Of a DNA stretch of 64,000 bases, positions 1 through 64,000 are shown in pieces. The stretch's first letter is position 1; each line of letters starts with the position of its first letter. Below the pieces are notes generated by a model. The model had not been told where the DNA came from and did not search any database. It worked only from the letters and a program-made list of their open reading frames with translations. This DNA comes from Psychroserpens sp. NJDZ02 (GTDB lineage Bacteria > Bacteroidota > Bacteroidia > Flavobacteriales > Flavobacteriaceae), in the NCBI RefSeq assembly GCF_004843725.1, contig NZ_CP039451.1:4036001-4100000 (forward strand), given 5' to 3'. The translations under genes were made by a program, and so were the position numbers.

Positions 1-391
1 CAATTGGACTATTAAAAACAGCTTCTTTTTCTAATAAGTTAATAAAATCTTCCGCCATTTCTTTTTGGATTTCAGAATTATAAAAAATAGCAGATCTATA
101 TTGTGTTCCTACATCATGACCTTGTCTGTTTAAAGTTGTAGGGTCGTGTGTTGCAAAAAAAAGTTCTAGCAACTCTGTATACCTTACTTTATTTTCATCA
201 TAAAACATCTGAATACCTTCCGCATGTCCCGTTCTACCCGTAGTAATTTCTCTATATGCAGGATTTTTAATAGTACCGCCTGTATATCCAGAAACTACCT
301 TTTCCACACCTTCTATTCTTAAAAAAACGGCTTCTGTACACCAGAAACAACCGCCTGCAAAAGTAGCTATTTGTAAATTTTCTTCTTTCAT
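1..391 (-). CDS. msrA: Peptide methionine sulfoxide reductase MsrA (partial, 3' end outside window)
   Basis: The frame opens with ATG at 391 on the minus strand and runs off the left edge, so about 130 N-terminal residues are visible. They contain the MsrA active-site signature GGCFWCTEA close to the N-terminus, where the first Cys of GCFWC is the catalytic nucleophile, followed by the conserved YTGG, HAEG and DPTTLNRQGHDVGTQYRS segments. MsrA reduces methionine-S-sulfoxide in oxidatively damaged proteins. There is no signal peptide, so a cytosolic form is likely. The gene is divergent from the DUF5916 gene and has a -7 type box at 441-448. The identification is secure; only the C-terminal part is missing. 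Confidence 0.95.
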   Translation of the reverse strand, partial: MKEENLQIATFAGGCFWCTEAVFLRIEGVEKVVSGYTGGTIKNPAYREITTGRTGHAEGIQMFYDENKVRYTELLELFFATHDPTTLNRQGHDVGTQYRSAIFYNSEIQKEMAEDFINLLEKEAVFNSPI

Positions 392-440
392 TTTATAAAA
401 ATAACTATTTCCGCATAGCTTACATTTATCACAGTATAAA

Positions 441-448
441 CAAAATTA
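441..448 (-). promoter_or_regulatory. Candidate -7 promoter box for msrA
   Basis: The minus strand reads TAATTTTG, an exact match to the Bacteroidota -7 consensus TAnnTTTG, about 50 nt upstream of the msrA ATG. No convincing -33 TTTG is seen. Confidence 0.4.
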
Positions 449-488
449 ATTTTAACGTTTAATTATGAGTATAATTTACCACCAAATT

Positions 489-496
489 TAGTTTTG
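489..496 (+). promoter_or_regulatory. Candidate -7 promoter box for the DUF5916 gene
   Basis: TAGTTTTG matches TAnnTTTG and predicts a leader of roughly 60 nt before the ATG at 565. The -33 element is not clear. Confidence 0.35.
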
Positions 497-564
497 TAGC
501 CTAATACTGTAACAAAGCAAAAAAAATAAAGTCTTTACTACAGTAATCATCAACCAAAAATTAA

Positions 565-3027
565 ATGAAACCTTACTTACTGTTCCTTTTCGCAATAATA
601 ATGTCATATCAATCAATAGCACAAGACAAAAAATCGTATCAAATAAAACGGACTGATTACCCACCAAAAATTGATGGTATTTTAGACGATAAAGCTTGGA
701 CTGATGCGCAAATAGCCACAGATTTTACAGAATTTAAACCAGATGTGGGCGATACAGCTACAGCAGATAAAAAGACTAAAGTTAGAATGACTTACGACGA
801 TTCTGGTATTTACGTTGCGGCCTATTGTTATGACAAGCCGGAAGATATTATGCGCCAATTTACACAACGTGATAACTTTGGCCAATCCGATTTTTTTGGT
901 TTAATATTTAATCCAAATAATGATGCACAAAATAATACCGAGTTCTTCGTATTTAGTTCAGGTACACAAGCAGATGCTGTAGAAAGTCCTAATTATGGAG
1001 AAGACTTTGGATGGAATGCTGTATGGGAAAGTAGCACAAAAATAGTTGAGGATGGTTGGATTGTAGAAATCAAAATACCTTACAGAGCCTTACGTTTTAC
1101 ACAACAGGAAGATCCAACTTGGGGAATCCAGTTTCATAGACATTACAGAAAAACACGTGAACAAACGACGTGGAACGCTATTGATGTCACTAAAGGAAAT
1201 GTTGGTCTTTATAATGCAGAATTAAAAGGCATTACAAACATCACACCTCCTACCCGATTAAGCTTTTTTCCTTATGCTTCTGGATTAGTTAGTACTTATG
1301 ATGGTGAGACAGATTCTGATTTTGCGGCAGGGTTAGATATTAAATATGGTATTACAGAAAACCTAACATTAGATGCTACTTTAATTCCTGATTTTAGTCA
1401 AGCAGGCTTTGACGATGTGCAATTAAATTTAGGCCCTTTTGAACAACAGTTTTCCGAACAACGTCAATTTTTTACAGAAGGTGTAGATCTATTTAGCAAA
1501 GGAAATTTATTTTATTCTCGACGTGTTGGAAATAGTCCCTCTGGACGATTAAACCTAAATGACAACGAGACTATCCAAGAATATCCAGAAAAAGTACAGT
1601 TATTAAATGCTGTAAAAGTATCAGGACGAACAAAAAACGGATTAGGAATTGGTTTTTTTAATGCCATTACAGAAAAAACAGAAGTATCTATTACAGATGC
1701 AGAAACTGGAGGTAAACGGAGTCAAGTGGTAGAACCTCTTGCTAATTATAACATCATGGTTTTAGACCAACAATTTAATAAAAATTCTTCTGTAACATTA
1801 ATTAATACAAATGTAACAAGAGATGGCGATTTTAGAGATGCCAACGTTACTGGGTTGCTTTTAGATTTAGTCAATAAAAACAATACTTATGGGGCTGTAG
1901 CCGAAGTTAAAATGAGCACGTTTAATGACGTTCCTGATAAAGACAATGGTTATAATGCACAATTTGCTATGGGTAAAAATAGTGGAAAACTAAGATATAG
2001 CATAGATTATAGCTATGCTGACGAGAATTATGACATTAACGATTTAGGAATCCTATTCAGAAATAATTATAGTAACTATGGCGCAGATATTAGTTACCGT
2101 ACTTTTGAGCCTAGTAAAAACTTTAACAACACCTATCTGGGTGCTTGGCTAAACTACGAACAACTAGCTAATCCGAATACTTTTACGGGAGCAAATACTG
2201 GTATTGAATTTAATGGACAAACCAAAACACTTCATAATTTAGGAATTAACTCCAATTGGAATATTGGTAAACAATATGATTATTTTGAGCCTAGAAATGG
2301 ATTTGATAGTTACTTTCTTACCGAAAATTATGCACAAACCAACATGTGGATTTCTAGTAATTACAACTTGTTTTTTGCGATTGATGCTAACTTAGGATAT
2401 GGCCGTTTATTTAATGAAACACGTAAAAATTTTAATAATGTTTGGTTTGGATTAAATCCAAGATTTAAATTTAATGACAAATTTTTAATGGTATTGGGTT
2501 ATGATTATGACAATTACACCGCAGACCGAGGTTATGTCAATGGTCAAGAGATTGACGACAGGATTTTGTTTGGGCAACGCGATCGTATAGATATGACAGC
2601 AAGTATTTCTGGTAGTTATAATTTTAATTCTTTTAATGCATTAACATTAAGTTTTAGAAACTATTTGAGCACAGTTACTTATGACAACAACCTGTATGTA
2701 TTACAAAACAATGGAACATTAATAGAATCTGATATCTATACTAAAAACACGATTAGTAGTGACCCTGATTTTGATCCAGACATTAATTTTAATACCTGGA
2801 ACTTAGATTTAAGCTACACCTGGCAATTTGCTCCTGGAAGTCAACTGACTGCATTATACAGAAATCAAATTTTTAATTTATCTAACAACTCGGAAGCTAG
2901 CTTTTTTGACAGTACCGACGATTTATTTAAACAAAAACAACGCAATACATTTTCGCTAAAATTAGTTTACTTTATTGATTACAGCGATTTAAAAAACGTG
3001 TTAAAAAAGAAAAGCAAAACAAGTTAA
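565..3027 (+). CDS. DUF5916 / carbohydrate-binding family 9-like outer-membrane protein
   Basis: An 820-residue protein with a clear N-terminal signal peptide ending SYQSIAQ. Residues about 25-215 resemble the CBM9-like sugar-binding fold (KIDGILDDKAW, YDDSGIYVAAYCYDKPE, VEIKIPYRALRF). The remainder is rich in alternating aromatic strands, as expected for an outer-membrane beta-barrel (for example DFSQAGFDDVQLNLGPFEQQFSEQR segments and the C-terminal LKLVYFIDY). This domain order is that of the DUF5916 family common in Bacteroidota. The substrate is unknown. It could help bind or import a glycan or peptide, but no SusC/D pair is adjacent. The gene stands alone, 52 nt before the ABC ATPase gene. 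Confidence 0.8.
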   Translation: MKPYLLFLFAIIMSYQSIAQDKKSYQIKRTDYPPKIDGILDDKAWTDAQIATDFTEFKPDVGDTATADKKTKVRMTYDDSGIYVAAYCYDKPEDIMRQFTQRDNFGQSDFFGLIFNPNNDAQNNTEFFVFSSGTQADAVESPNYGEDFGWNAVWESSTKIVEDGWIVEIKIPYRALRFTQQEDPTWGIQFHRHYRKTREQTTWNAIDVTKGNVGLYNAELKGITNITPPTRLSFFPYASGLVSTYDGETDSDFAAGLDIKYGITENLTLDATLIPDFSQAGFDDVQLNLGPFEQQFSEQRQFFTEGVDLFSKGNLFYSRRVGNSPSGRLNLNDNETIQEYPEKVQLLNAVKVSGRTKNGLGIGFFNAITEKTEVSITDAETGGKRSQVVEPLANYNIMVLDQQFNKNSSVTLINTNVTRDGDFRDANVTGLLLDLVNKNNTYGAVAEVKMSTFNDVPDKDNGYNAQFAMGKNSGKLRYSIDYSYADENYDINDLGILFRNNYSNYGADISYRTFEPSKNFNNTYLGAWLNYEQLANPNTFTGANTGIEFNGQTKTLHNLGINSNWNIGKQYDYFEPRNGFDSYFLTENYAQTNMWISSNYNLFFAIDANLGYGRLFNETRKNFNNVWFGLNPRFKFNDKFLMVLGYDYDNYTADRGYVNGQEIDDRILFGQRDRIDMTASISGSYNFNSFNALTLSFRNYLSTVTYDNNLYVLQNNGTLIESDIYTKNTISSDPDFDPDINFNTWNLDLSYTWQFAPGSQLTALYRNQIFNLSNNSEASFFDSTDDLFKQKQRNTFSLKLVYFIDYSDLKNVLKKKSKTS

Positions 3028-3079
3028 TTGTTGTCTAATACTATATTAAGTAGTAATTTTCCGTACTTTATAATTCACT

Positions 3080-3739
3080 ATGATTAAAGCAAAAAATATA
3101 CATAAGTATTATGACGATTTACACGTATTAAAAGGTGTAAATGTCCACATCAAAAAAGGAGAAATCGTATCTATTGTTGGTGCTTCTGGAGCAGGAAAAA
3201 CCACTTTACTACAAATTTTAGGAACTTTAGATTTTATTGAAAATAAAAAAGAGAGTCGCCTTGAAATTAACGGAAAAGATATTACCCGTTTAACCGAAAA
3301 ACAATTAGCACAATTCAGAAACCAACATATTGGATTTATATTCCAGTTTCATCAACTATTACCAGAGTTTACAGCTTTGGAAAACGTCTGTATTCCCGCC
3401 TATATAAAAGGAACCAATAAAGCTGACGCTGAAAAAAGAGCGAAAGAATTATTAGACTTTTTAGGATTGTCTCATAGGTACAATCATAAACCAAGTGAGT
3501 TATCTGGTGGAGAACAACAACGTGTAGCAGTGGCTAGAGCTTTAGTAAATAATCCTGAATTAATCTTTGCTGATGAACCTTCAGGGAATTTAGATAGCGA
3601 AAGCGCAGAAAACTTACACAACCTATTTTTTAAATTAAGAGACCAATTTGGACAAACCTTTGTTATTGTAACTCATAACGAAGAATTAGCCAATCTAGCA
3701 GATAGAAAATTAACGATGGTGGACGGAAATATTATTTAA
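3080..3739 (+). CDS. ABC transporter ATP-binding protein, LolD/MacB type
   Basis: A 219-residue ABC ATPase with a Walker [10 protein letters not shown] at about residues 34-42, Q-loop [18 protein letters not shown], signature [15 protein letters not shown], Walker [13 protein letters not shown] and H-switch VTHN. Length and the [12 protein letters not shown] segment fit the LolD subfamily that drives lipoprotein release or MacB-like efflux. No LolC/E permease gene lies next to it; in flavobacteria the permease is commonly encoded elsewhere. The stop is 3 nt from the next ATG, so it is probably co-transcribed with the CPBP protease. The substrate is inferred from subfamily only. Confidence 0.85.
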
Positions 3740-3742
3740 TAT

Positions 3743-4288
3743 ATGACCAAATTATTTGAATCTATTTTTGCTTATATTAAAAATCCACGTCCAAAACATT
3801 TAAAGCACACCAGCTTTGAACAAAAGTTTGGTATTGTTTTACAATGTGTGCCGCTTTGTTTATTAATTGGACTGGGTTTTGGTGTTTTAATTGCTATAAT
3901 TGAAGCTGCAGGTGTTTATAGTTCTGATACGCATGCTATGAATAAGCTTTTTGAAGAAAAACCTGCAATTTACATCATATTTACTGCAGTAATCGTTGCC
4001 CCAATAATTGAAGAACTAATTTTTAGAGGACCAATAACGCTATTCAATAAAAAATATTTTAAAATAGCCTTTTACTTCTTTACGTTACTTTTTGGTTATG
4101 TCCATATTTTTAATTTTGAGATTACCCCAAAAATAGTATTATTATCACCACTATTAGTCGCCCCTCAAATAGTTGTAGGAATCGTTTTTGGTTACATCCG
4201 TGTGCGTTTAGGCTTAGTGTACTCCATGTTATTGCATGCTTGTTATAACGGCGTTATCGTTATTCCTTCTGTCTTATTAATGAGCTAA
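3743..4288 (+). CDS. CPBP family intramembrane glutamic protease
   Basis: A 181-residue multi-pass membrane protein. It carries all three CPBP (Abi/CAAX protease) motifs: EELIFR with the Glu pair at residues 90-91 and Arg95, a His at 121 in LLFGYVHIF, and HACYN with His165 and Asn169. Family members are Rce1-like membrane proteases that act on prenylated proteins in eukaryotes, or on bacteriocin-immunity and unknown substrates in bacteria. Hydrophobic segments lie around 30-55, 75-95, 108-122 and 136-180. The gene is 3 nt downstream of the ABC ATPase, so a shared transcript is likely. The substrate is unknown. Confidence 0.85.
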   Translation: MTKLFESIFAYIKNPRPKHLKHTSFEQKFGIVLQCVPLCLLIGLGFGVLIAIIEAAGVYSSDTHAMNKLFEEKPAIYIIFTAVIVAPIIEELIFRGPITLFNKKYFKIAFYFFTLLFGYVHIFNFEITPKIVLLSPLLVAPQIVVGIVFGYIRVRLGLVYSMLLHACYNGVIVIPSVLLMS

Positions 4289-4351
4289 AAAAAACTAAAG
4301 CCTGTTTTTTAACGCAACCAAAACAGATTTTGTGCATCTACAAAAAAAGTA

Positions 4352-4924
4352 ATGCTAAAAAAAACGGCCTATGCCCTCTTATTTTTTCTTGGGCTTCAAT
4401 TGATTTTATTTTCTTGTTGTAAAGAAAAAACTTATAGTGTACACCTACAATCTCTGGTTATATATGATGAAACTGATGCTATCATAACCACAACTTCAGA
4501 AGACTTATTACTATACATAAATTTTATTTACGACTATCAAGTTATTACTTCAGTAAATACCTATAACTTCAATTTCAACACTGCTCTAGCAACCACTTGC
4601 CCTGATAATGTTTATGTTTATGAACATGAGTTTACCAACTTAAATATTACTGCAGACGTAGATATTAATGGTATTGTAGCAGGAGAAAGCCTTAATGAGA
4701 TTATGAGATTTTCTTATTACGATCGCGACAATAGTTTTGAAATTTACGAATTTTATAATCCTACAAACACTATGGCTACCTCCTTCCAACAATCTCCAGA
4801 CTTAATAACATTATTTTTTAACGATACAATTGTACCCCCAAAAGCGTTTAAGCTAACCATTACAATTAAAAATTCTAATGAAAATACATTTAAAGTGACT
4901 TCTAATACGTATATTATAGAATAA
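4352..4924 (+). CDS. Putative lipoprotein of unknown function
   Basis: A 190-residue protein with a hydrophobic N-terminus and a lipobox-like LFSCC around residues 19-23, so probably an exported lipoprotein. The body is rich in Asn, Thr and aromatic residues with predicted beta content and no catalytic motif that I recognise. It lies 12 nt upstream of the TIGR02757-type gene and may share its transcript. I do not recognise the family with confidence. Confidence 0.6.
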   Translation: MLKKTAYALLFFLGLQLILFSCCKEKTYSVHLQSLVIYDETDAIITTTSEDLLLYINFIYDYQVITSVNTYNFNFNTALATTCPDNVYVYEHEFTNLNITADVDINGIVAGESLNEIMRFSYYDRDNSFEIYEFYNPTNTMATSFQQSPDLITLFFNDTIVPPKAFKLTITIKNSNENTFKVTSNTYIIE

Positions 4925-4936
4925 GTACTATCATAA

Positions 4937-5701
4937 ATGAATAAAAAAGACCTCAAAGATTTCCTTGACAATAAAGTAGAACAGTATAATAAGCCCGATT
5001 TTATCACTAGTGACCCCATCCAGATTCCTCATTTATTCAGTAAAAAAGAAGATATTGAAATTGCAGGGTTTTTAAGTGCTACTATATCTTGGGGAAACAG
5101 AAAAAGTATCATTACCAATTGTCATAAAATGATGGTATTATTAGAACAATCCCCATTTGATTTTATAATGAACCATGAAGAATCTGATTTAGAAAAATTA
5201 GAACCTTTTGTACATCGCACTTTTAATGGTCTTGACTTTATAACATTTATTAAAGGTTTACAACACATTTACACCAATCACAAAGGTTTGGAAGCTGTAT
5301 TTGCCAAACATGCTGAAAAAGATAGCTTACAATTGTCAATACATCATTTTAAACAAACTTTTTTCGAAATAGACCATTTACAACGCACACAAAAGCATAT
5401 TAGTGATCCTCTTAAAAATAGTGCTGCTAAGCGTATCAATATGTTTCTACGCTGGATGATTAGACCAAACACCACTAATGTGGACTTAGGGATTTGGAGC
5501 AGCTTATCTCCTGTACAATTATCATGTCCTTTGGATGTACACTCGGGGAACGTTGCAAGAAAATTAGGGCTTTTAAAACGTAAACAAAATGACGGTAAAG
5601 CTTTAGCCGAATTAGATACTGCTTTAAGACAATTAGATAAAAATGACCCAGTAAAATATGATTTTGCTTTATTTGGTTTAGGTGTTTTTGAAAAATTTTA
5701 A
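4937..5701 (+). CDS. TIGR02757 family protein (function unknown)
   Basis: A 254-residue soluble protein matching the conserved Bacteroidota family TIGR02757: N-terminal KKDLKDFLDNKVEQYN, central FLSATISWGNRKSI, the stretch AAKRINMFLRWMIR, then CPLDVHSGNVARKLGL and a C-terminal DPVKYDFALFGLGVFEKF. The CPLDVHSGNVAR and DPVKYDFALFGLG segments recall the iron-sulfur or HhH-GPD glycosylase-like fold (LPLDTHV, VDYALVLLG), so a distant DNA-repair relation is possible. That is an inference; no activity is established from the sequence. Confidence 0.75.
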   Translation: MNKKDLKDFLDNKVEQYNKPDFITSDPIQIPHLFSKKEDIEIAGFLSATISWGNRKSIITNCHKMMVLLEQSPFDFIMNHEESDLEKLEPFVHRTFNGLDFITFIKGLQHIYTNHKGLEAVFAKHAEKDSLQLSIHHFKQTFFEIDHLQRTQKHISDPLKNSAAKRINMFLRWMIRPNTTNVDLGIWSSLSPVQLSCPLDVHSGNVARKLGLLKRKQNDGKALAELDTALRQLDKNDPVKYDFALFGLGVFEKF

Positions 5702-5769
5702 CGTTTTAAAAACCAAATTAGTAGTATTTTCGTAAATAATAGCATAATAAATAATATTTCATCCGTAAA

Positions 5770-6966
5770 ATGATTAAACCTGGTTTTCCTATAAATGAGC
5801 TTGAACGTGTATCTTCAGTCCAAAAATACAGACTAATAGATACACTTCCAGAAAGTGATTTTGACAACATTACTAGTTTGGTAGCAACTATTTGTGATGT
5901 TCCAATCTCATTAATTACAGTTTTAGATGCCGATCGCAATTTTTTTAAATCGCATCATGGTTTAGAGATACAAGAATCACCAAGAGATATGTCCTTTTGT
6001 GGACATGCTATTTTACACGAGGATGACATTTTTATTGTTGAAGATTCTAGAAAAGATGTTCGATTTAAAGACAATCCATTAGTAACGAATTTAAAAGCTA
6101 TTTTTTATGCAGGGGTACCGCTAAGGGATCAAAATGGATTAGTAATAGGCACCCTTTGCGTCTATGATCATAAGCCAAGACAGTTGACTAGTTTACAAAA
6201 AAAGGCTTTAATTACAATTTCTAAACAGGTTATGAATTTGTTCGAATTAAGACTAAATAACAGACTTCTAGACGAAACAAAACAAGAATTAACAGATAGA
6301 AATAGTGAGCTCAATAAATTTGCAAGTCATGTCTCACACGACTTAAAATCACCATTAGCCAATATCATTTCGTTAACCAATTTTCTAAAAGAAGAAGAAG
6401 GCAATACTTTTACTGAAGAGTCTGTTGAATTTATCAACTATATTGAAGAATCTGCTGAATCTTTAAAAGACTACATTGACGGCATACTAATGCACTATAA
6501 AACTAATGAATTACTTATTGCGGATAAAGAGTTAGTAAGTATCAATCAGTTATTAGGCAGTGTACAACGCATGCACATGTTAGATGATAACCAATTTAAA
6601 ATAAACAGTAGCGGTGACCAGGTTTTTATAAATAAAGCTGCAGTCACCCAAATACTGATAAATTTAGTCGATAATGCTTTAAAATATAATAATAAACCTG
6701 CTCCCGAAGTAACAATAAACGTTAGTGAAGATAAAAATTTCTATATATTTTCTGTTTTAGATAATGGAAATGGCATACCTGATAATCAATCAAACGACGT
6801 ATTTAAGTTATTTAACACCAATGATCAAACAGATTCCTTAGGAAAAAAAGGTACCGGAATTGGGTTGTTTACAGTACAAAACTTAGTTAAAAAACTTGGT
6901 GGTTTAGTAACGCTTCAATCTAAATTAGGAGAAGGAAGTACCTTTAAGTTTACAATCGAAAAATAA
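5770..6966 (+). CDS. GAF-domain sensor histidine kinase
   Basis: A 398-residue cytosolic kinase. Residues about 20-165 form a GAF domain (SLVATICDVPISLITVLDADRNFFKS, MSFCGHAIL, FYAGVPLRD, IGTLCVYDH). A short helical linker is followed by a HisKA dimerisation domain with the phospho-acceptor His190 in SHVSHDLKSP. The HATPase domain has the N box NLVDNALKYNN, G1 box DNGNGIP and G2 box GTGIGLF. There are no transmembrane segments, so the signal is probably intracellular and sensed by the GAF domain. No response regulator gene is adjacent, so it is an orphan kinase. Its 3' end abuts a hairpin terminator. Confidence 0.92.
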   Translation: MIKPGFPINELERVSSVQKYRLIDTLPESDFDNITSLVATICDVPISLITVLDADRNFFKSHHGLEIQESPRDMSFCGHAILHEDDIFIVEDSRKDVRFKDNPLVTNLKAIFYAGVPLRDQNGLVIGTLCVYDHKPRQLTSLQKKALITISKQVMNLFELRLNNRLLDETKQELTDRNSELNKFASHVSHDLKSPLANIISLTNFLKEEEGNTFTEESVEFINYIEESAESLKDYIDGILMHYKTNELLIADKELVSINQLLGSVQRMHMLDDNQFKINSSGDQVFINKAAVTQILINLVDNALKYNNKPAPEVTINVSEDKNFYIFSVLDNGNGIPDNQSNDVFKLFNTNDQTDSLGKKGTGIGLFTVQNLVKKLGGLVTLQSKLGEGSTFKFTIEK

Positions 6967-6968
6967 AA

Positions 6969-6996
6969 AAAAGCCTAATCATACGATTAGGCTTTT
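6969..6996. terminator. Intrinsic terminator between convergent genes
   Basis: A 12-bp perfect stem (AAAAGCCTAATC / GATTAGGCTTTT) with an ATAC loop, flanked by A and T runs on both sides. It can end transcripts from the histidine kinase and from the minus-strand DUF6799 gene. Confidence 0.85.
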
Positions 6997-7016
6997 CTTA
7001 TAATATTAGCTTTTAA

Positions 7017-7340
7017 CTATGATTTACTCATTAGTTTAATCAACTTTTTTGTTAAAGTTTCCTGGTCTTTATAAAAAGTTCCACTCATCCCTAAACACTC
7101 GCCATCTTCAAGTTTAAGCGTTTTTTTATCAGTGATATAAGTTCCATCTGTTTTAACAACTGTACCATTATTTAATGTTACATCCTCTTGTAATTGTACG
7201 ACACCCTCTGTAGTATAATGAAAGACTTTACTATCTAAAAGGATCACATAATTAGTGTCTTCAATTGGTTTAGCATCTTGTGCTTGTAACGAATGTACAC
7301 CTAAGAATAACGTCAATACAATAAGAATTATTTTTTTCAT
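7017..7340 (-). CDS. Small secreted DUF6799-like protein
   Basis: A 107-residue protein with a signal peptide ending SLQAQ. The mature part has two short repeats of the type VQLQEDVTLNNGTVVKTDGTY and KLEDGECLGMSGTF, which resemble the DUF6799 pattern (DVTLSNGT, DGT, LKNGEC.D..G). It probably acts in the periplasm or on the surface; function is unknown. It is a single gene between a terminator and the M61 peptidase gene. The family call rests on recall of the motif pattern. Confidence 0.6.
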   Translation of the reverse strand: MKKIILIVLTLFLGVHSLQAQDAKPIEDTNYVILLDSKVFHYTTEGVVQLQEDVTLNNGTVVKTDGTYITDKKTLKLEDGECLGMSGTFYKDQETLTKKLIKLMSKS

Positions 7341-7442
7341 TTTATATATTTTAAGTTTAGTACCCGAATAATTTTATAAAATCTTATAAATCATCATACA
7401 AGTTAAGTCTTTCAACTTTTATGCCCAACTTTTTATACTTAA

Positions 7443-9332
7443 TTAACCTTTAAGCCAAGCCTTTCTTGTTGCCTTTTGCGCAGCAGTAGCTTTTGGATTT
7501 TCTGCTAATTTAATTCCCATAGTATAAGATTGAGTTGTTTTTGTTTTAATAACAATCTCTTCTCCTGCTCTATCAATAACCACATTAATATCTGTTCCTG
7601 GTTGCCACATATACATCCCTGTAATCACAGTTTGAGCTGTTCCCATATTTAATTCTTTACCATTAACCGTTTTAATAACATCTCCTGGTAACACCCCATT
7701 ATCGGCCCAAAAACTATTATTACTCACTGCTTCGCTAAAAGGAATCGTCATCGTTTCTTTATTAGGAGAGAAAATTAAAACACCATCATTTTGTATATAA
7801 TTAGTTTTAACACGCCCTTTATCTAAAGATAATCCTACTTTTTCAAAATAAACGGAATAATCTATAGGTGTACCACCAACAACATGCGTATTTAAAAACG
7901 CTCCAACACTTGGGTACGTCATTGCTGTAATTTCTTCAATTAACTTATCATCTTCAAAAGGTTTGTTTTTACCATATTTATTAGACAATTCTTTCATTAA
8001 AGATAAAATACCTCTATCTCCATTACTCTCTTCACGCATCAAAATATCAATACACATACCAATTAAAGCCCCTTTCATGTATACATTATAATACTGAGGT
8101 GCATACGGTTGGTCTAATACATTTTCACTCATTACTGTAAAACTCATACTATCATCCATATTGGCTGAAGTCTGTATTTTACTTAAAATATCACCATAAA
8201 ATTCTTCATTATCAATTAAATCTTGATCCACTTGAAATAATGTCGCAAAATATTCTGTTACACCTTCATACATCCATAGATGCTTAGAAAATGTTGGTTG
8301 ATTATAATCAAAATAATGCACATCTTCCGAGTGTACACTTAAAGGTGTTACAATATGAAAAAACTCATGAGAAACAACATCAACCATGCTTTCGGCTAAT
8401 GCCTCAAAAGGTGAGCTTTCTGCTAAAACGACTACTGTAGAGGTATGGTGTTCTAAAGCTCCAAATCCTTTAGGAGAGTCTGGTTTTTCTTCAGATAAAT
8501 ATAAATAAATATCATAACGAGGTGTACTATTTACATCTCCTAAATATGCTTTTTGAGCAAGCATCATTTTTTCCATAACAGCTTTAATACTTGCTGCTGT
8601 ATGTACTTTGTTTGGAGAGTATACACTTAATACAATTTTGATATCTCCAACTTGAAATTCTTCAACATCTAAATCACCATAAAACATTGGATTATCAGTA
8701 ATATCAAAGTAACGCGGTGCAAAATAACTAGACGTTGCCAATTGACCATCATTACTAACGGTTTTTCCTGTTTCTTGTAATGCAGAGGTACGTTTAAAGT
8801 CTGCAGGTGCGGTAACATCTAAACTATATTGGCTATCCTTTAAATTATCAAAATATCCAATAAAACCGTGTAAGTTTAAGACGTAATTATTAGGTTCTAT
8901 ATTTGTTCCTGCTGGAGAAAATGGTGCCTCTCCTCCTATTCCTCCTGATACTTCTTGATCAAAAGTATCATTAGCATTATATGTAATATAGTCTAACTGT
9001 GTTGCATTAGCAATAGTCCACGTATTTGTATCAACTTTTGTTGTTGGCAATTCATTACCTTTATAATCTACCGCTTTGAAATCGTCAATATATTTACCAA
9101 AATCACTTACCGAATACGTTCCTTGTACAACTCTTGGCAGTCTATACGTTACCGTTTGTTCTGTAAAACGTCCAGGGTTAATCGTTACAGGTGCTTTATC
9201 GTTTACGACTTTAGACAAATCAATTGCTGTCGCTATAGGTGTTTGAGACGCTAATTTATCAGTTGTTTTTGTACTATTACAACCGACTAATAAAAGTCCT
9301 GTTGCGATAGTCGTTACTAAAAGTTTTTTCAT
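7443..9332 (-). CDS. M61 family metallopeptidase with C-terminal PDZ domain, lipoprotein
   Basis: A 629-residue protein with a lipobox (LLVGC, Cys18). It has the M61 glycyl aminopeptidase arrangement: an N-terminal beta domain, the zinc motif HEFFH at residues 322-326 in VVSHEFFHIVTPL, the third ligand Glu356 in MYEGVTEYF, and a PDZ domain from about residue 535 (GVLPGDVIKTVNGKEL). Members release N-terminal residues, with a preference for Gly or Ala in characterised examples. Lipidation suggests an envelope location. A -7 box lies at 9375-9382. Confidence 0.9.
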   Translation of the reverse strand: MKKLLVTTIATGLLLVGCNSTKTTDKLASQTPIATAIDLSKVVNDKAPVTINPGRFTEQTVTYRLPRVVQGTYSVSDFGKYIDDFKAVDYKGNELPTTKVDTNTWTIANATQLDYITYNANDTFDQEVSGGIGGEAPFSPAGTNIEPNNYVLNLHGFIGYFDNLKDSQYSLDVTAPADFKRTSALQETGKTVSNDGQLATSSYFAPRYFDITDNPMFYGDLDVEEFQVGDIKIVLSVYSPNKVHTAASIKAVMEKMMLAQKAYLGDVNSTPRYDIYLYLSEEKPDSPKGFGALEHHTSTVVVLAESSPFEALAESMVDVVSHEFFHIVTPLSVHSEDVHYFDYNQPTFSKHLWMYEGVTEYFATLFQVDQDLIDNEEFYGDILSKIQTSANMDDSMSFTVMSENVLDQPYAPQYYNVYMKGALIGMCIDILMREESNGDRGILSLMKELSNKYGKNKPFEDDKLIEEITAMTYPSVGAFLNTHVVGGTPIDYSVYFEKVGLSLDKGRVKTNYIQNDGVLIFSPNKETMTIPFSEAVSNNSFWADNGVLPGDVIKTVNGKELNMGTAQTVITGMYMWQPGTDINVVIDRAGEEIVIKTKTTQSYTMGIKLAENPKATAAQKATRKAWLKG

Positions 9333-9374
9333 TTTAAATGTTTTGATTGTTAATGGTCTTGCTTAAAAGACGCT

Positions 9375-9382
9375 CAAATGTA
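9375..9382 (-). promoter_or_regulatory. Candidate -7 promoter box for the M61 peptidase gene
   Basis: Minus strand TACATTTG matches TAnnTTTG, about 43 nt upstream of the start codon at 9332. Confidence 0.4.
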
Positions 9383-9460
9383 AAATTTGTTACATAACAA
9401 ATACATTAAGTTTTTGTTAAAATGTTATTTTGGGAATAGGTACAATTAAAATGCAATTAT

Positions 9461-9468
9461 TATCTTTG
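9461..9468 (+). promoter_or_regulatory. Candidate -7 promoter box for the BatA-like operon
   Basis: TATCTTTG matches TAnnTTTG. The start codon at 9485 is only 16 nt downstream, so the predicted leader is very short (about 10 nt). Confidence 0.45.
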
Positions 9469-9484
9469 ACAAACTTTAAAATTA

Positions 9485-11413
9485 ATGCAGTTTAAAAACC
9501 CAGAACTTCTTTACGCGCTTTTCTTACTGCTTATCCCTATTATTGTTCACTTATTTCAGCTTAGAAAGTTTCAAAAGGTGTATTTCACCAATGTAGAGTT
9601 TCTAAAAAAAGTACAGTTACAAACTCGTAAAAGTGCTACCATAAAAAAATGGGTAATACTTTTAACCAGACTTTTACTTTTAGCTGCTTTAATAATTGCT
9701 TTTGCGCAACCTTATATTTCAAAAACCAATACTTTTAATACAAAAAAAGAAACTGTTATCTATTTAGACAACTCGTTTAGTATGCAAGCCAAAGGTGAAA
9801 AAGGCGAATTATTAAAACGTGCAGTTCAAGATTTAATTGAAACTATTCCGGAAACTGAAAAACTGTCCTTAATTACCAATACTGATAGTTATAGGAACAC
9901 CACTATAAAAGCCATTAGAAATGAATTATTACAACTAAACTACTCCTCTAATCAATTAAGTTATGAGGCGGCTTTATTAAAATCTAAAAAAGGGTTTTCC
10001 AGTAATAGTAACACCATTAAAAACTTAATATTTATATCGGATTTTCAACAAAACAAAACAGAATTCGACATAAAAAAAGACGCTAGCATAACACTAAATT
10101 TAGTAAAGCTAAAACCGGTAAACACTACTAATATAACTATTGACAGTCTATTTGTTTCAAAACAAGATCCTAGTAATTTAGAATTAACTGTTATTCTAAA
10201 AAACAATGGTACAAAAGTTACAAACTTACCGATCTCGCTATTTAATAATGATCAGTTATTATCTAAAGCCTCTGTGGATATAAACGGTAAAGCTTCTGCT
10301 GTATTTACAATACCTACCAATCAAATTATTAAAGGAAAAATTACTATAGAAGACACTCAATTACAATTTGACAACACGCTATATTTTAATATAAATTCAC
10401 CATCAAAAATCAATGTCTTAGCGATTAATGATACCAGTGATGACTATTTAAGTCGAATCTTTACGGAAGACGAATTCACTTTTACTTCAAAAACCACCAA
10501 CACTTTAGATTACAGTTTATTTGACAATCAAAATTTAGTGATTATTAATGAAACTGAAACTTTACCTGAAAACTTAACAACTGCTTTAAAAGCCTTTACG
10601 GATAAAGGTGGTTCTGTTGTTTTTATTCCATCTCTAAAAGGAAATCTAACGGATTACAATATCTTTTTACAACGTTTTGGATTTACTCCATTTACGTCTC
10701 TAAACACAGTTGAAAAACGTATAACAACCATAAACTATTCGCACCCTTTATATGCTAATGGTGTCTTTGAAAAGCGTGTAGATAATTTTCAGTATCCAAA
10801 AGTAAACAGCTATTATCCACAGAATAATACAAAAACATCAAGTGTCCTAAAGTTTGAGGATGCAAAACCTTTTTTATCACAAAATAAATCTGTTTACGTA
10901 TTTTCTGCGCCAATAAACAAAGCTAATTCTAATTTTAAAAACATTAATTTAATTGTTCCTACGTTTTATAACATTGCAAAGCAGAGTTTAAATGCGTCTA
11001 CACTATATTATACAATCGGTCAAAACAACAGTTATGATGTAGCTGTTAATTTGCAACAAGATGCGATATTAACCCTAGTCAATGCCGACGATAAAATAAT
11101 ACCAGAACAAAATTATTTTAATAATAAGGTCGTCATTAAAACAAATGACCTACCTGAAAAATCAGGCATTTACGATTTAAAAAACAATACAGAAATCATC
11201 CAAAACATTAGCTATAATTACAACAGAACAGAAAGTAATTTAAGTTACATTAACTTAGATGATTTTAAAAACGGAACAGTAAGTAATGCCATTACCACTG
11301 TTTTTGAAAATATAAATAACGACACCAAAGTCAACGAATTATGGAAATGGTTTGTAATTTTGGGATTCGTATTATTAATTATAGAAATGGTCATCTTAAA
11401 ATACTTTAAATGA
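9485..11413 (+). CDS. BatA-domain membrane protein
   Basis: A 642-residue protein starting with the BatA N-terminal signature (FKNPELLYALFLLLIPIIVH, then FTNVEFLKK), a membrane segment at about 8-24, a second at about 57-78 (LLTRLLLLAALIIAFAQP) and a C-terminal one at about 618-637. Between them is a von Willebrand A-like domain with a MIDAS-type DNSFS. BatA proteins of the Bacteroides aerotolerance family are envelope proteins of poorly defined role. The last 4 nt (ATGA) overlap the start of the dihydroorotase-like gene, so translation may be coupled. Confidence 0.85.
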   Translation: MQFKNPELLYALFLLLIPIIVHLFQLRKFQKVYFTNVEFLKKVQLQTRKSATIKKWVILLTRLLLLAALIIAFAQPYISKTNTFNTKKETVIYLDNSFSMQAKGEKGELLKRAVQDLIETIPETEKLSLITNTDSYRNTTIKAIRNELLQLNYSSNQLSYEAALLKSKKGFSSNSNTIKNLIFISDFQQNKTEFDIKKDASITLNLVKLKPVNTTNITIDSLFVSKQDPSNLELTVILKNNGTKVTNLPISLFNNDQLLSKASVDINGKASAVFTIPTNQIIKGKITIEDTQLQFDNTLYFNINSPSKINVLAINDTSDDYLSRIFTEDEFTFTSKTTNTLDYSLFDNQNLVIINETETLPENLTTALKAFTDKGGSVVFIPSLKGNLTDYNIFLQRFGFTPFTSLNTVEKRITTINYSHPLYANGVFEKRVDNFQYPKVNSYYPQNNTKTSSVLKFEDAKPFLSQNKSVYVFSAPINKANSNFKNINLIVPTFYNIAKQSLNASTLYYTIGQNNSYDVAVNLQQDAILTLVNADDKIIPEQNYFNNKVVIKTNDLPEKSGIYDLKNNTEIIQNISYNYNRTESNLSYINLDDFKNGTVSNAITTVFENINNDTKVNELWKWFVILGFVLLIIEMVILKYFK

Positions 11414-12660
11414 ACGTCTTAATAAAAACAGCTACAATCGTAGACCCTTCAAGTAAATTTCACAATGACATTTGTGATGTCTTAATTGAAAAAGGAAAGA
11501 TTAGTAAAATTGCTAAAAGCATTGCCAATACTAATAACTATAAAACAATTACCTTAGATAACTTACACCTGTCACAAGGTTGGTTTGACAGTAGTGTTTG
11601 TTTTGGAGAACCAGGATTTGAAGATCGTGACACCATAGAAAACGGACTAAAAACAGCTGCAAAATCTGGTTTTACAAGTATTGTTTTACAAGCCAATACC
11701 TATCCAATAATAGACACCAATGCAATTATTACTTTTGTGCTATCAAAAGCACAAAATCACGCCGTACAATTATTACCAATTGGTGCGCTAACAAAAAATA
11801 GCGAAAGCATTGATTTAGCAGAGCTTTTTGATATGAAAAATGCTGGAGCAGTTGCTTTTTCTGATTATAAAAAACCAATCAATAATCCTAACCTATTAAA
11901 AATAGCATTACAATATGCTATTAATTTTGATGGCTTAGTGTGTTCCTTTCCTTTAGAAACTAAAATATCTGGAAAAGGAATAGTAAACGAAGAATTTACA
12001 AGTACATCTTTAGGTTTAAAAGGAAGTCCTAATTTAGCAGAAGCTTTACAAGTGACTAGAGATTTATTTTTATTAGAATATACTGGAGGGAAACTACATA
12101 TCCCCACCATTTCTACCGCAGAAAGTGTTGCCCTTATTAGAGACGCCAAACTAAAAAATCTAGATGTAACGTGTAGTGTTGCTATTCATAATCTATGTTT
12201 AACAGATGACGTTTTAGTCGAATTTGACACCATTTACAAAGTCAATCCTCCACTTAGAATACAAAAAGATGTCGATGCTTTAATCGAAGGGTTAAAAGAC
12301 GGTACTATAGATATGGTTACAAGTGATCATAACCCCGTTACCATTGAAGATAAAAAAGTTGAGTTTGATCATGCTGCTTTTGGAACTATTGGTCTAGAAA
12401 GTGCTTTCGGGGCTTTAAACACAGTGTTTTCTACAAAAAAAACCATCCAACTATTAACCAAAGGAAAAGCTAGATTTGGTCAAGAAACAAGTAGTATAAA
12501 CGAAGGAGAAATAGCAAATATTACGTTATTTAATCCAACTATTACATACGCTTTCGCGGAATCTGATATCGTTTCAAAATCTAAGAATAGTGCTTTTTTA
12601 GGCCAAGCGTTAAAAGGAAAAGCATACGGGATAATTGCAAATAATAAAATAGTATTATAA
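11410..12660 (+). CDS. Dihydroorotase-like protein lacking metal ligands (probable pseudo-enzyme)
   Basis: A 416-residue protein with the full type I dihydroorotase fold signature (GWFDSSVCFGEPG, EDRDTIENGLKTAAKSGFTSI, GSPNLAEALQVTRDL, TSDHNP, GAFGTIGLE-like end). The canonical metal pair in DMHVHFREP is replaced: Ser62 and Cys64 stand where the two His should be, and Gly66 replaces the substrate-binding Arg. A further His expected in LHIxHIST is Thr233. Catalysis of carbamoyl-aspartate cyclisation is therefore unlikely. Non-catalytic dihydroorotases are known in Pseudomonas, where they stabilise aspartate transcarbamoylase; a PyrB is encoded at 50710-51639 here. A structural role with PyrB is an inference. 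The gene overlaps the BatA-like gene by 4 nt and precedes the DUF4870-like gene by 4 nt. Confidence 0.85.
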   Translation: MNVLIKTATIVDPSSKFHNDICDVLIEKGKISKIAKSIANTNNYKTITLDNLHLSQGWFDSSVCFGEPGFEDRDTIENGLKTAAKSGFTSIVLQANTYPIIDTNAIITFVLSKAQNHAVQLLPIGALTKNSESIDLAELFDMKNAGAVAFSDYKKPINNPNLLKIALQYAINFDGLVCSFPLETKISGKGIVNEEFTSTSLGLKGSPNLAEALQVTRDLFLLEYTGGKLHIPTISTAESVALIRDAKLKNLDVTCSVAIHNLCLTDDVLVEFDTIYKVNPPLRIQKDVDALIEGLKDGTIDMVTSDHNPVTIEDKKVEFDHAAFGTIGLESAFGALNTVFSTKKTIQLLTKGKARFGQETSSINEGEIANITLFNPTITYAFAESDIVSKSKNSAFLGQALKGKAYGIIANNKIVL

Positions 12661-12664
12661 TATA

Positions 12665-13048
12665 ATGGAGAATAAAGAAACAGAAGAAGGAAGAATATAT
12701 AGCGTGGTTGCTTATTTAACCATAATAGGCTCAATTATTTCAATAATTATGAATCAAAACAAAAAAAACAATTTTGTTGCTTTTCATTGCAGACAAGGAC
12801 TAGGTCTTTGTTTAAGTTATATGCTCATTGGTTATTTCTTTTTTATAGCAGGTGGTGGTCATGTTGATCCGGAAGTTGTTGTAACTGAAATTTCATTTTT
12901 TCAAAGTGATATGGTTTACTTTCCGTTTTGGATATTTTTTGGAATTTTATTTTTATATGGAATAATAGGAGCCGCAACTGGAAAAAAAAACATAGCTCCT
13001 ATTATTGGACCACTATTTCAAAAACTATTTAAAGGACTAGGTAACTAA
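12665..13048 (+). CDS. DUF4870-like small membrane protein
   Basis: A 127-residue protein with three likely membrane segments (about 11-29, 42-62 and 85-105). The pattern GRIYSVVAYLTIIGSIISIIMN, FVAFHCRQGLGL and the late YGIIGAATGKK fits the DUF4870/Tic20-like family of small integral membrane proteins. Its function is unknown. It shares one nucleotide with the next gene (TAATG junction), which indicates an operon with the esterase. Confidence 0.7.
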   Translation: MENKETEEGRIYSVVAYLTIIGSIISIIMNQNKKNNFVAFHCRQGLGLCLSYMLIGYFFFIAGGGHVDPEVVVTEISFFQSDMVYFPFWIFFGILFLYGIIGAATGKKNIAPIIGPLFQKLFKGLGN

Positions 13049-13695
13049 TGGAAAATTTTAACTTACATCACATCACAAGACCATCGTCTTTAAAAGAAAA
13101 CGCACCTTTACTTATACTCTTTCATGGGTATGGCAGTGACGAGAATGACCTATTTAGCTTTGCTTCAGAATTAACAGAAGAACTATTTATAATTTCTGTT
13201 AGAGCGCCCTATCCAATGCAACCACATGGTAATGCATGGTATGCGATTAACTTTGATGCCGATCAAGGCAAATGGAGCGATAACGAACAAGCGATACAAT
13301 CTAGAGATTTAATTGCAACATTTATAGATCAAGTCATAGCTAATTATCCGGTAAATAAGGATAGTGTTTCACTTTTAGGGTTTAGCCAAGGTTGTATATT
13401 AAGTTATGCAGTTGCACTAACCTACCCAGAAAAAATCAACAATATAATAGCTTTAAGCGGTTATGTAAACGAAGATTTATTTGAAGTCAAGGACACCAAT
13501 GCGTACAAGCATTTAAACTTTTACTGTTCTCACGGAAGTGTAGACCAAGTCATCCCAGTGGATTGGGCAAGACAAGCACCTAAGTTTTTATCGACATTAA
13601 ATATTAAACATCAATTTAGCGAATTCCCTGTTGGTCATGGTGTTGCGCCACAAAATTTTTATGAGTTTAAAAACTGGTTGGAGGAGTTGATTTAG
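13048..13695 (+). CDS. Alpha/beta hydrolase, phospholipase/carboxylesterase family (YpfH-like)
   Basis: A 215-residue cytosolic serine hydrolase. It has the oxyanion segment LFHGYGSDENDLF, the nucleophile elbow GFSQG, the acid-containing HGSVDQVIPVDWAR and the catalytic His in PVGHGVAP, which form the Ser-Asp-His triad of the phospholipase/carboxylesterase group. Characterised relatives hydrolyse short acyl esters; the natural substrate is unknown. The ATG overlaps the stop of the upstream membrane protein gene by 1 nt. A strong terminator follows. Confidence 0.88.
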   Translation: MENFNLHHITRPSSLKENAPLLILFHGYGSDENDLFSFASELTEELFIISVRAPYPMQPHGNAWYAINFDADQGKWSDNEQAIQSRDLIATFIDQVIANYPVNKDSVSLLGFSQGCILSYAVALTYPEKINNIIALSGYVNEDLFEVKDTNAYKHLNFYCSHGSVDQVIPVDWARQAPKFLSTLNIKHQFSEFPVGHGVAPQNFYEFKNWLEELI

Positions 13696-13709
13696 AGTTA
13701 AATAAATAC

Positions 13710-13748
13710 AAAAAGCCTAATTAAATCAAATATTTAATTAGGCTTTTT
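13710..13748. terminator. Intrinsic terminator between convergent genes
   Basis: A perfect 17-bp stem (AAAAAGCCTAATTAAAT and its complement) with loop CAAAT, A-run before and T-run after. It serves the esterase operon and the minus-strand gene at 13774. Confidence 0.85.
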
Positions 13749-13773
13749 ACTTAAATAGTGTTAGTATTTATAT

Positions 13774-14271
13774 TTATCTAGTATACAACATGTAATCTAG
13801 CACTTCAAACTCGACTTTATCTGATCCAACCATAAAATACTTAATTAGTAGTTCTCCCCAATATTGTCCATCAGAAAAATCTGCTATAATCCATTTGTGG
13901 TTTAGCATTTTGATAGTATTAAACTGCATTTTTTTTCCTTCAGAAGCGGCATACGGAATTAGCGGATGTTCTCCTTCTGTTTCATTTAATTTATACAACT
14001 CATTTTTTACAAAAGGTATTAATGAGTCCGTATCTATCTTTTTTGCATAAAAGTAATCTTGCGCTTCTTGATTGTATCTAAAATCAAACAACGATAAATC
14101 GGAAAGTTCTTCTTTTTGTATTGCCAAAGAATCTCTAAATTTATTGTTTTGGATTTTTATTGTATCCAAACGCTTAGCACTAGCATCCAATATTTTTTTA
14201 GAATTAACATATTGAAACACCACAATTAATGCAGCAAAAATAAACAGATACATAAAGATTTTGTTCTTCAT
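13774..14271 (-). CDS. Membrane-anchored protein of unknown function
   Basis: A 165-residue protein with one N-terminal membrane segment (about 5-22), then a charged, probably coiled-coil stretch to about residue 55 and a small globular domain ending in a beta-rich HKWIIADFSDGQYWGELLIKYF segment. I do not recognise the family. It lies 13 nt downstream of the MBL-fold hydrolase gene on the same strand and is probably co-transcribed with it. Confidence 0.6.
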   Translation of the reverse strand: MKNKIFMYLFIFAALIVVFQYVNSKKILDASAKRLDTIKIQNNKFRDSLAIQKEELSDLSLFDFRYNQEAQDYFYAKKIDTDSLIPFVKNELYKLNETEGEHPLIPYAASEGKKMQFNTIKMLNHKWIIADFSDGQYWGELLIKYFMVGSDKVEFEVLDYMLYTR

Positions 14272-14284
14272 TTTTATGGGACTT

Positions 14285-15064
14285 TTAAATAGTTATTTTT
14301 AATTGGTCGTAAGCCAGAAAAACATTTTCTGGTAAGTTTTGTTGAATCTCTTCATGAAACCCTAATAAATGACTAATATGTGTTAAATAAGCACGTTTAG
14401 GCTTAAGCATTGCGATAATCTCTAAAGCTTGCTCTAGGTTTAAATGCGAGATATGTTCTTTTATTCTCAACGCGTTAATCACTAAAACATCTAAGTTTTT
14501 TAATTTATCCAATTCTGTTTGAGTAATCGTTTTAACATCCGTCAAATAAGCAAAATTATCAAATCTAAAACCAAACACTTGTAACTTATAATGTAAAGCG
14601 TTAATAGGCACAATTGATTTTTCTTCTATAGTAAAAGTTTCATTTGTAATTTCATTTACAGATACCGTTGGAGCGCCTGGATATCTATTTTCGGTAGCAA
14701 AAACATAATCAAATCTTATTTTAAGCTGTTCTATAACACGTTGATGTGCGTAGATAGGTAATTCGCCTTGTTTAAAACAAAATGGTCTAATATCATCTAA
14801 ACCAGCAGTATGATCGGCATGCTCATGCGTGAATAAAAGTGCATCAATTTTGGCTGGATTAGCCAACAACATTTGTTGTCTAAAATCAGGGCCACAATCT
14901 ACTACAAAGGTCTTATCATCCCACTCAACCATTATGGACACACGTAAACGTTTATCTTTAGGATTAGCACTTAAACACACCGGATGTGTACTTCCGATTA
15001 TTGGAATACCTTGAGATGTACCTGTACCTAAAAATGTAATTTTCAATTGTTGAAGATTTCTCAC
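14285..15064 (-). CDS. MBL-fold metallohydrolase (PhnP/RNase Z-like)
   Basis: A 259-residue protein with the metallo-beta-lactamase signature THEHADHTAGLDD, an early FLGTGTSQGIP loop, DCGPDFRQQML, a DVKTI segment and a late THISH. The N-terminal FLGTGTSQGIP plus DCGPDFR pattern is that of the PhnP / cyclic-phosphodiesterase subgroup rather than true RNase Z, which is encoded at 49412-50317. The probable role is a phosphodiesterase on a small nucleotide-like substrate. No phosphonate genes are nearby, so the PhnP pathway itself is not indicated. Confidence 0.82.
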   Translation of the reverse strand: MRNLQQLKITFLGTGTSQGIPIIGSTHPVCLSANPKDKRLRVSIMVEWDDKTFVVDCGPDFRQQMLLANPAKIDALLFTHEHADHTAGLDDIRPFCFKQGELPIYAHQRVIEQLKIRFDYVFATENRYPGAPTVSVNEITNETFTIEEKSIVPINALHYKLQVFGFRFDNFAYLTDVKTITQTELDKLKNLDVLVINALRIKEHISHLNLEQALEIIAMLKPKRAYLTHISHLLGFHEEIQQNLPENVFLAYDQLKITI

Positions 15065-15103
15065 AAAAATAAGTTATTTATTTTATTTGATATAGTTATT
15101 TGA

Positions 15104-15111
15104 TACCTTTG
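15104..15111 (+). promoter_or_regulatory. Candidate -7 promoter box for the 484-aa protein gene
   Basis: TACCTTTG matches TAnnTTTG, giving a leader of about 20 nt before the ATG at 15140. T-rich sequence lies about 19 nt upstream of the box. Confidence 0.45.
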
Positions 15112-15139
15112 TAAAACTTAACATTATTGGGATTTTTAT

Positions 15140-16594
15140 ATGGAAATAAGGCTAAAAGGAGATAAAGAGTTTGAAAATATTCCCTCTCTAAAAGACAAGG
15201 CATTACGTATTAACTTAAATGAAAATATTTATGGTACGTTTGCTGAAATTGGAGCTGGACAAGAAACTGTGCGTCAATTTTTTAGAGCTGGAGGTGCTTC
15301 TGGTACTATTGCAAAAGCAATGTCTGCGTATGACAAAGATTTTAGTGATGCCATTTATGGTATTGAAAGCGACAGACGTTATGTTACGGAAGAGCGTTTA
15401 CGTAAAATGGTATCTCATGAGATAAAGCTTATTGAAGAACGTATTGATCGTAAAAAAAATCCACACAAAATGTTTTTTAGTTTTGCAAATACTGTTGCTA
15501 CAATAGATTTTGCTAAAAAATATAAAGGACATGGATGGGTTGGTATTAAATATCAGATAGATCCCGAAGAAGATGAATATAATGAGATTGTATTGCACCT
15601 TCGTTTTAAAGAAAACGATGCCAGATTACAACAAGAAACACTTGGTATTTTAGGTACAAACCTTATTTATGGTGCCTTTTACAAGTATCATGAACCAAAA
15701 AAATTATTACGTTATTTATATGATCATTTGGATAAAGATCAAATAGAAATTGATACGATAAACTTTTCTGGTCCTGTTTTTAAAGATGTAGATAACCGAT
15801 TAATGAGTTTACAATTGGTTAAAAACGGAATGACTGATGCTATTATGTTTGCTCCTGACGGAAATAATGTTTTACCAGCTAGAGTATTATATAAAAAGAA
15901 TATCCTAGCGTTACGTGGAAGTTTTAGACCTGTAACTAAAGTTAATATTGACATGTATGAGAAATCCTTGGACATGTTTATTAAAGAAAATAAAGTCGAC
16001 GAAGATAATACACAAGTCATATTTGAGATTACGCTATCTAATTTAAGAGCAGAAGGAGAAATAGACGAGCAGGATTTTATGGATCGTGCTAGATTATTAT
16101 GCTCTTTAGGACATACTGTATTGATATCTAACTTTCAGGAATATTATAAGTTGGTTGAGTACTTCTCTCAATACTCCAAGAGTAGAATGGGATTAGCGAT
16201 GGGTGTAAATAACCTGGTAGATATCTTTGACGAGAAATATTATAGACACTTGAGTGGTGGTATATTAGAAGCTTTTGGTAAATTATTCTTTAAAGATTTA
16301 CGTGTATACTTATATCCAATGAAGGAAACAGATGGTTCGTTAACAACAAGTGACAATCTTAAAGTACATCCAAGAATGAAAGAATTATACAAATTCTTTA
16401 AATACAATGGTAAAGTTGTTGACATTACAGAATACGACCCAAATACTTTAAATGTATTTTCTAGAATGGTATTAAAAATGATTGCTAACGGAGAAGATGG
16501 ATGGCAAGAAATGTTACCTAAAGGGGTTTCTAAACTAATTAAAGAACAAAGTTTATTTGGTTGTGAAACTGAAGAAATACATAACAAAAATTAA
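15140..16594 (+). CDS. Conserved 484-residue cytosolic protein of unknown function
   Basis: A highly regular soluble protein without signal peptide or membrane segments, starting MEIRLKGDKEFENIPSLKDK. Conserved-looking stretches include NLNENIYGTFAEIGAGQETV, FRAGGASGTIAKAMSAYD, HKMFFSFANTVATIDF, and DNRLMSLQLVKNGMTDAIMF. I recognise it as a long conserved flavobacterial protein but know no established function. It shows no ABC, kinase, Rossmann GxGxxG or metal motif that I can name; AEIGAGQET is only superficially like a nucleotide loop. It has its own promoter and terminator, so it is monocistronic. Confidence 0.7.
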   Translation: MEIRLKGDKEFENIPSLKDKALRINLNENIYGTFAEIGAGQETVRQFFRAGGASGTIAKAMSAYDKDFSDAIYGIESDRRYVTEERLRKMVSHEIKLIEERIDRKKNPHKMFFSFANTVATIDFAKKYKGHGWVGIKYQIDPEEDEYNEIVLHLRFKENDARLQQETLGILGTNLIYGAFYKYHEPKKLLRYLYDHLDKDQIEIDTINFSGPVFKDVDNRLMSLQLVKNGMTDAIMFAPDGNNVLPARVLYKKNILALRGSFRPVTKVNIDMYEKSLDMFIKENKVDEDNTQVIFEITLSNLRAEGEIDEQDFMDRARLLCSLGHTVLISNFQEYYKLVEYFSQYSKSRMGLAMGVNNLVDIFDEKYYRHLSGGILEAFGKLFFKDLRVYLYPMKETDGSLTTSDNLKVHPRMKELYKFFKYNGKVVDITEYDPNTLNVFSRMVLKMIANGEDGWQEMLPKGVSKLIKEQSLFGCETEEIHNKN

Positions 16595-16616
16595 ATAGAT
16601 TAAAATCTATCACATA

Positions 16617-16655
16617 AAAAAAGCGACTTTAATTAAAAATTAAAGTCGCTTTTTT
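16617..16655. terminator. Intrinsic terminator
   Basis: An 18-bp perfect stem (AAAAAAGCGACTTTAATT and its complement) with a 3-nt loop. It ends the 484-aa protein gene and could also act on the minus-strand operon that ends at 16779. Confidence 0.85.
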
Positions 16656-16778
16656 ATTTGTTTGAATGGTAGTAGTAAATGTTTCTTTTTAGGGACTAGG
16701 ATGTTTACTTTATGTTTCATTGTATACTACATCTATAACTAATCAAATGTTATACCACAATTATGTTTTTACTAAAAA

Positions 16779-17327
16779 TCACCCGTTTTTTTCGATTCTT
16801 CCCTTTACACCTTTAAAAAAAGCTTTCATAAACTTAAAATCTTCTTCCATGTTATCCGTTGGATAAAAAGGCTCAGAAATTGTATTTTGCTTATTACCAT
16901 AATCTAAAGTAAACATTATAATTGGTACGTTTGCTTGTTTTGCAATGTAGTAAAACCCTGTTCTCCATTCTTCTACTTTACTTCTAGTACCTTCTGGTGC
17001 CAATGTTAGTCTAAATTCTTCTTTGTTTTCAAATAGTTTAGCAATAGTTTGTACTTTATTTTCTTTATTCTTTCTATCGACTGGCACACCTCCTACTGCC
17101 CTAAAGTAATAGCCAAAAGGCCAAGTAAAGAGTTCTTTTTTACCAATAAAATTAGTTTTAATGTGAGTTACTTTACGTAATAAAATACCTATTATAAAAT
17201 CTAAATTACTAGTATGTGGTGCAGAAATAATAACTGCTTTTTTTATAGTATCCTGTGAAAAGTTAGTGTTTCCAATAACTTTCCAACCAATAATTTTAAA
17301 ATATATAAGTTTAGCTAGCCAATACAT
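16779..17327 (-). CDS. Lysophospholipid acyltransferase family protein (PlsC-like)
   Basis: A 182-residue acyltransferase of the 1-acylglycerol-3-phosphate type: the HX4D motif appears as SAPHTSNLDF, followed by GKKELF and AVGGVPVDR, then LAPEGTRSK. Such enzymes acylate lysophosphatidate or other lipids at the inner membrane. A longer frame opens at 17399, but that start lies inside kdnB. The ATG at 17327 (MYWLAKLIYFK) begins 1 nt after the kdnB stop and fits the family's usual N-terminus, so I chose it. As the last gene of the kdsB-kdnB cluster, a role in lipid A or envelope lipid acylation is plausible but inferred. Confidence 0.85.
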   Translation of the reverse strand: MYWLAKLIYFKIIGWKVIGNTNFSQDTIKKAVIISAPHTSNLDFIIGILLRKVTHIKTNFIGKKELFTWPFGYYFRAVGGVPVDRKNKENKVQTIAKLFENKEEFRLTLAPEGTRSKVEEWRTGFYYIAKQANVPIIMFTLDYGNKQNTISEPFYPTDNMEEDFKFMKAFFKGVKGRIEKNG

Positions 17328-17328
17328 A

Positions 17329-18411
17329 TTACATCTTTTTATATAAAGCCTTAAGCGTATCGTGTGTAATTGTCTTTTTCCAATCTTTACCGATTGCATT
17401 TTCCCAAAGTGGTTCTAAGCTTAATGCAACTTTAATCATAATATCAAAATCCTTATCTGACAAATCTGCACAAATACCTTGAGGTAAAGTTATATTATGT
17501 AAAGCTTTCATTTTTTTAAAAACAGCAACACCTTCAGGATAATAGTCTTCTAAATGATCAAAAACAATACAGTTTCCAATACCATGTTTAACTCCTAATA
17601 AATAGCCTAATCCATAACTCATTGCATGTGCCACCCCTACTTGAGAATAAGCAATACTCATCCCACCATGCCAACTAGCCATCATTAGTTTATCCTGAGA
17701 CTCTTCCTCTGGTAAATCAGTACTTAAAAAAATCTCTTCGCATAACTCCAAGGCTTTTTCTCCATAAGACTGACTAAAGGCATTTAAATACGTTCCGTTT
17801 AAAGATTCAATACAATGTACATAACAATCCATGCCTGTATAAAACCATTGGTCTTTAGGAACATCTTTAGTCAATTCTGGATCCAAAAGGACTTGATCAA
17901 AAGGCGTATAATCACTATTAATTCCAAGTTTTCGTTCTGGACCTGTTAAAATAGTTGTTCTAGACACTTCTGCTCCTGTTCCAGAAATTGTTGGTATACC
18001 AATATGATACACGGCTGCATTTTTAACAATATCCCAACCTTGATAGTCTTTACTATCTCCGTCATTATTTAGCATGATAGCAACCGCTTTTGCCACATCT
18101 AATAAAGAACCACCACCAATACCAATAATACCAGATGGTCTTTCTGTATAATTTAGAATAATATCTTCTACATATTTATCTATCTGTTCTGTCTTTGGCT
18201 CTTCGTTTGCAGAAACGTACACCACTTTATCTTGGTACGATAAAGGAATTCTTGACATTAACCAAGTATTGCCTTTAAAAACGTCATCCACAAAAAAGAT
18301 AAATGGCGCATTAATATTTAACCTATTAGGCTCTAAAATATCACTTAATTGATTAAAACTACCTCGTCCAAATATAACTTTGGATACCATTGGAAAATTT
18401 TTATAACTCAT
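17329..18411 (-). CDS. kdnB: 3-deoxy-alpha-D-manno-octulosonate 8-oxidase KdnB (iron-containing ADH fold)
   Basis: A 360-residue iron-type alcohol dehydrogenase. It has the NAD-binding GIGGGSLLDVAKAV (about 97-110) and the metal ligands Asp195 and His199 (GMDCYVHC), His262 and His276 (VKHGIGN). Segments such as YQGWDIVK, HIGIPTISGTGAE, LGINSDYTPFDQ, DQWFYTGMDCY and YPEGVAVFK closely follow Shewanella KdnB as I remember it. KdnB oxidises Kdo at C8, and an aminotransferase, KdnA, then makes 8-amino-Kdo for lipopolysaccharide. The kdsB gene in the same run supports the assignment. No kdnA-like aminotransferase is in the window. Confidence 0.85.
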   Translation of the reverse strand: MSYKNFPMVSKVIFGRGSFNQLSDILEPNRLNINAPFIFFVDDVFKGNTWLMSRIPLSYQDKVVYVSANEEPKTEQIDKYVEDIILNYTERPSGIIGIGGGSLLDVAKAVAIMLNNDGDSKDYQGWDIVKNAAVYHIGIPTISGTGAEVSRTTILTGPERKLGINSDYTPFDQVLLDPELTKDVPKDQWFYTGMDCYVHCIESLNGTYLNAFSQSYGEKALELCEEIFLSTDLPEEESQDKLMMASWHGGMSIAYSQVGVAHAMSYGLGYLLGVKHGIGNCIVFDHLEDYYPEGVAVFKKMKALHNITLPQGICADLSDKDFDIMIKVALSLEPLWENAIGKDWKKTITHDTLKALYKKM

Positions 18412-18439
18412 TGACTTTTCGTCTTAGATTGCAAATTTA

Positions 18440-19057
18440 TTACTTATTTAAGTTTTTCTGAAACATTTCTGAAAATAAACCAACATGATACCCATCAACT
18501 AAGGCATGATTTACATTAATAGCGACATTCATTATTAATTTATTTTCTTCTTTTACTACTTTACCAAAGGCCAATTTTGGTATAGATTCCATAACTCCCG
18601 ATACGGGTTCTTTATGACCTGAAAAATTAAGCCAAGGCAGTGCTGAACAATGTATACAATTTAAACCATTTACTGGAGGAAAGAGATTTGGTGTGCCCTC
18701 TATTCTTCGTTTTTCAGCAGATAAATTAGATAAAAATATATTTAACTCTTCGTCATAATCTATAAATGAAAATCCAAAAGTATTATTCGGTCTCATAATA
18801 GTAGCTGATGCATGTATAGTGTCATAAATTTGAACAGTATTATCTTCTATTCTATATTTTAAATTATCTATAGCATTAATTGCTTTCATGCAATCATGTA
18901 AGTAGACACCAAAAAAACTTACGTTTTTATCTTTAGCATATTGGTAAGCTTTATCCACATTAAAAGGTATTGTAACTCCAAAATATGGATCTTTCAATTT
19001 TAAAAAATGTTGAAAAAGTTCTTTTCTATCCCAAGTATTTATATCTAATGTTTTCAA
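18440..19057 (-). CDS. Chloramphenicol-acetyltransferase-fold acyltransferase
   Basis: A 205-residue protein with the trimeric CAT fold: N-terminal WDRKELFQHF, catalytic His184 in NHALVDGYHVG with the structural Asp188, and PWLNFSGHKE in place of the usual PWxxFTS active-site segment. Classical type A CAT inactivates chloramphenicol using acetyl-CoA. Here the gene sits between kdnB and a HAD phosphatase, in line with kdsB, with 28 nt and 0 nt spacing. An acyl transfer to a sugar or lipopolysaccharide precursor is therefore as likely as drug resistance. That role is an inference from context. Confidence 0.82.
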   Translation of the reverse strand: MKTLDINTWDRKELFQHFLKLKDPYFGVTIPFNVDKAYQYAKDKNVSFFGVYLHDCMKAINAIDNLKYRIEDNTVQIYDTIHASATIMRPNNTFGFSFIDYDEELNIFLSNLSAEKRRIEGTPNLFPPVNGLNCIHCSALPWLNFSGHKEPVSGVMESIPKLAFGKVVKEENKLIMNVAINVNHALVDGYHVGLFSEMFQKNLNK

Positions 19058-19765
19058 TTATAATTGTAATAATTTTGGTAAGTCTTTTAGACTTTTTAAT
19101 GTTTGATATTGCGTTGACACTTCTGTGTTTACTATGACTTGTTCATGCACCCAAGTAGTATGAAACGGTACATGTATAGCATTAGCTTTTATATTTATTA
19201 ATGGTAAAATATCCGACTTTAAAGAGTTTCCTATCATTAAAAACTCAGAAGGTTTTATCTCTAAATGATTTAATAATTTAGAATAATTAGCTTCCTTTTT
19301 GTCACTTAAAACCTCAATATGATGAAAATAATCCAACAGTCCTGATTTTTCAAGTTTACGTTCTTGGTCTAATAAATCTCCTTTGGTAGCGACTATTAAT
19401 TTATATTTTTTTGATAATTGTTGTAATACACTCTCTACTCCATCTAATAACTCGACCTTTTCATTTATCATTTCCTTTCCAATATCTAAAATTTTGGATA
19501 TCGTTTGATTTGACACTGTATTGTTTGATAATTCCAAAGCCATTTCTACCATCGACAAAACAAATCCTTTGACACCGTAACCATATACGGGAAGATTTTT
19601 CATCTCCATTTTAAATAGCTCCTGGTCAATTTTATTTTCAGTTTCAAATGGGCTTAATAATTTAGCAAATTCCACTTCAGCCTCTCTAAAATACGTTTCG
19701 TTAACCCAAAGTGTATCATCAGCATCAAAACCAATAACTTTAATCGGACTGTAATCTACTTCCAT
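19058..19765 (-). CDS. HAD-superfamily phosphatase
   Basis: A 235-residue HAD hydrolase with motif I DADDTLW (Asp14 and Asp16), motif II in VATKGD, a Lys at [21 protein letters not shown] and motif [11 protein letters not shown] helical cap follows motif I. Substrates of such enzymes are phosphorylated small molecules. In this cluster a sugar-phosphate such as Kdo 8-phosphate is a candidate, but the C1-cap form differs from classical KdsC, which lacks a cap. It overlaps the end of kdsB by 10 nt and abuts the acyltransferase gene, so it is operonic. Confidence 0.85.
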
Positions 19766-20484
19766 AGTTTCTTTGCACGTTCTAAATCTTCAGGCGTGTC
19801 AATTTCTACACCCTGAATATCCGTTTCTACCATTTTTATACGTTTTCCGTATTCTAAATATCTAATACATTCTATTTTTTCTGAAGCCTCTAAAGTTAAC
19901 ATTGGTAGCTTATAAAAATCTAAAATGGCCTGTTTTCTGAAGGCATACACACCTTTATGTTTAAAGTATTTGACAGCTACAGCTTTGTCTCTAGGATAAG
20001 GTATTGGGCTTCTTGAAAAGTAAAGCGCAAAATTTTGTTGATCTACAATTACTTTAACGGTGTTTGGATTTTTAATCTCATCCCAATCTGTAATATGGAC
20101 CATTAATGAAGCCAAATCGACTTGCTTATCCGTATCTTCTTTAAAAACTTTAATTAATTTTTTTAGGGATTCCGAATCAGTAAAAGGCTCGTCACCTTGA
20201 ACATTAATAACAATATCAATATCTAAGTCTTCTACAGCTTCTGCAATACGATCACTACCACATTCATGCTCTTTTTTACTCATAACTACGTGACCACCAA
20301 TTTTAGCGATTTCGTCATAAATAATAGCACTATCAGTAACCACAATGACATCATCAAATAGCTTGGTGTCAACAGTAGCTTCATACGTACGAGTTATTAC
20401 AGGTTTTCCACCTAAGTCTTTCATTAGCTTACCAGGAAAACGGGAGGCACTATATCGTGCGGGAATCATTGCTATTATCTTCAT
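19756..20484 (-). CDS. kdsB: 3-deoxy-manno-octulosonate cytidylyltransferase KdsB
   Basis: A 242-residue CMP-Kdo synthetase. It has the nucleotidyltransferase start [16 protein letters not shown], then the metal-binding NVQGDEPF, the [11 protein letters not shown] segment and the C-terminal [13 protein letters not shown]. The enzyme activates Kdo (or 8-amino-Kdo in Shewanella-type systems) with CTP for transfer to lipid A. It lies 35 nt downstream of the helicase gene and starts the lipopolysaccharide part of the operon. Assignment is secure; whether the substrate is Kdo or an 8-modified form cannot be read from sequence. Confidence 0.95.
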
Positions 20485-20519
20485 CTAAGAATTAAATTGG
20501 TGCATAAAAATATAATAAT

Positions 20520-21950
20520 TTAATGGTCTTCTTCAAAAAAATCGTCTTTAAAACCAATTAAATATAATTTATCTTTAGCTCGAGTTATAGCCGTATACAA
20601 CCATCTTAAGTAATCTTTATCTATTCCGTCTGGTAGATACGGTTGTTCTACAAAAACGGTATTCCATTGTCCCCCTTGAGACTTATGGCAAGTTATAGCA
20701 TAACTAAACTTAACTTGCAACGCATTAAAAAAAGTATTGCTCTTAGTTTTTAAAAACTTTTGATACTTACTAGTTTCATCTTCATAATCTTTTTGAACCT
20801 CTTGATATAGTCTATTAGAATCCTCATAAGGTAAAGATGGTGTTTCTGCTTCGATAGTATCCAGCATTAAAACTGTTTCAAAAGGCTGCATATTTGGGTA
20901 ATCTACCATCCTTACTTTTACTTCTGCAAATCTAAAACCATATAACTCTTTAATGCTAAAAATTTCTAGGACTTCAACAATATCACCATTAGCTATAAAA
21001 CCAGCTTCAGAAGTTGGCTTTAACCAAAAATAATTATTCTTGACTACCATGAGGTAATCTCCTGATGACAATTCGTTTTCATTAAACAAAATACGACTAC
21101 GTATTTGCTGGTTATACAAGTTAGCTCTTTTATTACTTCTTACTATAATACTAGTATCTTCATAACCAAAGGAGCTATAAGCGTCGTTTATAGCGTCCAT
21201 AATTTCATAACCATCAACTAATCTAACAATATCTTTAAACTGCTTTAAATTAAACTTAAAGCTATCAAAAAAACCATCTGCAATGGTTTCTCTTAAAATA
21301 GTAGCATTTTCTAAGATTCCAGAACCTTCTCCTTGTCTTACAACTTCATCCAATTCCATTTTAGTAACGGACTTATCATAATTAAGACTTAATACATTCT
21401 CGTCTAACGCCGGACTTATATCTAATTTTACAGGTGGCAATTGTGCTGTATCACCGATAAGTAACAATTTACAATTTTTACCTTGATAAACGTACCGCAT
21501 TAAATCGTCTAAAAGTGATCCATTTTCAAATAATTTAGAATCACTTGGTGTATCTGGTATCATTGACGCTTCATCAACAATAAAAATAGTATCTTTATGT
21601 TTATTGGGTTGCAACACAAATTGTACGCCTCCACCTTTTTCTTTTTTAGGAAAATATATTTTTTTATGGATGGTGAATGCCTCTTTTTTGGAATAATTAG
21701 AGATTACTTTGGCTGCCCGACCAGTTGGAGCCATCAACACTGCACTTTTTTTTGCATGCCATAAATTGGCTACAATCGTACCAATAATGGTGGTTTTACC
21801 TGTACCGGCGTAACCTTTTAACAAAAACACGCCTTTTTCTTTATCATTTAAAATAAACTCAGAAAGTTGCAAAAGTAAAATATCTTGTTTTGAGGTCGGA
21901 TTGAACGGAAAATGCTGTCTTATAAGGGAATAAAATTGAGAACTGGTCAT
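20520..21950 (-). CDS. SF1B DNA helicase, RecD/Dda-like
   Basis: A 476-residue helicase with Walker A GYAGTGKTT (about 45-53), APTGRAAKV (motif Ia), DEASMIPD (motif II), GDTAQLPPV (motif III), VRQGEG..ILENA (motif IV region), YAITCHKSQGGQW (motif V) and YTAITRAKDKLYL (motif VI). It is short for RecD2 and has no long N-terminal domain, so it resembles phage Dda-type or the compact Bacteroidota ATP-dependent RecD-like helicases. It likely unwinds DNA 5' to 3' in repair or restart. It is probably the promoter-proximal gene of the kdsB operon. Confidence 0.9.
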   Translation of the reverse strand: MTSSQFYSLIRQHFPFNPTSKQDILLLQLSEFILNDKEKGVFLLKGYAGTGKTTIIGTIVANLWHAKKSAVLMAPTGRAAKVISNYSKKEAFTIHKKIYFPKKEKGGGVQFVLQPNKHKDTIFIVDEASMIPDTPSDSKLFENGSLLDDLMRYVYQGKNCKLLLIGDTAQLPPVKLDISPALDENVLSLNYDKSVTKMELDEVVRQGEGSGILENATILRETIADGFFDSFKFNLKQFKDIVRLVDGYEIMDAINDAYSSFGYEDTSIIVRSNKRANLYNQQIRSRILFNENELSSGDYLMVVKNNYFWLKPTSEAGFIANGDIVEVLEIFSIKELYGFRFAEVKVRMVDYPNMQPFETVLMLDTIEAETPSLPYEDSNRLYQEVQKDYEDETSKYQKFLKTKSNTFFNALQVKFSYAITCHKSQGGQWNTVFVEQPYLPDGIDKDYLRWLYTAITRAKDKLYLIGFKDDFFEEDH

Positions 21951-21978
21951 TAAATAGTATAGATTGAAAACTTTTTAT

Positions 21979-21986
21979 CAAATATA
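21979..21986 (-). promoter_or_regulatory. Candidate -7 promoter box for the helicase-kdsB operon
   Basis: Minus strand TATATTTG matches TAnnTTTG and lies about 29 nt upstream of the helicase start at 21950, giving a leader of about 22 nt. Confidence 0.45.
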
Positions 21987-22032
21987 TAAATCATTTTTAC
22001 CAACAATGGTTTTTACGAATAAAAAAAAATTG

Positions 22033-22040
22033 TAGATTTG
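22033..22040 (+). promoter_or_regulatory. Candidate -7 promoter box for the 22074 gene
   Basis: TAGATTTG matches TAnnTTTG. The TTG at 22038 is part of this box, so it is unlikely to be a start codon; the ATG at 22074 is preferred for the gene. Confidence 0.5.
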
Positions 22041-22073
22041 TCACAGACCTTAATTAAATTTAATAAAATACTT

Positions 22074-22817
22074 ATGATAAAATTAGCACTTATTATACTT
22101 GGAGCAATTTTACTTACAATTTTGATTGTTTGGCTTATTGACAAATTTATTCCAACAAAAGTAAAACCAATTATTACACTTGCGCTATGGGCACTTATAG
22201 CTTATTTAGGATTTCTAACTTTTGACTCTGTTTATGGAGAAATTAAGTTCAATAAATTAAAAGAAAAAAGATATAAAGCAGCTATTGAGCGTTTAGTTGA
22301 TATTAGAGATGCTCAACTTGCGCATAGAACAGTTACAGGAAAGTTTACAAAAAGCTACGACTCTTTAATTAAATTTATCGAGAATGGGAAATTCACTTTA
22401 GTAGAGAGAAGAGATTCTAGTGTTTTAGATGTTGAAAGAACTGCTGCTTTTGGAGGTGTAGAAATGTTTAAAGAAATTGTAATCATTGATACTATTGGAT
22501 TTGAGCCGGTTAAAGATCGTTTATTCAAAAACACCAATAGATATAAAGATATGATGAAAGTACCACTTGATAAAAAAGGTATTGAGTTTACGATGAATGC
22601 AGGAGAGATTCAAGATGAAAAAGGAAATAAAATACCTGTTTTTGAAGCTTTTGTAAAGAAAACAGATATATTATACGATCAAGATCCTAATTTAGTTCTA
22701 AAAGAAAGCCAAGTGCAATCTGTCGAAGGAGTAAATGGAGATGCATTACGTGTAGGGTCTATGGAAGAAGTAAAAACTTTAGGAAACTGGCCAAAAACTT
22801 ATGGCAGCAACGAATAA
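22074..22817 (+). CDS. Membrane-anchored protein of unknown function
   Basis: A 247-residue protein when started at the ATG at 22074 (MIKLALIILGAILL). A longer reading from a TTG at 22038 would fall inside a promoter box. Two N-terminal membrane segments (about 2-22 and 31-48) precede a soluble domain rich in charged residues (AAIERLVDIRDAQLAHRTVTG, FTKSYDSLIKFIENGKF). It is probably a conserved flavobacterial protein; the function is unknown to me. The last 17 nt overlap the DUF3822 gene in another frame, indicating translational coupling. Confidence 0.7.
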   Translation: MIKLALIILGAILLTILIVWLIDKFIPTKVKPIITLALWALIAYLGFLTFDSVYGEIKFNKLKEKRYKAAIERLVDIRDAQLAHRTVTGKFTKSYDSLIKFIENGKFTLVERRDSSVLDVERTAAFGGVEMFKEIVIIDTIGFEPVKDRLFKNTNRYKDMMKVPLDKKGIEFTMNAGEIQDEKGNKIPVFEAFVKKTDILYDQDPNLVLKESQVQSVEGVNGDALRVGSMEEVKTLGNWPKTYGSNE

Positions 22818-23622
22818 TAATCCTATCGATTTAACCAACCTAGAATTGTCCATTCAAATTAGTTTGAGTGGACATTCTTTTTGTGTTTTAGATACAAGCA
22901 CAAAAACTATAATTGAGCTTAAAGCTGAAAAATTTTCATTTAAAAAGACACCGTCGGAACTTCTAGATATCGTAAAACATCTTTTTAATACTGAAACAGC
23001 ACTTAAACAAACTTTCAAATCGATTAACATTATACATGTTAATGATTGGTCTACAGTAGTGCCAAAACCCTTATTTAAGGAAGATGCTTTAGTCGATTAT
23101 TTAAAATTTAATACTAAAATTTTAAAGACAGATTTTATCACTTTTGATGACATCAATCCTAACGATAGTGTTAACATTTATGTACCTTTTGCCAATATCA
23201 ATAATTTTATTTTTGATCGTTTTGGAAGCTTTACCTTTAATCATTTTTCTACCATTTTAATAGAACAATTATTAACCTTTGAAAAGCATAGTACAACACC
23301 CAAAGTATATATAAATGTCTCTGATGCCACTTTTGAAATCATTACGTTAAACAAAGGTAAATTGATACTTTATAACACCTTTGAATATCATACACAAGAA
23401 GACTTTATTTACTATTTATTGTTTACCTTAGAACAGTTACAACTTAACCCAGAAACTATTGACGTTTTATTTTTGGGAGACTTAGATAAAGACAGTCCAT
23501 TGTTTGCCATTGCGTATAAATACATAAGAAATGTATCCTTTGGTTCCCGAATGGATACTTACGCTTTTACCGAAAAACCATTACATAATCATTCACATTT
23601 CACCTTACTAAAAAGCTTATAA
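22801..23622 (+). CDS. DUF3822 family protein
   Basis: A 273-residue protein with features of DUF3822: SLSGHSFCVLDTSTKTI near the start, an actin/ATPase-like beta pattern, and the late TIDVLFLGDLDKDSPLFAIAYKYIRNV. The actin-like fold is an impression from the strand layout only. It is directly upstream of rsmD with a 1-nt overlap (TAATG), a gene order I associate with flavobacteria. The function is unknown; an accessory role in ribosome biogenesis would be speculation. Confidence 0.75.
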   Translation: MAATNNNPIDLTNLELSIQISLSGHSFCVLDTSTKTIIELKAEKFSFKKTPSELLDIVKHLFNTETALKQTFKSINIIHVNDWSTVVPKPLFKEDALVDYLKFNTKILKTDFITFDDINPNDSVNIYVPFANINNFIFDRFGSFTFNHFSTILIEQLLTFEKHSTTPKVYINVSDATFEIITLNKGKLILYNTFEYHTQEDFIYYLLFTLEQLQLNPETIDVLFLGDLDKDSPLFAIAYKYIRNVSFGSRMDTYAFTEKPLHNHSHFTLLKSL

Positions 23623-24179
23623 TGCGCATTGTATCAGGACAATTTAAAGGAAGACGAATCACTGCTCCAAAAAAGCTACCTGTTAGACCTACAACAGATA
23701 TGGCTAAAGAAGCTTTATTTAACATCTTAAATAACCAATATTATATAGATGATATTTCTGTACTAGATTTATTTTCAGGAACAGGAAACATAAGTTATGA
23801 GTTTGCTTCTAGAGGAACAGAAAACATTATAGCTGTAGATCAAGATCATGGCTGTATAAAATTTATAAACGAAACTGCTGCTAGTTTTGAAATGGATATA
23901 CAGACCATAAAAGCGGATGTCTTTAAGTTTTTAGAAAAAAGCAAGCAACAGCATACTATTATTTTTGCTGATCCACCTTACGAGTTTACAGTTGAAGAGT
24001 TTTCAAAAATACCGGAACTAGTGTTCACCAATAACTTATTAGAAAGGGATGGTTTACTTGTGGTAGAGCACTCTAAATATACAGACTTGTCCAAAGCGAC
24101 TAATTATAGTCATTCAAAAAGTTATGGGGGAAACACCTTTAGTTTTTTTAAAAATGAAGTTTCAGACGAAGAAGAATAA
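23622..24179 (+). CDS. rsmD: 16S rRNA (guanine(966)-N(2))-methyltransferase RsmD
   Basis: A 185-residue class I methyltransferase. It starts MRIVSGQFKGRRI, has RPTTDMAKEALFNIL, the SAM-binding DLFSGTGNISYEFASRG, and the catalytic DPPYEF typical of N2-guanine methyltransferases. It methylates G966 in the 30S subunit. Its ATG overlaps the stop of the DUF3822 gene. A terminator follows directly. Confidence 0.93.
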   Translation: MRIVSGQFKGRRITAPKKLPVRPTTDMAKEALFNILNNQYYIDDISVLDLFSGTGNISYEFASRGTENIIAVDQDHGCIKFINETAASFEMDIQTIKADVFKFLEKSKQQHTIIFADPPYEFTVEEFSKIPELVFTNNLLERDGLLVVEHSKYTDLSKATNYSHSKSYGGNTFSFFKNEVSDEEE

Positions 24180-24182
24180 AAT

Positions 24183-24212
24183 AAAAAACCATCTATTTCT
24201 AGATGGTTTTTT
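24183..24212. terminator. Intrinsic terminator between rsmD and rnpB
   Basis: A 13-bp perfect stem (AAAAAACCATCTA / TAGATGGTTTTTT) with a TTTC loop. It follows rsmD on the plus strand and also lies just past the 3' end of the minus-strand RNase P RNA, so it can serve both. Confidence 0.85.
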
Positions 24213-24220
24213 TTATAGTT

Positions 24221-24521
24221 AAGCAAATCTATAAGCCGGATTTTGTACTCCCTAAAGAGCCCTTATCATTTATCTGAGCTTGCTGTTACCAACACGCTTT
24301 AGCTACCTACCCTCTAACAATCGCGCGTGTACGCTCAAACGTTAGTATACATGGTATTGCACCTCATAGAGTTTACCTGGTTTCACTACAGCATGACCTG
24401 TACATACTTTCTGTTGCACTTTTCCTCACCTCTCGGTGGATGGCTATTAACCACTATGATTGCACTATGGTGTCCGGACTTTCCTCTTTAAAATAAATTT
24501 AAAGCGATAAGGCGATTTACT
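24221..24521 (-). ncRNA. rnpB: RNase P RNA (bacterial class A)
   Basis: The minus strand carries AGAGGAAAGTCCGGAC near the 5' end (24471-24486) and ACAAAATCCGGCTTATAG near the 3' end, the two universally conserved ends of bacterial RNase P RNA, with the GAGGGTAGGTAGC and GAAACCAGG type conserved loops between. The ends are set by the P1 helix: AGTAAATC at 24514-24521 pairs with GATTTGCT at 24222-24229 (one G-U). The RNA is the ribozyme that removes 5' leaders from pre-tRNA. A -7 box six nt upstream of the 5' end supports the start. Confidence 0.95.
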
Positions 24522-24526
24522 AGATG

Positions 24527-24534
24527 CAAAATTA
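24527..24534 (-). promoter_or_regulatory. Candidate -7 promoter box for rnpB
   Basis: Minus strand TAATTTTG matches TAnnTTTG exactly and is 6 nt upstream of the RNA 5' end set by the P1 helix, the right distance for a -7 element. Confidence 0.6.
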
Positions 24535-24658
24535 CAATAAACTAATCTTTTTTAAAGCTAGAAACTTTAAATAGTTTCAACTAATAACTTTTCTATTGAT
24601 TTGTTAATAACTATAAATAAAATCAGCATTTTCAGGTCTAAATTAAATTCCTATTTTT

Positions 24659-24666
24659 TAAATTTG
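24659..24666 (+). promoter_or_regulatory. Candidate -7 promoter box for dnaX
   Basis: TAAATTTG matches TAnnTTTG and predicts a leader of about 44 nt before the TTG start at 24717. Confidence 0.4.
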
Positions 24667-24716
24667 TAATCACTTAACAATAGCATCAAATAGATGTTGA
24701 AATAAATTCAGCAAAA

Positions 24717-26453
24717 TTGGAACACTTTGTAGTATCAGCAAGAAAATATAGACCTCAAACATTTAAAGATGTTGTGGGGCAATCTGCTATTACAAATACA
24801 TTGTTGAATGCTATTGAAAATAATCATTTAGCACAAGCTTTACTTTTTACTGGACCTCGAGGTGTTGGTAAAACTAGTTGTGCTCGTATTTTAGCTAAAA
24901 TGATTAATAGTGATGGTAATGAAACTGGAGATGAAGACTATGCTTTTAACATCTTTGAGTTGGATGCTGCGTCAAACAATTCGGTTGATGATATTAGAAG
25001 TTTAACGGACCAGGTTCGTATTCCGCCACAAGTTGGTAAATATAAAGTCTATATTATTGATGAGGTCCATATGTTATCTCAAGCCGCTTTTAATGCCTTT
25101 TTAAAGACCTTAGAAGAACCACCAAAACATTGCATATTTATTTTAGCAACTACTGAAAAGCATAAAATAATACCAACTATTTTATCACGATGTCAAATCT
25201 TTGATTTTAAACGTATAACAGTTACAGATGCTAAAAACTATTTAAAATACATAGCAAAAGAACAAGGTGTAAATGCAGAAGATGATGCTTTACACATCAT
25301 TGCTCAAAAGGCTGATGGTGCAATGCGTGATGCTTTATCTATATTTGATAGGGTCGTTAGTTTTGCCGGAAAAGAATTGACTAGACAATCCGTTACAGAA
25401 AATTTAAACGTTTTAGATTATGAAACGTATTTTGAAAGTACCGATTACATATTAGACAATAAAATCCCTGAATTACTAATTCAATTTAATAAAACATTAG
25501 CCAAAGGATTTGATGGTCATCATTATATTGCTGGGTTAGCCTCTCACTTTAGGGACTTACTGGTTTGTAAAAATCCTATTACTGTAGAGTTATTAGAGGT
25601 TGGAGAAGATACTAAAAATAAATACTTAGAACAATCAAAAAAAGCAAGTCAAGACTTTTTAATAAAAGGAATTAACTTAGCTAACGAATGTGACTTAAAA
25701 TATAAGAGTAGTAAAAATCAACGACTCCTCGTCGAACTAACTTTAATGCAACTTGCCTCTATCACTTTTGATGGAGAAAAAAAAAATAGCAGTCGGTTCA
25801 TAATTCCACCTTCCTATTTCAAGAAAATAGGAATTACACCTGTTAAAGTTACTCTGCCAGAAAAAAAACAAGAAACTAATACTGTAACAGAAAACACATC
25901 TACTAAGGCTAACTCTACCGTACAGAAACCTGCAGCAGAACCTTCTAAGCCTAAAATAGTATTAGAAAATGGGATTACAACCACTAAAAGACGTACTTCT
26001 GGTTTATCCTTAAAAAGCATCAGAGCTAAAAAAGAACATCAAATTAAACAACTTGATGTTGTTGTAGATGAAGAAAATTTACCGAGAGAATCTTTTAATC
26101 AAGACGAATTAACAGAAGTATGGAATGCTTTTGTTACTAAAATCGAAACGGAAGGTAAATTCAATTTGGCTTCTATTTTATCCATAGACAAACCAACACT
26201 GGCTCCTGACGGATTTTCTATTCAATTGACATTTCCAAATTCGACCAATAAAGTTGAAGTCGAGCGTCAGTCATTTGACTTAATGTCTTATTTACGTAAA
26301 AACTTAAAAAATTACGATGTCACTTTAGATATTTCAATTAATGAAGAATTGGATACTAAATACGCTTATACGCCTCTCGAAAAATACGAGAAGTTAAAAG
26401 AAAAGAACCCTAATTTAGAATTACTTCGTACAACCTTTGATTTAGATGTATAA
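24717..26453 (+). CDS. dnaX: DNA polymerase III gamma/tau subunit DnaX (TTG start)
   Basis: A 578-residue clamp-loader ATPase: MEHFVVSARKYRPQTFKDVVGQ, Walker A GPRGVGKTS, ELDAASNNSVDDIR, Walker B YIIDEVHMLS, sensor 1 ATTEKHKIIPTILSRC and GAMRDALSIFD. The C-terminal half is long, Lys-rich and then tau-like. Translation must start at TTG 24717: the frame has a stop at 24681 and no ATG or GTG in between. Between the P-loop helix and the DAAS motif the four zinc-binding Cys of E. coli DnaX are absent (only INSDGNETGDEDYAFNIF). It starts an operon with the lipoprotein and miaE genes. Confidence 0.95.
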   Translation: MEHFVVSARKYRPQTFKDVVGQSAITNTLLNAIENNHLAQALLFTGPRGVGKTSCARILAKMINSDGNETGDEDYAFNIFELDAASNNSVDDIRSLTDQVRIPPQVGKYKVYIIDEVHMLSQAAFNAFLKTLEEPPKHCIFILATTEKHKIIPTILSRCQIFDFKRITVTDAKNYLKYIAKEQGVNAEDDALHIIAQKADGAMRDALSIFDRVVSFAGKELTRQSVTENLNVLDYETYFESTDYILDNKIPELLIQFNKTLAKGFDGHHYIAGLASHFRDLLVCKNPITVELLEVGEDTKNKYLEQSKKASQDFLIKGINLANECDLKYKSSKNQRLLVELTLMQLASITFDGEKKNSSRFIIPPSYFKKIGITPVKVTLPEKKQETNTVTENTSTKANSTVQKPAAEPSKPKIVLENGITTTKRRTSGLSLKSIRAKKEHQIKQLDVVVDEENLPRESFNQDELTEVWNAFVTKIETEGKFNLASILSIDKPTLAPDGFSIQLTFPNSTNKVEVERQSFDLMSYLRKNLKNYDVTLDISINEELDTKYAYTPLEKYEKLKEKNPNLELLRTTFDLDV

Positions 26454-26455
26454 CC

Positions 26456-26992
26456 ATGAATAAATTCACTCTTTTAATTTTAGGTCTCCTTATTGTATTT
26501 TTAAATTGTGATGGCCGTGATCGCATTAATAAAACACCACAAGAAGTATTAATAGAAAATCAACTATTAGACTCCTTCTCTGAAAACATAAAATACTTCC
26601 CAAAAGCGTATACTGAAACAACAACCGATACCATTCTAAGTAATGGCTACAGAGTCACTATCAAGAACTACTCTGATATGAAAAACTCAGTATTGAAAAC
26701 ATTTGAAACCGATTCCATTATAAACAAACACTATTTTAGAGAAAATATCTCAGAAGTAGAAGTATTTAAAGATGATGAACAGATTTTTAAACAAATTATA
26801 AACGATGATTTTCTATCGCTAAAAATAGCAGATTACATTAGTAATGAGATTTATATAGATGAATTAAAATCATTAGAAACCAATACAGTACACTTAGTTG
26901 CATCATTATGTATTCCTAGAACGGCAAATTGCCCCATTTATGACATAACAATAGATGAAAAAGGAATGCATAAAATAAAAAAACAAAGTTAA
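26456..26992 (+). CDS. Putative lipoprotein of unknown function
   Basis: A 178-residue protein with a hydrophobic N-terminus and a lipobox-like FLNC around Cys19, so probably exported and lipidated. The mature part is charged and mixed alpha/beta (TILSNGYRVTIKNYSDMKNS, ISEVEVFKDDEQIF) and has two Cys late in the chain (SLCIPRTANCPIYDI). No family is recognised with confidence. It starts 2 nt after dnaX and ends 17 nt before miaE, so it is operonic, though a functional link to either is not evident. Confidence 0.65.
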   Translation: MNKFTLLILGLLIVFLNCDGRDRINKTPQEVLIENQLLDSFSENIKYFPKAYTETTTDTILSNGYRVTIKNYSDMKNSVLKTFETDSIINKHYFRENISEVEVFKDDEQIFKQIINDDFLSLKIADYISNEIYIDELKSLETNTVHLVASLCIPRTANCPIYDITIDEKGMHKIKKQS

Positions 26993-27009
26993 TTTATAAC
27001 ACGTATTAA

Positions 27010-27591
27010 ATGCTAGGACTTAAATTACCAACAGATCCACGTTGGGTAAATATAGTAGAAAAAAATATAGAAGACATCTTGACAGATCATGCTTACTGTG
27101 AGCAAAAAGCAACGAGTACTGCTATATCCTTAATTGTAAGTTTTCCTGAATACACAGACTTAGTTCAAGAAATGGTCGCTTTAGTAAAAGAAGAAATTAG
27201 CCACTTTAAAATGGTTCATGATTTAATTATTAAAAACGGTTGGGTTTTAGGAAGAGATCGCAAGGACGACTATGTTTTACAATTAATAACGTTTTTTCCT
27301 AAAGGTGGAAGCAGAACTACACAATTAGTGCATAGACTACTATATGCCGCTTTAATTGAAGCTAGAAGCTGCGAGCGCTTTAGATTATTATCTGAAGAAT
27401 TAGAGGATAAATCTTTAGCTGAGTTTTACCGTAATCTTATGGTCAGCGAAGCTAACCACTACACCATGTTTTTAGGATTTGCTAGACAATATGGAGACCG
27501 ATCTGAAGTTGATAAAAAATGGGATGATTTACTAGAGCACGAAGCTCAAATCATGAAAAATTTAAGTAAAAAAGAAACTATACACGGTTAA
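27010..27591 (+). CDS. miaE: tRNA 2-methylthio-N6-isopentenyladenosine-37 hydroxylase MiaE
   Basis: A 193-residue ferritin-like di-iron protein: DHAYCEQKATSTAISLI, EEISHFKMVHDLI, EARSCERFRLLSEEL and SEANHYTMFLGFAR supply the Glu and His ligands in four helices. MiaE hydroxylates the isopentenyl group of ms2i6A37 in tRNAs reading U-starting codons, using O2. The upstream enzymes MiaA and MiaB are not in this window. It is the last gene of the dnaX operon and is followed by a terminator. Confidence 0.92.
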   Translation: MLGLKLPTDPRWVNIVEKNIEDILTDHAYCEQKATSTAISLIVSFPEYTDLVQEMVALVKEEISHFKMVHDLIIKNGWVLGRDRKDDYVLQLITFFPKGGSRTTQLVHRLLYAALIEARSCERFRLLSEELEDKSLAEFYRNLMVSEANHYTMFLGFARQYGDRSEVDKKWDDLLEHEAQIMKNLSKKETIHG

Positions 27592-27605
27592 CATTGAGAC
27601 AAATA

Positions 27606-27640
27606 AAAAAAGCCAATTCTAAATTAGAATTGGCTTTTTT
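27606..27640. terminator. Intrinsic terminator between convergent genes
   Basis: A 17-bp perfect inverted repeat (AAAAAAGCCAATTCTAA and complement) around one A. The actual loop will be larger because the innermost pairs are A-T. It serves miaE and the minus-strand porin gene. Confidence 0.85.
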
Positions 27641-27659
27641 ATTATTTATACTTTCAAAT

Positions 27660-28196
27660 TTAGAATTTTACTCCAAAACCGATTTGAATGTTTGTGTTTG
27701 TAGCTTCTAAATCACTAGCATTGTCATCTAAGACATTGGATAAACCATAAGAATATCTGAAATCTACAAAAAACTCATCTGAAATTAAATACTCTAAACC
27801 TCCTAATGCAGAAAAACCAAAGTTTTTTAGGCTATCCTCATAAGAATGCCCTTTTAAACTTGCTTGAGGTCCTACGCCTATAGCTAAAGATTTACCGATT
27901 TTATATTTAAAAAATAATGGTACTTGTATATAATTAATACGCAATTCTTGATCTTTTGCGCCTTCAGCTGAAAACTGAACTTCTGGTGCAAACGAAAATG
28001 ATTTAGACAAACTATACTCTCCGAAAAAACCAATAAAAAAGCCATTTCTATGTGCATTTTCAACTCCAGTAGGTACACTTGGATCAAAATCTAAATTAGA
28101 AATATTATATCCAGCTCTTACACCGTATAAAGCGTCTTGAGAAAATCCGTAAAAAGAAGTTAATACAAATGTTAGAAGTAAAATAGTTTTTTTCAT
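27660..28196 (-). CDS. Small outer-membrane beta-barrel protein (PF13568-like)
   Basis: A 178-residue protein with a signal peptide ending SFYGFSQ. The mature part is the eight-strand barrel pattern common in Bacteroidota (YGVRAGYNISNL, FFIGFFGEYSLSKSFSFAPEVQFS, YIQVPLFFKYKIGKSLAIGVGPQASL, FSALGGLEYLIS, FVDFRYSYGLSNV, IQIGFGVKF). The chain ends in Phe, as outer-membrane barrels do. The specific role is unknown. It stands alone, with 94 nt of AT-rich sequence to the next gene. Confidence 0.82.
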   Translation of the reverse strand: MKKTILLLTFVLTSFYGFSQDALYGVRAGYNISNLDFDPSVPTGVENAHRNGFFIGFFGEYSLSKSFSFAPEVQFSAEGAKDQELRINYIQVPLFFKYKIGKSLAIGVGPQASLKGHSYEDSLKNFGFSALGGLEYLISDEFFVDFRYSYGLSNVLDDNASDLEATNTNIQIGFGVKF

Positions 28197-28290
28197 ATTC
28201 TGAAACTTAAATTGGTTTATTTAATGTATGATTATACAAGTAAAGATATCTTTTTTTCATAAATATGACACATTAAATAGATAAAATGTA

Positions 28291-29202
28291 TTATTTTAAC
28301 TTTGTATGACTAGATACTGTATCATTATACATACTTTTTATGATACCATCCGCAAGTCCAATTTTTGGAACATAAATATCTTTGGCGCCACACCATTTCA
28401 TGGCTGACAAATAGATACGCGTCGCTGGAATAATAACATCCGCTCTATCTTGATTTAAATCTAATATTGAAATACGTTCTTCATAAGAATACGTTTGTAA
28501 CATATTATAATAAGACGTTAAATAAAAGTAAGACAATGGTTTACCTATAACTTTTCCTGAAACTTTAAAAATTTTATTTATATTTCCTCCAGACCCAATA
28601 ACCTCTATTTTCTCATAACTTGCAGTCTGTTTTTTTATCCAAGTTTCTAGTTCTAACCAAACTTCCTTTTTAACCATATCGTTTAATAATCGAACAGTTC
28701 CTAATTTAAAGGATTTGGACGCTATTTTCACACCTTTATCTATAACAGAAAATTCTGTACTTCCCCCACCTACATCTACATACAAATAGGTTTTATTAGC
28801 ATCAATATAGGTTTGTAAATCTGTGGCTGCAATAATAGCTGCTTCTTCTTCCCCTTCTATAACATCAATTTGAACTCCAGTTTTCTTCTTTATTAACTTA
28901 GCAACTTCTAACCCATTTTTAGCTTCGCGCATTGCTGACGTGGCACATGCTTTATACTTAACCACACCGTGCGTTTGCATTAATAACTTAAACGCTTGAA
29001 TAGTATCAAGCATTCGCTGAATATTATGTTCAGAAATTTCATCTTTTATAAATACATCCGCTCCTAATCTGACAGGAACCCTTACCAACGAGCTTTTTTT
29101 AAAACGCGTGGGCTTATCCTTTTCCTCAACAATATTCGATATCAACAATCTAACGGCGTTAGATCCAATATCAATAGCTGCGTATTTTTGAATATTAAGC
29201 AT
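28291..29202 (-). CDS. Exopolyphosphatase/GppA-type phosphatase
   Basis: A 303-residue actin-fold phosphatase with AAIDIGSNAVRLLI (phosphate 1), YVDVGGGSTEFSVI (phosphate 2) and the catalytic-Glu-containing VIEGEEEAAI. It has only the Ppx/GppA core and lacks the C-terminal HD-like domain of E. coli Ppx. It is expected to hydrolyse terminal phosphates of polyphosphate or pppGpp. Its start overlaps the end of ppk1 by 8 nt, so synthesis and degradation of polyphosphate are co-expressed. Confidence 0.9.
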   Translation of the reverse strand: MLNIQKYAAIDIGSNAVRLLISNIVEEKDKPTRFKKSSLVRVPVRLGADVFIKDEISEHNIQRMLDTIQAFKLLMQTHGVVKYKACATSAMREAKNGLEVAKLIKKKTGVQIDVIEGEEEAAIIAATDLQTYIDANKTYLYVDVGGGSTEFSVIDKGVKIASKSFKLGTVRLLNDMVKKEVWLELETWIKKQTASYEKIEVIGSGGNINKIFKVSGKVIGKPLSYFYLTSYYNMLQTYSYEERISILDLNQDRADVIIPATRIYLSAMKWCGAKDIYVPKIGLADGIIKSMYNDTVSSHTKLK

Positions 29203-31255
29203 CTAATTTATTTTTTAAATAATTATAAGCTTCAAATTGTGACCTAAATTTAGGAGCATCATTTCTTTTATAGGAATTGTTTTGAGCTTTGTTTAAAATT
29301 CTGGCCTTAACATTATCCTTCCAACAAATCTCAAATGTATCTAATAACTCTTCCTTTATATCTTGGTCGTAAATAGGACAACTCACTTCTACCCTATTCT
29401 CTATATTTCTTGTCATCCAATCTGCAGATGATATATATACTTTAGGATTATTATTATTACAAAAAACATAAAGTCTTGTATGTTCTAAAAACTTATCCAC
29501 TATGCTTATCACCTCTATATTTTCACTAATTCCCTTTACTCCGGGTACTAAACAGCAAATACCTCTAACAATCATTTGTATTTTTACACCAGCTTGACTA
29601 GCTTCATATAATTTATCAATCATTTGATAACTAGAAATGCTATTCATTTTCAGTTTTAAGTAAGCAGGGTTACCTTGCTTAACATTAGCAATTTCCTTAT
29701 CTATTAATTGAAAAAATTTATTTTTAGTATAATGCGGAGAAGTAATTATATGTTTAAATCGATAAATTTTATAATTAACTTCAAAAAAGCTAAACACTTT
29801 ATTTATGTCTTTTAATATTTTTTGATTAGCTGTAAATAAGGTGTAATCAGTATATATTTTAGCTGTAGATTCGTTAAAGTTTCCTGTACTGATAAAACCA
29901 TAACGTTTTATTTTTTTATCTTCTTCACGCTCAATAATACACATTTTGCTGTGTACTTTAAGCCCTTGTACTCCAAAAATCAAATTGATACCTTCCCGCT
30001 GCATCTGTTCTGCATAAGCAATATTTGCTTCTTCATCAAAACGTGCTTGGATCTCCATAGAAACAGTCACTTTTTTACCGTTTTTTGCAGCATTAATTAA
30101 AGAACTAGCTACATGAGATATCTGAGCAAGTCTGTAAATAGTAATTTTTATCGTTTTTACTTTTGGGTCTATAGCTGCTTCTCTTAAAAACTTAACAACA
30201 TAAGAAAACGTATTATAAGGTGCATATAATAAAAAGTCCTTTTTAGCTATCGCTTCAAAAATACTACCTTGTAAACTCAACCCTTTAACTTGTAATGGAA
30301 CTATTTTATCATATAATAAATCCGTACGCCCTAAGCTAGGAAACCCCATATAATCTCTGCGATTATGGTAACGTCCACCAGGTATAATACTATCAGTATT
30401 GTCAATACCCATTTTATCCATTAAAAAAGCTAAAGTAGATTTATCAATAGTTTTATCGTAAACAAATCTTACAGGCTCTCCATCCTGTCTATCCTTTACA
30501 CTATCGCTCATCTTTTCCATGAAACTTTTAGTTAAATCACTATCCAAATCCAATTCGGCATCTCTAGTGATTTTAATCATATGAGTAGTGATTTTGTTAT
30601 AATCAAATATATTGAAAATATCACTCAAGAATAAACGTAATAAATCGTCTAACATGATAATATAGTCGGTTTCACCATCTTTAGGCAAGACAATAAAGCG
30701 ATCCATGTTTTTAGAAATTTCTATTAAAGCATATTGGTTAGTACTATCCGCCATATGCATATTAACAGCTAAGTAAGCGGCACTATCTTTAAGATTAGGT
30801 AACTTAATTTCTGAATTTAAAACTATAGTAACCAATGCTGGACTCACTTTATCTAAAAAGTACTTTCTAAGATATTGTTTTTGAGATTTAGTGATTTTTG
30901 CCTCTCTTAGTATGAAAATATTTTCGGCTTCTAGCTTTTTTTGAATGTCACTTAAAATCTTTAAACTTTCTGTTTGATGTTTGATTACGATATTAGTAAT
31001 AATCTCTAATAAATCTGAAGCTTTTATTCCTCCAAGCTGACTTTTACCAGCCTTACCTACGTAATCAATTCGTTTTACAGTAGCATAACGTACTTTAAAA
31101 AATTCGTCTAAATTATTTGAAAAAATCCCCAAAAAACGCAATCTTTCTATTAATGGTACAGTTTCATCTGCAGCCTCCTGCAATACGCGGTGATTAAATT
31201 GTAACCAACTTAACTCCCTATTGATGTATTTATTATCGATAATATGATTAGTCAT
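29195..31255 (-). CDS. ppk1: Polyphosphate kinase 1
   Basis: A 686-residue PPK1 with the usual four domains: N-terminal INRELSWLQFNHRVL, head domain, then SMEIQARFDEEANIAYAEQM, the phospho-accepting His in LKVHSKMC, and the late RLYVFCNNNNPKVYISSADWMTRN with the second conserved segment. It transfers the gamma phosphate of ATP to polyphosphate. Length is normal for the family. Organised as ppk1-ppx with an 8-nt overlap. A -7 box lies 20 nt upstream. Confidence 0.95.
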   Translation of the reverse strand: MTNHIIDNKYINRELSWLQFNHRVLQEAADETVPLIERLRFLGIFSNNLDEFFKVRYATVKRIDYVGKAGKSQLGGIKASDLLEIITNIVIKHQTESLKILSDIQKKLEAENIFILREAKITKSQKQYLRKYFLDKVSPALVTIVLNSEIKLPNLKDSAAYLAVNMHMADSTNQYALIEISKNMDRFIVLPKDGETDYIIMLDDLLRLFLSDIFNIFDYNKITTHMIKITRDAELDLDSDLTKSFMEKMSDSVKDRQDGEPVRFVYDKTIDKSTLAFLMDKMGIDNTDSIIPGGRYHNRRDYMGFPSLGRTDLLYDKIVPLQVKGLSLQGSIFEAIAKKDFLLYAPYNTFSYVVKFLREAAIDPKVKTIKITIYRLAQISHVASSLINAAKNGKKVTVSMEIQARFDEEANIAYAEQMQREGINLIFGVQGLKVHSKMCIIEREEDKKIKRYGFISTGNFNESTAKIYTDYTLFTANQKILKDINKVFSFFEVNYKIYRFKHIITSPHYTKNKFFQLIDKEIANVKQGNPAYLKLKMNSISSYQMIDKLYEASQAGVKIQMIVRGICCLVPGVKGISENIEVISIVDKFLEHTRLYVFCNNNNPKVYISSADWMTRNIENRVEVSCPIYDQDIKEELLDTFEICWKDNVKARILNKAQNNSYKRNDAPKFRSQFEAYNYLKNKLDA

Positions 31256-31274
31256 TTAAATGCAATATTTACCA

Positions 31275-31282
31275 CAAATATA
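31275..31282 (-). promoter_or_regulatory. Candidate -7 promoter box for ppk1-ppx
   Basis: Minus strand TATATTTG matches TAnnTTTG, about 20 nt before the ppk1 ATG, in the 41-nt gap after sixA. It would allow expression separate from sixA. Confidence 0.4.
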
Positions 31283-31296
31283 TCTAAATAGATTGT

Positions 31297-31785
31297 CTAT
31301 TTTAAATGTTTTGGAAATACAATTTTTGTTGTTTTCCCATTTTTTATACTTTTCCATGTATTTTGAGCAAATTCTATTTGCACAAATCCAGAAGTAGTAA
31401 CATTATCGATAGCTATATCTCCTAACAAATTACATAATTTAGTTAAAGCAAAATTATGTCCAAAAACCATCAGCACATTATTGGAGTCATCACAGCTTAA
31501 AATTGATTCCAAAATAGCTTCTCCTGAGAAGTCATAAAGTTGTTTTTTTAGCTCAAATTTGACGTTTTTCAAATCTAAAACATCGACGAATAACATAGCT
31601 GTACTTTTTGTTCTTTTCGAGGTGCTACAATAAATAGCATCAGGATTTAAAAAATTAGTTTTTAAGTGTTTAGAAACTAAAACAGCATCATTAACTCCTC
31701 TTTTTTTTAAAGGACGCTCGTGATCTTCGACATTATATTCCCATGAAGATTTGGCATGCCTAATAATTTGTAGAATTTTATTCAT
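31297..31785 (-). CDS. SixA-like phosphohistidine phosphatase
   Basis: A 162-residue histidine phosphatase with the RHAKSSW motif, ERPLKKRG, and the second catalytic His in FGHNFALTKL. SixA-type proteins remove phosphate from phosphohistidine in signalling or PTS proteins, or act on small molecules. It is 41 nt upstream of ppk1 on the same strand. A functional link to polyphosphate is suggested only by position. Confidence 0.88.
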   Translation of the reverse strand: MNKILQIIRHAKSSWEYNVEDHERPLKKRGVNDAVLVSKHLKTNFLNPDAIYCSTSKRTKSTAMLFVDVLDLKNVKFELKKQLYDFSGEAILESILSCDDSNNVLMVFGHNFALTKLCNLLGDIAIDNVTTSGFVQIEFAQNTWKSIKNGKTTKIVFPKHLK

Positions 31786-32171
31786 AACTATCGATAAAGT
31801 GCTTTTATGTCTGTTTTTAAAAACACAAAATACCTTTTATCGGTTTTAATGTGTTTTATAACATTTTTTTTTGATTAGGAGATTAAATCAGCTTTCTTTT
31901 GTTAAGCTATTAATTAACTTTATCCTAAAAACTATTGAAAAACAGAAAATCTACAATTATCACTTTGTGGTAATATCCCTTAAACTGTAGCATATTTTCT
32001 GAAACAATTATTTAAAATTATAATATAACGCGTTAAAGACATTTAGGTTATGAGAATTTCAAATTCTCCTTCCTATTTAATCTTTATAAACTTACTAAAA
32101 AACGGTAGGTGCTGTTAAACTTAATTTTTGATTTAAAAATAATAAGATATAGTTAAAAAATTATAAAAATT
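31786..32171. other. 386-nt intergenic region between divergent sixA and the giant adhesin gene
   Basis: AT-rich sequence without a credible open reading frame. It contains a 17-nt inverted repeat at 32052-32068. No exact TAnnTTTG box with good spacing was found for the giant gene, although several partial matches exist, so its promoter is undefined. Confidence 0.6.
32052..32068. promoter_or_regulatory. Inverted repeat, possible operator upstream of the giant gene
   Basis: GAGAATTT and AAATTCTC flank a single C, a perfect 8-bp palindrome about 104 nt before the start codon. There is no T-run, so it does not look like a terminator. A regulatory role is inferred only. Confidence 0.3.
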
Positions 32172-35100
32172 TTGAGAAAAATAGAAACTAATTTGAAATA
32201 TTCAAAATCAGTATTAGCCATGCTAATCGGATTTATGTTTAGTTGTTTTACTTTTGCACAAACACAATCTCCTTCAATTCAAACAGGTGTTACATTTCAG
32301 TGGTCAGCCGCGCAACCTAACAACGGAAGTTCTGCGATTATTGAGTCTATCACAATAGACGGTTTGTTATATAATACCTTTGTAGTTCCTACATCCTATG
32401 AAATGACAACATTAGGTCCTGACGGAAATGGTCCTAATAAAATTTATGAAAATGGCGCAACTATAGCTAGTACTAGTGCAGATCCAAATTGGAATAATAA
32501 AGCATTAAGTGCCTTTCAAGATAAAAATTTAAATCATTATTATTCTGCTAATCCAAATGGACGAAATGTATGTGGTAATTTTTCAAGAGCAGAAACTACA
32601 GATGCACAAAGACAAACCATTTTTTATAATGAGCCAATACCTTCCAATGATGGCGGAATTTTAGCCGTTACGGAAAGAGGTGGAAACAACTGTTATTATG
32701 TTGAAATATGGGGTATACCAGTTGGCGGAGGACCAGAACAACAATTAGGTAATACTTTTGTTAGAAACATAGGTGACAACTGGGGGTGTAATTTTGCACC
32801 TCCTATAAATGCTAACTCCGATTATTGGAGATCTGGACGCTGTAACGAAAATGGTCAAACAATTGCCATCGGTTTGTTTTATTTAAACTCCATTGCTCCA
32901 ACTGGTTCTAAAATTACAAAAATCGAATTTGTTGGTGCCACTAGAGATCATGGTGATGGTAAATTTTTCCTTCTTCAAAAATATGCTGTTGATGACGATT
33001 TTGACGAATGTATAGATAACGAAATTAATGGAGATTTAAAGGATGTTGCTAATGTTCCAAATAATTCAACTTTTTCTGTAATTTCTGGCCCCTCACCAGC
33101 AGGACAATCTTTTAATTTAAACGCTAATGGTAATTACACTTACATACCTAATCCTGGTTACACGGGACCAGTAACCTTTGACTATAAGGTTTGCTTACCT
33201 TCTCCAAACCAAGCTGTTTGTGATGAAGCTACTGTGACTATAAATTACCAACCTTTACCTTCTGCGCCGGTTGTAGATATAAGCTGTAATAATAGTAATG
33301 ATACAAATACTATTAATATTACCTCTCCCGTTGGTAGTCAATATACTTACAGTATTAATGGAGGTAGCCCGCAAAATTCAACCACATTTCCTAACTTAGT
33401 TCCTGGAAATTATAATATAAATGTTTATAATACCTTAGGTTGTACTAATGCTTCAACGACAACTATTAATAATGCCTTAGAAATTTCTAATATAGCAATA
33501 TCAAACGCTATTTGTGGCACTGGTAATACTGGAAGCATTGACATCACTGTTGTAGGTGGTACTGCTCCTTATTCTTATGCTTGGAATAATAGTGTTGTAA
33601 CTCAAGATAACAATAATATTCCAGCAGGAAATTATAGCGTTTTAGTTACAGATTTTAATGGCTGCGAGGCTTATATGGACGCTATTATTGTTGATTCGCC
33701 AGACAGTGAAAACCCTGTTATTACAGTACCTTCAACAATAACAATCGAGGGCTGCGAAGCTAATGACATAACAGTTGCTAATTCCGAATTCAATTATGGC
33801 AGTACTAACTCTAATAATGTTCTAAGTACATTCAATACACTTTCTAACTATAATGTCAGTGATGATGTTAATGTACAATCTGTAACTTATATTGATACCA
33901 TAACTTCTACCGCTACTTGTACAACAGTTATAAAAAGAACTTTTACTGTTACAGACGATTGTGGAAATACGGCAACAGCAATTACAAACATAACGATTAA
34001 AGATACTACTGGACCAGATTTAAGTAGTTGCAATCTTATCTCACAAACTAATGAAGAATGCTCTAGTGCTAATAACAATACTATTGTAGACGATTGGAAT
34101 GCTGCTAATATTAGTTTATTACAGAACTGTAGTACGGATAATTGTACTGTATCAGCTAACCTTGTTGTTACATCTAACTACTATTATTCTAATTTTATAA
34201 AGGATTGTGGAACTAGTGGAAGCATAACTGTTACCTATACTGTAAGAGATGAGTGTGATAATACATCTACAACTAGCGCTACTCTGACCATAGAAGATAA
34301 TACGGGACCAGATTTAACTAATTGTGCTACTATAAATAAGACCATTGAATGCAATAGTACTTCAAACCAATCTGAAGCTAATGACTGGAATAATAATAAT
34401 ATTGCAGCTTTAAGAAATTGTGGAACTGACGATTGTGATATAGATTCAACAAATAATGTAACATCAAATTTTAATTTCTCTAATTATGTACCTAACGCAT
34501 GTGGAGGAACTATCGAGGCAGAATACTCTGTAATAGATGATTGTGGGAATATTACTCTTATATCTGGAGTATTTACTATAATTGATACTACTCCTCCTAA
34601 TTTTAATCAAAGCTTACCTGCTGATATAACTGTAACAGTTGATAACATACCAAATACACCAAATATAACAGCATCAGATAATTGTGGTAGTGCCTCTGTT
34701 AACTTTAATGAAACAGAATCTGGAGATGTATGTACTGGAAGCTATACGATTACAAGAACTTGGACTGCAACAGATCAGTGCGATTTAACGACGACGCATA
34801 CACAAATAATAACAGTAACACAGCCTGTTATCTCTGCAACTATAACATCTGTAACAGATGTATTATGTAATAGTGAAGCAACAGGGAGCATTGACATCAC
34901 AGTAACTGGAGGTAAATTACCTTATACATTTATTTGGAATGATGTTACCAATACTAATACTGAAGATTTATCAAATGTATTAGCTGGCGCATATAATGTA
35001 ACCATAACTGATGCTAATGGGTGTACTACCTCTATTGGCGCAACTATTTCTGAACCAACGACTGCTCTTAGTCTAAATATAACTAAAGTAGATGCTACTA

Positions 35101-38100
35101 CAGCACAAGGTTGCTCTAATGGTCAAGCAACAGCCATAGTTTCTGGAGGAACTTCAGGATATACTTACCAATGGAGTACTTCTGCTGGTAGTCAAACAAC
35201 TGCTACTGCTATTGGACTATCTAACGGAACGCACAGTGTAACTATTACGGATGCTAATAATTGTACTATAACTCAAAGTATAGTAATAGAATGTGTTAAT
35301 ACTTGTGATGCCGAAATTGCAATTACTAATGTTAGTGATGTACTTTGTACTGGTGACACAACTGGCGCAGGAACTGTAACCGCTAATTCTGATGCTAATC
35401 CTAGTGCTACTTTCACTTTTACATGGTCGACAGGTCAAGTTAATGCAGGTGTATCAACTAGTACGTTAGCAAGCTTAGCTGCAGGTGTCTATTCTGTAAG
35501 TGTAACAATTGATGGGACAGTTTGTCAAGCTGTTGAGGCAACAATAGCTATTACTGAACCGAGTAACGCGCTTGCCATTACTGCTACAACTACTGACGAA
35601 TTAGGGCCAACAACAAATGATGGGACAGCAACAGCGGTTGTTACTGGAGGTGTTGAACCTTATATCTACTCTTGGTCTCCCGGAGGAGAAACTACTAGTG
35701 CAATCACAGGACTTGCTGCTGGTAATTACACTGTAACAGTAACAGATGCCAATGATTGTATAGATTCAACTACTGTAACTGTTAATCCTGGTACATGTGA
35801 CAATCTATCGGTAACAGGAACTTCTAGCCCAGCGGTTTGTTTTGGAGAAAGTAATGGAAGTGTAACAGCTACTGTAACTGGTGGATCTGGAAACTTTAGC
35901 TATTCTTGGGATACTCTTTCTAATACAACTACATCAGTTAACAATTTATCAGCTGGTGATTATACTATCACAGTTACAGATAATGTAACGCTATGCACTA
36001 CAAATACAACTATAACTATAAACGAACCTAATATTTTAAGTTCTGCAATAGCTGTATCAAACATTTTATGTAAAGGAGATGCTACTGGATCACTAGACTT
36101 AGCAGTTAACGGTGGTAATGGAGCCTATACTTTCTTATGGAGCAATGGTGCAACTACTGAAGATTTAATAAATGTAATAGCAGGAAATTATTCTGTAACT
36201 ATTACGGACTCTAAAGGTTGTGAAACGACAGATTCGGCAACAATTTTAGAACCTGCAACCAATGTTTCTGCTACTATTTCTACACAAACAGATATTGTAT
36301 GTGAAGGTTTAGGCACAATTATAGTAGAAGGTGCGGGAGGTATTGCTCCTTACTCCTATTCTATTGATGGTGGTGTTAACTACCAAACTGATGGCACATT
36401 TGCTAACTTACCTAAAGCTAACTACACAGTAACAGTTGTAGACGCTAATGGATGTACAACAACAGTTACAACAGAAATTCTTATTAACTGTACAGATGCC
36501 ATCACTGATATCAATAACACTTTCCAAGATCTACCAGTAACTGGAAACGTCTTAACTAATGATGAAGATTACGAAGGTGATACTCAAACAGTAACTGAGA
36601 ATACGCAACCTGCTAATGGATCTGTAACTATTGATCCTGCTGGAAACTATACTTATACGCCTAACGCTGGATTTACTGGTGAAGATACTTTCACCTACAC
36701 AATCTGCGATGATGGTAATCCTCAAGCTTGTGATACAGCAACAGTGTATATTGAAGTTTTACTTGTAAGTGGTCCTGGAAACGAAGCGCCTATCGCTAAT
36801 GCCGATACCGCAACTACACCAGAAGGAACTCCTGTAGATATTGTTGTTCTTACTAACGATTTTGATCCTGATGGAGATACAATTACAGTTACTAACACAA
36901 CAACTCCGGATAATGGAATTGTAACCGTAGATCCAACTACTGGTGTAATTACTTACACTCCTAATGATGGGTTTATTGGTGAAGACACATTTACGTATAC
37001 AATATGTGATGATGCTGATCCTGCACTTTGTGATACGGCTACTGTAACGGTAACGGTTCAACCTACGGATTCGCCTAACACAACTAATGCTAATGACGAT
37101 GCATACACTACAACACCTGGTGCTAATATATCTGATAATGTACTATTAAATGACAATGATATTGAAGGTGATAATCAAACAGTAACTGCTAATACTAATC
37201 CAACTAACGGAACAGTAACTATCGCGTCTAATGGTGTCTTTACTTATACGCCTAACTCTGGATTTACTGGTGCCGATTCATTTACATATACTATTTGTGA
37301 TGATAATACTGACCAAGCTTGTGATACTGCAACGGTATATATTACAATTGGTGGTATTGCTAATACAACAGATGCCATCACTGATATCAATAACACTTTC
37401 CAAGATCTACCAGTAACTGGAAACGTTTTAACTAATGATGAAGATTACGAAGGTGATACTCAAACAGTAACTGATAATACACAACCAACTAATGGATCTG
37501 TAACTATTGATTCTGCTGGAAACTATACTTATACGCCTAACTCTGGATTTACTGGTGAAGATACTTTCACCTACACAATCTGCGATGATGGTAATCCTCA
37601 AGCTTGTGATACAGCAACGGTCTATATTGAAGTATTACCTGTAAGTGGTCCTGGAAACGAAGCACCTATCGCTAATGCCGATACGGCAACTACACCAGAA
37701 GGAACTCCTGTAGATATTGTTGTTCTTACTAACGATTTTGATCCTGATGGAGATACAATTACAGTTACTAACACAACAACTCCGGATAATGGAATTGTAA
37801 CCGTAGATCCAACTACAGGTGTAATTACCTACACACCTAATGATGGGTTTATTGGTGAAGACACATTTACGTATACAATATGTGATGATGCTGATCCTGC
37901 ACTTTGTGATACGGCTACTGTAACGGTAACGGTTCAACCTACGGATTCGCCTAACACAACTAATGCTAATGACGATGCATACACTACAACACCTGGTGCT
38001 AATATATCTGATAATGTACTATTAAATGACAATGATATTGAAGGTGATAATCAAACAGTAACTGCTAATACTAATCCAACTAACGGAACAGTAACTATCG

Positions 38101-41100
38101 CGTCTAATGGTGACTTTACTTATACGCCTAACTCTGGATTTACTGGTGCCGATTCATTTACATATACTATTTGTGATGATAATACTGACCAAGCTTGTGA
38201 TACTGCAACGGTATATATTACAATTGGTGGTATTGCTAATACAACAGATGCCATCACTGATATCAATAACACTTTCCAAGATCTACCAGTAACTGGAAAC
38301 GTTTTAACTAATGATGAAGATTACGAAGGTGATACTCAAACAGTAACTGATAATACACAACCAACTAATGGATCTGTAACTATTGATTCTACTGGAAACT
38401 ATACTTATACGCCTAACTCTGGATTTACTGGTGAAGATACTTTCACCTACACAATCTGCGATGATGGTAATCCTCAAGCTTGTGATACAGCAACGGTCTA
38501 TATTGAAGTATTACCTGTAAGTGGTCCTGGAAACGAAGCACCTATCGCTAATGCCGATACGGCAACTACACCAGAAGGAACTCCTGTAGATATTGTTGTT
38601 CTTACTAACGATTTTGATCCTGATGGAGATACAATTACAGTTACTAACACAACAACTCCGGATAATGGAATTGTAACCGTAGATCCAACTACTGGTGTAA
38701 TTACTTACACTCCTAATGATGGGTTTATTGGTGAAGACACATTTACGTATACAATATGTGATGATGCTGATCCTGCACTTTGTGATACAGCTACTGTAAC
38801 GGTAACGGTTCAACCTACGGATTCGCCTAACACAACTAATGCTAATGACGATGCATACACTACAACACCAACAACTTCGGTTATTGATAATGTACTAATT
38901 AATGATAATGATATTGAAGGTGATAATCAATCAGTAACCAGTAATACTGAACCAACCAACGGTACTTTAACTATTGCTCCTAATGGAGACTTTACTTACA
39001 CTCCTAATCCTGGTTTCTCTGGCACTGATTCATTTACATATACTATTTGCGACGATAATACTGACCAAGCTTGTGATACTGCAACGGTATATATTACTAT
39101 AGATGGTGTAGCTGGATTAAACGTCGTGAAATCTGCTATCAATGCTAATGGAAATACCTGTATTGTTGCTGGAGATTTAGTAACATATATATTCACAGTA
39201 ACAAATCCTGGTGATTTACTTATTAACTCTATAACAATTACAGACACTTTATTAGGCGGTGACATTACTGCTGATGTAACTTTGACAGGAGACACCAATA
39301 ACGATGGTTTACTTGATCCTTCTGAAACTTGGGTTTATACAGCTCCAAATTATACAGTAACACAAGAGGACGTTGATGCTGGTGTAATCTCTAACACTGT
39401 TACAATAAGCGGATTAGAGCCTGACGGATTAACAAGCTTAGAAACAAATGATACGTATGTAATTGATGAAAACAACTCAGAATTAAATTTCTGTACTCCA
39501 ACTAATGGTTTAAACATTGTTAAGTCTGCTGAAATAGCAAACGGAGACGCATGTTTAGTAGTTGGTAGCGAAGTAACTTATACCTTCACTGTAACTAATA
39601 CAGGGACTGTATCGGTTAACTCAATAACTATTACTGATGCATTATTAGGTGGTGATATTACTACTGACTTAGTGCTTGCTGGTGATAATAACACCAACGG
39701 TGTGATTGAGCCAACGGAAACTTGGATTTATACTGCTAATAACTATACAGTAACACAAGCTGATGTTGATGCTGGAATTATTACTAACACAGTAACTGTC
39801 GATGGTATCGAAATTCTTGGTAATACAGAGGTGACTGCTACGGATACGTATGTGATTGATGAAAACAATACAGATTTAACATTCTGTACTCCAACTAATG
39901 GTTTAAACATTGTTAAGTCTGCTGAAATTGCAAACGGTGATCTTTGTTTAGTAGTTGGTAGCGAAGTAACATATACATTCACTGTAACTAATACAGGTAC
40001 AGTATCGGTTAACTCAATAACTATTACAGATGCATTATTAGGTGGTGATATTACTACTGCCCTAGTTCTTGCTGGAGATACTAACACTAACGGTGTAATT
40101 GAGCCAACTGAAACTTGGATTTATACTGCTAATAACTACACCGTAACGCAAGCAGATGTTGATGCCGGAATTATTACTAACACAGTAACTGTCGATGGTA
40201 TCGAAATTCTTGGTAATACAGATGTAACTGCTACGGATACATATGTGATTGATGAGAATAATACAGAAGTAATGTTCTGTACGCCTACTAATGGTTTAAA
40301 CATTGTTAAGTCTGCTGAAATTGCAAACGGTGATCTTTGTTTAGTAGTTGGTAGCGAAGTAACCTATACATTCACTGTAACTAATATAGGGACTGTATCG
40401 GTTAACTCAATAACTATTACAGATGCATTATTAGGTGGTAATATTACTTCTGACTTAGTGCTTGCTGGTGATACTAACACTAACGGTGTAATTGAGCCAA
40501 CGGAAACTTGGATCTATACTGCTAATAACTACACCGTAACGCAAGCGGATGTTGATGCTGGTATTATTACTAACACAGTAACTGTGGATGGTATCGAAAT
40601 TCTAGGTAATACAGATGTAAGTGCTACCGATACGTATGTGATTGATGAAAACAATACAGAAGTAACTTTCTGTGATCCTACATTTGGATTAAACATTGTC
40701 AAGTCTGCTGAAATTGCAAACGGAGACGAATGTTTAGTAGTTGGTAGCGAAGTAACTTATACCTTCACTGTAACTAATACAGGGACTGTATCGGTTAACT
40801 CAATAACTATTACTGATGCATTATTAGGTGGTAATATTACTACTGACCTAGTTCTTGCTGGAGATACTAACACTAACGGTGTAATTGAGCCAACTGAAAC
40901 TTGGATTTATACTGCTAATAACTACACCGTAACGCAAGCGGATGTTGATGCTGGTATTATTACTAACACAGTAACTGTGGATGGTATCGAAATTCTAGGT
41001 AATACAGATGTAAGTGCTACGGATACGTATGTGATTGATGAAAATAATACAGAAGTGATGTTCTGTACTCCAACTAATGGTTTAAACATTGTCAAGTCTG

Positions 41101-44100
41101 CTGAAATTGCAAACGGAGACGAATGTTTAGTAGTTGGTAGCGAAGTAACATATACATTCACTGTAACTAATACAGGGACTGTATCGGTTAACTCAATAAC
41201 TATTACAGATGCATTATTAGGTGGTAATATTACTACTGACTTAGTGCTTGCTGGTGATACTAACACTAACGGTGTGATTGAGCCAACGGAAACTTGGATC
41301 TATACTGCTAATAACTACACCGTAACGCAAGCTGATGTTGATGCTGGAATTATTACTAACACAGTAACTGTGGATGGTATCGAAATTCTTGGTAATACAG
41401 AGGTGACTGCTACGGATACATATGTGATTGATGAGAATAATACAGAAGTAACTTTCTGTGATCCTACATTTGGATTAAACATTGTCAAGTCTGCTGAAAT
41501 TGCAAACGGTGATCTTTGTTTAGTAGTTGGTAGCGAAGTAACATATACATTCACTGTAACTAATACAGGGACTGTATCGGTTAACTCAATAACTATTACT
41601 GATGCATTATTAGGTGGTAATATTACTACTGACTTAGTGCTTGCTGGAGATACTAACACCAACGGTGTGATTGAGCCAACTGAAACTTGGATCTATACTG
41701 CTAATAACTACACCGTAACTCAGGCTGATGTTGATGCTGGTATTATTACTAACACAGTAATTGTGGATGGTATCGAAATTCTTGGTAATACAGATGTAAC
41801 TGCTACCGATACGTATGTGATTGATGAAAATAATACAGAAGTAACTTTCTGTGATCCAACTAATGGTTTAAACATTGTTAAGTCTGCTGAAATTGCAAAC
41901 GGAGACGCATGTTTAGTAGTTGGTAGCGAAGTAACCTATACCTTCACTGTAACTAATACAGGTACAGTATCGGTTAACTCAATAACTATTACAGATGCAT
42001 TATTAGGTGGTGATATTACTACTAACCTAGTGCTTGCTGGAGATACTAACACTAACGGTGTCATTGAGCCAACTGAAACTTGGATCTATACTGCTAATAA
42101 CTACACCGTAACTCAGACTGATGTTGATGCTGGAATTATTACCAACACAGTAACTGTGGATGGTATCGAAATTCTTGGTAATACAGAGGTGACTGCTACG
42201 GATACGTATGTGATTGATGAGAACAATACAGAAGTAACTTTCTGTACTCCTACTAGTGGTTTAAACATTGTCAAGTCTGCTGAAATTGCAAACGGTGAGG
42301 AATGTTTAGTACTTGGTAGCGAAGTAACATATACCTTCACTGTAACTAATACAGGTACAGTATCGGTTAACTCAATAACTATTACAGATGCATTATTAGG
42401 TGGTAATATTACTACTGACTTAGTGCTTGCTGGTGATACTAACACTAACGGTGTGATTGAGCCAACGGAAACTTGGATCTATACTGCTAATAACTACACC
42501 GTAACGCAAGCTGATGTTGATGCTGGAATTATTACTAACACAGTAACTGTGAATGGTATCGAAATTCTTGGTAATACAGATGTAACTGCTACGGATACGT
42601 ATGTGATTGATGAGAATAATACAGAAGTAATGTTCTGTACTCCAACTAATGGATTAAACATTGTTAAGTCGGCTGCGATTGCAAACGCTGAGGAATGTTT
42701 AGTACTTGGTAGCGAAGTAACATATACATTCACTGTAACTAATACAGGGACTGTATCGGTTAACTCAATAACTATTACAGATGCATTATTAGGTGGTAAT
42801 ATTACTACTGACTTAGTGCTTGCTGGTGATACTAACACTAACGGTGTGATTGAGCCAACGGAAACTTGGATCTATACTGCTAATAACTACACCGTAACGC
42901 AAGCTGATGTTGATGCTGGAATTATTACTAACACAGTAACTGTGGATGGTATCGAAATTCTTGGTAATACAGAGGTGACTGCTACGGATACATATGTGAT
43001 TGATGAGAATAATACAGAAGTAATGTTCTGTACTCCTACAGCATTACTTAACATTGTTAAAACAGGTGTTTTCAATAATGATAATGCTAACGACTGTACT
43101 GAAGTTGATGAAACAATAACATATACATTCACAGTAACAAACACTGGTACTTTATCACTAGAAAATGTTGTAATAACGGATCCTTTACTAGTTAATGCTG
43201 CAACACCTGTTTCAGTAACATATGTTTCTGGTGATTTAAACAGTAACGATGTTCTAGAGCCTACTGAAACTTGGATTTATACTGCAACGTATTTAGTTAC
43301 ACAATTAGATATTGATGCCACACAAGTTGTAAATACAGCTACTGCAACAGCTACAGTAATTCTAAATGGAGAAACAGTAACAGCTACAGGTGAAACGACT
43401 ACAGAATTAATAGAAGATACCACACCGCCGAATGTTACAACTTGTGCGGTTCTAGATGAAACTATCGAATGTGACGGTGATAATAATGCTTTACTTGCAG
43501 AAACATGGAACGAGACTAATATTACAGCTTTAGAAAATTGTGCAACAGATGCATGTGATAATAATTTTACAGTAACATCTAATTATGACTTTGCTAATTT
43601 AGTATCTACTTGCGGTGCTAGCGGAACAATTGAAGTAGTCTACACATTAACTGATGCAACTGGAAACGCTACTACATTTACCGCTACTGTTAATATAGTA
43701 GATACTACAGGTCCTGAATTAATTACACCTATAGATTTACCAACAAGTGTTATATGTTCTAACGTTCCTGAAATACCTGAATTAATATTTGAAGATAATT
43801 GTTCTATAACTGATGTTGAAGTTGTGTTTGAAGAAACAACAACATTCACTGGATCTGAAGAGATGTACGATATTACATGGACTTGGACAGCAACTGATAA
43901 CTGTGACAATGACACAGTAATTACACATACAATAAATGTGCTTACAGAAAATTTCACAACACCATTAACTGCTGATCGATGTACCGAAGACGGCCTATTA
44001 GATTTATACGAATTCTTACCTGAAGATGCTGACACAGACATCGAATGGGAAGTTGTAACTGATGGAATAACAATCGTTAATGGAATTTTTGACCCTCTTG

Positions 44101-44510
44101 AAGTTGAAATCGGTGATTATGTCTTTACCTACGCAACATTAAATGGAGGATGTTTAAACACCTATGAGTTGACAATTTCTGTTAATGAAGACTGTATTGT
44201 TCTTCCTTGTGGAGAAGATGACTTAAATATATCTAAAGCCGTTACACCAAATGGAGATAGCTATAACGAGTTTTTCACTGTTGGTGGTGTGGAGCAATGT
44301 GGATTTATAATAGACTTAAAAATATTTAACCGTTTTGGTGACATTGTTTTCGAATCTAGAGATTACCAAAATGACTGGAATGGCGAAAGTCCAAGTGGAT
44401 CTGTTGGATCTGCAGGAAGATTACCAAACGGAACATATTATTACGTAATCAATATATTAGATAGTGGAATCAAACCAATAGCTGGTCCTCTTTACTTAGG
44501 AACAAAATAA
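32172..44510 (+). CDS. Giant T9SS type B surface adhesin with SprB-type and tandem Ig-like repeats
   Basis: A 4112-residue secreted protein. The TTG at 32172 gives a complete signal peptide (basic RKIETNLKYSK, hydrophobic core, then TFAQ); the first in-frame ATG at 32220 would lack the basic part. Order: unique N-terminal region to about 275; one cadherin/Ig-like module; an SprB-type repeat at about 443-505; HYR-like modules at about 615-880; seven SprB-type modules at about 890-1435; three 292-residue units at 1441-2314; eleven 131-residue DUF11-like units from 2315 to about 3755; another HYR-like pair; and a gliding-motility-associated C-terminal sorting domain from about 4018 (VTPNGDSYNEFF to the end). 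The protein is Asn/Thr/Asp-rich and poor in Lys and Arg. It is expected to be exported by T9SS and held on the surface by the adjacent SprF-like partner. Ligand unknown. Confidence 0.93.
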   Translation: MRKIETNLKYSKSVLAMLIGFMFSCFTFAQTQSPSIQTGVTFQWSAAQPNNGSSAIIESITIDGLLYNTFVVPTSYEMTTLGPDGNGPNKIYENGATIASTSADPNWNNKALSAFQDKNLNHYYSANPNGRNVCGNFSRAETTDAQRQTIFYNEPIPSNDGGILAVTERGGNNCYYVEIWGIPVGGGPEQQLGNTFVRNIGDNWGCNFAPPINANSDYWRSGRCNENGQTIAIGLFYLNSIAPTGSKITKIEFVGATRDHGDGKFFLLQKYAVDDDFDECIDNEINGDLKDVANVPNNSTFSVISGPSPAGQSFNLNANGNYTYIPNPGYTGPVTFDYKVCLPSPNQAVCDEATVTINYQPLPSAPVVDISCNNSNDTNTINITSPVGSQYTYSINGGSPQNSTTFPNLVPGNYNINVYNTLGCTNASTTTINNALEISNIAISNAICGTGNTGSIDITVVGGTAPYSYAWNNSVVTQDNNNIPAGNYSVLVTDFNGCEAYMDAIIVDSPDSENPVITVPSTITIEGCEANDITVANSEFNYGSTNSNNVLSTFNTLSNYNVSDDVNVQSVTYIDTITSTATCTTVIKRTFTVTDDCGNTATAITNITIKDTTGPDLSSCNLISQTNEECSSANNNTIVDDWNAANISLLQNCSTDNCTVSANLVVTSNYYYSNFIKDCGTSGSITVTYTVRDECDNTSTTSATLTIEDNTGPDLTNCATINKTIECNSTSNQSEANDWNNNNIAALRNCGTDDCDIDSTNNVTSNFNFSNYVPNACGGTIEAEYSVIDDCGNITLISGVFTIIDTTPPNFNQSLPADITVTVDNIPNTPNITASDNCGSASVNFNETESGDVCTGSYTITRTWTATDQCDLTTTHTQIITVTQPVISATITSVTDVLCNSEATGSIDITVTGGKLPYTFIWNDVTNTNTEDLSNVLAGAYNVTITDANGCTTSIGATISEPTTALSLNITKVDATTAQGCSNGQATAIVSGGTSGYTYQWSTSAGSQTTATAIGLSNGTHSVTITDANNCTITQSIVIECVNTCDAEIAITNVSDVLCTGDTTGAGTVTANSDANPSATFTFTWSTGQVNAGVSTSTLASLAAGVYSVSVTIDGTVCQAVEATIAITEPSNALAITATTTDELGPTTNDGTATAVVTGGVEPYIYSWSPGGETTSAITGLAAGNYTVTVTDANDCIDSTTVTVNPGTCDNLSVTGTSSPAVCFGESNGSVTATVTGGSGNFSYSWDTLSNTTTSVNNLSAGDYTITVTDNVTLCTTNTTITINEPNILSSAIAVSNILCKGDATGSLDLAVNGGNGAYTFLWSNGATTEDLINVIAGNYSVTITDSKGCETTDSATILEPATNVSATISTQTDIVCEGLGTIIVEGAGGIAPYSYSIDGGVNYQTDGTFANLPKANYTVTVVDANGCTTTVTTEILINCTDAITDINNTFQDLPVTGNVLTNDEDYEGDTQTVTENTQPANGSVTIDPAGNYTYTPNAGFTGEDTFTYTICDDGNPQACDTATVYIEVLLVSGPGNEAPIANADTATTPEGTPVDIVVLTNDFDPDGDTITVTNTTTPDNGIVTVDPTTGVITYTPNDGFIGEDTFTYTICDDADPALCDTATVTVTVQPTDSPNTTNANDDAYTTTPGANISDNVLLNDNDIEGDNQTVTANTNPTNGTVTIASNGVFTYTPNSGFTGADSFTYTICDDNTDQACDTATVYITIGGIANTTDAITDINNTFQDLPVTGNVLTNDEDYEGDTQTVTDNTQPTNGSVTIDSAGNYTYTPNSGFTGEDTFTYTICDDGNPQACDTATVYIEVLPVSGPGNEAPIANADTATTPEGTPVDIVVLTNDFDPDGDTITVTNTTTPDNGIVTVDPTTGVITYTPNDGFIGEDTFTYTICDDADPALCDTATVTVTVQPTDSPNTTNANDDAYTTTPGANISDNVLLNDNDIEGDNQTVTANTNPTNGTVTIASNGDFTYTPNSGFTGADSFTYTICDDNTDQACDTATVYITIGGIANTTDAITDINNTFQDLPVTGNVLTNDEDYEGDTQTVTDNTQPTNGSVTIDSTGNYTYTPNSGFTGEDTFTYTICDDGNPQACDTATVYIEVLPVSGPGNEAPIANADTATTPEGTPVDIVVLTNDFDPDGDTITVTNTTTPDNGIVTVDPTTGVITYTPNDGFIGEDTFTYTICDDADPALCDTATVTVTVQPTDSPNTTNANDDAYTTTPTTSVIDNVLINDNDIEGDNQSVTSNTEPTNGTLTIAPNGDFTYTPNPGFSGTDSFTYTICDDNTDQACDTATVYITIDGVAGLNVVKSAINANGNTCIVAGDLVTYIFTVTNPGDLLINSITITDTLLGGDITADVTLTGDTNNDGLLDPSETWVYTAPNYTVTQEDVDAGVISNTVTISGLEPDGLTSLETNDTYVIDENNSELNFCTPTNGLNIVKSAEIANGDACLVVGSEVTYTFTVTNTGTVSVNSITITDALLGGDITTDLVLAGDNNTNGVIEPTETWIYTANNYTVTQADVDAGIITNTVTVDGIEILGNTEVTATDTYVIDENNTDLTFCTPTNGLNIVKSAEIANGDLCLVVGSEVTYTFTVTNTGTVSVNSITITDALLGGDITTALVLAGDTNTNGVIEPTETWIYTANNYTVTQADVDAGIITNTVTVDGIEILGNTDVTATDTYVIDENNTEVMFCTPTNGLNIVKSAEIANGDLCLVVGSEVTYTFTVTNIGTVSVNSITITDALLGGNITSDLVLAGDTNTNGVIEPTETWIYTANNYTVTQADVDAGIITNTVTVDGIEILGNTDVSATDTYVIDENNTEVTFCDPTFGLNIVKSAEIANGDECLVVGSEVTYTFTVTNTGTVSVNSITITDALLGGNITTDLVLAGDTNTNGVIEPTETWIYTANNYTVTQADVDAGIITNTVTVDGIEILGNTDVSATDTYVIDENNTEVMFCTPTNGLNIVKSAEIANGDECLVVGSEVTYTFTVTNTGTVSVNSITITDALLGGNITTDLVLAGDTNTNGVIEPTETWIYTANNYTVTQADVDAGIITNTVTVDGIEILGNTEVTATDTYVIDENNTEVTFCDPTFGLNIVKSAEIANGDLCLVVGSEVTYTFTVTNTGTVSVNSITITDALLGGNITTDLVLAGDTNTNGVIEPTETWIYTANNYTVTQADVDAGIITNTVIVDGIEILGNTDVTATDTYVIDENNTEVTFCDPTNGLNIVKSAEIANGDACLVVGSEVTYTFTVTNTGTVSVNSITITDALLGGDITTNLVLAGDTNTNGVIEPTETWIYTANNYTVTQTDVDAGIITNTVTVDGIEILGNTEVTATDTYVIDENNTEVTFCTPTSGLNIVKSAEIANGEECLVLGSEVTYTFTVTNTGTVSVNSITITDALLGGNITTDLVLAGDTNTNGVIEPTETWIYTANNYTVTQADVDAGIITNTVTVNGIEILGNTDVTATDTYVIDENNTEVMFCTPTNGLNIVKSAAIANAEECLVLGSEVTYTFTVTNTGTVSVNSITITDALLGGNITTDLVLAGDTNTNGVIEPTETWIYTANNYTVTQADVDAGIITNTVTVDGIEILGNTEVTATDTYVIDENNTEVMFCTPTALLNIVKTGVFNNDNANDCTEVDETITYTFTVTNTGTLSLENVVITDPLLVNAATPVSVTYVSGDLNSNDVLEPTETWIYTATYLVTQLDIDATQVVNTATATATVILNGETVTATGETTTELIEDTTPPNVTTCAVLDETIECDGDNNALLAETWNETNITALENCATDACDNNFTVTSNYDFANLVSTCGASGTIEVVYTLTDATGNATTFTATVNIVDTTGPELITPIDLPTSVICSNVPEIPELIFEDNCSITDVEVVFEETTTFTGSEEMYDITWTWTATDNCDNDTVITHTINVLTENFTTPLTADRCTEDGLLDLYEFLPEDADTDIEWEVVTDGITIVNGIFDPLEVEIGDYVFTYATLNGGCLNTYELTISVNEDCIVLPCGEDDLNISKAVTPNGDSYNEFFTVGGVEQCGFIIDLKIFNRFGDIVFESRDYQNDWNGESPSGSVGSAGRLPNGTYYYVINILDSGIKPIAGPLYLGTK
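36492..39113 (+). repeat. Three tandem 876-bp coding repeats
   Basis: Copies start at 36492, 37368 and 38244, exactly 876 nt (292 codons) apart. Each encodes three Ig/cadherin-like modules beginning TDAITDINNTFQDL, APIANADTATTPEG and NANDDAYTTTP, each with a YTPNxGFxGxDxFTYTICDD core. The third copy diverges in its last module. Copies differ at scattered, mostly silent sites. Confidence 0.97.
39114..43430 (+). repeat. Eleven tandem 393-bp coding repeats (DUF11-like modules)
   Basis: Unit starts are 39114, 39507, 39900, 40293, 40686, 41079, 41472, 41865, 42258, 42651 and 43044, all exactly 393 nt apart (131 codons). The unit reads GLNIVKSAEIANG, CLVVGSEVTYTFTVTN, ITITDALLGG, NGVIEPTETWIYTANNY, VTQADVDAGIITNTVTVDG and TDTYVIDENN. 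Units 2-10 are nearly identical in DNA; the first and last are diverged. Each unit has one Cys near its start and units 1-10 a second near the end. The end of the last unit is approximate. Confidence 0.97.
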
Positions 44511-44519
44511 AAACTATAG

Positions 44520-45467
44520 ATGAAAAAAATAAAAATATATAGTATTGGAGTTATATTACTGTTTAGCTGCTTAAATGCATTAGCCCAACAGTTACCCCAA
44601 TTTTCTCAATACATGTTTAACACTATTGCTATTAATCCTGCCTATGCAGGAAGTAGAGAAACCATTAGTATAGTTGGTTTACATAGAAGTCAATGGGTTG
44701 GATTGGCAGGAGCACCGACCACTTCTACCGTGTCTATTCATGCACCTATGAAAAATGAAAAAGTGGGATTAGGACTATCAGTCATCAACGACGAGTTAGG
44801 CTTTGAAAACTTTGTCTATGCATACGGAGACTTTTCATACACTATTAACTTATCCGAAAAAACTAAATTAGCATTTGGGTTAAAAGCCGGCTTTACACAT
44901 TATAATTTGGATCAAGAAGGTTTTTTAGATGATCCTACAATATCTGTAGATCCTTTCTTTAGTAACTTTACTAATAAATGGAATCCTAACATTGGTGTTG
45001 GTGCATACTTACATCAAAATAAATGGTATGTTGGTTTATCTGCCCCAAGAATATTAAATACAGACTATAATGAAAGTTCTTTAGACCCTGAAGTTGACTA
45101 TGTTGCTTTAGAACGTGTTGGATACTACCTAACCGGAGGTTATGTTTTTGATTTAGATGAAAACACAAAACTTAAACCTTCTGCTTTAGTTAAAGTAACT
45201 AATGGTGCTCCAATTTCATTTGACCTGAGCGCTCATGTTCTATTTAACGAAACATTTTGGTTAGGGGGAAGTTATAGATATAACCGAGATACTTCTACCA
45301 TTGGAGCTTTAGCAGATTTTCAAGTATCTCCACAAATGAGAATTGGTTATGCTTACGAACATTATATTACAGACCTGAGACCATATACAGGCGGAACACA
45401 TGAAATACTATTAATGTTTGAAGTTTTCAAACCTACAAAACGTGTAAAATCACCTAGATATTTTTAA
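44520..45467 (+). CDS. PorP/SprF family type IX secretion system membrane protein
   Basis: A 315-residue outer-membrane protein with a signal peptide ending LNALAQ, then the family signature QLPQFSQYMFNTIAINPAYAGSRE and repeated beta-strand segments (SIVGLHRSQWVGLAGAPTT, GLGLSVINDELGFEN, YGDFSYTINLSEKTKLAFGLKAGF), ending in a barrel-type Phe. SprF-like proteins are partners that attach or export a specific type B T9SS cargo encoded next to them, as SprF for SprB. It begins 9 nt after the giant adhesin stop and ends 1 nt before the OmpA-family gene. Confidence 0.92.
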   Translation: MKKIKIYSIGVILLFSCLNALAQQLPQFSQYMFNTIAINPAYAGSRETISIVGLHRSQWVGLAGAPTTSTVSIHAPMKNEKVGLGLSVINDELGFENFVYAYGDFSYTINLSEKTKLAFGLKAGFTHYNLDQEGFLDDPTISVDPFFSNFTNKWNPNIGVGAYLHQNKWYVGLSAPRILNTDYNESSLDPEVDYVALERVGYYLTGGYVFDLDENTKLKPSALVKVTNGAPISFDLSAHVLFNETFWLGGSYRYNRDTSTIGALADFQVSPQMRIGYAYEHYITDLRPYTGGTHEILLMFEVFKPTKRVKSPRYF

Positions 45468-45468
45468 A

Positions 45469-47421
45469 ATGAAAATAAAAATAATTTCTTACATTCTACT
45501 TGCATTGTTTATGCAGCAAGCTGTTGCTCAAACAAAAGTAGCTGATAATTTTTTCAGAGACTTTTCTTATGAAAAGGCAGCCGAACTATATAAAGAAGCC
45601 TTAAAAAAAGAAGATAGCACTGAATACATCCTGAAAAGAATAGGAGACAGTTACTTTAATATTAGTAAAGTTGAGAAAGCTGAATTCTGGTATGGTAAAG
45701 CCATTGAAAAATATCCTTCCATTGATACTGAATACATCTATAAATATGTACAAACACTAAGAAGCCAAAAAAAATACGATTTGGCTAATCAATATTTAAG
45801 AGATTTTAAATTAAAAAACAACAAGGATAAACGTATTAAGGATATTGATATTTTTAATATTGAAAATTATAATCAGCTTACCAACACTGAAAAAGTATAT
45901 GTAAATATAGAAAACCTGCCATTAAACACTAGTTATTCTGATTTTGGTGGATATGAATACAAAAACACACTATACTACTACTCTACTTGGGTTAAAGACT
46001 CTATAGTTGACGAAAAAGATTTGTATGATTGGAATAATGAGCCATTTCTTAATATTTTCCAATCTGAAACAAAAATAGAAAAAGAAAAAGAAACTAAAAC
46101 ATATGGAGAACCTACAAAATTAAACTCCACTGTAAATACTTTGGATGATCACGAAGGGCTAGTAGCTATTACTAATGATGGTCAAACCATGTATTTTACA
46201 AGAAACAATGTTTCTAAAAAAGACAGACGTAGATATTCAAAAGAAGGAACTTCCAATTTAAAAATATATAAATCTACATTATTAGAGAATAAATGGACCA
46301 ATGTAACCGAATTACCGTTTAACGATGCTGCCTATTCTTGTGGAGCACCCGCTTTAAGCCCAGATAACAAAACGTTATATTTTGTATCGGATATGGACGG
46401 CGGTTTTGGTCAAACAGATCTTTATAAAGTCACCATCAAAGAAGATGGTACTTACGGCAAACCTAACAATCTAGGAGCAGAAATTAACACAGAAGGAAAC
46501 GAGAAATTTCCATTTGTAGCTAAAGATTCAACATTGTACTTTTCAAGTGATGCAAATTTAAATTTAGGATTACTTGATATATTTGAAACTAATCTGCTTA
46601 AAATTAAAAAAAATGATTCAACCGAAGTATATATTAAAAATCTAGGCGCCCCATTTAATAGTCCTTTTGATGATTTTTGTTTCTTTATAGATTCTGAATC
46701 ACAAACTGGTTATTTTTCTTCCAATCGTGAAGGCGGAAAAGGAGGAGACGATATTTATGCTTTTGGTAAATATCAATGTAAACAAATTGTTTCTGGTGTT
46801 GCTTATAATAAATTATCTGGAGAACCACTATCTAAAGTAAGTGTATCATTATTAGATATAAACGGAAAAGTTATAGAGACTTATTTTACTGACAAAGATG
46901 GTAAATATGAATTTACGGGTATCGGGTGTGATAAAACTTATACGATATTAGGAGAACGTGTTATTTACAGACCTGACAAAAAAGGATTTTTAACCTCTCC
47001 TATTGATGGAGAAACAACTACAATAGATCTTTATTTAGACCCTTTAATTATAGAGAACGAAATAGTTATCAATCCTATCTATTTTGATTACGATAAATCC
47101 TTTATTAGAGCTGATGCCGCTTACGAATTAGAAAACGTAGTAGCTGTAATGAGAGAACATCCAAAAATGATTATTAAAATTGAATCACATACGGACAGTC
47201 GTGGACGTGATGCTTATAATTTAAAATTATCAGACCGTCGTGCTAAATCTACACGAGACTATTTATACTCACGCGGCATTGAAAACAGCAGAATACAAAG
47301 TGCAATTGGTTATGGTGAAACACAAATACTAAACCAATGTACTAATGGCGTAAAATGTACAGACAAAGAACATGAGGAAAATAGGCGATCTAAGTTTATT
47401 ATAACAAATCAATATAAATAG
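45469..47421 (+). CDS. OmpA family protein with TPR, PD40 and carboxypeptidase-like domains
   Basis: A 650-residue envelope protein: signal peptide ending QQAVAQ, TPR-like helices at about 25-120, WD40-like PD40 beta-propeller repeats at about 185-420 (ALSPDNKTLYFVSDMDGGFGQTDLYK, GYFSSNREGGKGGDDIYAF), a carboxypeptidase regulatory-like domain at about 440-510, and a C-terminal OmpA peptidoglycan-binding domain (IYFDYDKSFIRADA, IESHTDSRGRDAYN, LSDRRAKSTRDYL). This is the architecture of T9SS-associated proteins such as PorE, and of genes next to SprB/SprF. It probably anchors the adhesin-SprF complex to peptidoglycan. It closes the three-gene operon and precedes a terminator. Confidence 0.9.
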   Translation: MKIKIISYILLALFMQQAVAQTKVADNFFRDFSYEKAAELYKEALKKEDSTEYILKRIGDSYFNISKVEKAEFWYGKAIEKYPSIDTEYIYKYVQTLRSQKKYDLANQYLRDFKLKNNKDKRIKDIDIFNIENYNQLTNTEKVYVNIENLPLNTSYSDFGGYEYKNTLYYYSTWVKDSIVDEKDLYDWNNEPFLNIFQSETKIEKEKETKTYGEPTKLNSTVNTLDDHEGLVAITNDGQTMYFTRNNVSKKDRRRYSKEGTSNLKIYKSTLLENKWTNVTELPFNDAAYSCGAPALSPDNKTLYFVSDMDGGFGQTDLYKVTIKEDGTYGKPNNLGAEINTEGNEKFPFVAKDSTLYFSSDANLNLGLLDIFETNLLKIKKNDSTEVYIKNLGAPFNSPFDDFCFFIDSESQTGYFSSNREGGKGGDDIYAFGKYQCKQIVSGVAYNKLSGEPLSKVSVSLLDINGKVIETYFTDKDGKYEFTGIGCDKTYTILGERVIYRPDKKGFLTSPIDGETTTIDLYLDPLIIENEIVINPIYFDYDKSFIRADAAYELENVVAVMREHPKMIIKIESHTDSRGRDAYNLKLSDRRAKSTRDYLYSRGIENSRIQSAIGYGETQILNQCTNGVKCTDKEHEENRRSKFIITNQYK

Positions 47422-47425
47422 TAAT

Positions 47426-47459
47426 AAAAAAGCCTTTCTAAATTCAGAAAGGCTTTTTT
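47426..47459 (+). terminator. Intrinsic terminator of the adhesin operon
   Basis: A 14-bp perfect stem (AAAAAAGCCTTTCT / AGAAAGGCTTTTTT) with a 6-nt loop, starting 5 nt after the OmpA-family stop codon. Confidence 0.88.
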
Positions 47460-47666
47460 ATTACAAAACGGTAAACGACTTAAAGGAAACTATCCACCTT
47501 GCGATACAGTCCATCACAAGCTATTCTAATAACAAGAATGTCTCTCATTTGTTTATACCGCTATAAGTAAGCTTATAATACACAGAACTAGTACTTAAAA
47601 TTAAGAATCTACCTGTTTGCCTATAAACCCTTTTGTCTGAAATGAAAAGCAACAAGATAATAACAA
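47460..47666. other. Non-coding interval between two terminators
   Basis: About 200 nt enclosed by two strong hairpins in a convergent gap that needs only one. No long reading frame is present; a 22-codon minus-strand frame at 47480-47548 has no support. It could hold a small RNA or be a remnant. No exact -7 promoter box was seen. Confidence 0.4.
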
Positions 47667-47712
47667 AAATCAAAAACCTGAACAATTCATGTATTGTTCA
47701 GGTTTTTGATTT
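47667..47712. terminator. Second hairpin terminator upstream of the CAP gene 3' end
   Basis: A 19-bp perfect stem (AAATCAAAAACCTGAACAA and complement) with loop TTCATGTA. The gene at 47757 on the minus strand ends 45 nt away, so it is the most likely client. Confidence 0.8.
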
Positions 47713-47756
47713 ATACTTTTGAAGTGATTACTTAGGAAGTACTTAAATAACTCCTT

Positions 47757-48251
47757 TTATTTTTTCATAAAAATGTTTGTAAAATACCATTTATTATTCT
47801 CTCCTAATTCTGCTGAAATTTCAAAGTCTGTATAATCACCTTCTATATTCTTTCTGTGTCCTTCACTATTTAACCAAGCATTAACTACTGATGTTGCACT
47901 AGAATAACCATAAGCAACATTTTCCGAAACCTTTACTGCATTTGCATTATTCACTAAATAAGATTTTCTAGTAAAAAAGTGATCATGATTAACTTCACTT
48001 ATATCTGTCATATAATCTGTATGACTAAAAGCTTGTCCTTTTATAAGTTGATGATTAACCAAAGTATTTAAGCCAATACTTATTCTGTGTTGATTTATAA
48101 GTTCTAAAATTTCAGTTTCAATTGCTTTAGTTTCGGGAATAACCATAGCGGTACTGTCCATTTCAATAGTATCATCTAAACTATCAGTAGAGCAAGATGT
48201 TAAAATTATTGCGAAGCAAAAAACAGTCATTATATAGGTAAAAGTTCTCAT
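47757..48251 (-). CDS. CAP-domain lipoprotein (SCP/PR-1, YkwD-like)
   Basis: A 164-residue protein with a lipobox LTSC around Cys20, then a CAP domain at about 45-162: ETEILELINQHRISIGLNTL, SHTDYMTD, HDHFFTRK, SENVAYGYSSATSVVNAWLNSEGHRKNI and the C-terminal YFTNIFMKK. Bacterial CAP proteins of this type are small envelope proteins without a firmly defined activity. The gene is monocistronic, with an unusual 40-nt palindrome between its start and pdxH. Confidence 0.88.
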   Translation of the reverse strand: MRTFTYIMTVFCFAIILTSCSTDSLDDTIEMDSTAMVIPETKAIETEILELINQHRISIGLNTLVNHQLIKGQAFSHTDYMTDISEVNHDHFFTRKSYLVNNANAVKVSENVAYGYSSATSVVNAWLNSEGHRKNIEGDYTDFEISAELGENNKWYFTNIFMKK

Positions 48252-48321
48252 TTTTAAAGAGTTAAGTAGGTTTGGGACTCTAAAAATAGAACAGCTATAG
48301 TTAACAGACTGTTAAAGAAAT

Positions 48322-48361
48322 GTTAAAATCGATTAAAAACGTGTTTTTAATCGATTTTAAC
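48322..48361. repeat. Perfect 19-bp inverted repeat
   Basis: The arm GTTAAAATCGATTAAAAAC is followed by GT and then its exact complement. Each arm also contains a near-palindrome around ATCGAT. It lies 49 nt past the pdxH stop (minus strand) and about 70 nt upstream of the CAP gene start. No T-run follows on the minus strand, so it may be an unusual terminator or a regulatory site. Confidence 0.8.
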
Positions 48362-48410
48362 TGCATTTAATCGGTAAAACACACTAACCGAATACATGTA
48401 AACGGATAAA

Positions 48411-49058
48411 TCATGGTGATAAACGACTTTTTACCCAGTTAAAATCGGCATCTAAGTTATATAAAATTCTATCGTGCAAGCGGTTAGGTCGTCCTTGCCA
48501 AAATTCAATGGAAATAGGTTTAACTATAAAGCCACCCCAAAACGTTGGTCTCTCTATCTCCTTACCTTCATAATCAAGTTCCAACTGTTTTAATTTGTTT
48601 TCCAAAACTTCTCTATTCTCTACAATACTACTTTGATCAGAAACAATCGCACCTAATTGACTCCCGCGCGGACGTGATTCAAAATAACCATCACTTAAAT
48701 TGGCTGCAATTTTTTCTGCCTGACCTTTAATTATTATTTGTCGTTCTGCGCCATGCCAAAAAAACGATAAACACACATTTGGATTATTAAGTATCGCCTG
48801 TCCTTTTTCGCTATCATAATTAGTATAAAAAATAAACCCTTCATACGTGAATTTTTTAAGTAGTACGACTCTACTTTTAGGAAATCCATCCTTACCAATT
48901 GTCGCGACTGTCATAGCATTAGTTTCGTCCTCAGGAAAGTGTTGATCCACCTCATTAAACCAAGACCTAAAAAGCTCTAACGGATTTTCTGGTGTGTCTT
49001 TTAGTAGTAATTCTCCTTTTTCGTAAGTTCTTCTATAGTCGCTTAAGTCTTTTTCCAT
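48411..49058 (-). CDS. pdxH: Pyridoxamine 5'-phosphate oxidase PdxH
   Basis: A 215-residue FMN enzyme: DYRRTYEKGELLL, AMTVATIGKDGFPKSRVVLLK, GFIFYTNYDSEKGQ, the SQSS-like LGAIVSDQSSIV, and the C-terminal FWQGRPNRLHDRILY that binds FMN and substrate. It oxidises pyridoxamine or pyridoxine 5'-phosphate to PLP. Length is normal. It is divergent from the DUF3784 gene with a 48-nt gap. Confidence 0.95.
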   Translation of the reverse strand: MEKDLSDYRRTYEKGELLLKDTPENPLELFRSWFNEVDQHFPEDETNAMTVATIGKDGFPKSRVVLLKKFTYEGFIFYTNYDSEKGQAILNNPNVCLSFFWHGAERQIIIKGQAEKIAANLSDGYFESRPRGSQLGAIVSDQSSIVENREVLENKLKQLELDYEGKEIERPTFWGGFIVKPISIEFWQGRPNRLHDRILYNLDADFNWVKSRLSP

Positions 49059-49106
49059 AACATTTAATTATATGTAAATTTACAGGTTTTTCACTATATT
49101 TAGACT

Positions 49107-49415
49107 ATGATATATTCTCAACTTTTAATAAGTTTTATTCTTATTATTTTTGGTTTTCTAGTGAAAAAATATCCAGATTTGATCGCGGGATACAATACAT
49201 TAAGTCACTCCGAAAAAGAAAAAATAGATACTAAAGGATTAGCCTCCTTTTTACAACGCTTATTAATAGGACTTGGAGTTTTCTGTTTATTCACCTATTT
49301 ACTATTGAAAATATGTAATGTAAATGATAATAGTATCCTTTACATAAATAGTGCACTATTAATTAGTGTACTTATTATTAATCATTTTATAGCCAATAAA
49401 CGTTTTAAACTTTAA
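49107..49415 (+). CDS. DUF3784-like small membrane protein
   Basis: A 102-residue protein with three hydrophobic segments (about 3-20, 49-68 and 76-94) around KKYPDLIAGYNTLSHSEKEK, the hallmark of DUF3784, followed by IDTKGLASFLQRLLIG. The function is unknown. Its 3' end overlaps the end of the convergent rnz gene by 4 nt, so there is no room for a terminator between them. Confidence 0.8.
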   Translation: MIYSQLLISFILIIFGFLVKKYPDLIAGYNTLSHSEKEKIDTKGLASFLQRLLIGLGVFCLFTYLLLKICNVNDNSILYINSALLISVLIINHFIANKRFKL

Positions 49416-50317
49416 AACTCAAAGATTTTTCCATCATCTCCAAGTTTCACGTTTTCAAAAATGGATTGTGCCTCTGTTTTAAAAACATTCAAATCGTCAT
49501 AACGTGTAGAGTAATGCCCTAATATTAATTGCCCCACATTAGCCTGTTTAGCAATACTTGCAGCTTGTTTTGCAGTACTATGTTTAGTCGGAGCAGCTAA
49601 TTTAGCGTTTTGCTCTAAAAAGGTAGATTCATGATACAATACATCAACGTCTTTAATTATCGGTATTATTGCCTCACTATATGCCGTATCACTACAAAAA
49701 GCATAACTTTTAGGCTTATTAGGTGGTAGTGTAACAGATTCGTTTTTAACAAGTACTCCAGCTTCATTTGTAACATCAAAGCCTTGCTTTAACTTTCGAT
49801 AATAAGACACATCAATATCTTCATTCAAAACAGCATTCATGTCTAGCTTTCTATCTCCTAACTTTTCTTTAAACAGAAAACCATTAGTATAAATACGATG
49901 ATCTAAAGGAATAGTGTGTACTTCTACTTTATCATCTTCAAAAACAATTTCTGATTCTTTATTAGTTAACTCATGGAATGTCAACTTATAATTAGTCCAA
50001 GAATTGGCTAGTTTCATCTGAAGCGTTATTACCTCTTTTAATCCTTTTGGGGAATGTATGTGTAATTCGGTATCACGTCCTAATAATCTAAACGTTGAAA
50101 TTAACCCCACTAAACCAAAAAAATGGTCTCCATGTAAGTGAGAAATAAAAATATGTTTTATCCTATTAAACTTAATCTTATGCCTACGCAGTTCAACTTG
50201 TGTTCCTTCACCACAATCGATTAAAAATATATGATTATTTATTTCTAAAACTTGAGACGTCGGATTTGTAAACGTACGTGGTGTTGCACTATAACAACCT
50301 AAGATATTTAATTTCAT
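49412..50317 (-). CDS. rnz: Ribonuclease Z
   Basis: A 301-residue tRNase Z: LGCYSATPRTFTNPTSQVL, the metal site SHLHGDHFFGLVGL, PLDHRIYTNGFLF, CSDTAYSE, HESTF, then HSTAKQAASIA and GHYSTRY. This is the long-known ElaC/RNase Z layout and removes tRNA 3' trailers. It is the last gene of the minus run pyrR-pyrB-STAS-like-rnz, 57 nt after the small STAS-like gene. Confidence 0.95.
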   Translation of the reverse strand: MKLNILGCYSATPRTFTNPTSQVLEINNHIFLIDCGEGTQVELRRHKIKFNRIKHIFISHLHGDHFFGLVGLISTFRLLGRDTELHIHSPKGLKEVITLQMKLANSWTNYKLTFHELTNKESEIVFEDDKVEVHTIPLDHRIYTNGFLFKEKLGDRKLDMNAVLNEDIDVSYYRKLKQGFDVTNEAGVLVKNESVTLPPNKPKSYAFCSDTAYSEAIIPIIKDVDVLYHESTFLEQNAKLAAPTKHSTAKQAASIAKQANVGQLILGHYSTRYDDLNVFKTEAQSIFENVKLGDDGKIFEF

Positions 50318-50374
50318 TAGATAAGAATAATTACTGTTTTAAAATGAGACCTGATAAAAGGGCAAATACGATTT

Positions 50375-50707
50375 TTACAACCCTAAATCACGTTCCATAA
50401 CTTCCATTTCTATAATATCGTAAGCTTCTTGAAGTGTTGGTACGATTATAATTTCGTCTGGAGTTTTATCCGTATCAATACCTTCATTAACTATAACAAA
50501 AGAATGCTTTGTTGCGCGGTGTTGGTTAGAGACTCTTAAAAACTCAATAACATCTTCTAATGCCACTACTTTAATCGTATTTAAATTAACAATAATATTA
50601 TTGTTTTTAAATTTTGGATATAATGTTTCTATTTTTTTTACTAATTCTATAACCGAAGCATTTTCTTGGGTTACTACAATTAAATTTTCATTTTGATCTA
50701 TAATCAT
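50375..50707 (-). CDS. Small STAS-like protein
   Basis: A 110-residue soluble protein with the alternating strand-helix pattern of STAS/anti-sigma antagonists (LIVVTQENASVIELVKKIETL, NNIIVNLNTIKVVALEDVIEFLRVSNQHRATKHSFVIV). The phosphorylatable Ser of true SpoIIAA is not obvious, so the fold call is tentative. It starts 2 nt downstream of pyrB and is followed by rnz. The role is unknown. Confidence 0.55.
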   Translation of the reverse strand: MIIDQNENLIVVTQENASVIELVKKIETLYPKFKNNNIIVNLNTIKVVALEDVIEFLRVSNQHRATKHSFVIVNEGIDTDKTPDEIIIVPTLQEAYDIIEMEVMERDLGL

Positions 50708-50709
50708 AA

Positions 50710-51639
50710 CTATTGTTTTATTTTGGAAGCTAGTAAATAGATTACTGCCATTCTAACTGCTACTCCGTTTTGTACTTGATCTAAAATTATGGCTTGCTTA
50801 GAATCGGCAACATCACTAGTAATCTCTACACCTCTGTTTATTGGTCCAGGATGCATTATCGTGATTTCCTTATCTAAACTATCTAGTAACTCTTTATTAA
50901 CTCCAAATTGTTGTGTATATTCTCTTGTTGATGGAAAATAACTAATATCCATACGTTCATTTTGAACCCGTAGCATATTGGCTACATCACACCAATTAAG
51001 TGCTTTTCTTAAGTCTGTTTCTACTTTGACACCTAACTTATCAATATGTTTTGGTAGTAAAGTCTTAGGGCCACAAACCATAACATTAGCACCTTGTAAT
51101 TTTAAAGCATATATATTGGATAAAGCCACGCGGCTATGTAAAATATCCCCGACTATCACAACGTTTTTACCCTTAACACTGCCCAATCGCTCTCTTATAG
51201 AATAACTATCCAATAGCGCTTGCGTAGGATGCTCATGCGCACCATCTCCCGCATTGATGATACTTGCATTAACATGCTTCGATAAAAACACACCCGCTCC
51301 TGGATTAGGATGACGCATAACTACCATATCCACTTTCATGGAAAGAATATTATTTACTGTATCTATTAAGGTTTCTCCTTTCTTAACCGAAGATTGAGAG
51401 GCTGAAAAATTAATAACGTCTGCAGACAATCGTTTTTCTGCCAATTCAAATGACAATTTTGTACGTGTAGAATTCTCGAAAAATAAATTGGCAATGGTAA
51501 TATCACGAAGGGAAGGCACTTTTTTAATAGGACGATTAATCACTTCCTTAAAATGATCAGCTGTCTTAAAAATAAGCTCTATATCCTGTATATTCAGATA
51601 TTTAATTCCTAATAAGTGTTTTACACTTAACTCGCTCAT
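50710..51639 (-). CDS. pyrB: Aspartate carbamoyltransferase catalytic subunit PyrB
   Basis: A 309-residue enzyme with the carbamoyl phosphate site FFENSTRTKLSFE, VMRHPNPGAG, HEHPTQALLD and the aspartate-binding region near MHPGPINRGVEI. It makes N-carbamoyl-aspartate, the second step of pyrimidine synthesis. No PyrI regulatory subunit is next to it. The dihydroorotase-like protein at 11410 has lost its metal ligands and may be a partner of this enzyme by analogy with Pseudomonas. It is 92 nt downstream of pyrR. Confidence 0.95.
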   Translation of the reverse strand: MSELSVKHLLGIKYLNIQDIELIFKTADHFKEVINRPIKKVPSLRDITIANLFFENSTRTKLSFELAEKRLSADVINFSASQSSVKKGETLIDTVNNILSMKVDMVVMRHPNPGAGVFLSKHVNASIINAGDGAHEHPTQALLDSYSIRERLGSVKGKNVVIVGDILHSRVALSNIYALKLQGANVMVCGPKTLLPKHIDKLGVKVETDLRKALNWCDVANMLRVQNERMDISYFPSTREYTQQFGVNKELLDSLDKEITIMHPGPINRGVEITSDVADSKQAIILDQVQNGVAVRMAVIYLLASKIKQ

Positions 51640-51731
51640 ATTATATAGTATTCAGGTGGTAGTCAAAACTACCAGTTAATCTTTTAGTTTAAATCTAAGC
51701 AACACTAGTATTACGTGTCCAAAAGTCTGTT

Positions 51732-52271
51732 CTAACTTCTAATCAGATAGACTGCATCTTCTCCTTCATTTTCAACCCAATTCACTTTAACTTTTTCATT
51801 GTTTATAGCATCTACTTGGCGTCCTCTATAATTAGGTTGTATTGGTAAATGTCTACTAAAACGTCTATCAATTAAAGTTAGTAATTCAATTTCTGACGGG
51901 CGTCCAAACGATTGAATAGCAGTTAGGGCAGATCGTATACTACGTCCTGTATATAATACATCATCGATAAAAACTATTTTTTTATCCTCAACGTCTACAT
52001 TAATTTCAGTAGTATTTGCTTCCAGTGGTGTGTCTCCTCTTCTAAAATCATCTCTATAAAACGTAATATCCAGATGACCAAGTTGTAAGTTTTTGATTTT
52101 ATAGTCCTTTTTTAGCATAGATGCTAAACGGTTAGCCAAATACTTACCTCTAGGTTGTATACCAACTAAAACGGTATTAGAAAAATCATTATGATTTTCG
52201 ATGAGTTGACAAGCCAATCTATGTAGAATGATGTTGACTTCTGTAGCATTAAGTAGCACTTTTTGACTCAT
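51732..52271 (-). CDS. pyrR: PyrR: pyr regulator / uracil phosphoribosyltransferase
   Basis: A 179-residue type I phosphoribosyltransferase with the PRPP motif VFIDDVLYTGRSIRSAL, VGIQPRGKYLA and ELLTLIDRRFSRHLPIQPNYRGRQVD. The frame could start at 52298, but that ATG falls inside a perfect -7 promoter box (52296-52303). The ATG at 52271 (MSQKVLLNATEV) leaves a leader of about 18 nt and the usual PyrR length, so I chose it. In Gram-positives PyrR controls pyr mRNA attenuation. Here no attenuator was recognised before pyrB, so the regulatory function is uncertain. Confidence 0.9.
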   Translation of the reverse strand: MSQKVLLNATEVNIILHRLACQLIENHNDFSNTVLVGIQPRGKYLANRLASMLKKDYKIKNLQLGHLDITFYRDDFRRGDTPLEANTTEINVDVEDKKIVFIDDVLYTGRSIRSALTAIQSFGRPSEIELLTLIDRRFSRHLPIQPNYRGRQVDAINNEKVKVNWVENEGEDAVYLIRS

Positions 52272-52295
52272 AGTGTTCCAAACGGGTTTGGTAAA

Positions 52296-52303
52296 CAAAG
52301 GTA
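52296..52303 (-). promoter_or_regulatory. Candidate -7 promoter box for pyrR
   Basis: Minus strand TACCTTTG matches TAnnTTTG, about 25 nt upstream of the preferred start at 52271. It decides against the longer start. Confidence 0.5.
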
Positions 52304-52346
52304 AAGTAAATTATTATAAGTTGAAAGGTGTTTTTGTATCAAAAAA

Positions 52347-52374
52347 AAAAGCCTCTCATTTCTGAGAGGCTTTT
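52347..52374 (-). terminator. Intrinsic terminator of rpsA
   Basis: A 12-bp perfect stem (AAAAGCCTCTCA / TGAGAGGCTTTT) with a TTTC loop and a run of ten T on the minus-strand 3' side, 24 nt past the rpsA stop. Confidence 0.88.
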
Positions 52375-52397
52375 AATATTGATAAAAACTTTAAAGC

Positions 52398-54236
52398 TTA
52401 TACTTTTCCGTCCATTTTATCTTTTAACGCTTGTAAAGCTTCGTTAGCATCACCTAAAGTTGGTTTAGCTTCGTCAGCTTGAGACGCTGCCTTTTTAACA
52501 GCTGCTTTTACATTTGCCATTTCTTCTGCTTTAAATATAGCAGTATGAGAAGCAACAACACGTTTGAATTCTTTGTTAAATTCGATAATCTTGAATTCTG
52601 CAGAATCACCTTTCTTTAACATCTTACCGTCTTCTTTTTCAAGGTGACGAGATGGTACGAAAGCAACGATGTCTTCGTTAAATTCAATAGTAGCTCCTTT
52701 ATCTACAACATCAGCAATTTCAGCTTTGTGTGTTGTACCTAAAGCAAACTCAGTTTCGTATTTATCCCAAGGATTATCAGTTGTTTGTTTATGACCTAAA
52801 GATAATTTACGTCCTTCAACATCTAACTCTAATACTACTACATCTAATGTATCACCTACGTTACAGAACTCAGATGGATGTTTGATTTTCTTAGTCCAAG
52901 ATAAGTCAGAGATGTAAATTAATCCATCAATACCTTCTTCTAATTCAACAAAAACACCAAAGTTTGTAAAGTTACGTACAATACCTGAATGCTTAGAACC
53001 TACAGGATATTTAGTTGTAATATCTGTCCATGGATCAGCAGATAATTGCTTGATACCTAATGACATCTTACGATCTTCTCTATCTAAAGTTAAGATTTGT
53101 GCGTCAATTTCGTCACCAACTTTTACAAAGTCGTTAGCAGAACGTAAATGAGTAGACCATGACATTTCAGACACGTGTACTAAACCTTCAACTCCTTCTG
53201 CAACTTCGATAAATGCACCGTAATCAGCGATTACAACAACTTTACCTTTAACTTTATCACCTACAGCAACAGTTTCTCCTAAAGCATCCCAAGGATGTTT
53301 AGATAATTGCTTAAGACCTAATTGGATTCTAGACTTATCTTCATCAAAGTCTAAGATTACAACATTTAATTTTTGATCTAACTCAACAATCTCATTTGGA
53401 TGGTTAATACGTGACCAAGATAAATCTGTAATGTGAACTAAACCATCAACACCACCTAAATCAATAAACACACCATAAGAAGTAATGTTTTTAACAACAC
53501 CTTCTAATACTTGTCCTTTTTCTAGTTGACCAATAATTTCTTTCTTTTGCTCTTCAATATCAGCTTCAATTAAAGCTTTATGAGAAACTACTACGTTTTT
53601 GAATTCGTGGTTGATTTTCACAACTTTAAATTCCATAGTTTTGTTTACGTACTGATCGTAATCTCTAATTGGCTTAACGTCAATTTGAGATCCTGGTAAG
53701 AATGCTTCGATACCAAAAACATCTACAATCATACCACCTTTAGTACGACATTTAACAAAACCGTTAACGATTTCTCCAGTTTCATTAGCTTTGATTACTC
53801 TGTCCCAAGCCTTAATTACACGAGCTTTTCTGTGAGATAATACTAACTGTCCTGTTGCGTCTTCACGTACATCAATTAATACCTCAACCTTGTCTCCTAC
53901 TTTTAAGTCTGGATTGTATCTAAATTCGTTTAAAGAAATAACTCCTTCCGACTTAGCGTTGATGTCAATAATTGCATCACGATCTGTCATGTGCACTACT
54001 GTTCCTTCAACAACCTCATCATCTAAAGTATCTACGAAATTTTCTGATACTAATTTTTCAAATTCTTTTAATTGAGAATCTTCAACCTCATCAATTCCTT
54101 CTTCGTAATTGTGCCAGTTAAAATCTGCTAAGAATTTTTCAGGGTTTGCTTGAGCTTCAGATACTACTGGAGCTGCTTTTGTTTCTGCTGCTGCTTCTTG
54201 AGCTGCAACTTCTGCTTGTTTTGCTTTTTCAGCCAT
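52398..54236 (-). CDS. rpsA: 30S ribosomal protein S1
   Basis: A 612-residue protein with six S1 modules, each marked by a G-V-F/I-D or GLVH core: EGTVVHMTDRDAIIDIN, GEIVNGFVKCRTKGGMIVDV, GVFIDLGGVDGLVHITDLSW, GAFIEVAEGVEGLVHVSEM, GVFVELEEGIDGLIYISDL and KAEIADVVDKGATIEF. An Ala/Glu-rich N-terminal extension of about 50 residues precedes them, and a Lys/Ala-rich tail follows. S1 binds mRNA and aids initiation. That fits Bacteroidota, whose genes rarely carry Shine-Dalgarno sites. It is a single gene with its own terminator and a long leader. Confidence 0.95.
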   Translation of the reverse strand: MAEKAKQAEVAAQEAAAETKAAPVVSEAQANPEKFLADFNWHNYEEGIDEVEDSQLKEFEKLVSENFVDTLDDEVVEGTVVHMTDRDAIIDINAKSEGVISLNEFRYNPDLKVGDKVEVLIDVREDATGQLVLSHRKARVIKAWDRVIKANETGEIVNGFVKCRTKGGMIVDVFGIEAFLPGSQIDVKPIRDYDQYVNKTMEFKVVKINHEFKNVVVSHKALIEADIEEQKKEIIGQLEKGQVLEGVVKNITSYGVFIDLGGVDGLVHITDLSWSRINHPNEIVELDQKLNVVILDFDEDKSRIQLGLKQLSKHPWDALGETVAVGDKVKGKVVVIADYGAFIEVAEGVEGLVHVSEMSWSTHLRSANDFVKVGDEIDAQILTLDREDRKMSLGIKQLSADPWTDITTKYPVGSKHSGIVRNFTNFGVFVELEEGIDGLIYISDLSWTKKIKHPSEFCNVGDTLDVVVLELDVEGRKLSLGHKQTTDNPWDKYETEFALGTTHKAEIADVVDKGATIEFNEDIVAFVPSRHLEKEDGKMLKKGDSAEFKIIEFNKEFKRVVASHTAIFKAEEMANVKAAVKKAASQADEAKPTLGDANEALQALKDKMDGKV

Positions 54237-54622
54237 TTAAATAATTTTAATAATGTACTTTTAGCTTTCGCTGAATTAAATACACTATGTTTTTGTATTC
54301 TGTTATGTTTAGAAGATTTAGACGCTAACACACAGAAGTGTTATAAATAAAATTGTTTTAATCCCTTTTCATCTTTCTGGTAGGCGTTAAAAAGGAGTGC
54401 AAAAATACTACTTTTTACTAATACAGCCTAATAGTAATATAAAAATATTAAAAGACTGACATTCAATAGGCTACAAATATATTAATTATTCTGAATAAAT
54501 GTATTTCAACTGATAAATCATACACTTTATCTAAACCGCCCTTAAATTTAAATTTAGTTTTTCAAACTGCTATTTTAATTACTATCTTTAATGAAGAATT
54601 AACAATTAAAATTAAATTACTT
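54237..54622. other. 386-nt region between divergent rpsA and the LysM gene
   Basis: AT-rich, no gene seen. Two exact -7 boxes face rpsA (minus-strand TATTTTTG at 54400-54407 and TATATTTG at 54474-54481), predicting leaders of roughly 155 and 230 nt. The long leader could allow S1 autoregulation, but no conserved structure was recognised. Confidence 0.4.
54474..54481 (-). promoter_or_regulatory. Candidate -7 promoter box for rpsA (distal)
   Basis: Minus strand TATATTTG matches TAnnTTTG. A second exact match, TATTTTTG, lies at 54400-54407; which one is used cannot be told from sequence. Confidence 0.35.
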
Positions 54623-55003
54623 ATGGCTTTAAGAGCAAAATATCAAGGTGTACTTGACTTAGGAGAAAAATTAAAAATCGCTAACGGTGACGTTACTGAA
54701 GAAAATGGTGTATTAAAAGTTAAAGGAACTGCTAGTACGCAATATGAGAAAAACTTAATGTGGGATGCAATCAAAGCTGCAGGTGGAGATAGTCCTTCAG
54801 ACATTATGGCAAATATTGATGTTGCAGATGAGAGTCTTTATGCAAAACATACAGTTGTAGGTGGAGACACTTTAGGTAAAATAGCTAAACATTACTATGG
54901 TAATGCAGCAAAATATACTGCTATCTTTGAAGCTAACAAGGATATCTTAAAGAATCCTGACATGATCAATGTGGATCAAGAATTAAAAATTCCTAATTTA
55001 TAG
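54623..55003 (+). CDS. BON-LysM domain protein (Kbp/YgaU-like)
   Basis: A 126-residue protein without signal peptide: a BON-like domain at about 10-70 (LKIANGDVTEENGVLKVKGTASTQYEKNLMWDAIKAAGG) and a C-terminal LysM domain (HTVVGGDTLGKIAKHYYG, then NPDMINVDQELKIP). The order and size match the E. coli K+-binding protein Kbp (YgaU), a cytosolic potassium sensor despite its LysM domain. The function here is inferred from the architecture. It is a single gene with its own terminator, between divergent rpsA and convergent cmk. Confidence 0.85.
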   Translation: MALRAKYQGVLDLGEKLKIANGDVTEENGVLKVKGTASTQYEKNLMWDAIKAAGGDSPSDIMANIDVADESLYAKHTVVGGDTLGKIAKHYYGNAAKYTAIFEANKDILKNPDMINVDQELKIPNL

Positions 55004-55022
55004 GAATTTAATAATACATTAC

Positions 55023-55063
55023 AAAAAGCGAATTGTTAAGCGAAAGCCAACAATTCGCTTTTT
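55023..55063. terminator. Intrinsic terminator between the LysM gene and cmk
   Basis: A 15-bp perfect stem (AAAAAGCGAATTGTT and complement) with an 11-nt loop that contains GCGAAAGC, itself a small GNRA-type hairpin. It is followed by a T-run on the plus strand. Confidence 0.85.
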
Positions 55064-55082
55064 TTTATACCTTACAATTTAA

Positions 55083-55778
55083 TTAGGCTAAATCATCTAA
55101 CGTCTTATTAACTAAATTAAGCACAGCGTCAAATTGCGCTTCTAAAGTCAGATCAGAATTATCAATCTCTATAGCATCGTCTGCTTTTACTAAAGGTGAA
55201 TCTTCCCTATGCGAATCTATATAGTCACGCTCTTGAACATTACGCAATACCGCTTCATACTTAACATCGTCTCCTCTACCAATCAATTCATCAAAACGTC
55301 TTGTCGCACGCTTATCTGCAGATGCTGTCATAAACAGTTTTAATTCAGCATAAGGAAACACTACTGTACCAATATCACGACCATCCATAACAACACCTTT
55401 GTCTTTCCCCATTTTTTGTTGCTGTTTAACTAACTGGTAACGAACTTCTGGTATCGCTGCGACTTTACTAACATAACTAGAGACCTCTAATGTTCTAATC
55501 TCTCGTTCTATATTTACGCCATTTAAATACACTTCTGCAAATCCTAAAGCAGGATTAAATGTAAAGCTAATCGTAATCTTATCTAAATTAGAAACCAAAG
55601 CAACTACATCAAATTGGTCTTTATCTATCCAACCATTCTGCATCGTATATAAAGTTACAGCTCTATACATGGCACCAGTGTCTACATAAATGTAACCTAA
55701 GTGTTTCGCTAATTGCTTTGCTACTGTACTTTTTCCTGTTGATGAAAAACCGTCTATGGCTATGGTAATATTTTGCAC
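55083..55778 (-). CDS. cmk: (d)CMP kinase
   Basis: A 231-residue P-loop kinase: GFSSTGKSTVAKQLAKHLGY, VDTGAMYRAVTLY, DGRDIGTVVFPYAELK, and FMTASADKRATRRFDEL. It phosphorylates CMP and dCMP. It is near rpsA, as in many bacteria where cmk and rpsA are adjacent, but here the LysM gene lies between them on the other strand. Confidence 0.95.
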   Translation of the reverse strand: MQNITIAIDGFSSTGKSTVAKQLAKHLGYIYVDTGAMYRAVTLYTMQNGWIDKDQFDVVALVSNLDKITISFTFNPALGFAEVYLNGVNIEREIRTLEVSSYVSKVAAIPEVRYQLVKQQQKMGKDKGVVMDGRDIGTVVFPYAELKLFMTASADKRATRRFDELIGRGDDVKYEAVLRNVQERDYIDSHREDSPLVKADDAIEIDNSDLTLEAQFDAVLNLVNKTLDDLA

Positions 55779-55893
55779 TTGTTTTATTTTAGAATGTAAA
55801 AATAGGAATTATAATTTGGAACTATAAGGTCCGCATTGCGTGGTTTTATAATCACACATACTTAAACTGTAATCTACATAATGGTTATTACTA

Positions 55894-56325
55894 TTAAAAC
55901 GGTGGCATGTCTCCCGTATAGTAATATTCAAACTCTACAACCTCCCCTGTAGTTAAAGTATCACGTCCAATAAGATAATAGGTTGTTCCAACATGTAAAC
56001 TAGAATAGGACTTTGCTGAAATAAAAGTTATAGGATCTCCTGATTTATAAACTTTCACAGACTTTACATCTGGTGAATCATACTCCGAAGCTTCATTTAA
56101 AACTAGACTATAATTTCTAAATCTTAAGTTTATTGCATTCCAACGTATTGTCGCTACATCTTTAAGTTTAAAAGGTCGATTTAAAATTTTAGAATAACGC
56201 TCGTCTTCAGAAACCTCTTTTTTACTCTCATATAGTAAAGCATAAAACCCACCACTAACTATTAAAACAAAAAAGAGAAGTATAGCGATAACAAGTTTTT
56301 TAACTGATATAGACGTATTAGACAT
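55894..56325 (-). CDS. Single-pass membrane protein of unknown function
   Basis: A 143-residue protein with one membrane segment at about 11-30 and a periplasmic beta-rich domain (PFKLKDVATIRWNAINLRFRN, PITFISAKSYSSLHVGTTYYLIGRDTL) ending GDMPPF. The family is not recognised. It starts 13 nt after the nitronate monooxygenase gene on the same strand and is probably co-transcribed. Confidence 0.6.
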   Translation of the reverse strand: MSNTSISVKKLVIAILLFFVLIVSGGFYALLYESKKEVSEDERYSKILNRPFKLKDVATIRWNAINLRFRNYSLVLNEASEYDSPDVKSVKVYKSGDPITFISAKSYSSLHVGTTYYLIGRDTLTTGEVVEFEYYYTGDMPPF

Positions 56326-56338
56326 GAATCATCAGTTA

Positions 56339-57286
56339 TTACACTGTTAGATGTGCAACGATATCCTTAACCGGTAATATTGCTTTAGTATGCTCAATAC
56401 TTGGTCCTGCAACCCAAACGGTTTTATACGTTGCTTTTTTAGCTGCATTTTCTGTGGCTTTCATCCCTATTGAAAAACGAATCATTTTAACCCACTTTTT
56501 AAGTTTTTTGTTTTTATTTAAAACACGTTCTATCCAAGTTTGCTTCGTTCCGATCTTTTGTACGTAAGGTGTATTGATTACTGTACAAGGCGTCCCAGAA
56601 ATACGTTCTGTCATGATAATATCCTTTTCTCCGTAATCTACGCAAGCCTGCTTATACTCATCAGTCACTCCTGCTTCTATAGAAGCAATAAATGGACTCC
56701 CTACAGATACGCCTTCTGCACCGTAGCTTATCATTTTATCAATATCCGCTTTACAACCTACACCTCCTGCAGATATAACTGGAATTGTTAGCGCTTGGCT
56801 TAACTGATTAGTTAGCTCTTGAGGGGTTAAGTTTCCTCTATGTCCACCAGCTTCGTTATTAACAGCAATAGCTGCGTCTGCTCCTAGCTGTTCCACCTTT
56901 TTAGCAAAACGTAAATCAGTAACATCGCAAAATACTTTTATTCCTGATTTATGTGCTTGCTTAATAGTTTCTTCTGGGCTACCTAAAGATGTAATAATAA
57001 AATCGCAACCTTCTTCACACAGTACCCTAAGTTGCTCTTTATATTTAATATTTGATTTATTAACGATTAAGTTAAAACCAAAGGATCCTCCTTCTACCTT
57101 ATTAGCTTTCAATTCTATTATAGCAGCTCGTAACTGATCTAATGTTCTATAATTAAGCGCAGGAATACATCCTGCTATTCCGGCTTTCATACCTTCTGTA
57201 ACCATTGCTACATTAGACACCAAAAACATTGGCGCTTGTATGATTGGATATTTTATATTTAAAAGCTGAGTTAATTTAGTTTCCAT
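56339..57286 (-). CDS. Nitronate monooxygenase family flavoprotein
   Basis: A 315-residue FMN-dependent TIM barrel: LLNIKYPIIQAPMFLVSN, GGSFGFNLIV, the phosphate-binding VISAGGVGCKADIDKMISYGAEGVSVGSPF and the NEAGGHRG segment with the catalytic-site His. Members oxidise nitronates such as propionate-3-nitronate, or act as enoyl reductases. The precise substrate cannot be told. A -7 box lies about 23 nt upstream. Confidence 0.88.
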   Translation of the reverse strand: METKLTQLLNIKYPIIQAPMFLVSNVAMVTEGMKAGIAGCIPALNYRTLDQLRAAIIELKANKVEGGSFGFNLIVNKSNIKYKEQLRVLCEEGCDFIITSLGSPEETIKQAHKSGIKVFCDVTDLRFAKKVEQLGADAAIAVNNEAGGHRGNLTPQELTNQLSQALTIPVISAGGVGCKADIDKMISYGAEGVSVGSPFIASIEAGVTDEYKQACVDYGEKDIIMTERISGTPCTVINTPYVQKIGTKQTWIERVLNKNKKLKKWVKMIRFSIGMKATENAAKKATYKTVWVAGPSIEHTKAILPVKDIVAHLTV

Positions 57287-57308
57287 TTTTCAAGTATTGT
57301 TATACTCA

Positions 57309-57316
57309 CAAATATA
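57309..57316 (-). promoter_or_regulatory. Candidate -7 promoter box for the nitronate monooxygenase gene
   Basis: Minus strand TATATTTG matches TAnnTTTG and gives a leader of about 16 nt before the start at 57286. Confidence 0.45.
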
Positions 57317-57446
57317 AACAATAATTTACTATGCATGCATAGTTTTTTTTTGAATTACTAGATTGTAGTAAGGTTATATATTACAACATCCAATACTTCA
57401 CTAATGACTTTAAACTTAATAGAGCGCATTTTATAAATCTTAAACA

Positions 57447-57482
57447 AAAAAAACGCAATCAAATTAATGATTGCGTTTTTTT
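57447..57482 (-). terminator. Intrinsic terminator of dnaK
   Basis: A 15-bp perfect stem (AAAAAAACGCAATCA and complement) with a 6-nt loop, beginning 36 nt past the dnaK stop on the minus strand and flanked by a T-run on the minus strand. Confidence 0.85.
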
Positions 57483-57518
57483 ATAATATGATTCTAAAAC
57501 TACTTCAGAAAGACGTTA

Positions 57519-59414
57519 TTATTTTACTTCTTCGAAATCTACATCTTCAACATCACTGTTTTCAGTTGTATCTGCTCCTGCATCAGGACCTGGTTGACCA
57601 GCTTGTCCATCTGCTTGTGCTTTGTACATTTCTTCACTTGCTACTTTCCAAGCTTCGTTAATTTTTTCTAACGCTGGAGCAATAACTGCTACATCTTTAG
57701 ATTCGTAAGCTGCCTTTAATTCAGTTAAAGCTGCTTCGATTGGTGCTTTTTTATCATCAGATAATTTCTCACCAAATTCTTTTAATTGATTTTCTGTTTG
57801 GAAAATCATAGAATCAGCTTCATTTAAAGTCTTAGCATTTTCAGCTGCTTTAGCATCTGATTCAGCATTTGCTTCAGCATCAGCTTTCATTTGCTTGATT
57901 TCTTCTTCAGTTAAACCAGAAGATGCTTCAATACGAATATCTTGTGTTTTTCCTGTAGCTTTATCTCCTGCAGATACTTTAATGATTCCGTTAGCATCAA
58001 TATCAAAAGTTACTTCAATTTGAGGTACACCTCTTTGTGCTGGTGGTAAACCATCTAAGTGAAAACGTCCAATTGTATTGTTATCTGCAGCCATAGCACG
58101 TTCACCTTGTAAAACATGAATTTCTACTGAAGGTTGGTTGTCTGCTGCTGTAGAGAATACTTGAGACTTTTTAGTTGGGATTGTTGTATTTGCTTCAATT
58201 AACTTAGTAAATACGTTACCCATAGTTTCGATACCTAATGATAAAGGTGTTACGTCTAAAAGTAATACATCTTTTACATCTCCTGATAATACTCCACCTT
58301 GGATACCTGCTCCTAAAGATACAACCTCATCTGGGTTAACACCTTTTGAAGGTGCTTTTCCAAAAAATGCTTCTACTGCTTTTTGTACTGCTGGGATACG
58401 TGTAGATCCACCTACTAAAATAACTTCGTCAATATCAGATTTTGATAAACCTGCTGCTTTTAAAGCTGTTTGACAAGGCTCGATAGTACGTTTTACTAAA
58501 TCGTCAATTAACTGCTCAAATTTAGAACGTGTTAATGTACGCACTAAGTGTTTTGGTCCACTTGCAGTAGCTGTAATATATGGTAAATTAATTTCTGTTT
58601 GCTCAGAAGAAGATAATTCAATCTTCGCTTTTTCTGCTGCTTCTTTAACACGTTGTAAAGACATTGGATCTTTTCTTAGATCAATACCTTCTTCTCCGTT
58701 AAATTCGTCAGCTAACCAATCTATAATTTTTTGATCAACATCATCACCACCTAAGTGTGTATCTCCATCTGTAGATAACACTTCAAATACACCATCTCCT
58801 AATTCAAGGATAGATACATCATGTGTTCCTCCACCAAAATCAAATACAACTATTTTTTGGTCAGTACCTTTCTTGTCCATTCCGTAAGCTAAAGCTGCTG
58901 CTGTTGGCTCGTTTATGATACGACGTACTTTTAAACCTGCAATTTCTCCTGCTTCTTTAGTTGCTTGACGTTGTGAGTCATTAAAATAAGCTGGTACAGT
59001 AATAACTGCTTCAGTTACATCTTGACCTAAATAGTCTTCAGCAGTTTTCTTCATTTTTTGAAGGATCATAGCTGATAATTCTTGAGGCGTATATAAACGA
59101 CCATCAATATCTACACGTGGTGTATCATTATCACCTTTAACTACTTTGTAAGGTACACGTTCTGCTTCTTTTTTAGACTCAGAATACTTGTTACCCATAA
59201 AACGTTTAATTGAATAAACCGTTTTTGTAGGGTTAGTTACTGCTTGTCTTTTTGCTGGATCACCAACTTTAATTTCGCCTCCTTCAACAAAAGCGATAAC
59301 TGAAGGTGTTGTACGTTTACCTTCTGCGTTTGGGATCACAACTGCTTCATTACCTTCCATTACAGAAACGCAAGAGTTTGTTGTTCCTAAATCGATTCCA
59401 ATAATCTTACTCAT
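57519..59414 (-). CDS. dnaK: Molecular chaperone DnaK (Hsp70)
   Basis: A 631-residue Hsp70: [71 protein letters not shown], the substrate-binding [16 protein letters not shown] and the acidic tail [11 protein letters not shown]. It is the central ATP-driven folding chaperone. No grpE or dnaJ gene is adjacent. Upstream lies an imperfect palindrome at 59491-59505 that may take part in heat-shock control. Confidence 0.97.
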
Positions 59415-59490
59415 AATTTTATATAATTTAAATTTTGTATTGTAATTGTTACGATATCAGTAAGTCAATGATTATGCCAAGACAATCGGA

Positions 59491-59505
59491 CTGACATGAT
59501 GGCAG
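59491..59505. promoter_or_regulatory. Imperfect palindrome in the dnaK-sdaA divergent region
   Basis: CTGACATGATGGCAG is a 15-nt inverted repeat with one mismatched pair, centred on a G, about 77 nt upstream of the dnaK start. It looks like a repressor or activator site; the binding protein is unknown. Confidence 0.35.
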
Positions 59506-59557
59506 AATCTAATTAAATATCAACCCTCTTTTAACTTTTATATCTGTCGCAAAAAAC

Positions 59558-59565
59558 TATATTTG
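59558..59565 (+). promoter_or_regulatory. Candidate -7 promoter box for the serine ammonia-lyase gene
   Basis: TATATTTG matches TAnnTTTG and gives a leader of about 22 nt before the ATG at 59594. Confidence 0.45.
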
Positions 59566-59593
59566 TCGCTTAATACTTAAACGATTTCGTAAT

Positions 59594-61015
59594 ATGGAGT
59601 GTATTTCTGTTTTTGACATGCTAAAGATTGGTGTTGGCCCATCTAGTTCTCATACTTTAGGTCCTTGGCGTGCTGCAGAGCGTTGGATTTATGAACTTAA
59701 AGCAGCTAACCTTTTTGATAGTGTTCAACGCGTTCGTATAGATTTATACGGCTCTTTGTCTCTAACAGGAAAAGGTCATGCTACAGATTTAGCAGTTATG
59801 CTTGGTCTAAGTGGTGCTGATCCAGAAAGAATACCCACAGATACTATTGATATTATAATAGCGTCTATTACCAATACGGAGAAACTCGTACTGAATAACG
59901 AACGTATTATCTCTTTTGATAAAAAACAAGACATCGTCTTTAACCGTGCCTTTTTACCCTTTCACTCTAACGGAATTACATTTACCGCTTTCGCTGAAAA
60001 CGAAATCCATACCTCTACCTTCTACTCTATTGGTGGTGGATTTGTTGTTAAAGAAGAACGTACGGTCGATGCCGAAAATAAAGAACTTAAAAAAGAATTC
60101 CCCTTTCCTATTGATAAAGCTACCGAGCTGTTAGCCTTTTGTCAAAGTGAAAACAAAACCATATCAGAAATTGTTTTAGAAAACGAACGCTCTCTTAGAA
60201 CGGACGAAGAAATAGACTTTGAGTTACATCGTATTTGGGATACCATGCTAGACTGTATGTTTACAGGCTGTCATACGGAAGGTAATTTACCTGGAGGACT
60301 AAATGTTAGAAGACGTGCTTTTGATACGCACAAACGTTTAAATATAGAAGTCCCTTACACCACACCACAAGAATGGTTAGAAAGTATTAGACATAGTGAA
60401 GTCAAATTTAGACAAATATTAAAATGGGTAAGCTGCTTTGCTTTGGCGGTAAACGAAGTTAATGCTGCTCTTGGTCGTGTAGTTACTGCACCAACTAACG
60501 GAAGTGCTGGTGTTATACCATCTGTCTTAATGTATTACTTAGTTATAGAAAACCATGACGCTGGTTTTAAAGAAATCAAACAATTTTTACTAGTTGCTAG
60601 CGAGATTGGAAGCATCTTTAAAAAAGGAGCAACAATTAGCGCAGCAATGGGCGGCTGTCAAGCCGAAATTGGGGTATCTTCTGCTATGGCAGCAGCAGCT
60701 TTATGTGATTTATTGGGCGGCTCTACAGAACAAGTCATGATTGCTGCAGAAATTGCTATGGAACACCACCTAGGTTTAACTTGTGACCCTATTGGTGGTT
60801 TAGTACAAATCCCATGTATAGAGCGTAACAGTATGGGAGCTATTAAAGCCATTAATGCGGCAGAATTAGCTTTAGATACCGATCCTAAAAATGTCAAGGT
60901 ACCTTTAGATAAAGTGGTAGACACCATGTGGGAAACCGCAAAAGATATGAATACTAAATATAAAGAAACCTCTGAAGGTGGTTTAGCGGTACGTGTAAGC
61001 CTTTCTGATTGCTAG
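59594..61015 (+). CDS. sdaA: L-serine ammonia-lyase, iron-sulfur type (SdaA-like)
   Basis: A 473-residue single-chain enzyme: the beta domain starts [21 protein letters not shown], and the alpha domain has [61 protein letters not shown]. Three conserved Cys (GGC, LTC, IPC) should bind the 4Fe-4S cluster. The chain ends in a Cys (SLSDC), as in the type II enzyme from Legionella, where the terminal Cys reaches into the active site as a cluster ligand. It deaminates L-serine to pyruvate and ammonia. Cytosolic. Confidence 0.93.
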
Positions 61016-61092
61016 ATTTAGATTATTAAAGGCTTCAGAAAATTTATTACGTCACATGAATTCTAATATTATCCTAAAAAAGAAGTAAGCCT

Positions 61093-61108
61093 TTAGTATA
61101 CGTACTAA
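61093..61108. promoter_or_regulatory. Inverted repeat upstream of panB
   Basis: TTAGTA and TACTAA flank TACG, a perfect 6-bp palindrome about 39 nt before the panB start. It may overlap the promoter; a regulatory role is only a guess. Confidence 0.25.
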
Positions 61109-61146
61109 TTTTAGTATTTTTACAATATATATTAAACTATAAAAAT

Positions 61147-61965
61147 ATGTCTGTAGCAAAAAAAGAATATAAAAGAGTAACTGTTAAGTCTTTAGTCGAA
61201 ATGAAGAAAAATGGAGAGAAAATTTCCATGTTAACAGCTTACGATTATACTATGGCTAAAATAGTTGATGGTGCTGGTACAGATGTTATTTTAGTAGGTG
61301 ATTCTGCAAGTAATGTAATGGCTGGTCATGAAACAACATTGCCTATTACTTTAGATCAAATGATATATCATGCCTCTTCTGTGGTGCGCGCTATACATCG
61401 TGCGTTAGTGGTTGTCGATTTACCTTTTGGAAGTTACCAAAGTGATCCTAAAGAAGCCTTACGCTCTGCTATTAGAATCATGAAAGAATCTGGTGGACAT
61501 GCCGTAAAAATGGAAGGTGGTAAAGAAGTTAAAGAATCTATCAAGCGTATTTTAAATGCTGGAATTCCTGTCATGGGACATTTAGGATTAACGCCTCAGT
61601 CTATATACAAATTTGGAACATACACCGTACGTGCTAAAGAAGACCAAGAAGCTATTCAACTTAAAGAAGATGCTTTAATGTTAGAGAAGGCAGGCTGTTT
61701 TGCTATTGTATTAGAAAAAATACCTGCTAAATTAGCGCAAGAAGTTGCAGAAAGTGTTTCTATTCCTGTTATCGGAATTGGTGCTGGTGCTGGTGTTGAT
61801 GGTCAAGTGTTAGTTACACATGATATGATTGGTATGACACACGAGTTTAATCCAAGATTTTTACGTCGTTACATGAATCTTTACGAAGACATGACTAATG
61901 CCATGAAGCAATACGGAGAAGATGTCAAAAGTGGCGACTTCCCTAGTGACAAAGAACAGTATTAA
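61147..61965 (+). CDS. panB: 3-methyl-2-oxobutanoate hydroxymethyltransferase PanB
   Basis: A 272-residue TIM-barrel enzyme with [75 protein letters not shown] and [14 protein letters not shown]. It makes ketopantoate, the first committed step of pantothenate and CoA synthesis, using methylene-tetrahydrofolate. The other pan genes are not in this window. The rluA-type gene follows after 43 nt. Confidence 0.96.
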
Positions 61966-62008
61966 TTTAACTTTTAGCTTATTGCTATTGGTTTTTAGTT
62001 TATAATTT

Positions 62009-62704
62009 GTGTCCAAAATAATTTCAAATAAAGACAACCTACAAGTCATCTACGAGGATAACCATATCATCGTCGTAAATAAACGTGCAGGCGATATTGT
62101 ACAAGGCGATAAAACAGGAGACAAACCATTAAGTGATGTTGTTAAAGGATTTATTGCTGACAAATATAACAAACCGGGCAAGGTCTATTTAGGCACCGTA
62201 CACCGTTTAGACAGACCAACTACAGGTTTGGTTATCTTTTCAAAAACAAGTAAAGCCCTACCCCGTTTAAATAAGTTATTTGTATCCAAAGAAATTTCTA
62301 AAACCTATTGGGCTTTAGTTAAAAATAAACCCGAAAAAGAAGCTAATACTTTAATCCATTGGCTAAAAAAGAATCCTAAAAATAATAAGTCTACCGCTTA
62401 TATAAAGGAAATTCCAGAAAGCAAAAAAGCCATTCTGCATTACAAAACCATCAAGAAATTAGATAATTATTATCTGTTAGAAGTTAACCTAGAAACGGGG
62501 CGCCATCATCAAATACGCGCGCAACTCTCTAGTATTGGTTGTCCAATAAAAGGTGATTTAAAATATGGTTTTGATCGCAGTAATAAAGACGCTAGTATTA
62601 GTTTACACGCCAGAAACATCAAATTTATACATCCAGTCTCTCTAGACGATTTAAACATAACAGCGCCCTTACCTAAGGATCCTATTTGGGACGCTTGTCT
62701 TTAA
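62009..62704 (+). CDS. RluA family pseudouridine synthase (GTG start)
   Basis: A 231-residue protein with the RluA core: VIYEDNHIIVVNKRAGDIVQGD, the catalytic Asp in GTVHRLDRPTTGLVIFSKT, LEVNLETGRHHQIRAQLS and GDLKYGF. There is no N-terminal S4 domain, as in the RluC/D-short or TruC type. The frame has a stop at 62003 and no ATG before conserved sequence, so GTG at 62009 is the only sensible start. The rRNA or tRNA target cannot be told from sequence. Confidence 0.9.
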   Translation: MSKIISNKDNLQVIYEDNHIIVVNKRAGDIVQGDKTGDKPLSDVVKGFIADKYNKPGKVYLGTVHRLDRPTTGLVIFSKTSKALPRLNKLFVSKEISKTYWALVKNKPEKEANTLIHWLKKNPKNNKSTAYIKEIPESKKAILHYKTIKKLDNYYLLEVNLETGRHHQIRAQLSSIGCPIKGDLKYGFDRSNKDASISLHARNIKFIHPVSLDDLNITAPLPKDPIWDACL

Positions 62705-62741
62705 TATTAGGGCGTTACCACAAAGGTCGTATTTAAATTTA

Positions 62742-62762
62742 TCCTGAGCGCAGTCGGAGGGT
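62742..62762. repeat. Possible dispersed intergenic motif
   Basis: TCCTGAGCGCAGTCGGAGG is GC-rich in an AT-rich gap. It resembles the CCTGAGCGCAGTCGAAGG-type word I remember from intergenic DNA of many Bacteroidota genomes. Only one copy was seen in this window. Confidence 0.3.
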
Positions 62763-62869
62763 TGTAGCTTTTTTTTGCCATTTATGACAGAAAAAAGGAT
62801 GCCATTACCACCAATAACGCAACACTAGCAAACTAATAAAATACATTATCTTTATATAAAAACATTCAT

Positions 62870-64000
62870 ATGATTCCGGAATTACTAAACGATCAAAAAA
62901 GTTATTTTAAAACAGGTGAAACGTTAAGTATCACCTTTAGGAAAACACTATTAAAAGCACTTTTAAATCAATTAGTAGCAAGAGAGCAAGACATTACTGA
63001 TGCGCTATATAACGATTTTAAAAAACCAGAATTCGAATCTGTCTTAACGGAAACAGCTATTGTTATTCAGGATTTAAAACACACCATTAAAAAGCTAAAC
63101 AAATGGGCAAAACCTAAACGTGTGTTTCCTGCGTTATTAAACTTTCCGTCTTCGGATTATTTGTATACAGAACCTTATGGAAGTGTTTTAGTTATCGCAC
63201 CGTGGAATTATCCCTACCAATTAGCATTAGCACCTTTAGTTGGCGCCATTGCTGCGGGAAACACTGTTATTTTAAAACCAAGCGAATTAACGCCACATAC
63301 TTCGGCCTTAATTAATGACATTATTAAATCCGTATTTAAACCCGAACACGTTACCGTTGTAGAAGGTGGCGTTGACACCTCTACTAAATTACTAGAACAA
63401 CACTGGGATTACATCTTCTTTACAGGTAGTGTTAACGTTGGTAAAATTGTAGCCAAAGCTGCTGCTGTTAACTTAACACCAACTACTTTAGAATTAGGCG
63501 GAAAAAACCCATGTATTATTGATGATACTGCTAATATTAAACTAGCCGCAAAACGCATTGTTTGGGGTAAATTTGTTAATGCAGGACAAACGTGTATTGC
63601 TCCTGATTATATTTTAATTCATCATTCTAAAAAAGACGCGTTTTATAAAGCTATGAAACATGAGGTTGAATTAGCGTATTCTACAACACCACAACAATCT
63701 AAAGATTTTGCACGTATTATCAACCTGAAAAATTTTGAGCGTTTATCTAAAATGCTAACCAATCAAAACTGTATTATTGGTGGTCAAATAGATGCTGACA
63801 CGTTATACATCGCCCCCACTGTTATTGACCATCCGACGCTTGATAGCGAAGTCATGAAAGACGAAATATTTGGTCCTATTCTCCCAGTAATTTCTTATCA
63901 AAATGATTCGGAATTAGAAGCTATCATTTTGTCTTATAACAAACCATTAAGCTTGTATGTGTTTGGCACAAATTCCGCGAAAGCGAAACAATTAATACAA
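62870..64000 (+). CDS. Aldehyde dehydrogenase family protein (partial, 3' end outside window)
   Basis: The frame from the ATG at 62870 stays open for 377 codons to the window end. It contains PWNYPYQLALAPLVGAIAAG and ILKPSELTPHTS (NAD site), FTGSVNVGK, LELGGKNPCI with the general base Glu, and the catalytic Cys in NAGQTCIAPDY. The compact N-terminus without a targeting extension fits the class 3 (fatty aldehyde / coniferyl aldehyde) ALDH group. It oxidises an aldehyde with NAD(P)+; the substrate is unknown. The C-terminal quarter is missing only because the window ends. Confidence 0.93.
   Translation, partial: MIPELLNDQKSYFKTGETLSITFRKTLLKALLNQLVAREQDITDALYNDFKKPEFESVLTETAIVIQDLKHTIKKLNKWAKPKRVFPALLNFPSSDYLYTEPYGSVLVIAPWNYPYQLALAPLVGAIAAGNTVILKPSELTPHTSALINDIIKSVFKPEHVTVVEGGVDTSTKLLEQHWDYIFFTGSVNVGKIVAKAAAVNLTPTTLELGGKNPCIIDDTANIKLAAKRIVWGKFVNAGQTCIAPDYILIHHSKKDAFYKAMKHEVELAYSTTPQQSKDFARIINLKNFERLSKMLTNQNCIIGGQIDADTLYIAPTVIDHPTLDSEVMKDEIFGPILPVISYQNDSELEAIILSYNKPLSLYVFGTNSAKAKQLIQ

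Follow-up and report, generated by a model that had tools for sequence, protein, structure and literature searches.

Does the very large repeat protein encoded in the analysed stretch of DNA from the marine bacterium Psychroserpens sp. NJDZ02 (64,000 nucleotides, hereafter the window) travel along the cell surface with the gliding apparatus, or is it held in place at the cell wall? Its gene is the first of three on the + strand in the ORF listing of the window (Table 1); it is separated by 9 bases from the gene for a PorP/SprF-family carrier, which in turn is followed after 1 base by the gene for a PorE-like protein. The adhesin open frame in the whole genome amounts to 4117 aa. ORFs together with Pfam and NCBIfam matches confirm the operon of adhesin, PorP/SprF and OmpA/PD40 genes and its position as given in a preliminary description of this DNA, which was also correct in recognising that a type B adhesin of the T9SS is encoded together with a dedicated carrier and an OmpA-family anchor. 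The cadherin-like and DUF11-like arrays that it described correspond to Big_9 (10 matches) and DUF7507 (11 matches) in Pfam, and its single closing terminator to a hairpin with a 20-pair stem. As terminator-like sites in the region are as numerous as chance predicts (8 observed, 7.6 expected), the latter call is based solely on stem and location. By eye, the flanking genes have the appearance of ordinary housekeeping genes.

Table 1. Features of the adhesin operon, in positions of the window
Feature	Position	Strand	Details and evidence
Giant adhesin	32172..44510	+	4112 aa, TTG start; ORF, Pfam, NCBIfam
Signal-peptide-like N-terminus (adhesin residues 1-29)	32172..32258	+	Hydrophobic; read by eye
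Conserved head domain (adhesin residues 30 to about 279)	32259..33008	+	83 related genome-contig stretches; AF2 model; weak fold match
Big_9-like module directly after head	33009..33269	+	Read by eye
SprB-repeat and HYR-like stalk segment	33282..36497	+	Pfam: SprB x6; HYR_4C below cut-off
Big_9/tandem-95 (cadherin-like) array	36498..39116	+	Three 292-residue units; Pfam, NCBIfam, repeat comparison
DUF7507 (CLIPPER_2) array	39117..43439	+	Eleven 131-residue units; Pfam, repeat alignment
HYR-like segment preceding sorting domain	43440..44225	+	Read by eye
Type B sorting domain (CHU_C/TIGR04131), with stop codon	44226..44510	+	Pfam, NCBIfam
PorP/SprF-family carrier	44520..45467	+	315 aa, ends SPRYF; Pfam, NCBIfam, sequence
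PorE-like protein	45469..47421	+	650 aa: TPR, PD40 propeller, CarboxypepD_reg, OmpA; Pfam, NCBIfam, alignment
OmpA-like peptidoglycan-binding domain	47080..47352	+	Asp/Asn/Arg of PorE 6TOP conserved; Pfam, alignment to 6TOP
Terminator-like hairpin at operon end	47421..47464	.	20-pair stem

The adhesin has a type B sorting domain, with both C-terminal profiles above their curated cut-offs (CHU_C at residues 4019-4102, 64.6 bits against 27 in Pfam; TIGR04131, 37.4 against 35 in NCBIfam). Besides the two arrays its stalk contains six SprB repeats. The three Big_9/cadherin-like units are 92-98% identical in DNA and units 2-10 of the DUF7507 array 91-96%, the codon differences among the latter being mostly synonymous (577 synonymous and 272 not, all pairs summed). 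For DUF7507, renamed CLIPPER_2, intramolecular isopeptide bonds of the Lys-Asp-Asn type have been predicted (PMC12617251). The corresponding positions are kept in 11/11 units of the adhesin, one of which was modelled with a mean pLDDT of 91.3, and head-bearing proteins elsewhere have 112 DUF7507 units, 77 of them with all three columns filled and 74/77 reading K-D-N. Judged from these residues, the 11 domains of the adhesin probably form locking Lys-Asn isopeptide bonds.

Membership of the second protein in the carrier family is clear (PF11751, 281.2 bits against a cut-off of 22.3; TIGR03519, 264.5 against 90.55). In the gliding system, a Cys-X-Cys motif in the periplasmic C-terminal tail of SprF bonds this carrier to GldK, a track component; the motif is required for movement and dispensable for display (PMC12635249). 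The single cysteine of the window's carrier sits in the signal peptide, leaving the mature part cysteine-free; hence the protein lacks the tail that fixes SprF to the gliding track. Some movement of the adhesin would still be conceivable, because residual track contact was seen for SprF without the cysteines (PMC12635249).

The third protein follows the domain order of PorE (TPR, propeller, carboxypeptidase-regulatory-like, OmpA; PMC7192894), with PD40 and OmpA above the Pfam cut-offs and TPR and CarboxypepD_reg below theirs. Its score against the NCBIfam PorE model (NF052230) is 316.8 bits, below the cut-off of 600, and by eye it has no lipobox, as the surroundings of the signal cleavage region are free of cysteine, whereas PorE of Porphyromonas gingivalis is a lipoprotein (PMC7192894). 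For these two reasons we call it PorE-like. The OmpA domain aligns to the PorE structure 6TOP at 1.3e-17, and the residues with which PorE contacts peptidoglycan (Asp576, Asn584 and Arg591; PMC7192894) recur in the window's protein as the same residues at the same spacing.

Such an arrangement is not confined to the window. The genome possesses six operons composed of a type B protein, a carrier and a PorE-like protein (L001-L006), of which L004 is that of the window. Two other PorP/SprF proteins of the genome, L007 and L008, have the Cys-X-Cys tail. The L008 carrier gene comes directly after that of a 4626-residue type B protein, and close by are genes for a PorP-fused protein of 968 residues and a CHU_C protein of 487. 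Gliding genes are ordered SprC-SprD-SprB-SprF. The L008 locus, at about 3.73-3.75 Mb, resembles this order and presumably holds the SprB/SprF-like pair of the genome, while no neighbours of this kind were found around the window's operon.

We also compared the distances among sorting domains with those among their carriers. They are correlated over 115 pairs (r = 0.84), within the carrier clade that lacks Cys-X-Cys (r = 0.76) and among eight pairs of the window's genome (r = 0.93), and none of 1000 permutations reached the observed value in any of the three sets; across genomes, the correlation partly reflects shared ancestry. Compared with seven others of the genome, the window's sorting domain reaches 38% identity at most. 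In Flavobacterium johnsoniae, where cargo proteins were 43% and 26% alike their carriers showed no cross-service, which did occur at 68% (PMC12618676). Six such operons in one genome, together with the correlated sorting domains and carriers, suggest dedicated pairs.

The relation between carrier tail and neighbouring gene was surveyed in 148 carriers drawn from 39 genomes of the family, which include the window's and all represent different genera (40 genomes were searched, G015 contributing no carrier). The selection, by rank and class and not random, drew on about 270 PF11751 matches in the 40 genomes: 10 carriers from the window's genome, 29 as the best PF11751 match per genome, 30 as the best SprF-like match per genome and 80 picked by hand, with one fused PorP whose frame leaves its locus (L009) removed from the initial 149. 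A PorE-like neighbour, scored absent if no PorE-like profile matched within 400 bases downstream, accompanies 70 carriers, and Cys-X-Cys occurs in 0/70 of these; conversely, 57/148 carriers have Cys-X-Cys and 0/57 the neighbour. The remaining 21 have neither feature, five of them with a single tail cysteine. In the carrier tree (FastTree, with a long-branch warning where the two clades join) there are two deep clades, one of 65 carriers including the 57 with Cys-X-Cys, the other of 83 including the 70 with the neighbour. The window's carrier falls in the latter, 81/83 members of which end in PR[FYW][FYW]. The split between Cys-X-Cys and PorE-like neighbour is thus consistent throughout the sample, and may have been a single ancient event in origin, as there is one deep division and no contrasting pair: a search for independent contrasts yielded only three pairs on starred branches, and the PorE-like neighbour differed in 0/3.

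Outside the family we scored 44 carriers, obtained from 68 loci after 15 with a weak or no match were dropped and nine scored loci of the window's own family were set aside. Cys-X-Cys was present in 0/44. A cysteine occurs in the last 32 residues of 22/44, and 4/22 of these have a PorE-like neighbour, for which reason a phylum-wide tail rule was rejected. Nine of the 44 end in PR[FYW][FYW], seven of them next to a PorE-like gene. The comparison of tail and neighbour was not found in the literature searched, the scope of which excluded most subscription papers and all bioRxiv preprints; the accessible part of PMC12635249 does not mention PorE, and that of PMC12618676 does not mention disulfides.

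At its N-terminus the adhesin bears a head domain to which the Pfam search of the adhesin gave no name. The preliminary description regarded this domain as unusual and unique, a view that must be revised: a search of genome contigs found relatives encoded in 83 genome stretches, and the domain is conserved in many relatives, being 79% identical in Olleya (the alignment comprised 43/79 fetched loci plus the window, and a further head search has 120 of its 132 matches listed). The head is present on giant adhesins with differing stalks and sorting domains, and also as a stand-alone protein of about 380 residues, which likewise bears one Big_9-like module (Pfam on L244). Its AF2 model has a mean pLDDT of 93.9 and a weak match, at the edge of noise, to the galactose-binding/CBM32 fold. 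Free shuffling of the head among carriers was considered and rejected, as 7/8 head-bearing operons fall in one carrier group. The head probably recognises some surface ligand, perhaps a glycan, and in this way mediates attachment to particles, algae or other cells. Being conserved, unnamed and common to giant adhesins of many Flavobacteriaceae, it is a concrete target for ligand screening.

Many relatives have the head-bearing gene at the same chromosomal site. SixA, Ppk and Ppx lie directly upstream, as in the window, in 36/79 fetched head-bearing contig loci. PdxH lies downstream in L037, L039, L060 and L249 (the last two possibly from the same genome) and was not found in L023 and L043, which reach about 1.6 and 2.5 kb beyond the PorE-like gene; most remaining contigs stop too early to show it. 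At this site eight type B adhesins are complete, with 1372 to 3314 residues; L022 and L043 were excluded from this set for masked stretches within the gene. Each is followed by a carrier ending in PR[FY]F, and the PorE-like gene comes next in 7/8 loci, the contig of the eighth (L046) ending too soon. Five of the eight were scanned with Pfam; all five have HYR_4C stalks, and neither Big_9 nor DUF7507 was matched in them at E <= 1e-5. Olleya and Lacinutrix contigs at the site have DUF7507 units before the contig breaks. Relatives at the site thus retain head, sorting domain and carrier, and their stalks differ. Since the site adhesins are shorter and have other stalks, that of the 4112-residue adhesin looks, from these sequences, to have been lengthened or swapped in place.

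We conclude that the operon most likely encodes a fibrillar adhesin of T9SS type B that is held static by an anchoring module of its own. The sequences themselves show gene order and domain content, the lack of tail cysteines, conserved residues for wall binding and isopeptide bonding, the pattern across the family sample and how widely the head is spread; export, binding to the carrier, anchoring to the wall, fixed behaviour and ligand binding are inferred. The adhesin would leave the cytoplasm by Sec and cross the outer membrane via SprA; SprA, GldJ and GldK genes are present in the genome, making T9SS export, and perhaps gliding, available to the cell. By analogy with experimentally studied members of the family, the carrier from the adjacent gene would then collect the sorting domain and stay bound to it as an outer-membrane anchor. 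Unlinked to the moving GldK track, the carrier would pair with the PorE-like protein, and the OmpA domain of the latter would grip peptidoglycan, yielding a fixed fibre. Roughly 2,300 residues of its stalk are Ig-like repeats, and with a C-terminal sorting domain the head would form the outer tip.

Three other readings have to be weighed. That the protein is an adhesin for gliding, like SprB with SprF, and travels along the GldJ/GldK/GldN track agrees with the carrier family, the type of sorting domain, the SprB repeats of the stalk and the gliding-track genes in the genome. However, the cysteine-free mature carrier lies in the non-Cys clade, a PorE-like gene belongs to the operon, and the SprC/SprD/SprB/SprF-like locus is elsewhere, so that the analogy to SprB-SprF in the preliminary description does not extend to this carrier and we consider a gliding role very unlikely. 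A set serving mainly the T9SS machine, with core PorP and PorE as in P. gingivalis and the adhesin as passenger or cap, would account for the four-domain order shared with PorE, and PorP-PorE-PG1035 has been proposed as anchor of the PorK/N rings (PMC9143113); the apparent dedication of carriers to their cargo in six such operons makes this improbable.

A filament for cell-cell interaction or predation, its head recognising prey or kin, would agree with the position of the head at the tip and with the adhesive domain types. The adhesin has no toxin or enzyme domain above the Pfam cut-offs, though, and many Flavobacteriaceae also have the head alone or on other stalks; we found nothing pointing to the predation role raised in the preliminary description, and give this reading little chance. 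The case has thereby shifted from gliding to static wall-anchored adhesion, and brings with it a testable sequence rule for movers. Extending this static reading, we tentatively propose, as a possibility somewhat short of an even chance, that the carrier tail is a two-address code within the family: Cys-X-Cys would direct a type B adhesin to the moving GldK track, and a terminal PR[FY][FY] like that of the window's carrier, perhaps a docking peptide, would direct it to a PorE-like wall anchor. If so, mobile and fixed type B adhesins of the family could be told apart from sequence for any such protein, and the widespread unnamed head would mark the tip of one fixed class.

Among known systems, the window's set fits a published static class, so the suggestion of an undescribed filament was mistaken: PorE-anchored static proteins are already described (PMC9143113, PMC12618676). 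In operon layout a close counterpart is Fjoh_3952-3951-3950 of F. johnsoniae, likewise a type B adhesin with its own PorP/SprF carrier (Fjoh_3951) and a PorE-like gene (Fjoh_3950) in one operon, and static foci only were reported for Fjoh_3952 (PMC12618676). Mobile cargo is known for SprF and for the carrier of Fjoh_4750. In P. gingivalis a PorE-PorP-PG1035 complex was found, leading to the proposal that the carrier on its own serves type B proteins that move, and that a PorE-like protein links those that do not to the wall (PMC9143113). As proposed for the window, this system has a type B protein seated on the PorP barrel and tied to a peptidoglycan-binding PorE (PMC9143113, PMC7192894); in the window the PorE-like protein stays below the NCBIfam cut-off and by eye lacks a lipobox, and the cargo is a giant fibre. 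SprB-SprF shares with the window the carrier family, type B sorting and a giant repeat adhesin with SprB repeats, but the window's set has no Cys-X-Cys tail, includes a PorE-like partner and lies at another locus (PMC12635249). Finally, the fibrillar adhesins with CLIPPER/CLIPPER_2 (DUF11/DUF7507) domains have tandem DUF7507 with the Lys-Asp-Asn set, and CHU_C is listed among their sorting domains (PMC12617251), as in the window's adhesin, in which the isopeptide bond is predicted from residues.

The head, the conserved N-terminal domain of the window adhesin, is also found in stand-alone proteins of 377-406 aa encoded in seven genomes (loci L238 and L240-L245; for example L244:972-2869). In these proteins a signal-peptide-like start is followed by the head and one Big_9-like module, the C-terminus is close to SGNA.GPLLQN and a sorting domain is absent; a search found 132 related proteins of similar size, full and partial, of which 120 were listed. 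Each stand-alone head gene is followed by a same-strand frame of 234-266 residues, and the one at L244 contains VGIGTT and had no matches when scanned against Pfam and NCBIfam.

For the head-bearing type B adhesins at L250 and L251 and at 13 loci on genome contigs (L052 and L062 among them), mostly about 1160 residues long, no carrier gene of the PorP/SprF family was found next downstream. It is possible that they are orphan substrates using a shared carrier, as PMC12618676 reports for three F. johnsoniae proteins.

Within the same genome as the window, a PorP-fused gene adjoins a CHU_C protein gene, with the SprB-like gene nearby. The PorP/SprF domain forms the N-terminal part of its product and a long extension lies beyond, for which no Pfam match was obtained in the part scanned; long PorP frames resembling this protein were seen in other genomes too. 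Downstream of the operon, a second hairpin separates it from a CAP-domain gene.

Coordinates of the PorP-fused protein and the second hairpin
Feature	Position	Remark
PorP-fused protein, 968 residues	L332:1347-4253	own genome, about 3.75 Mb
Second hairpin, 20 pairs	window 47667-47712	terminator-like on both strands

Several carriers outside the Flavobacteriaceae (L273, L275, L295, L309, L319, L323 and L326) terminate in a CPxF motif that holds a lone cysteine. PorG of P. gingivalis likewise has a single cysteine, and by analogy that of the CPxF motif might play a similar role.
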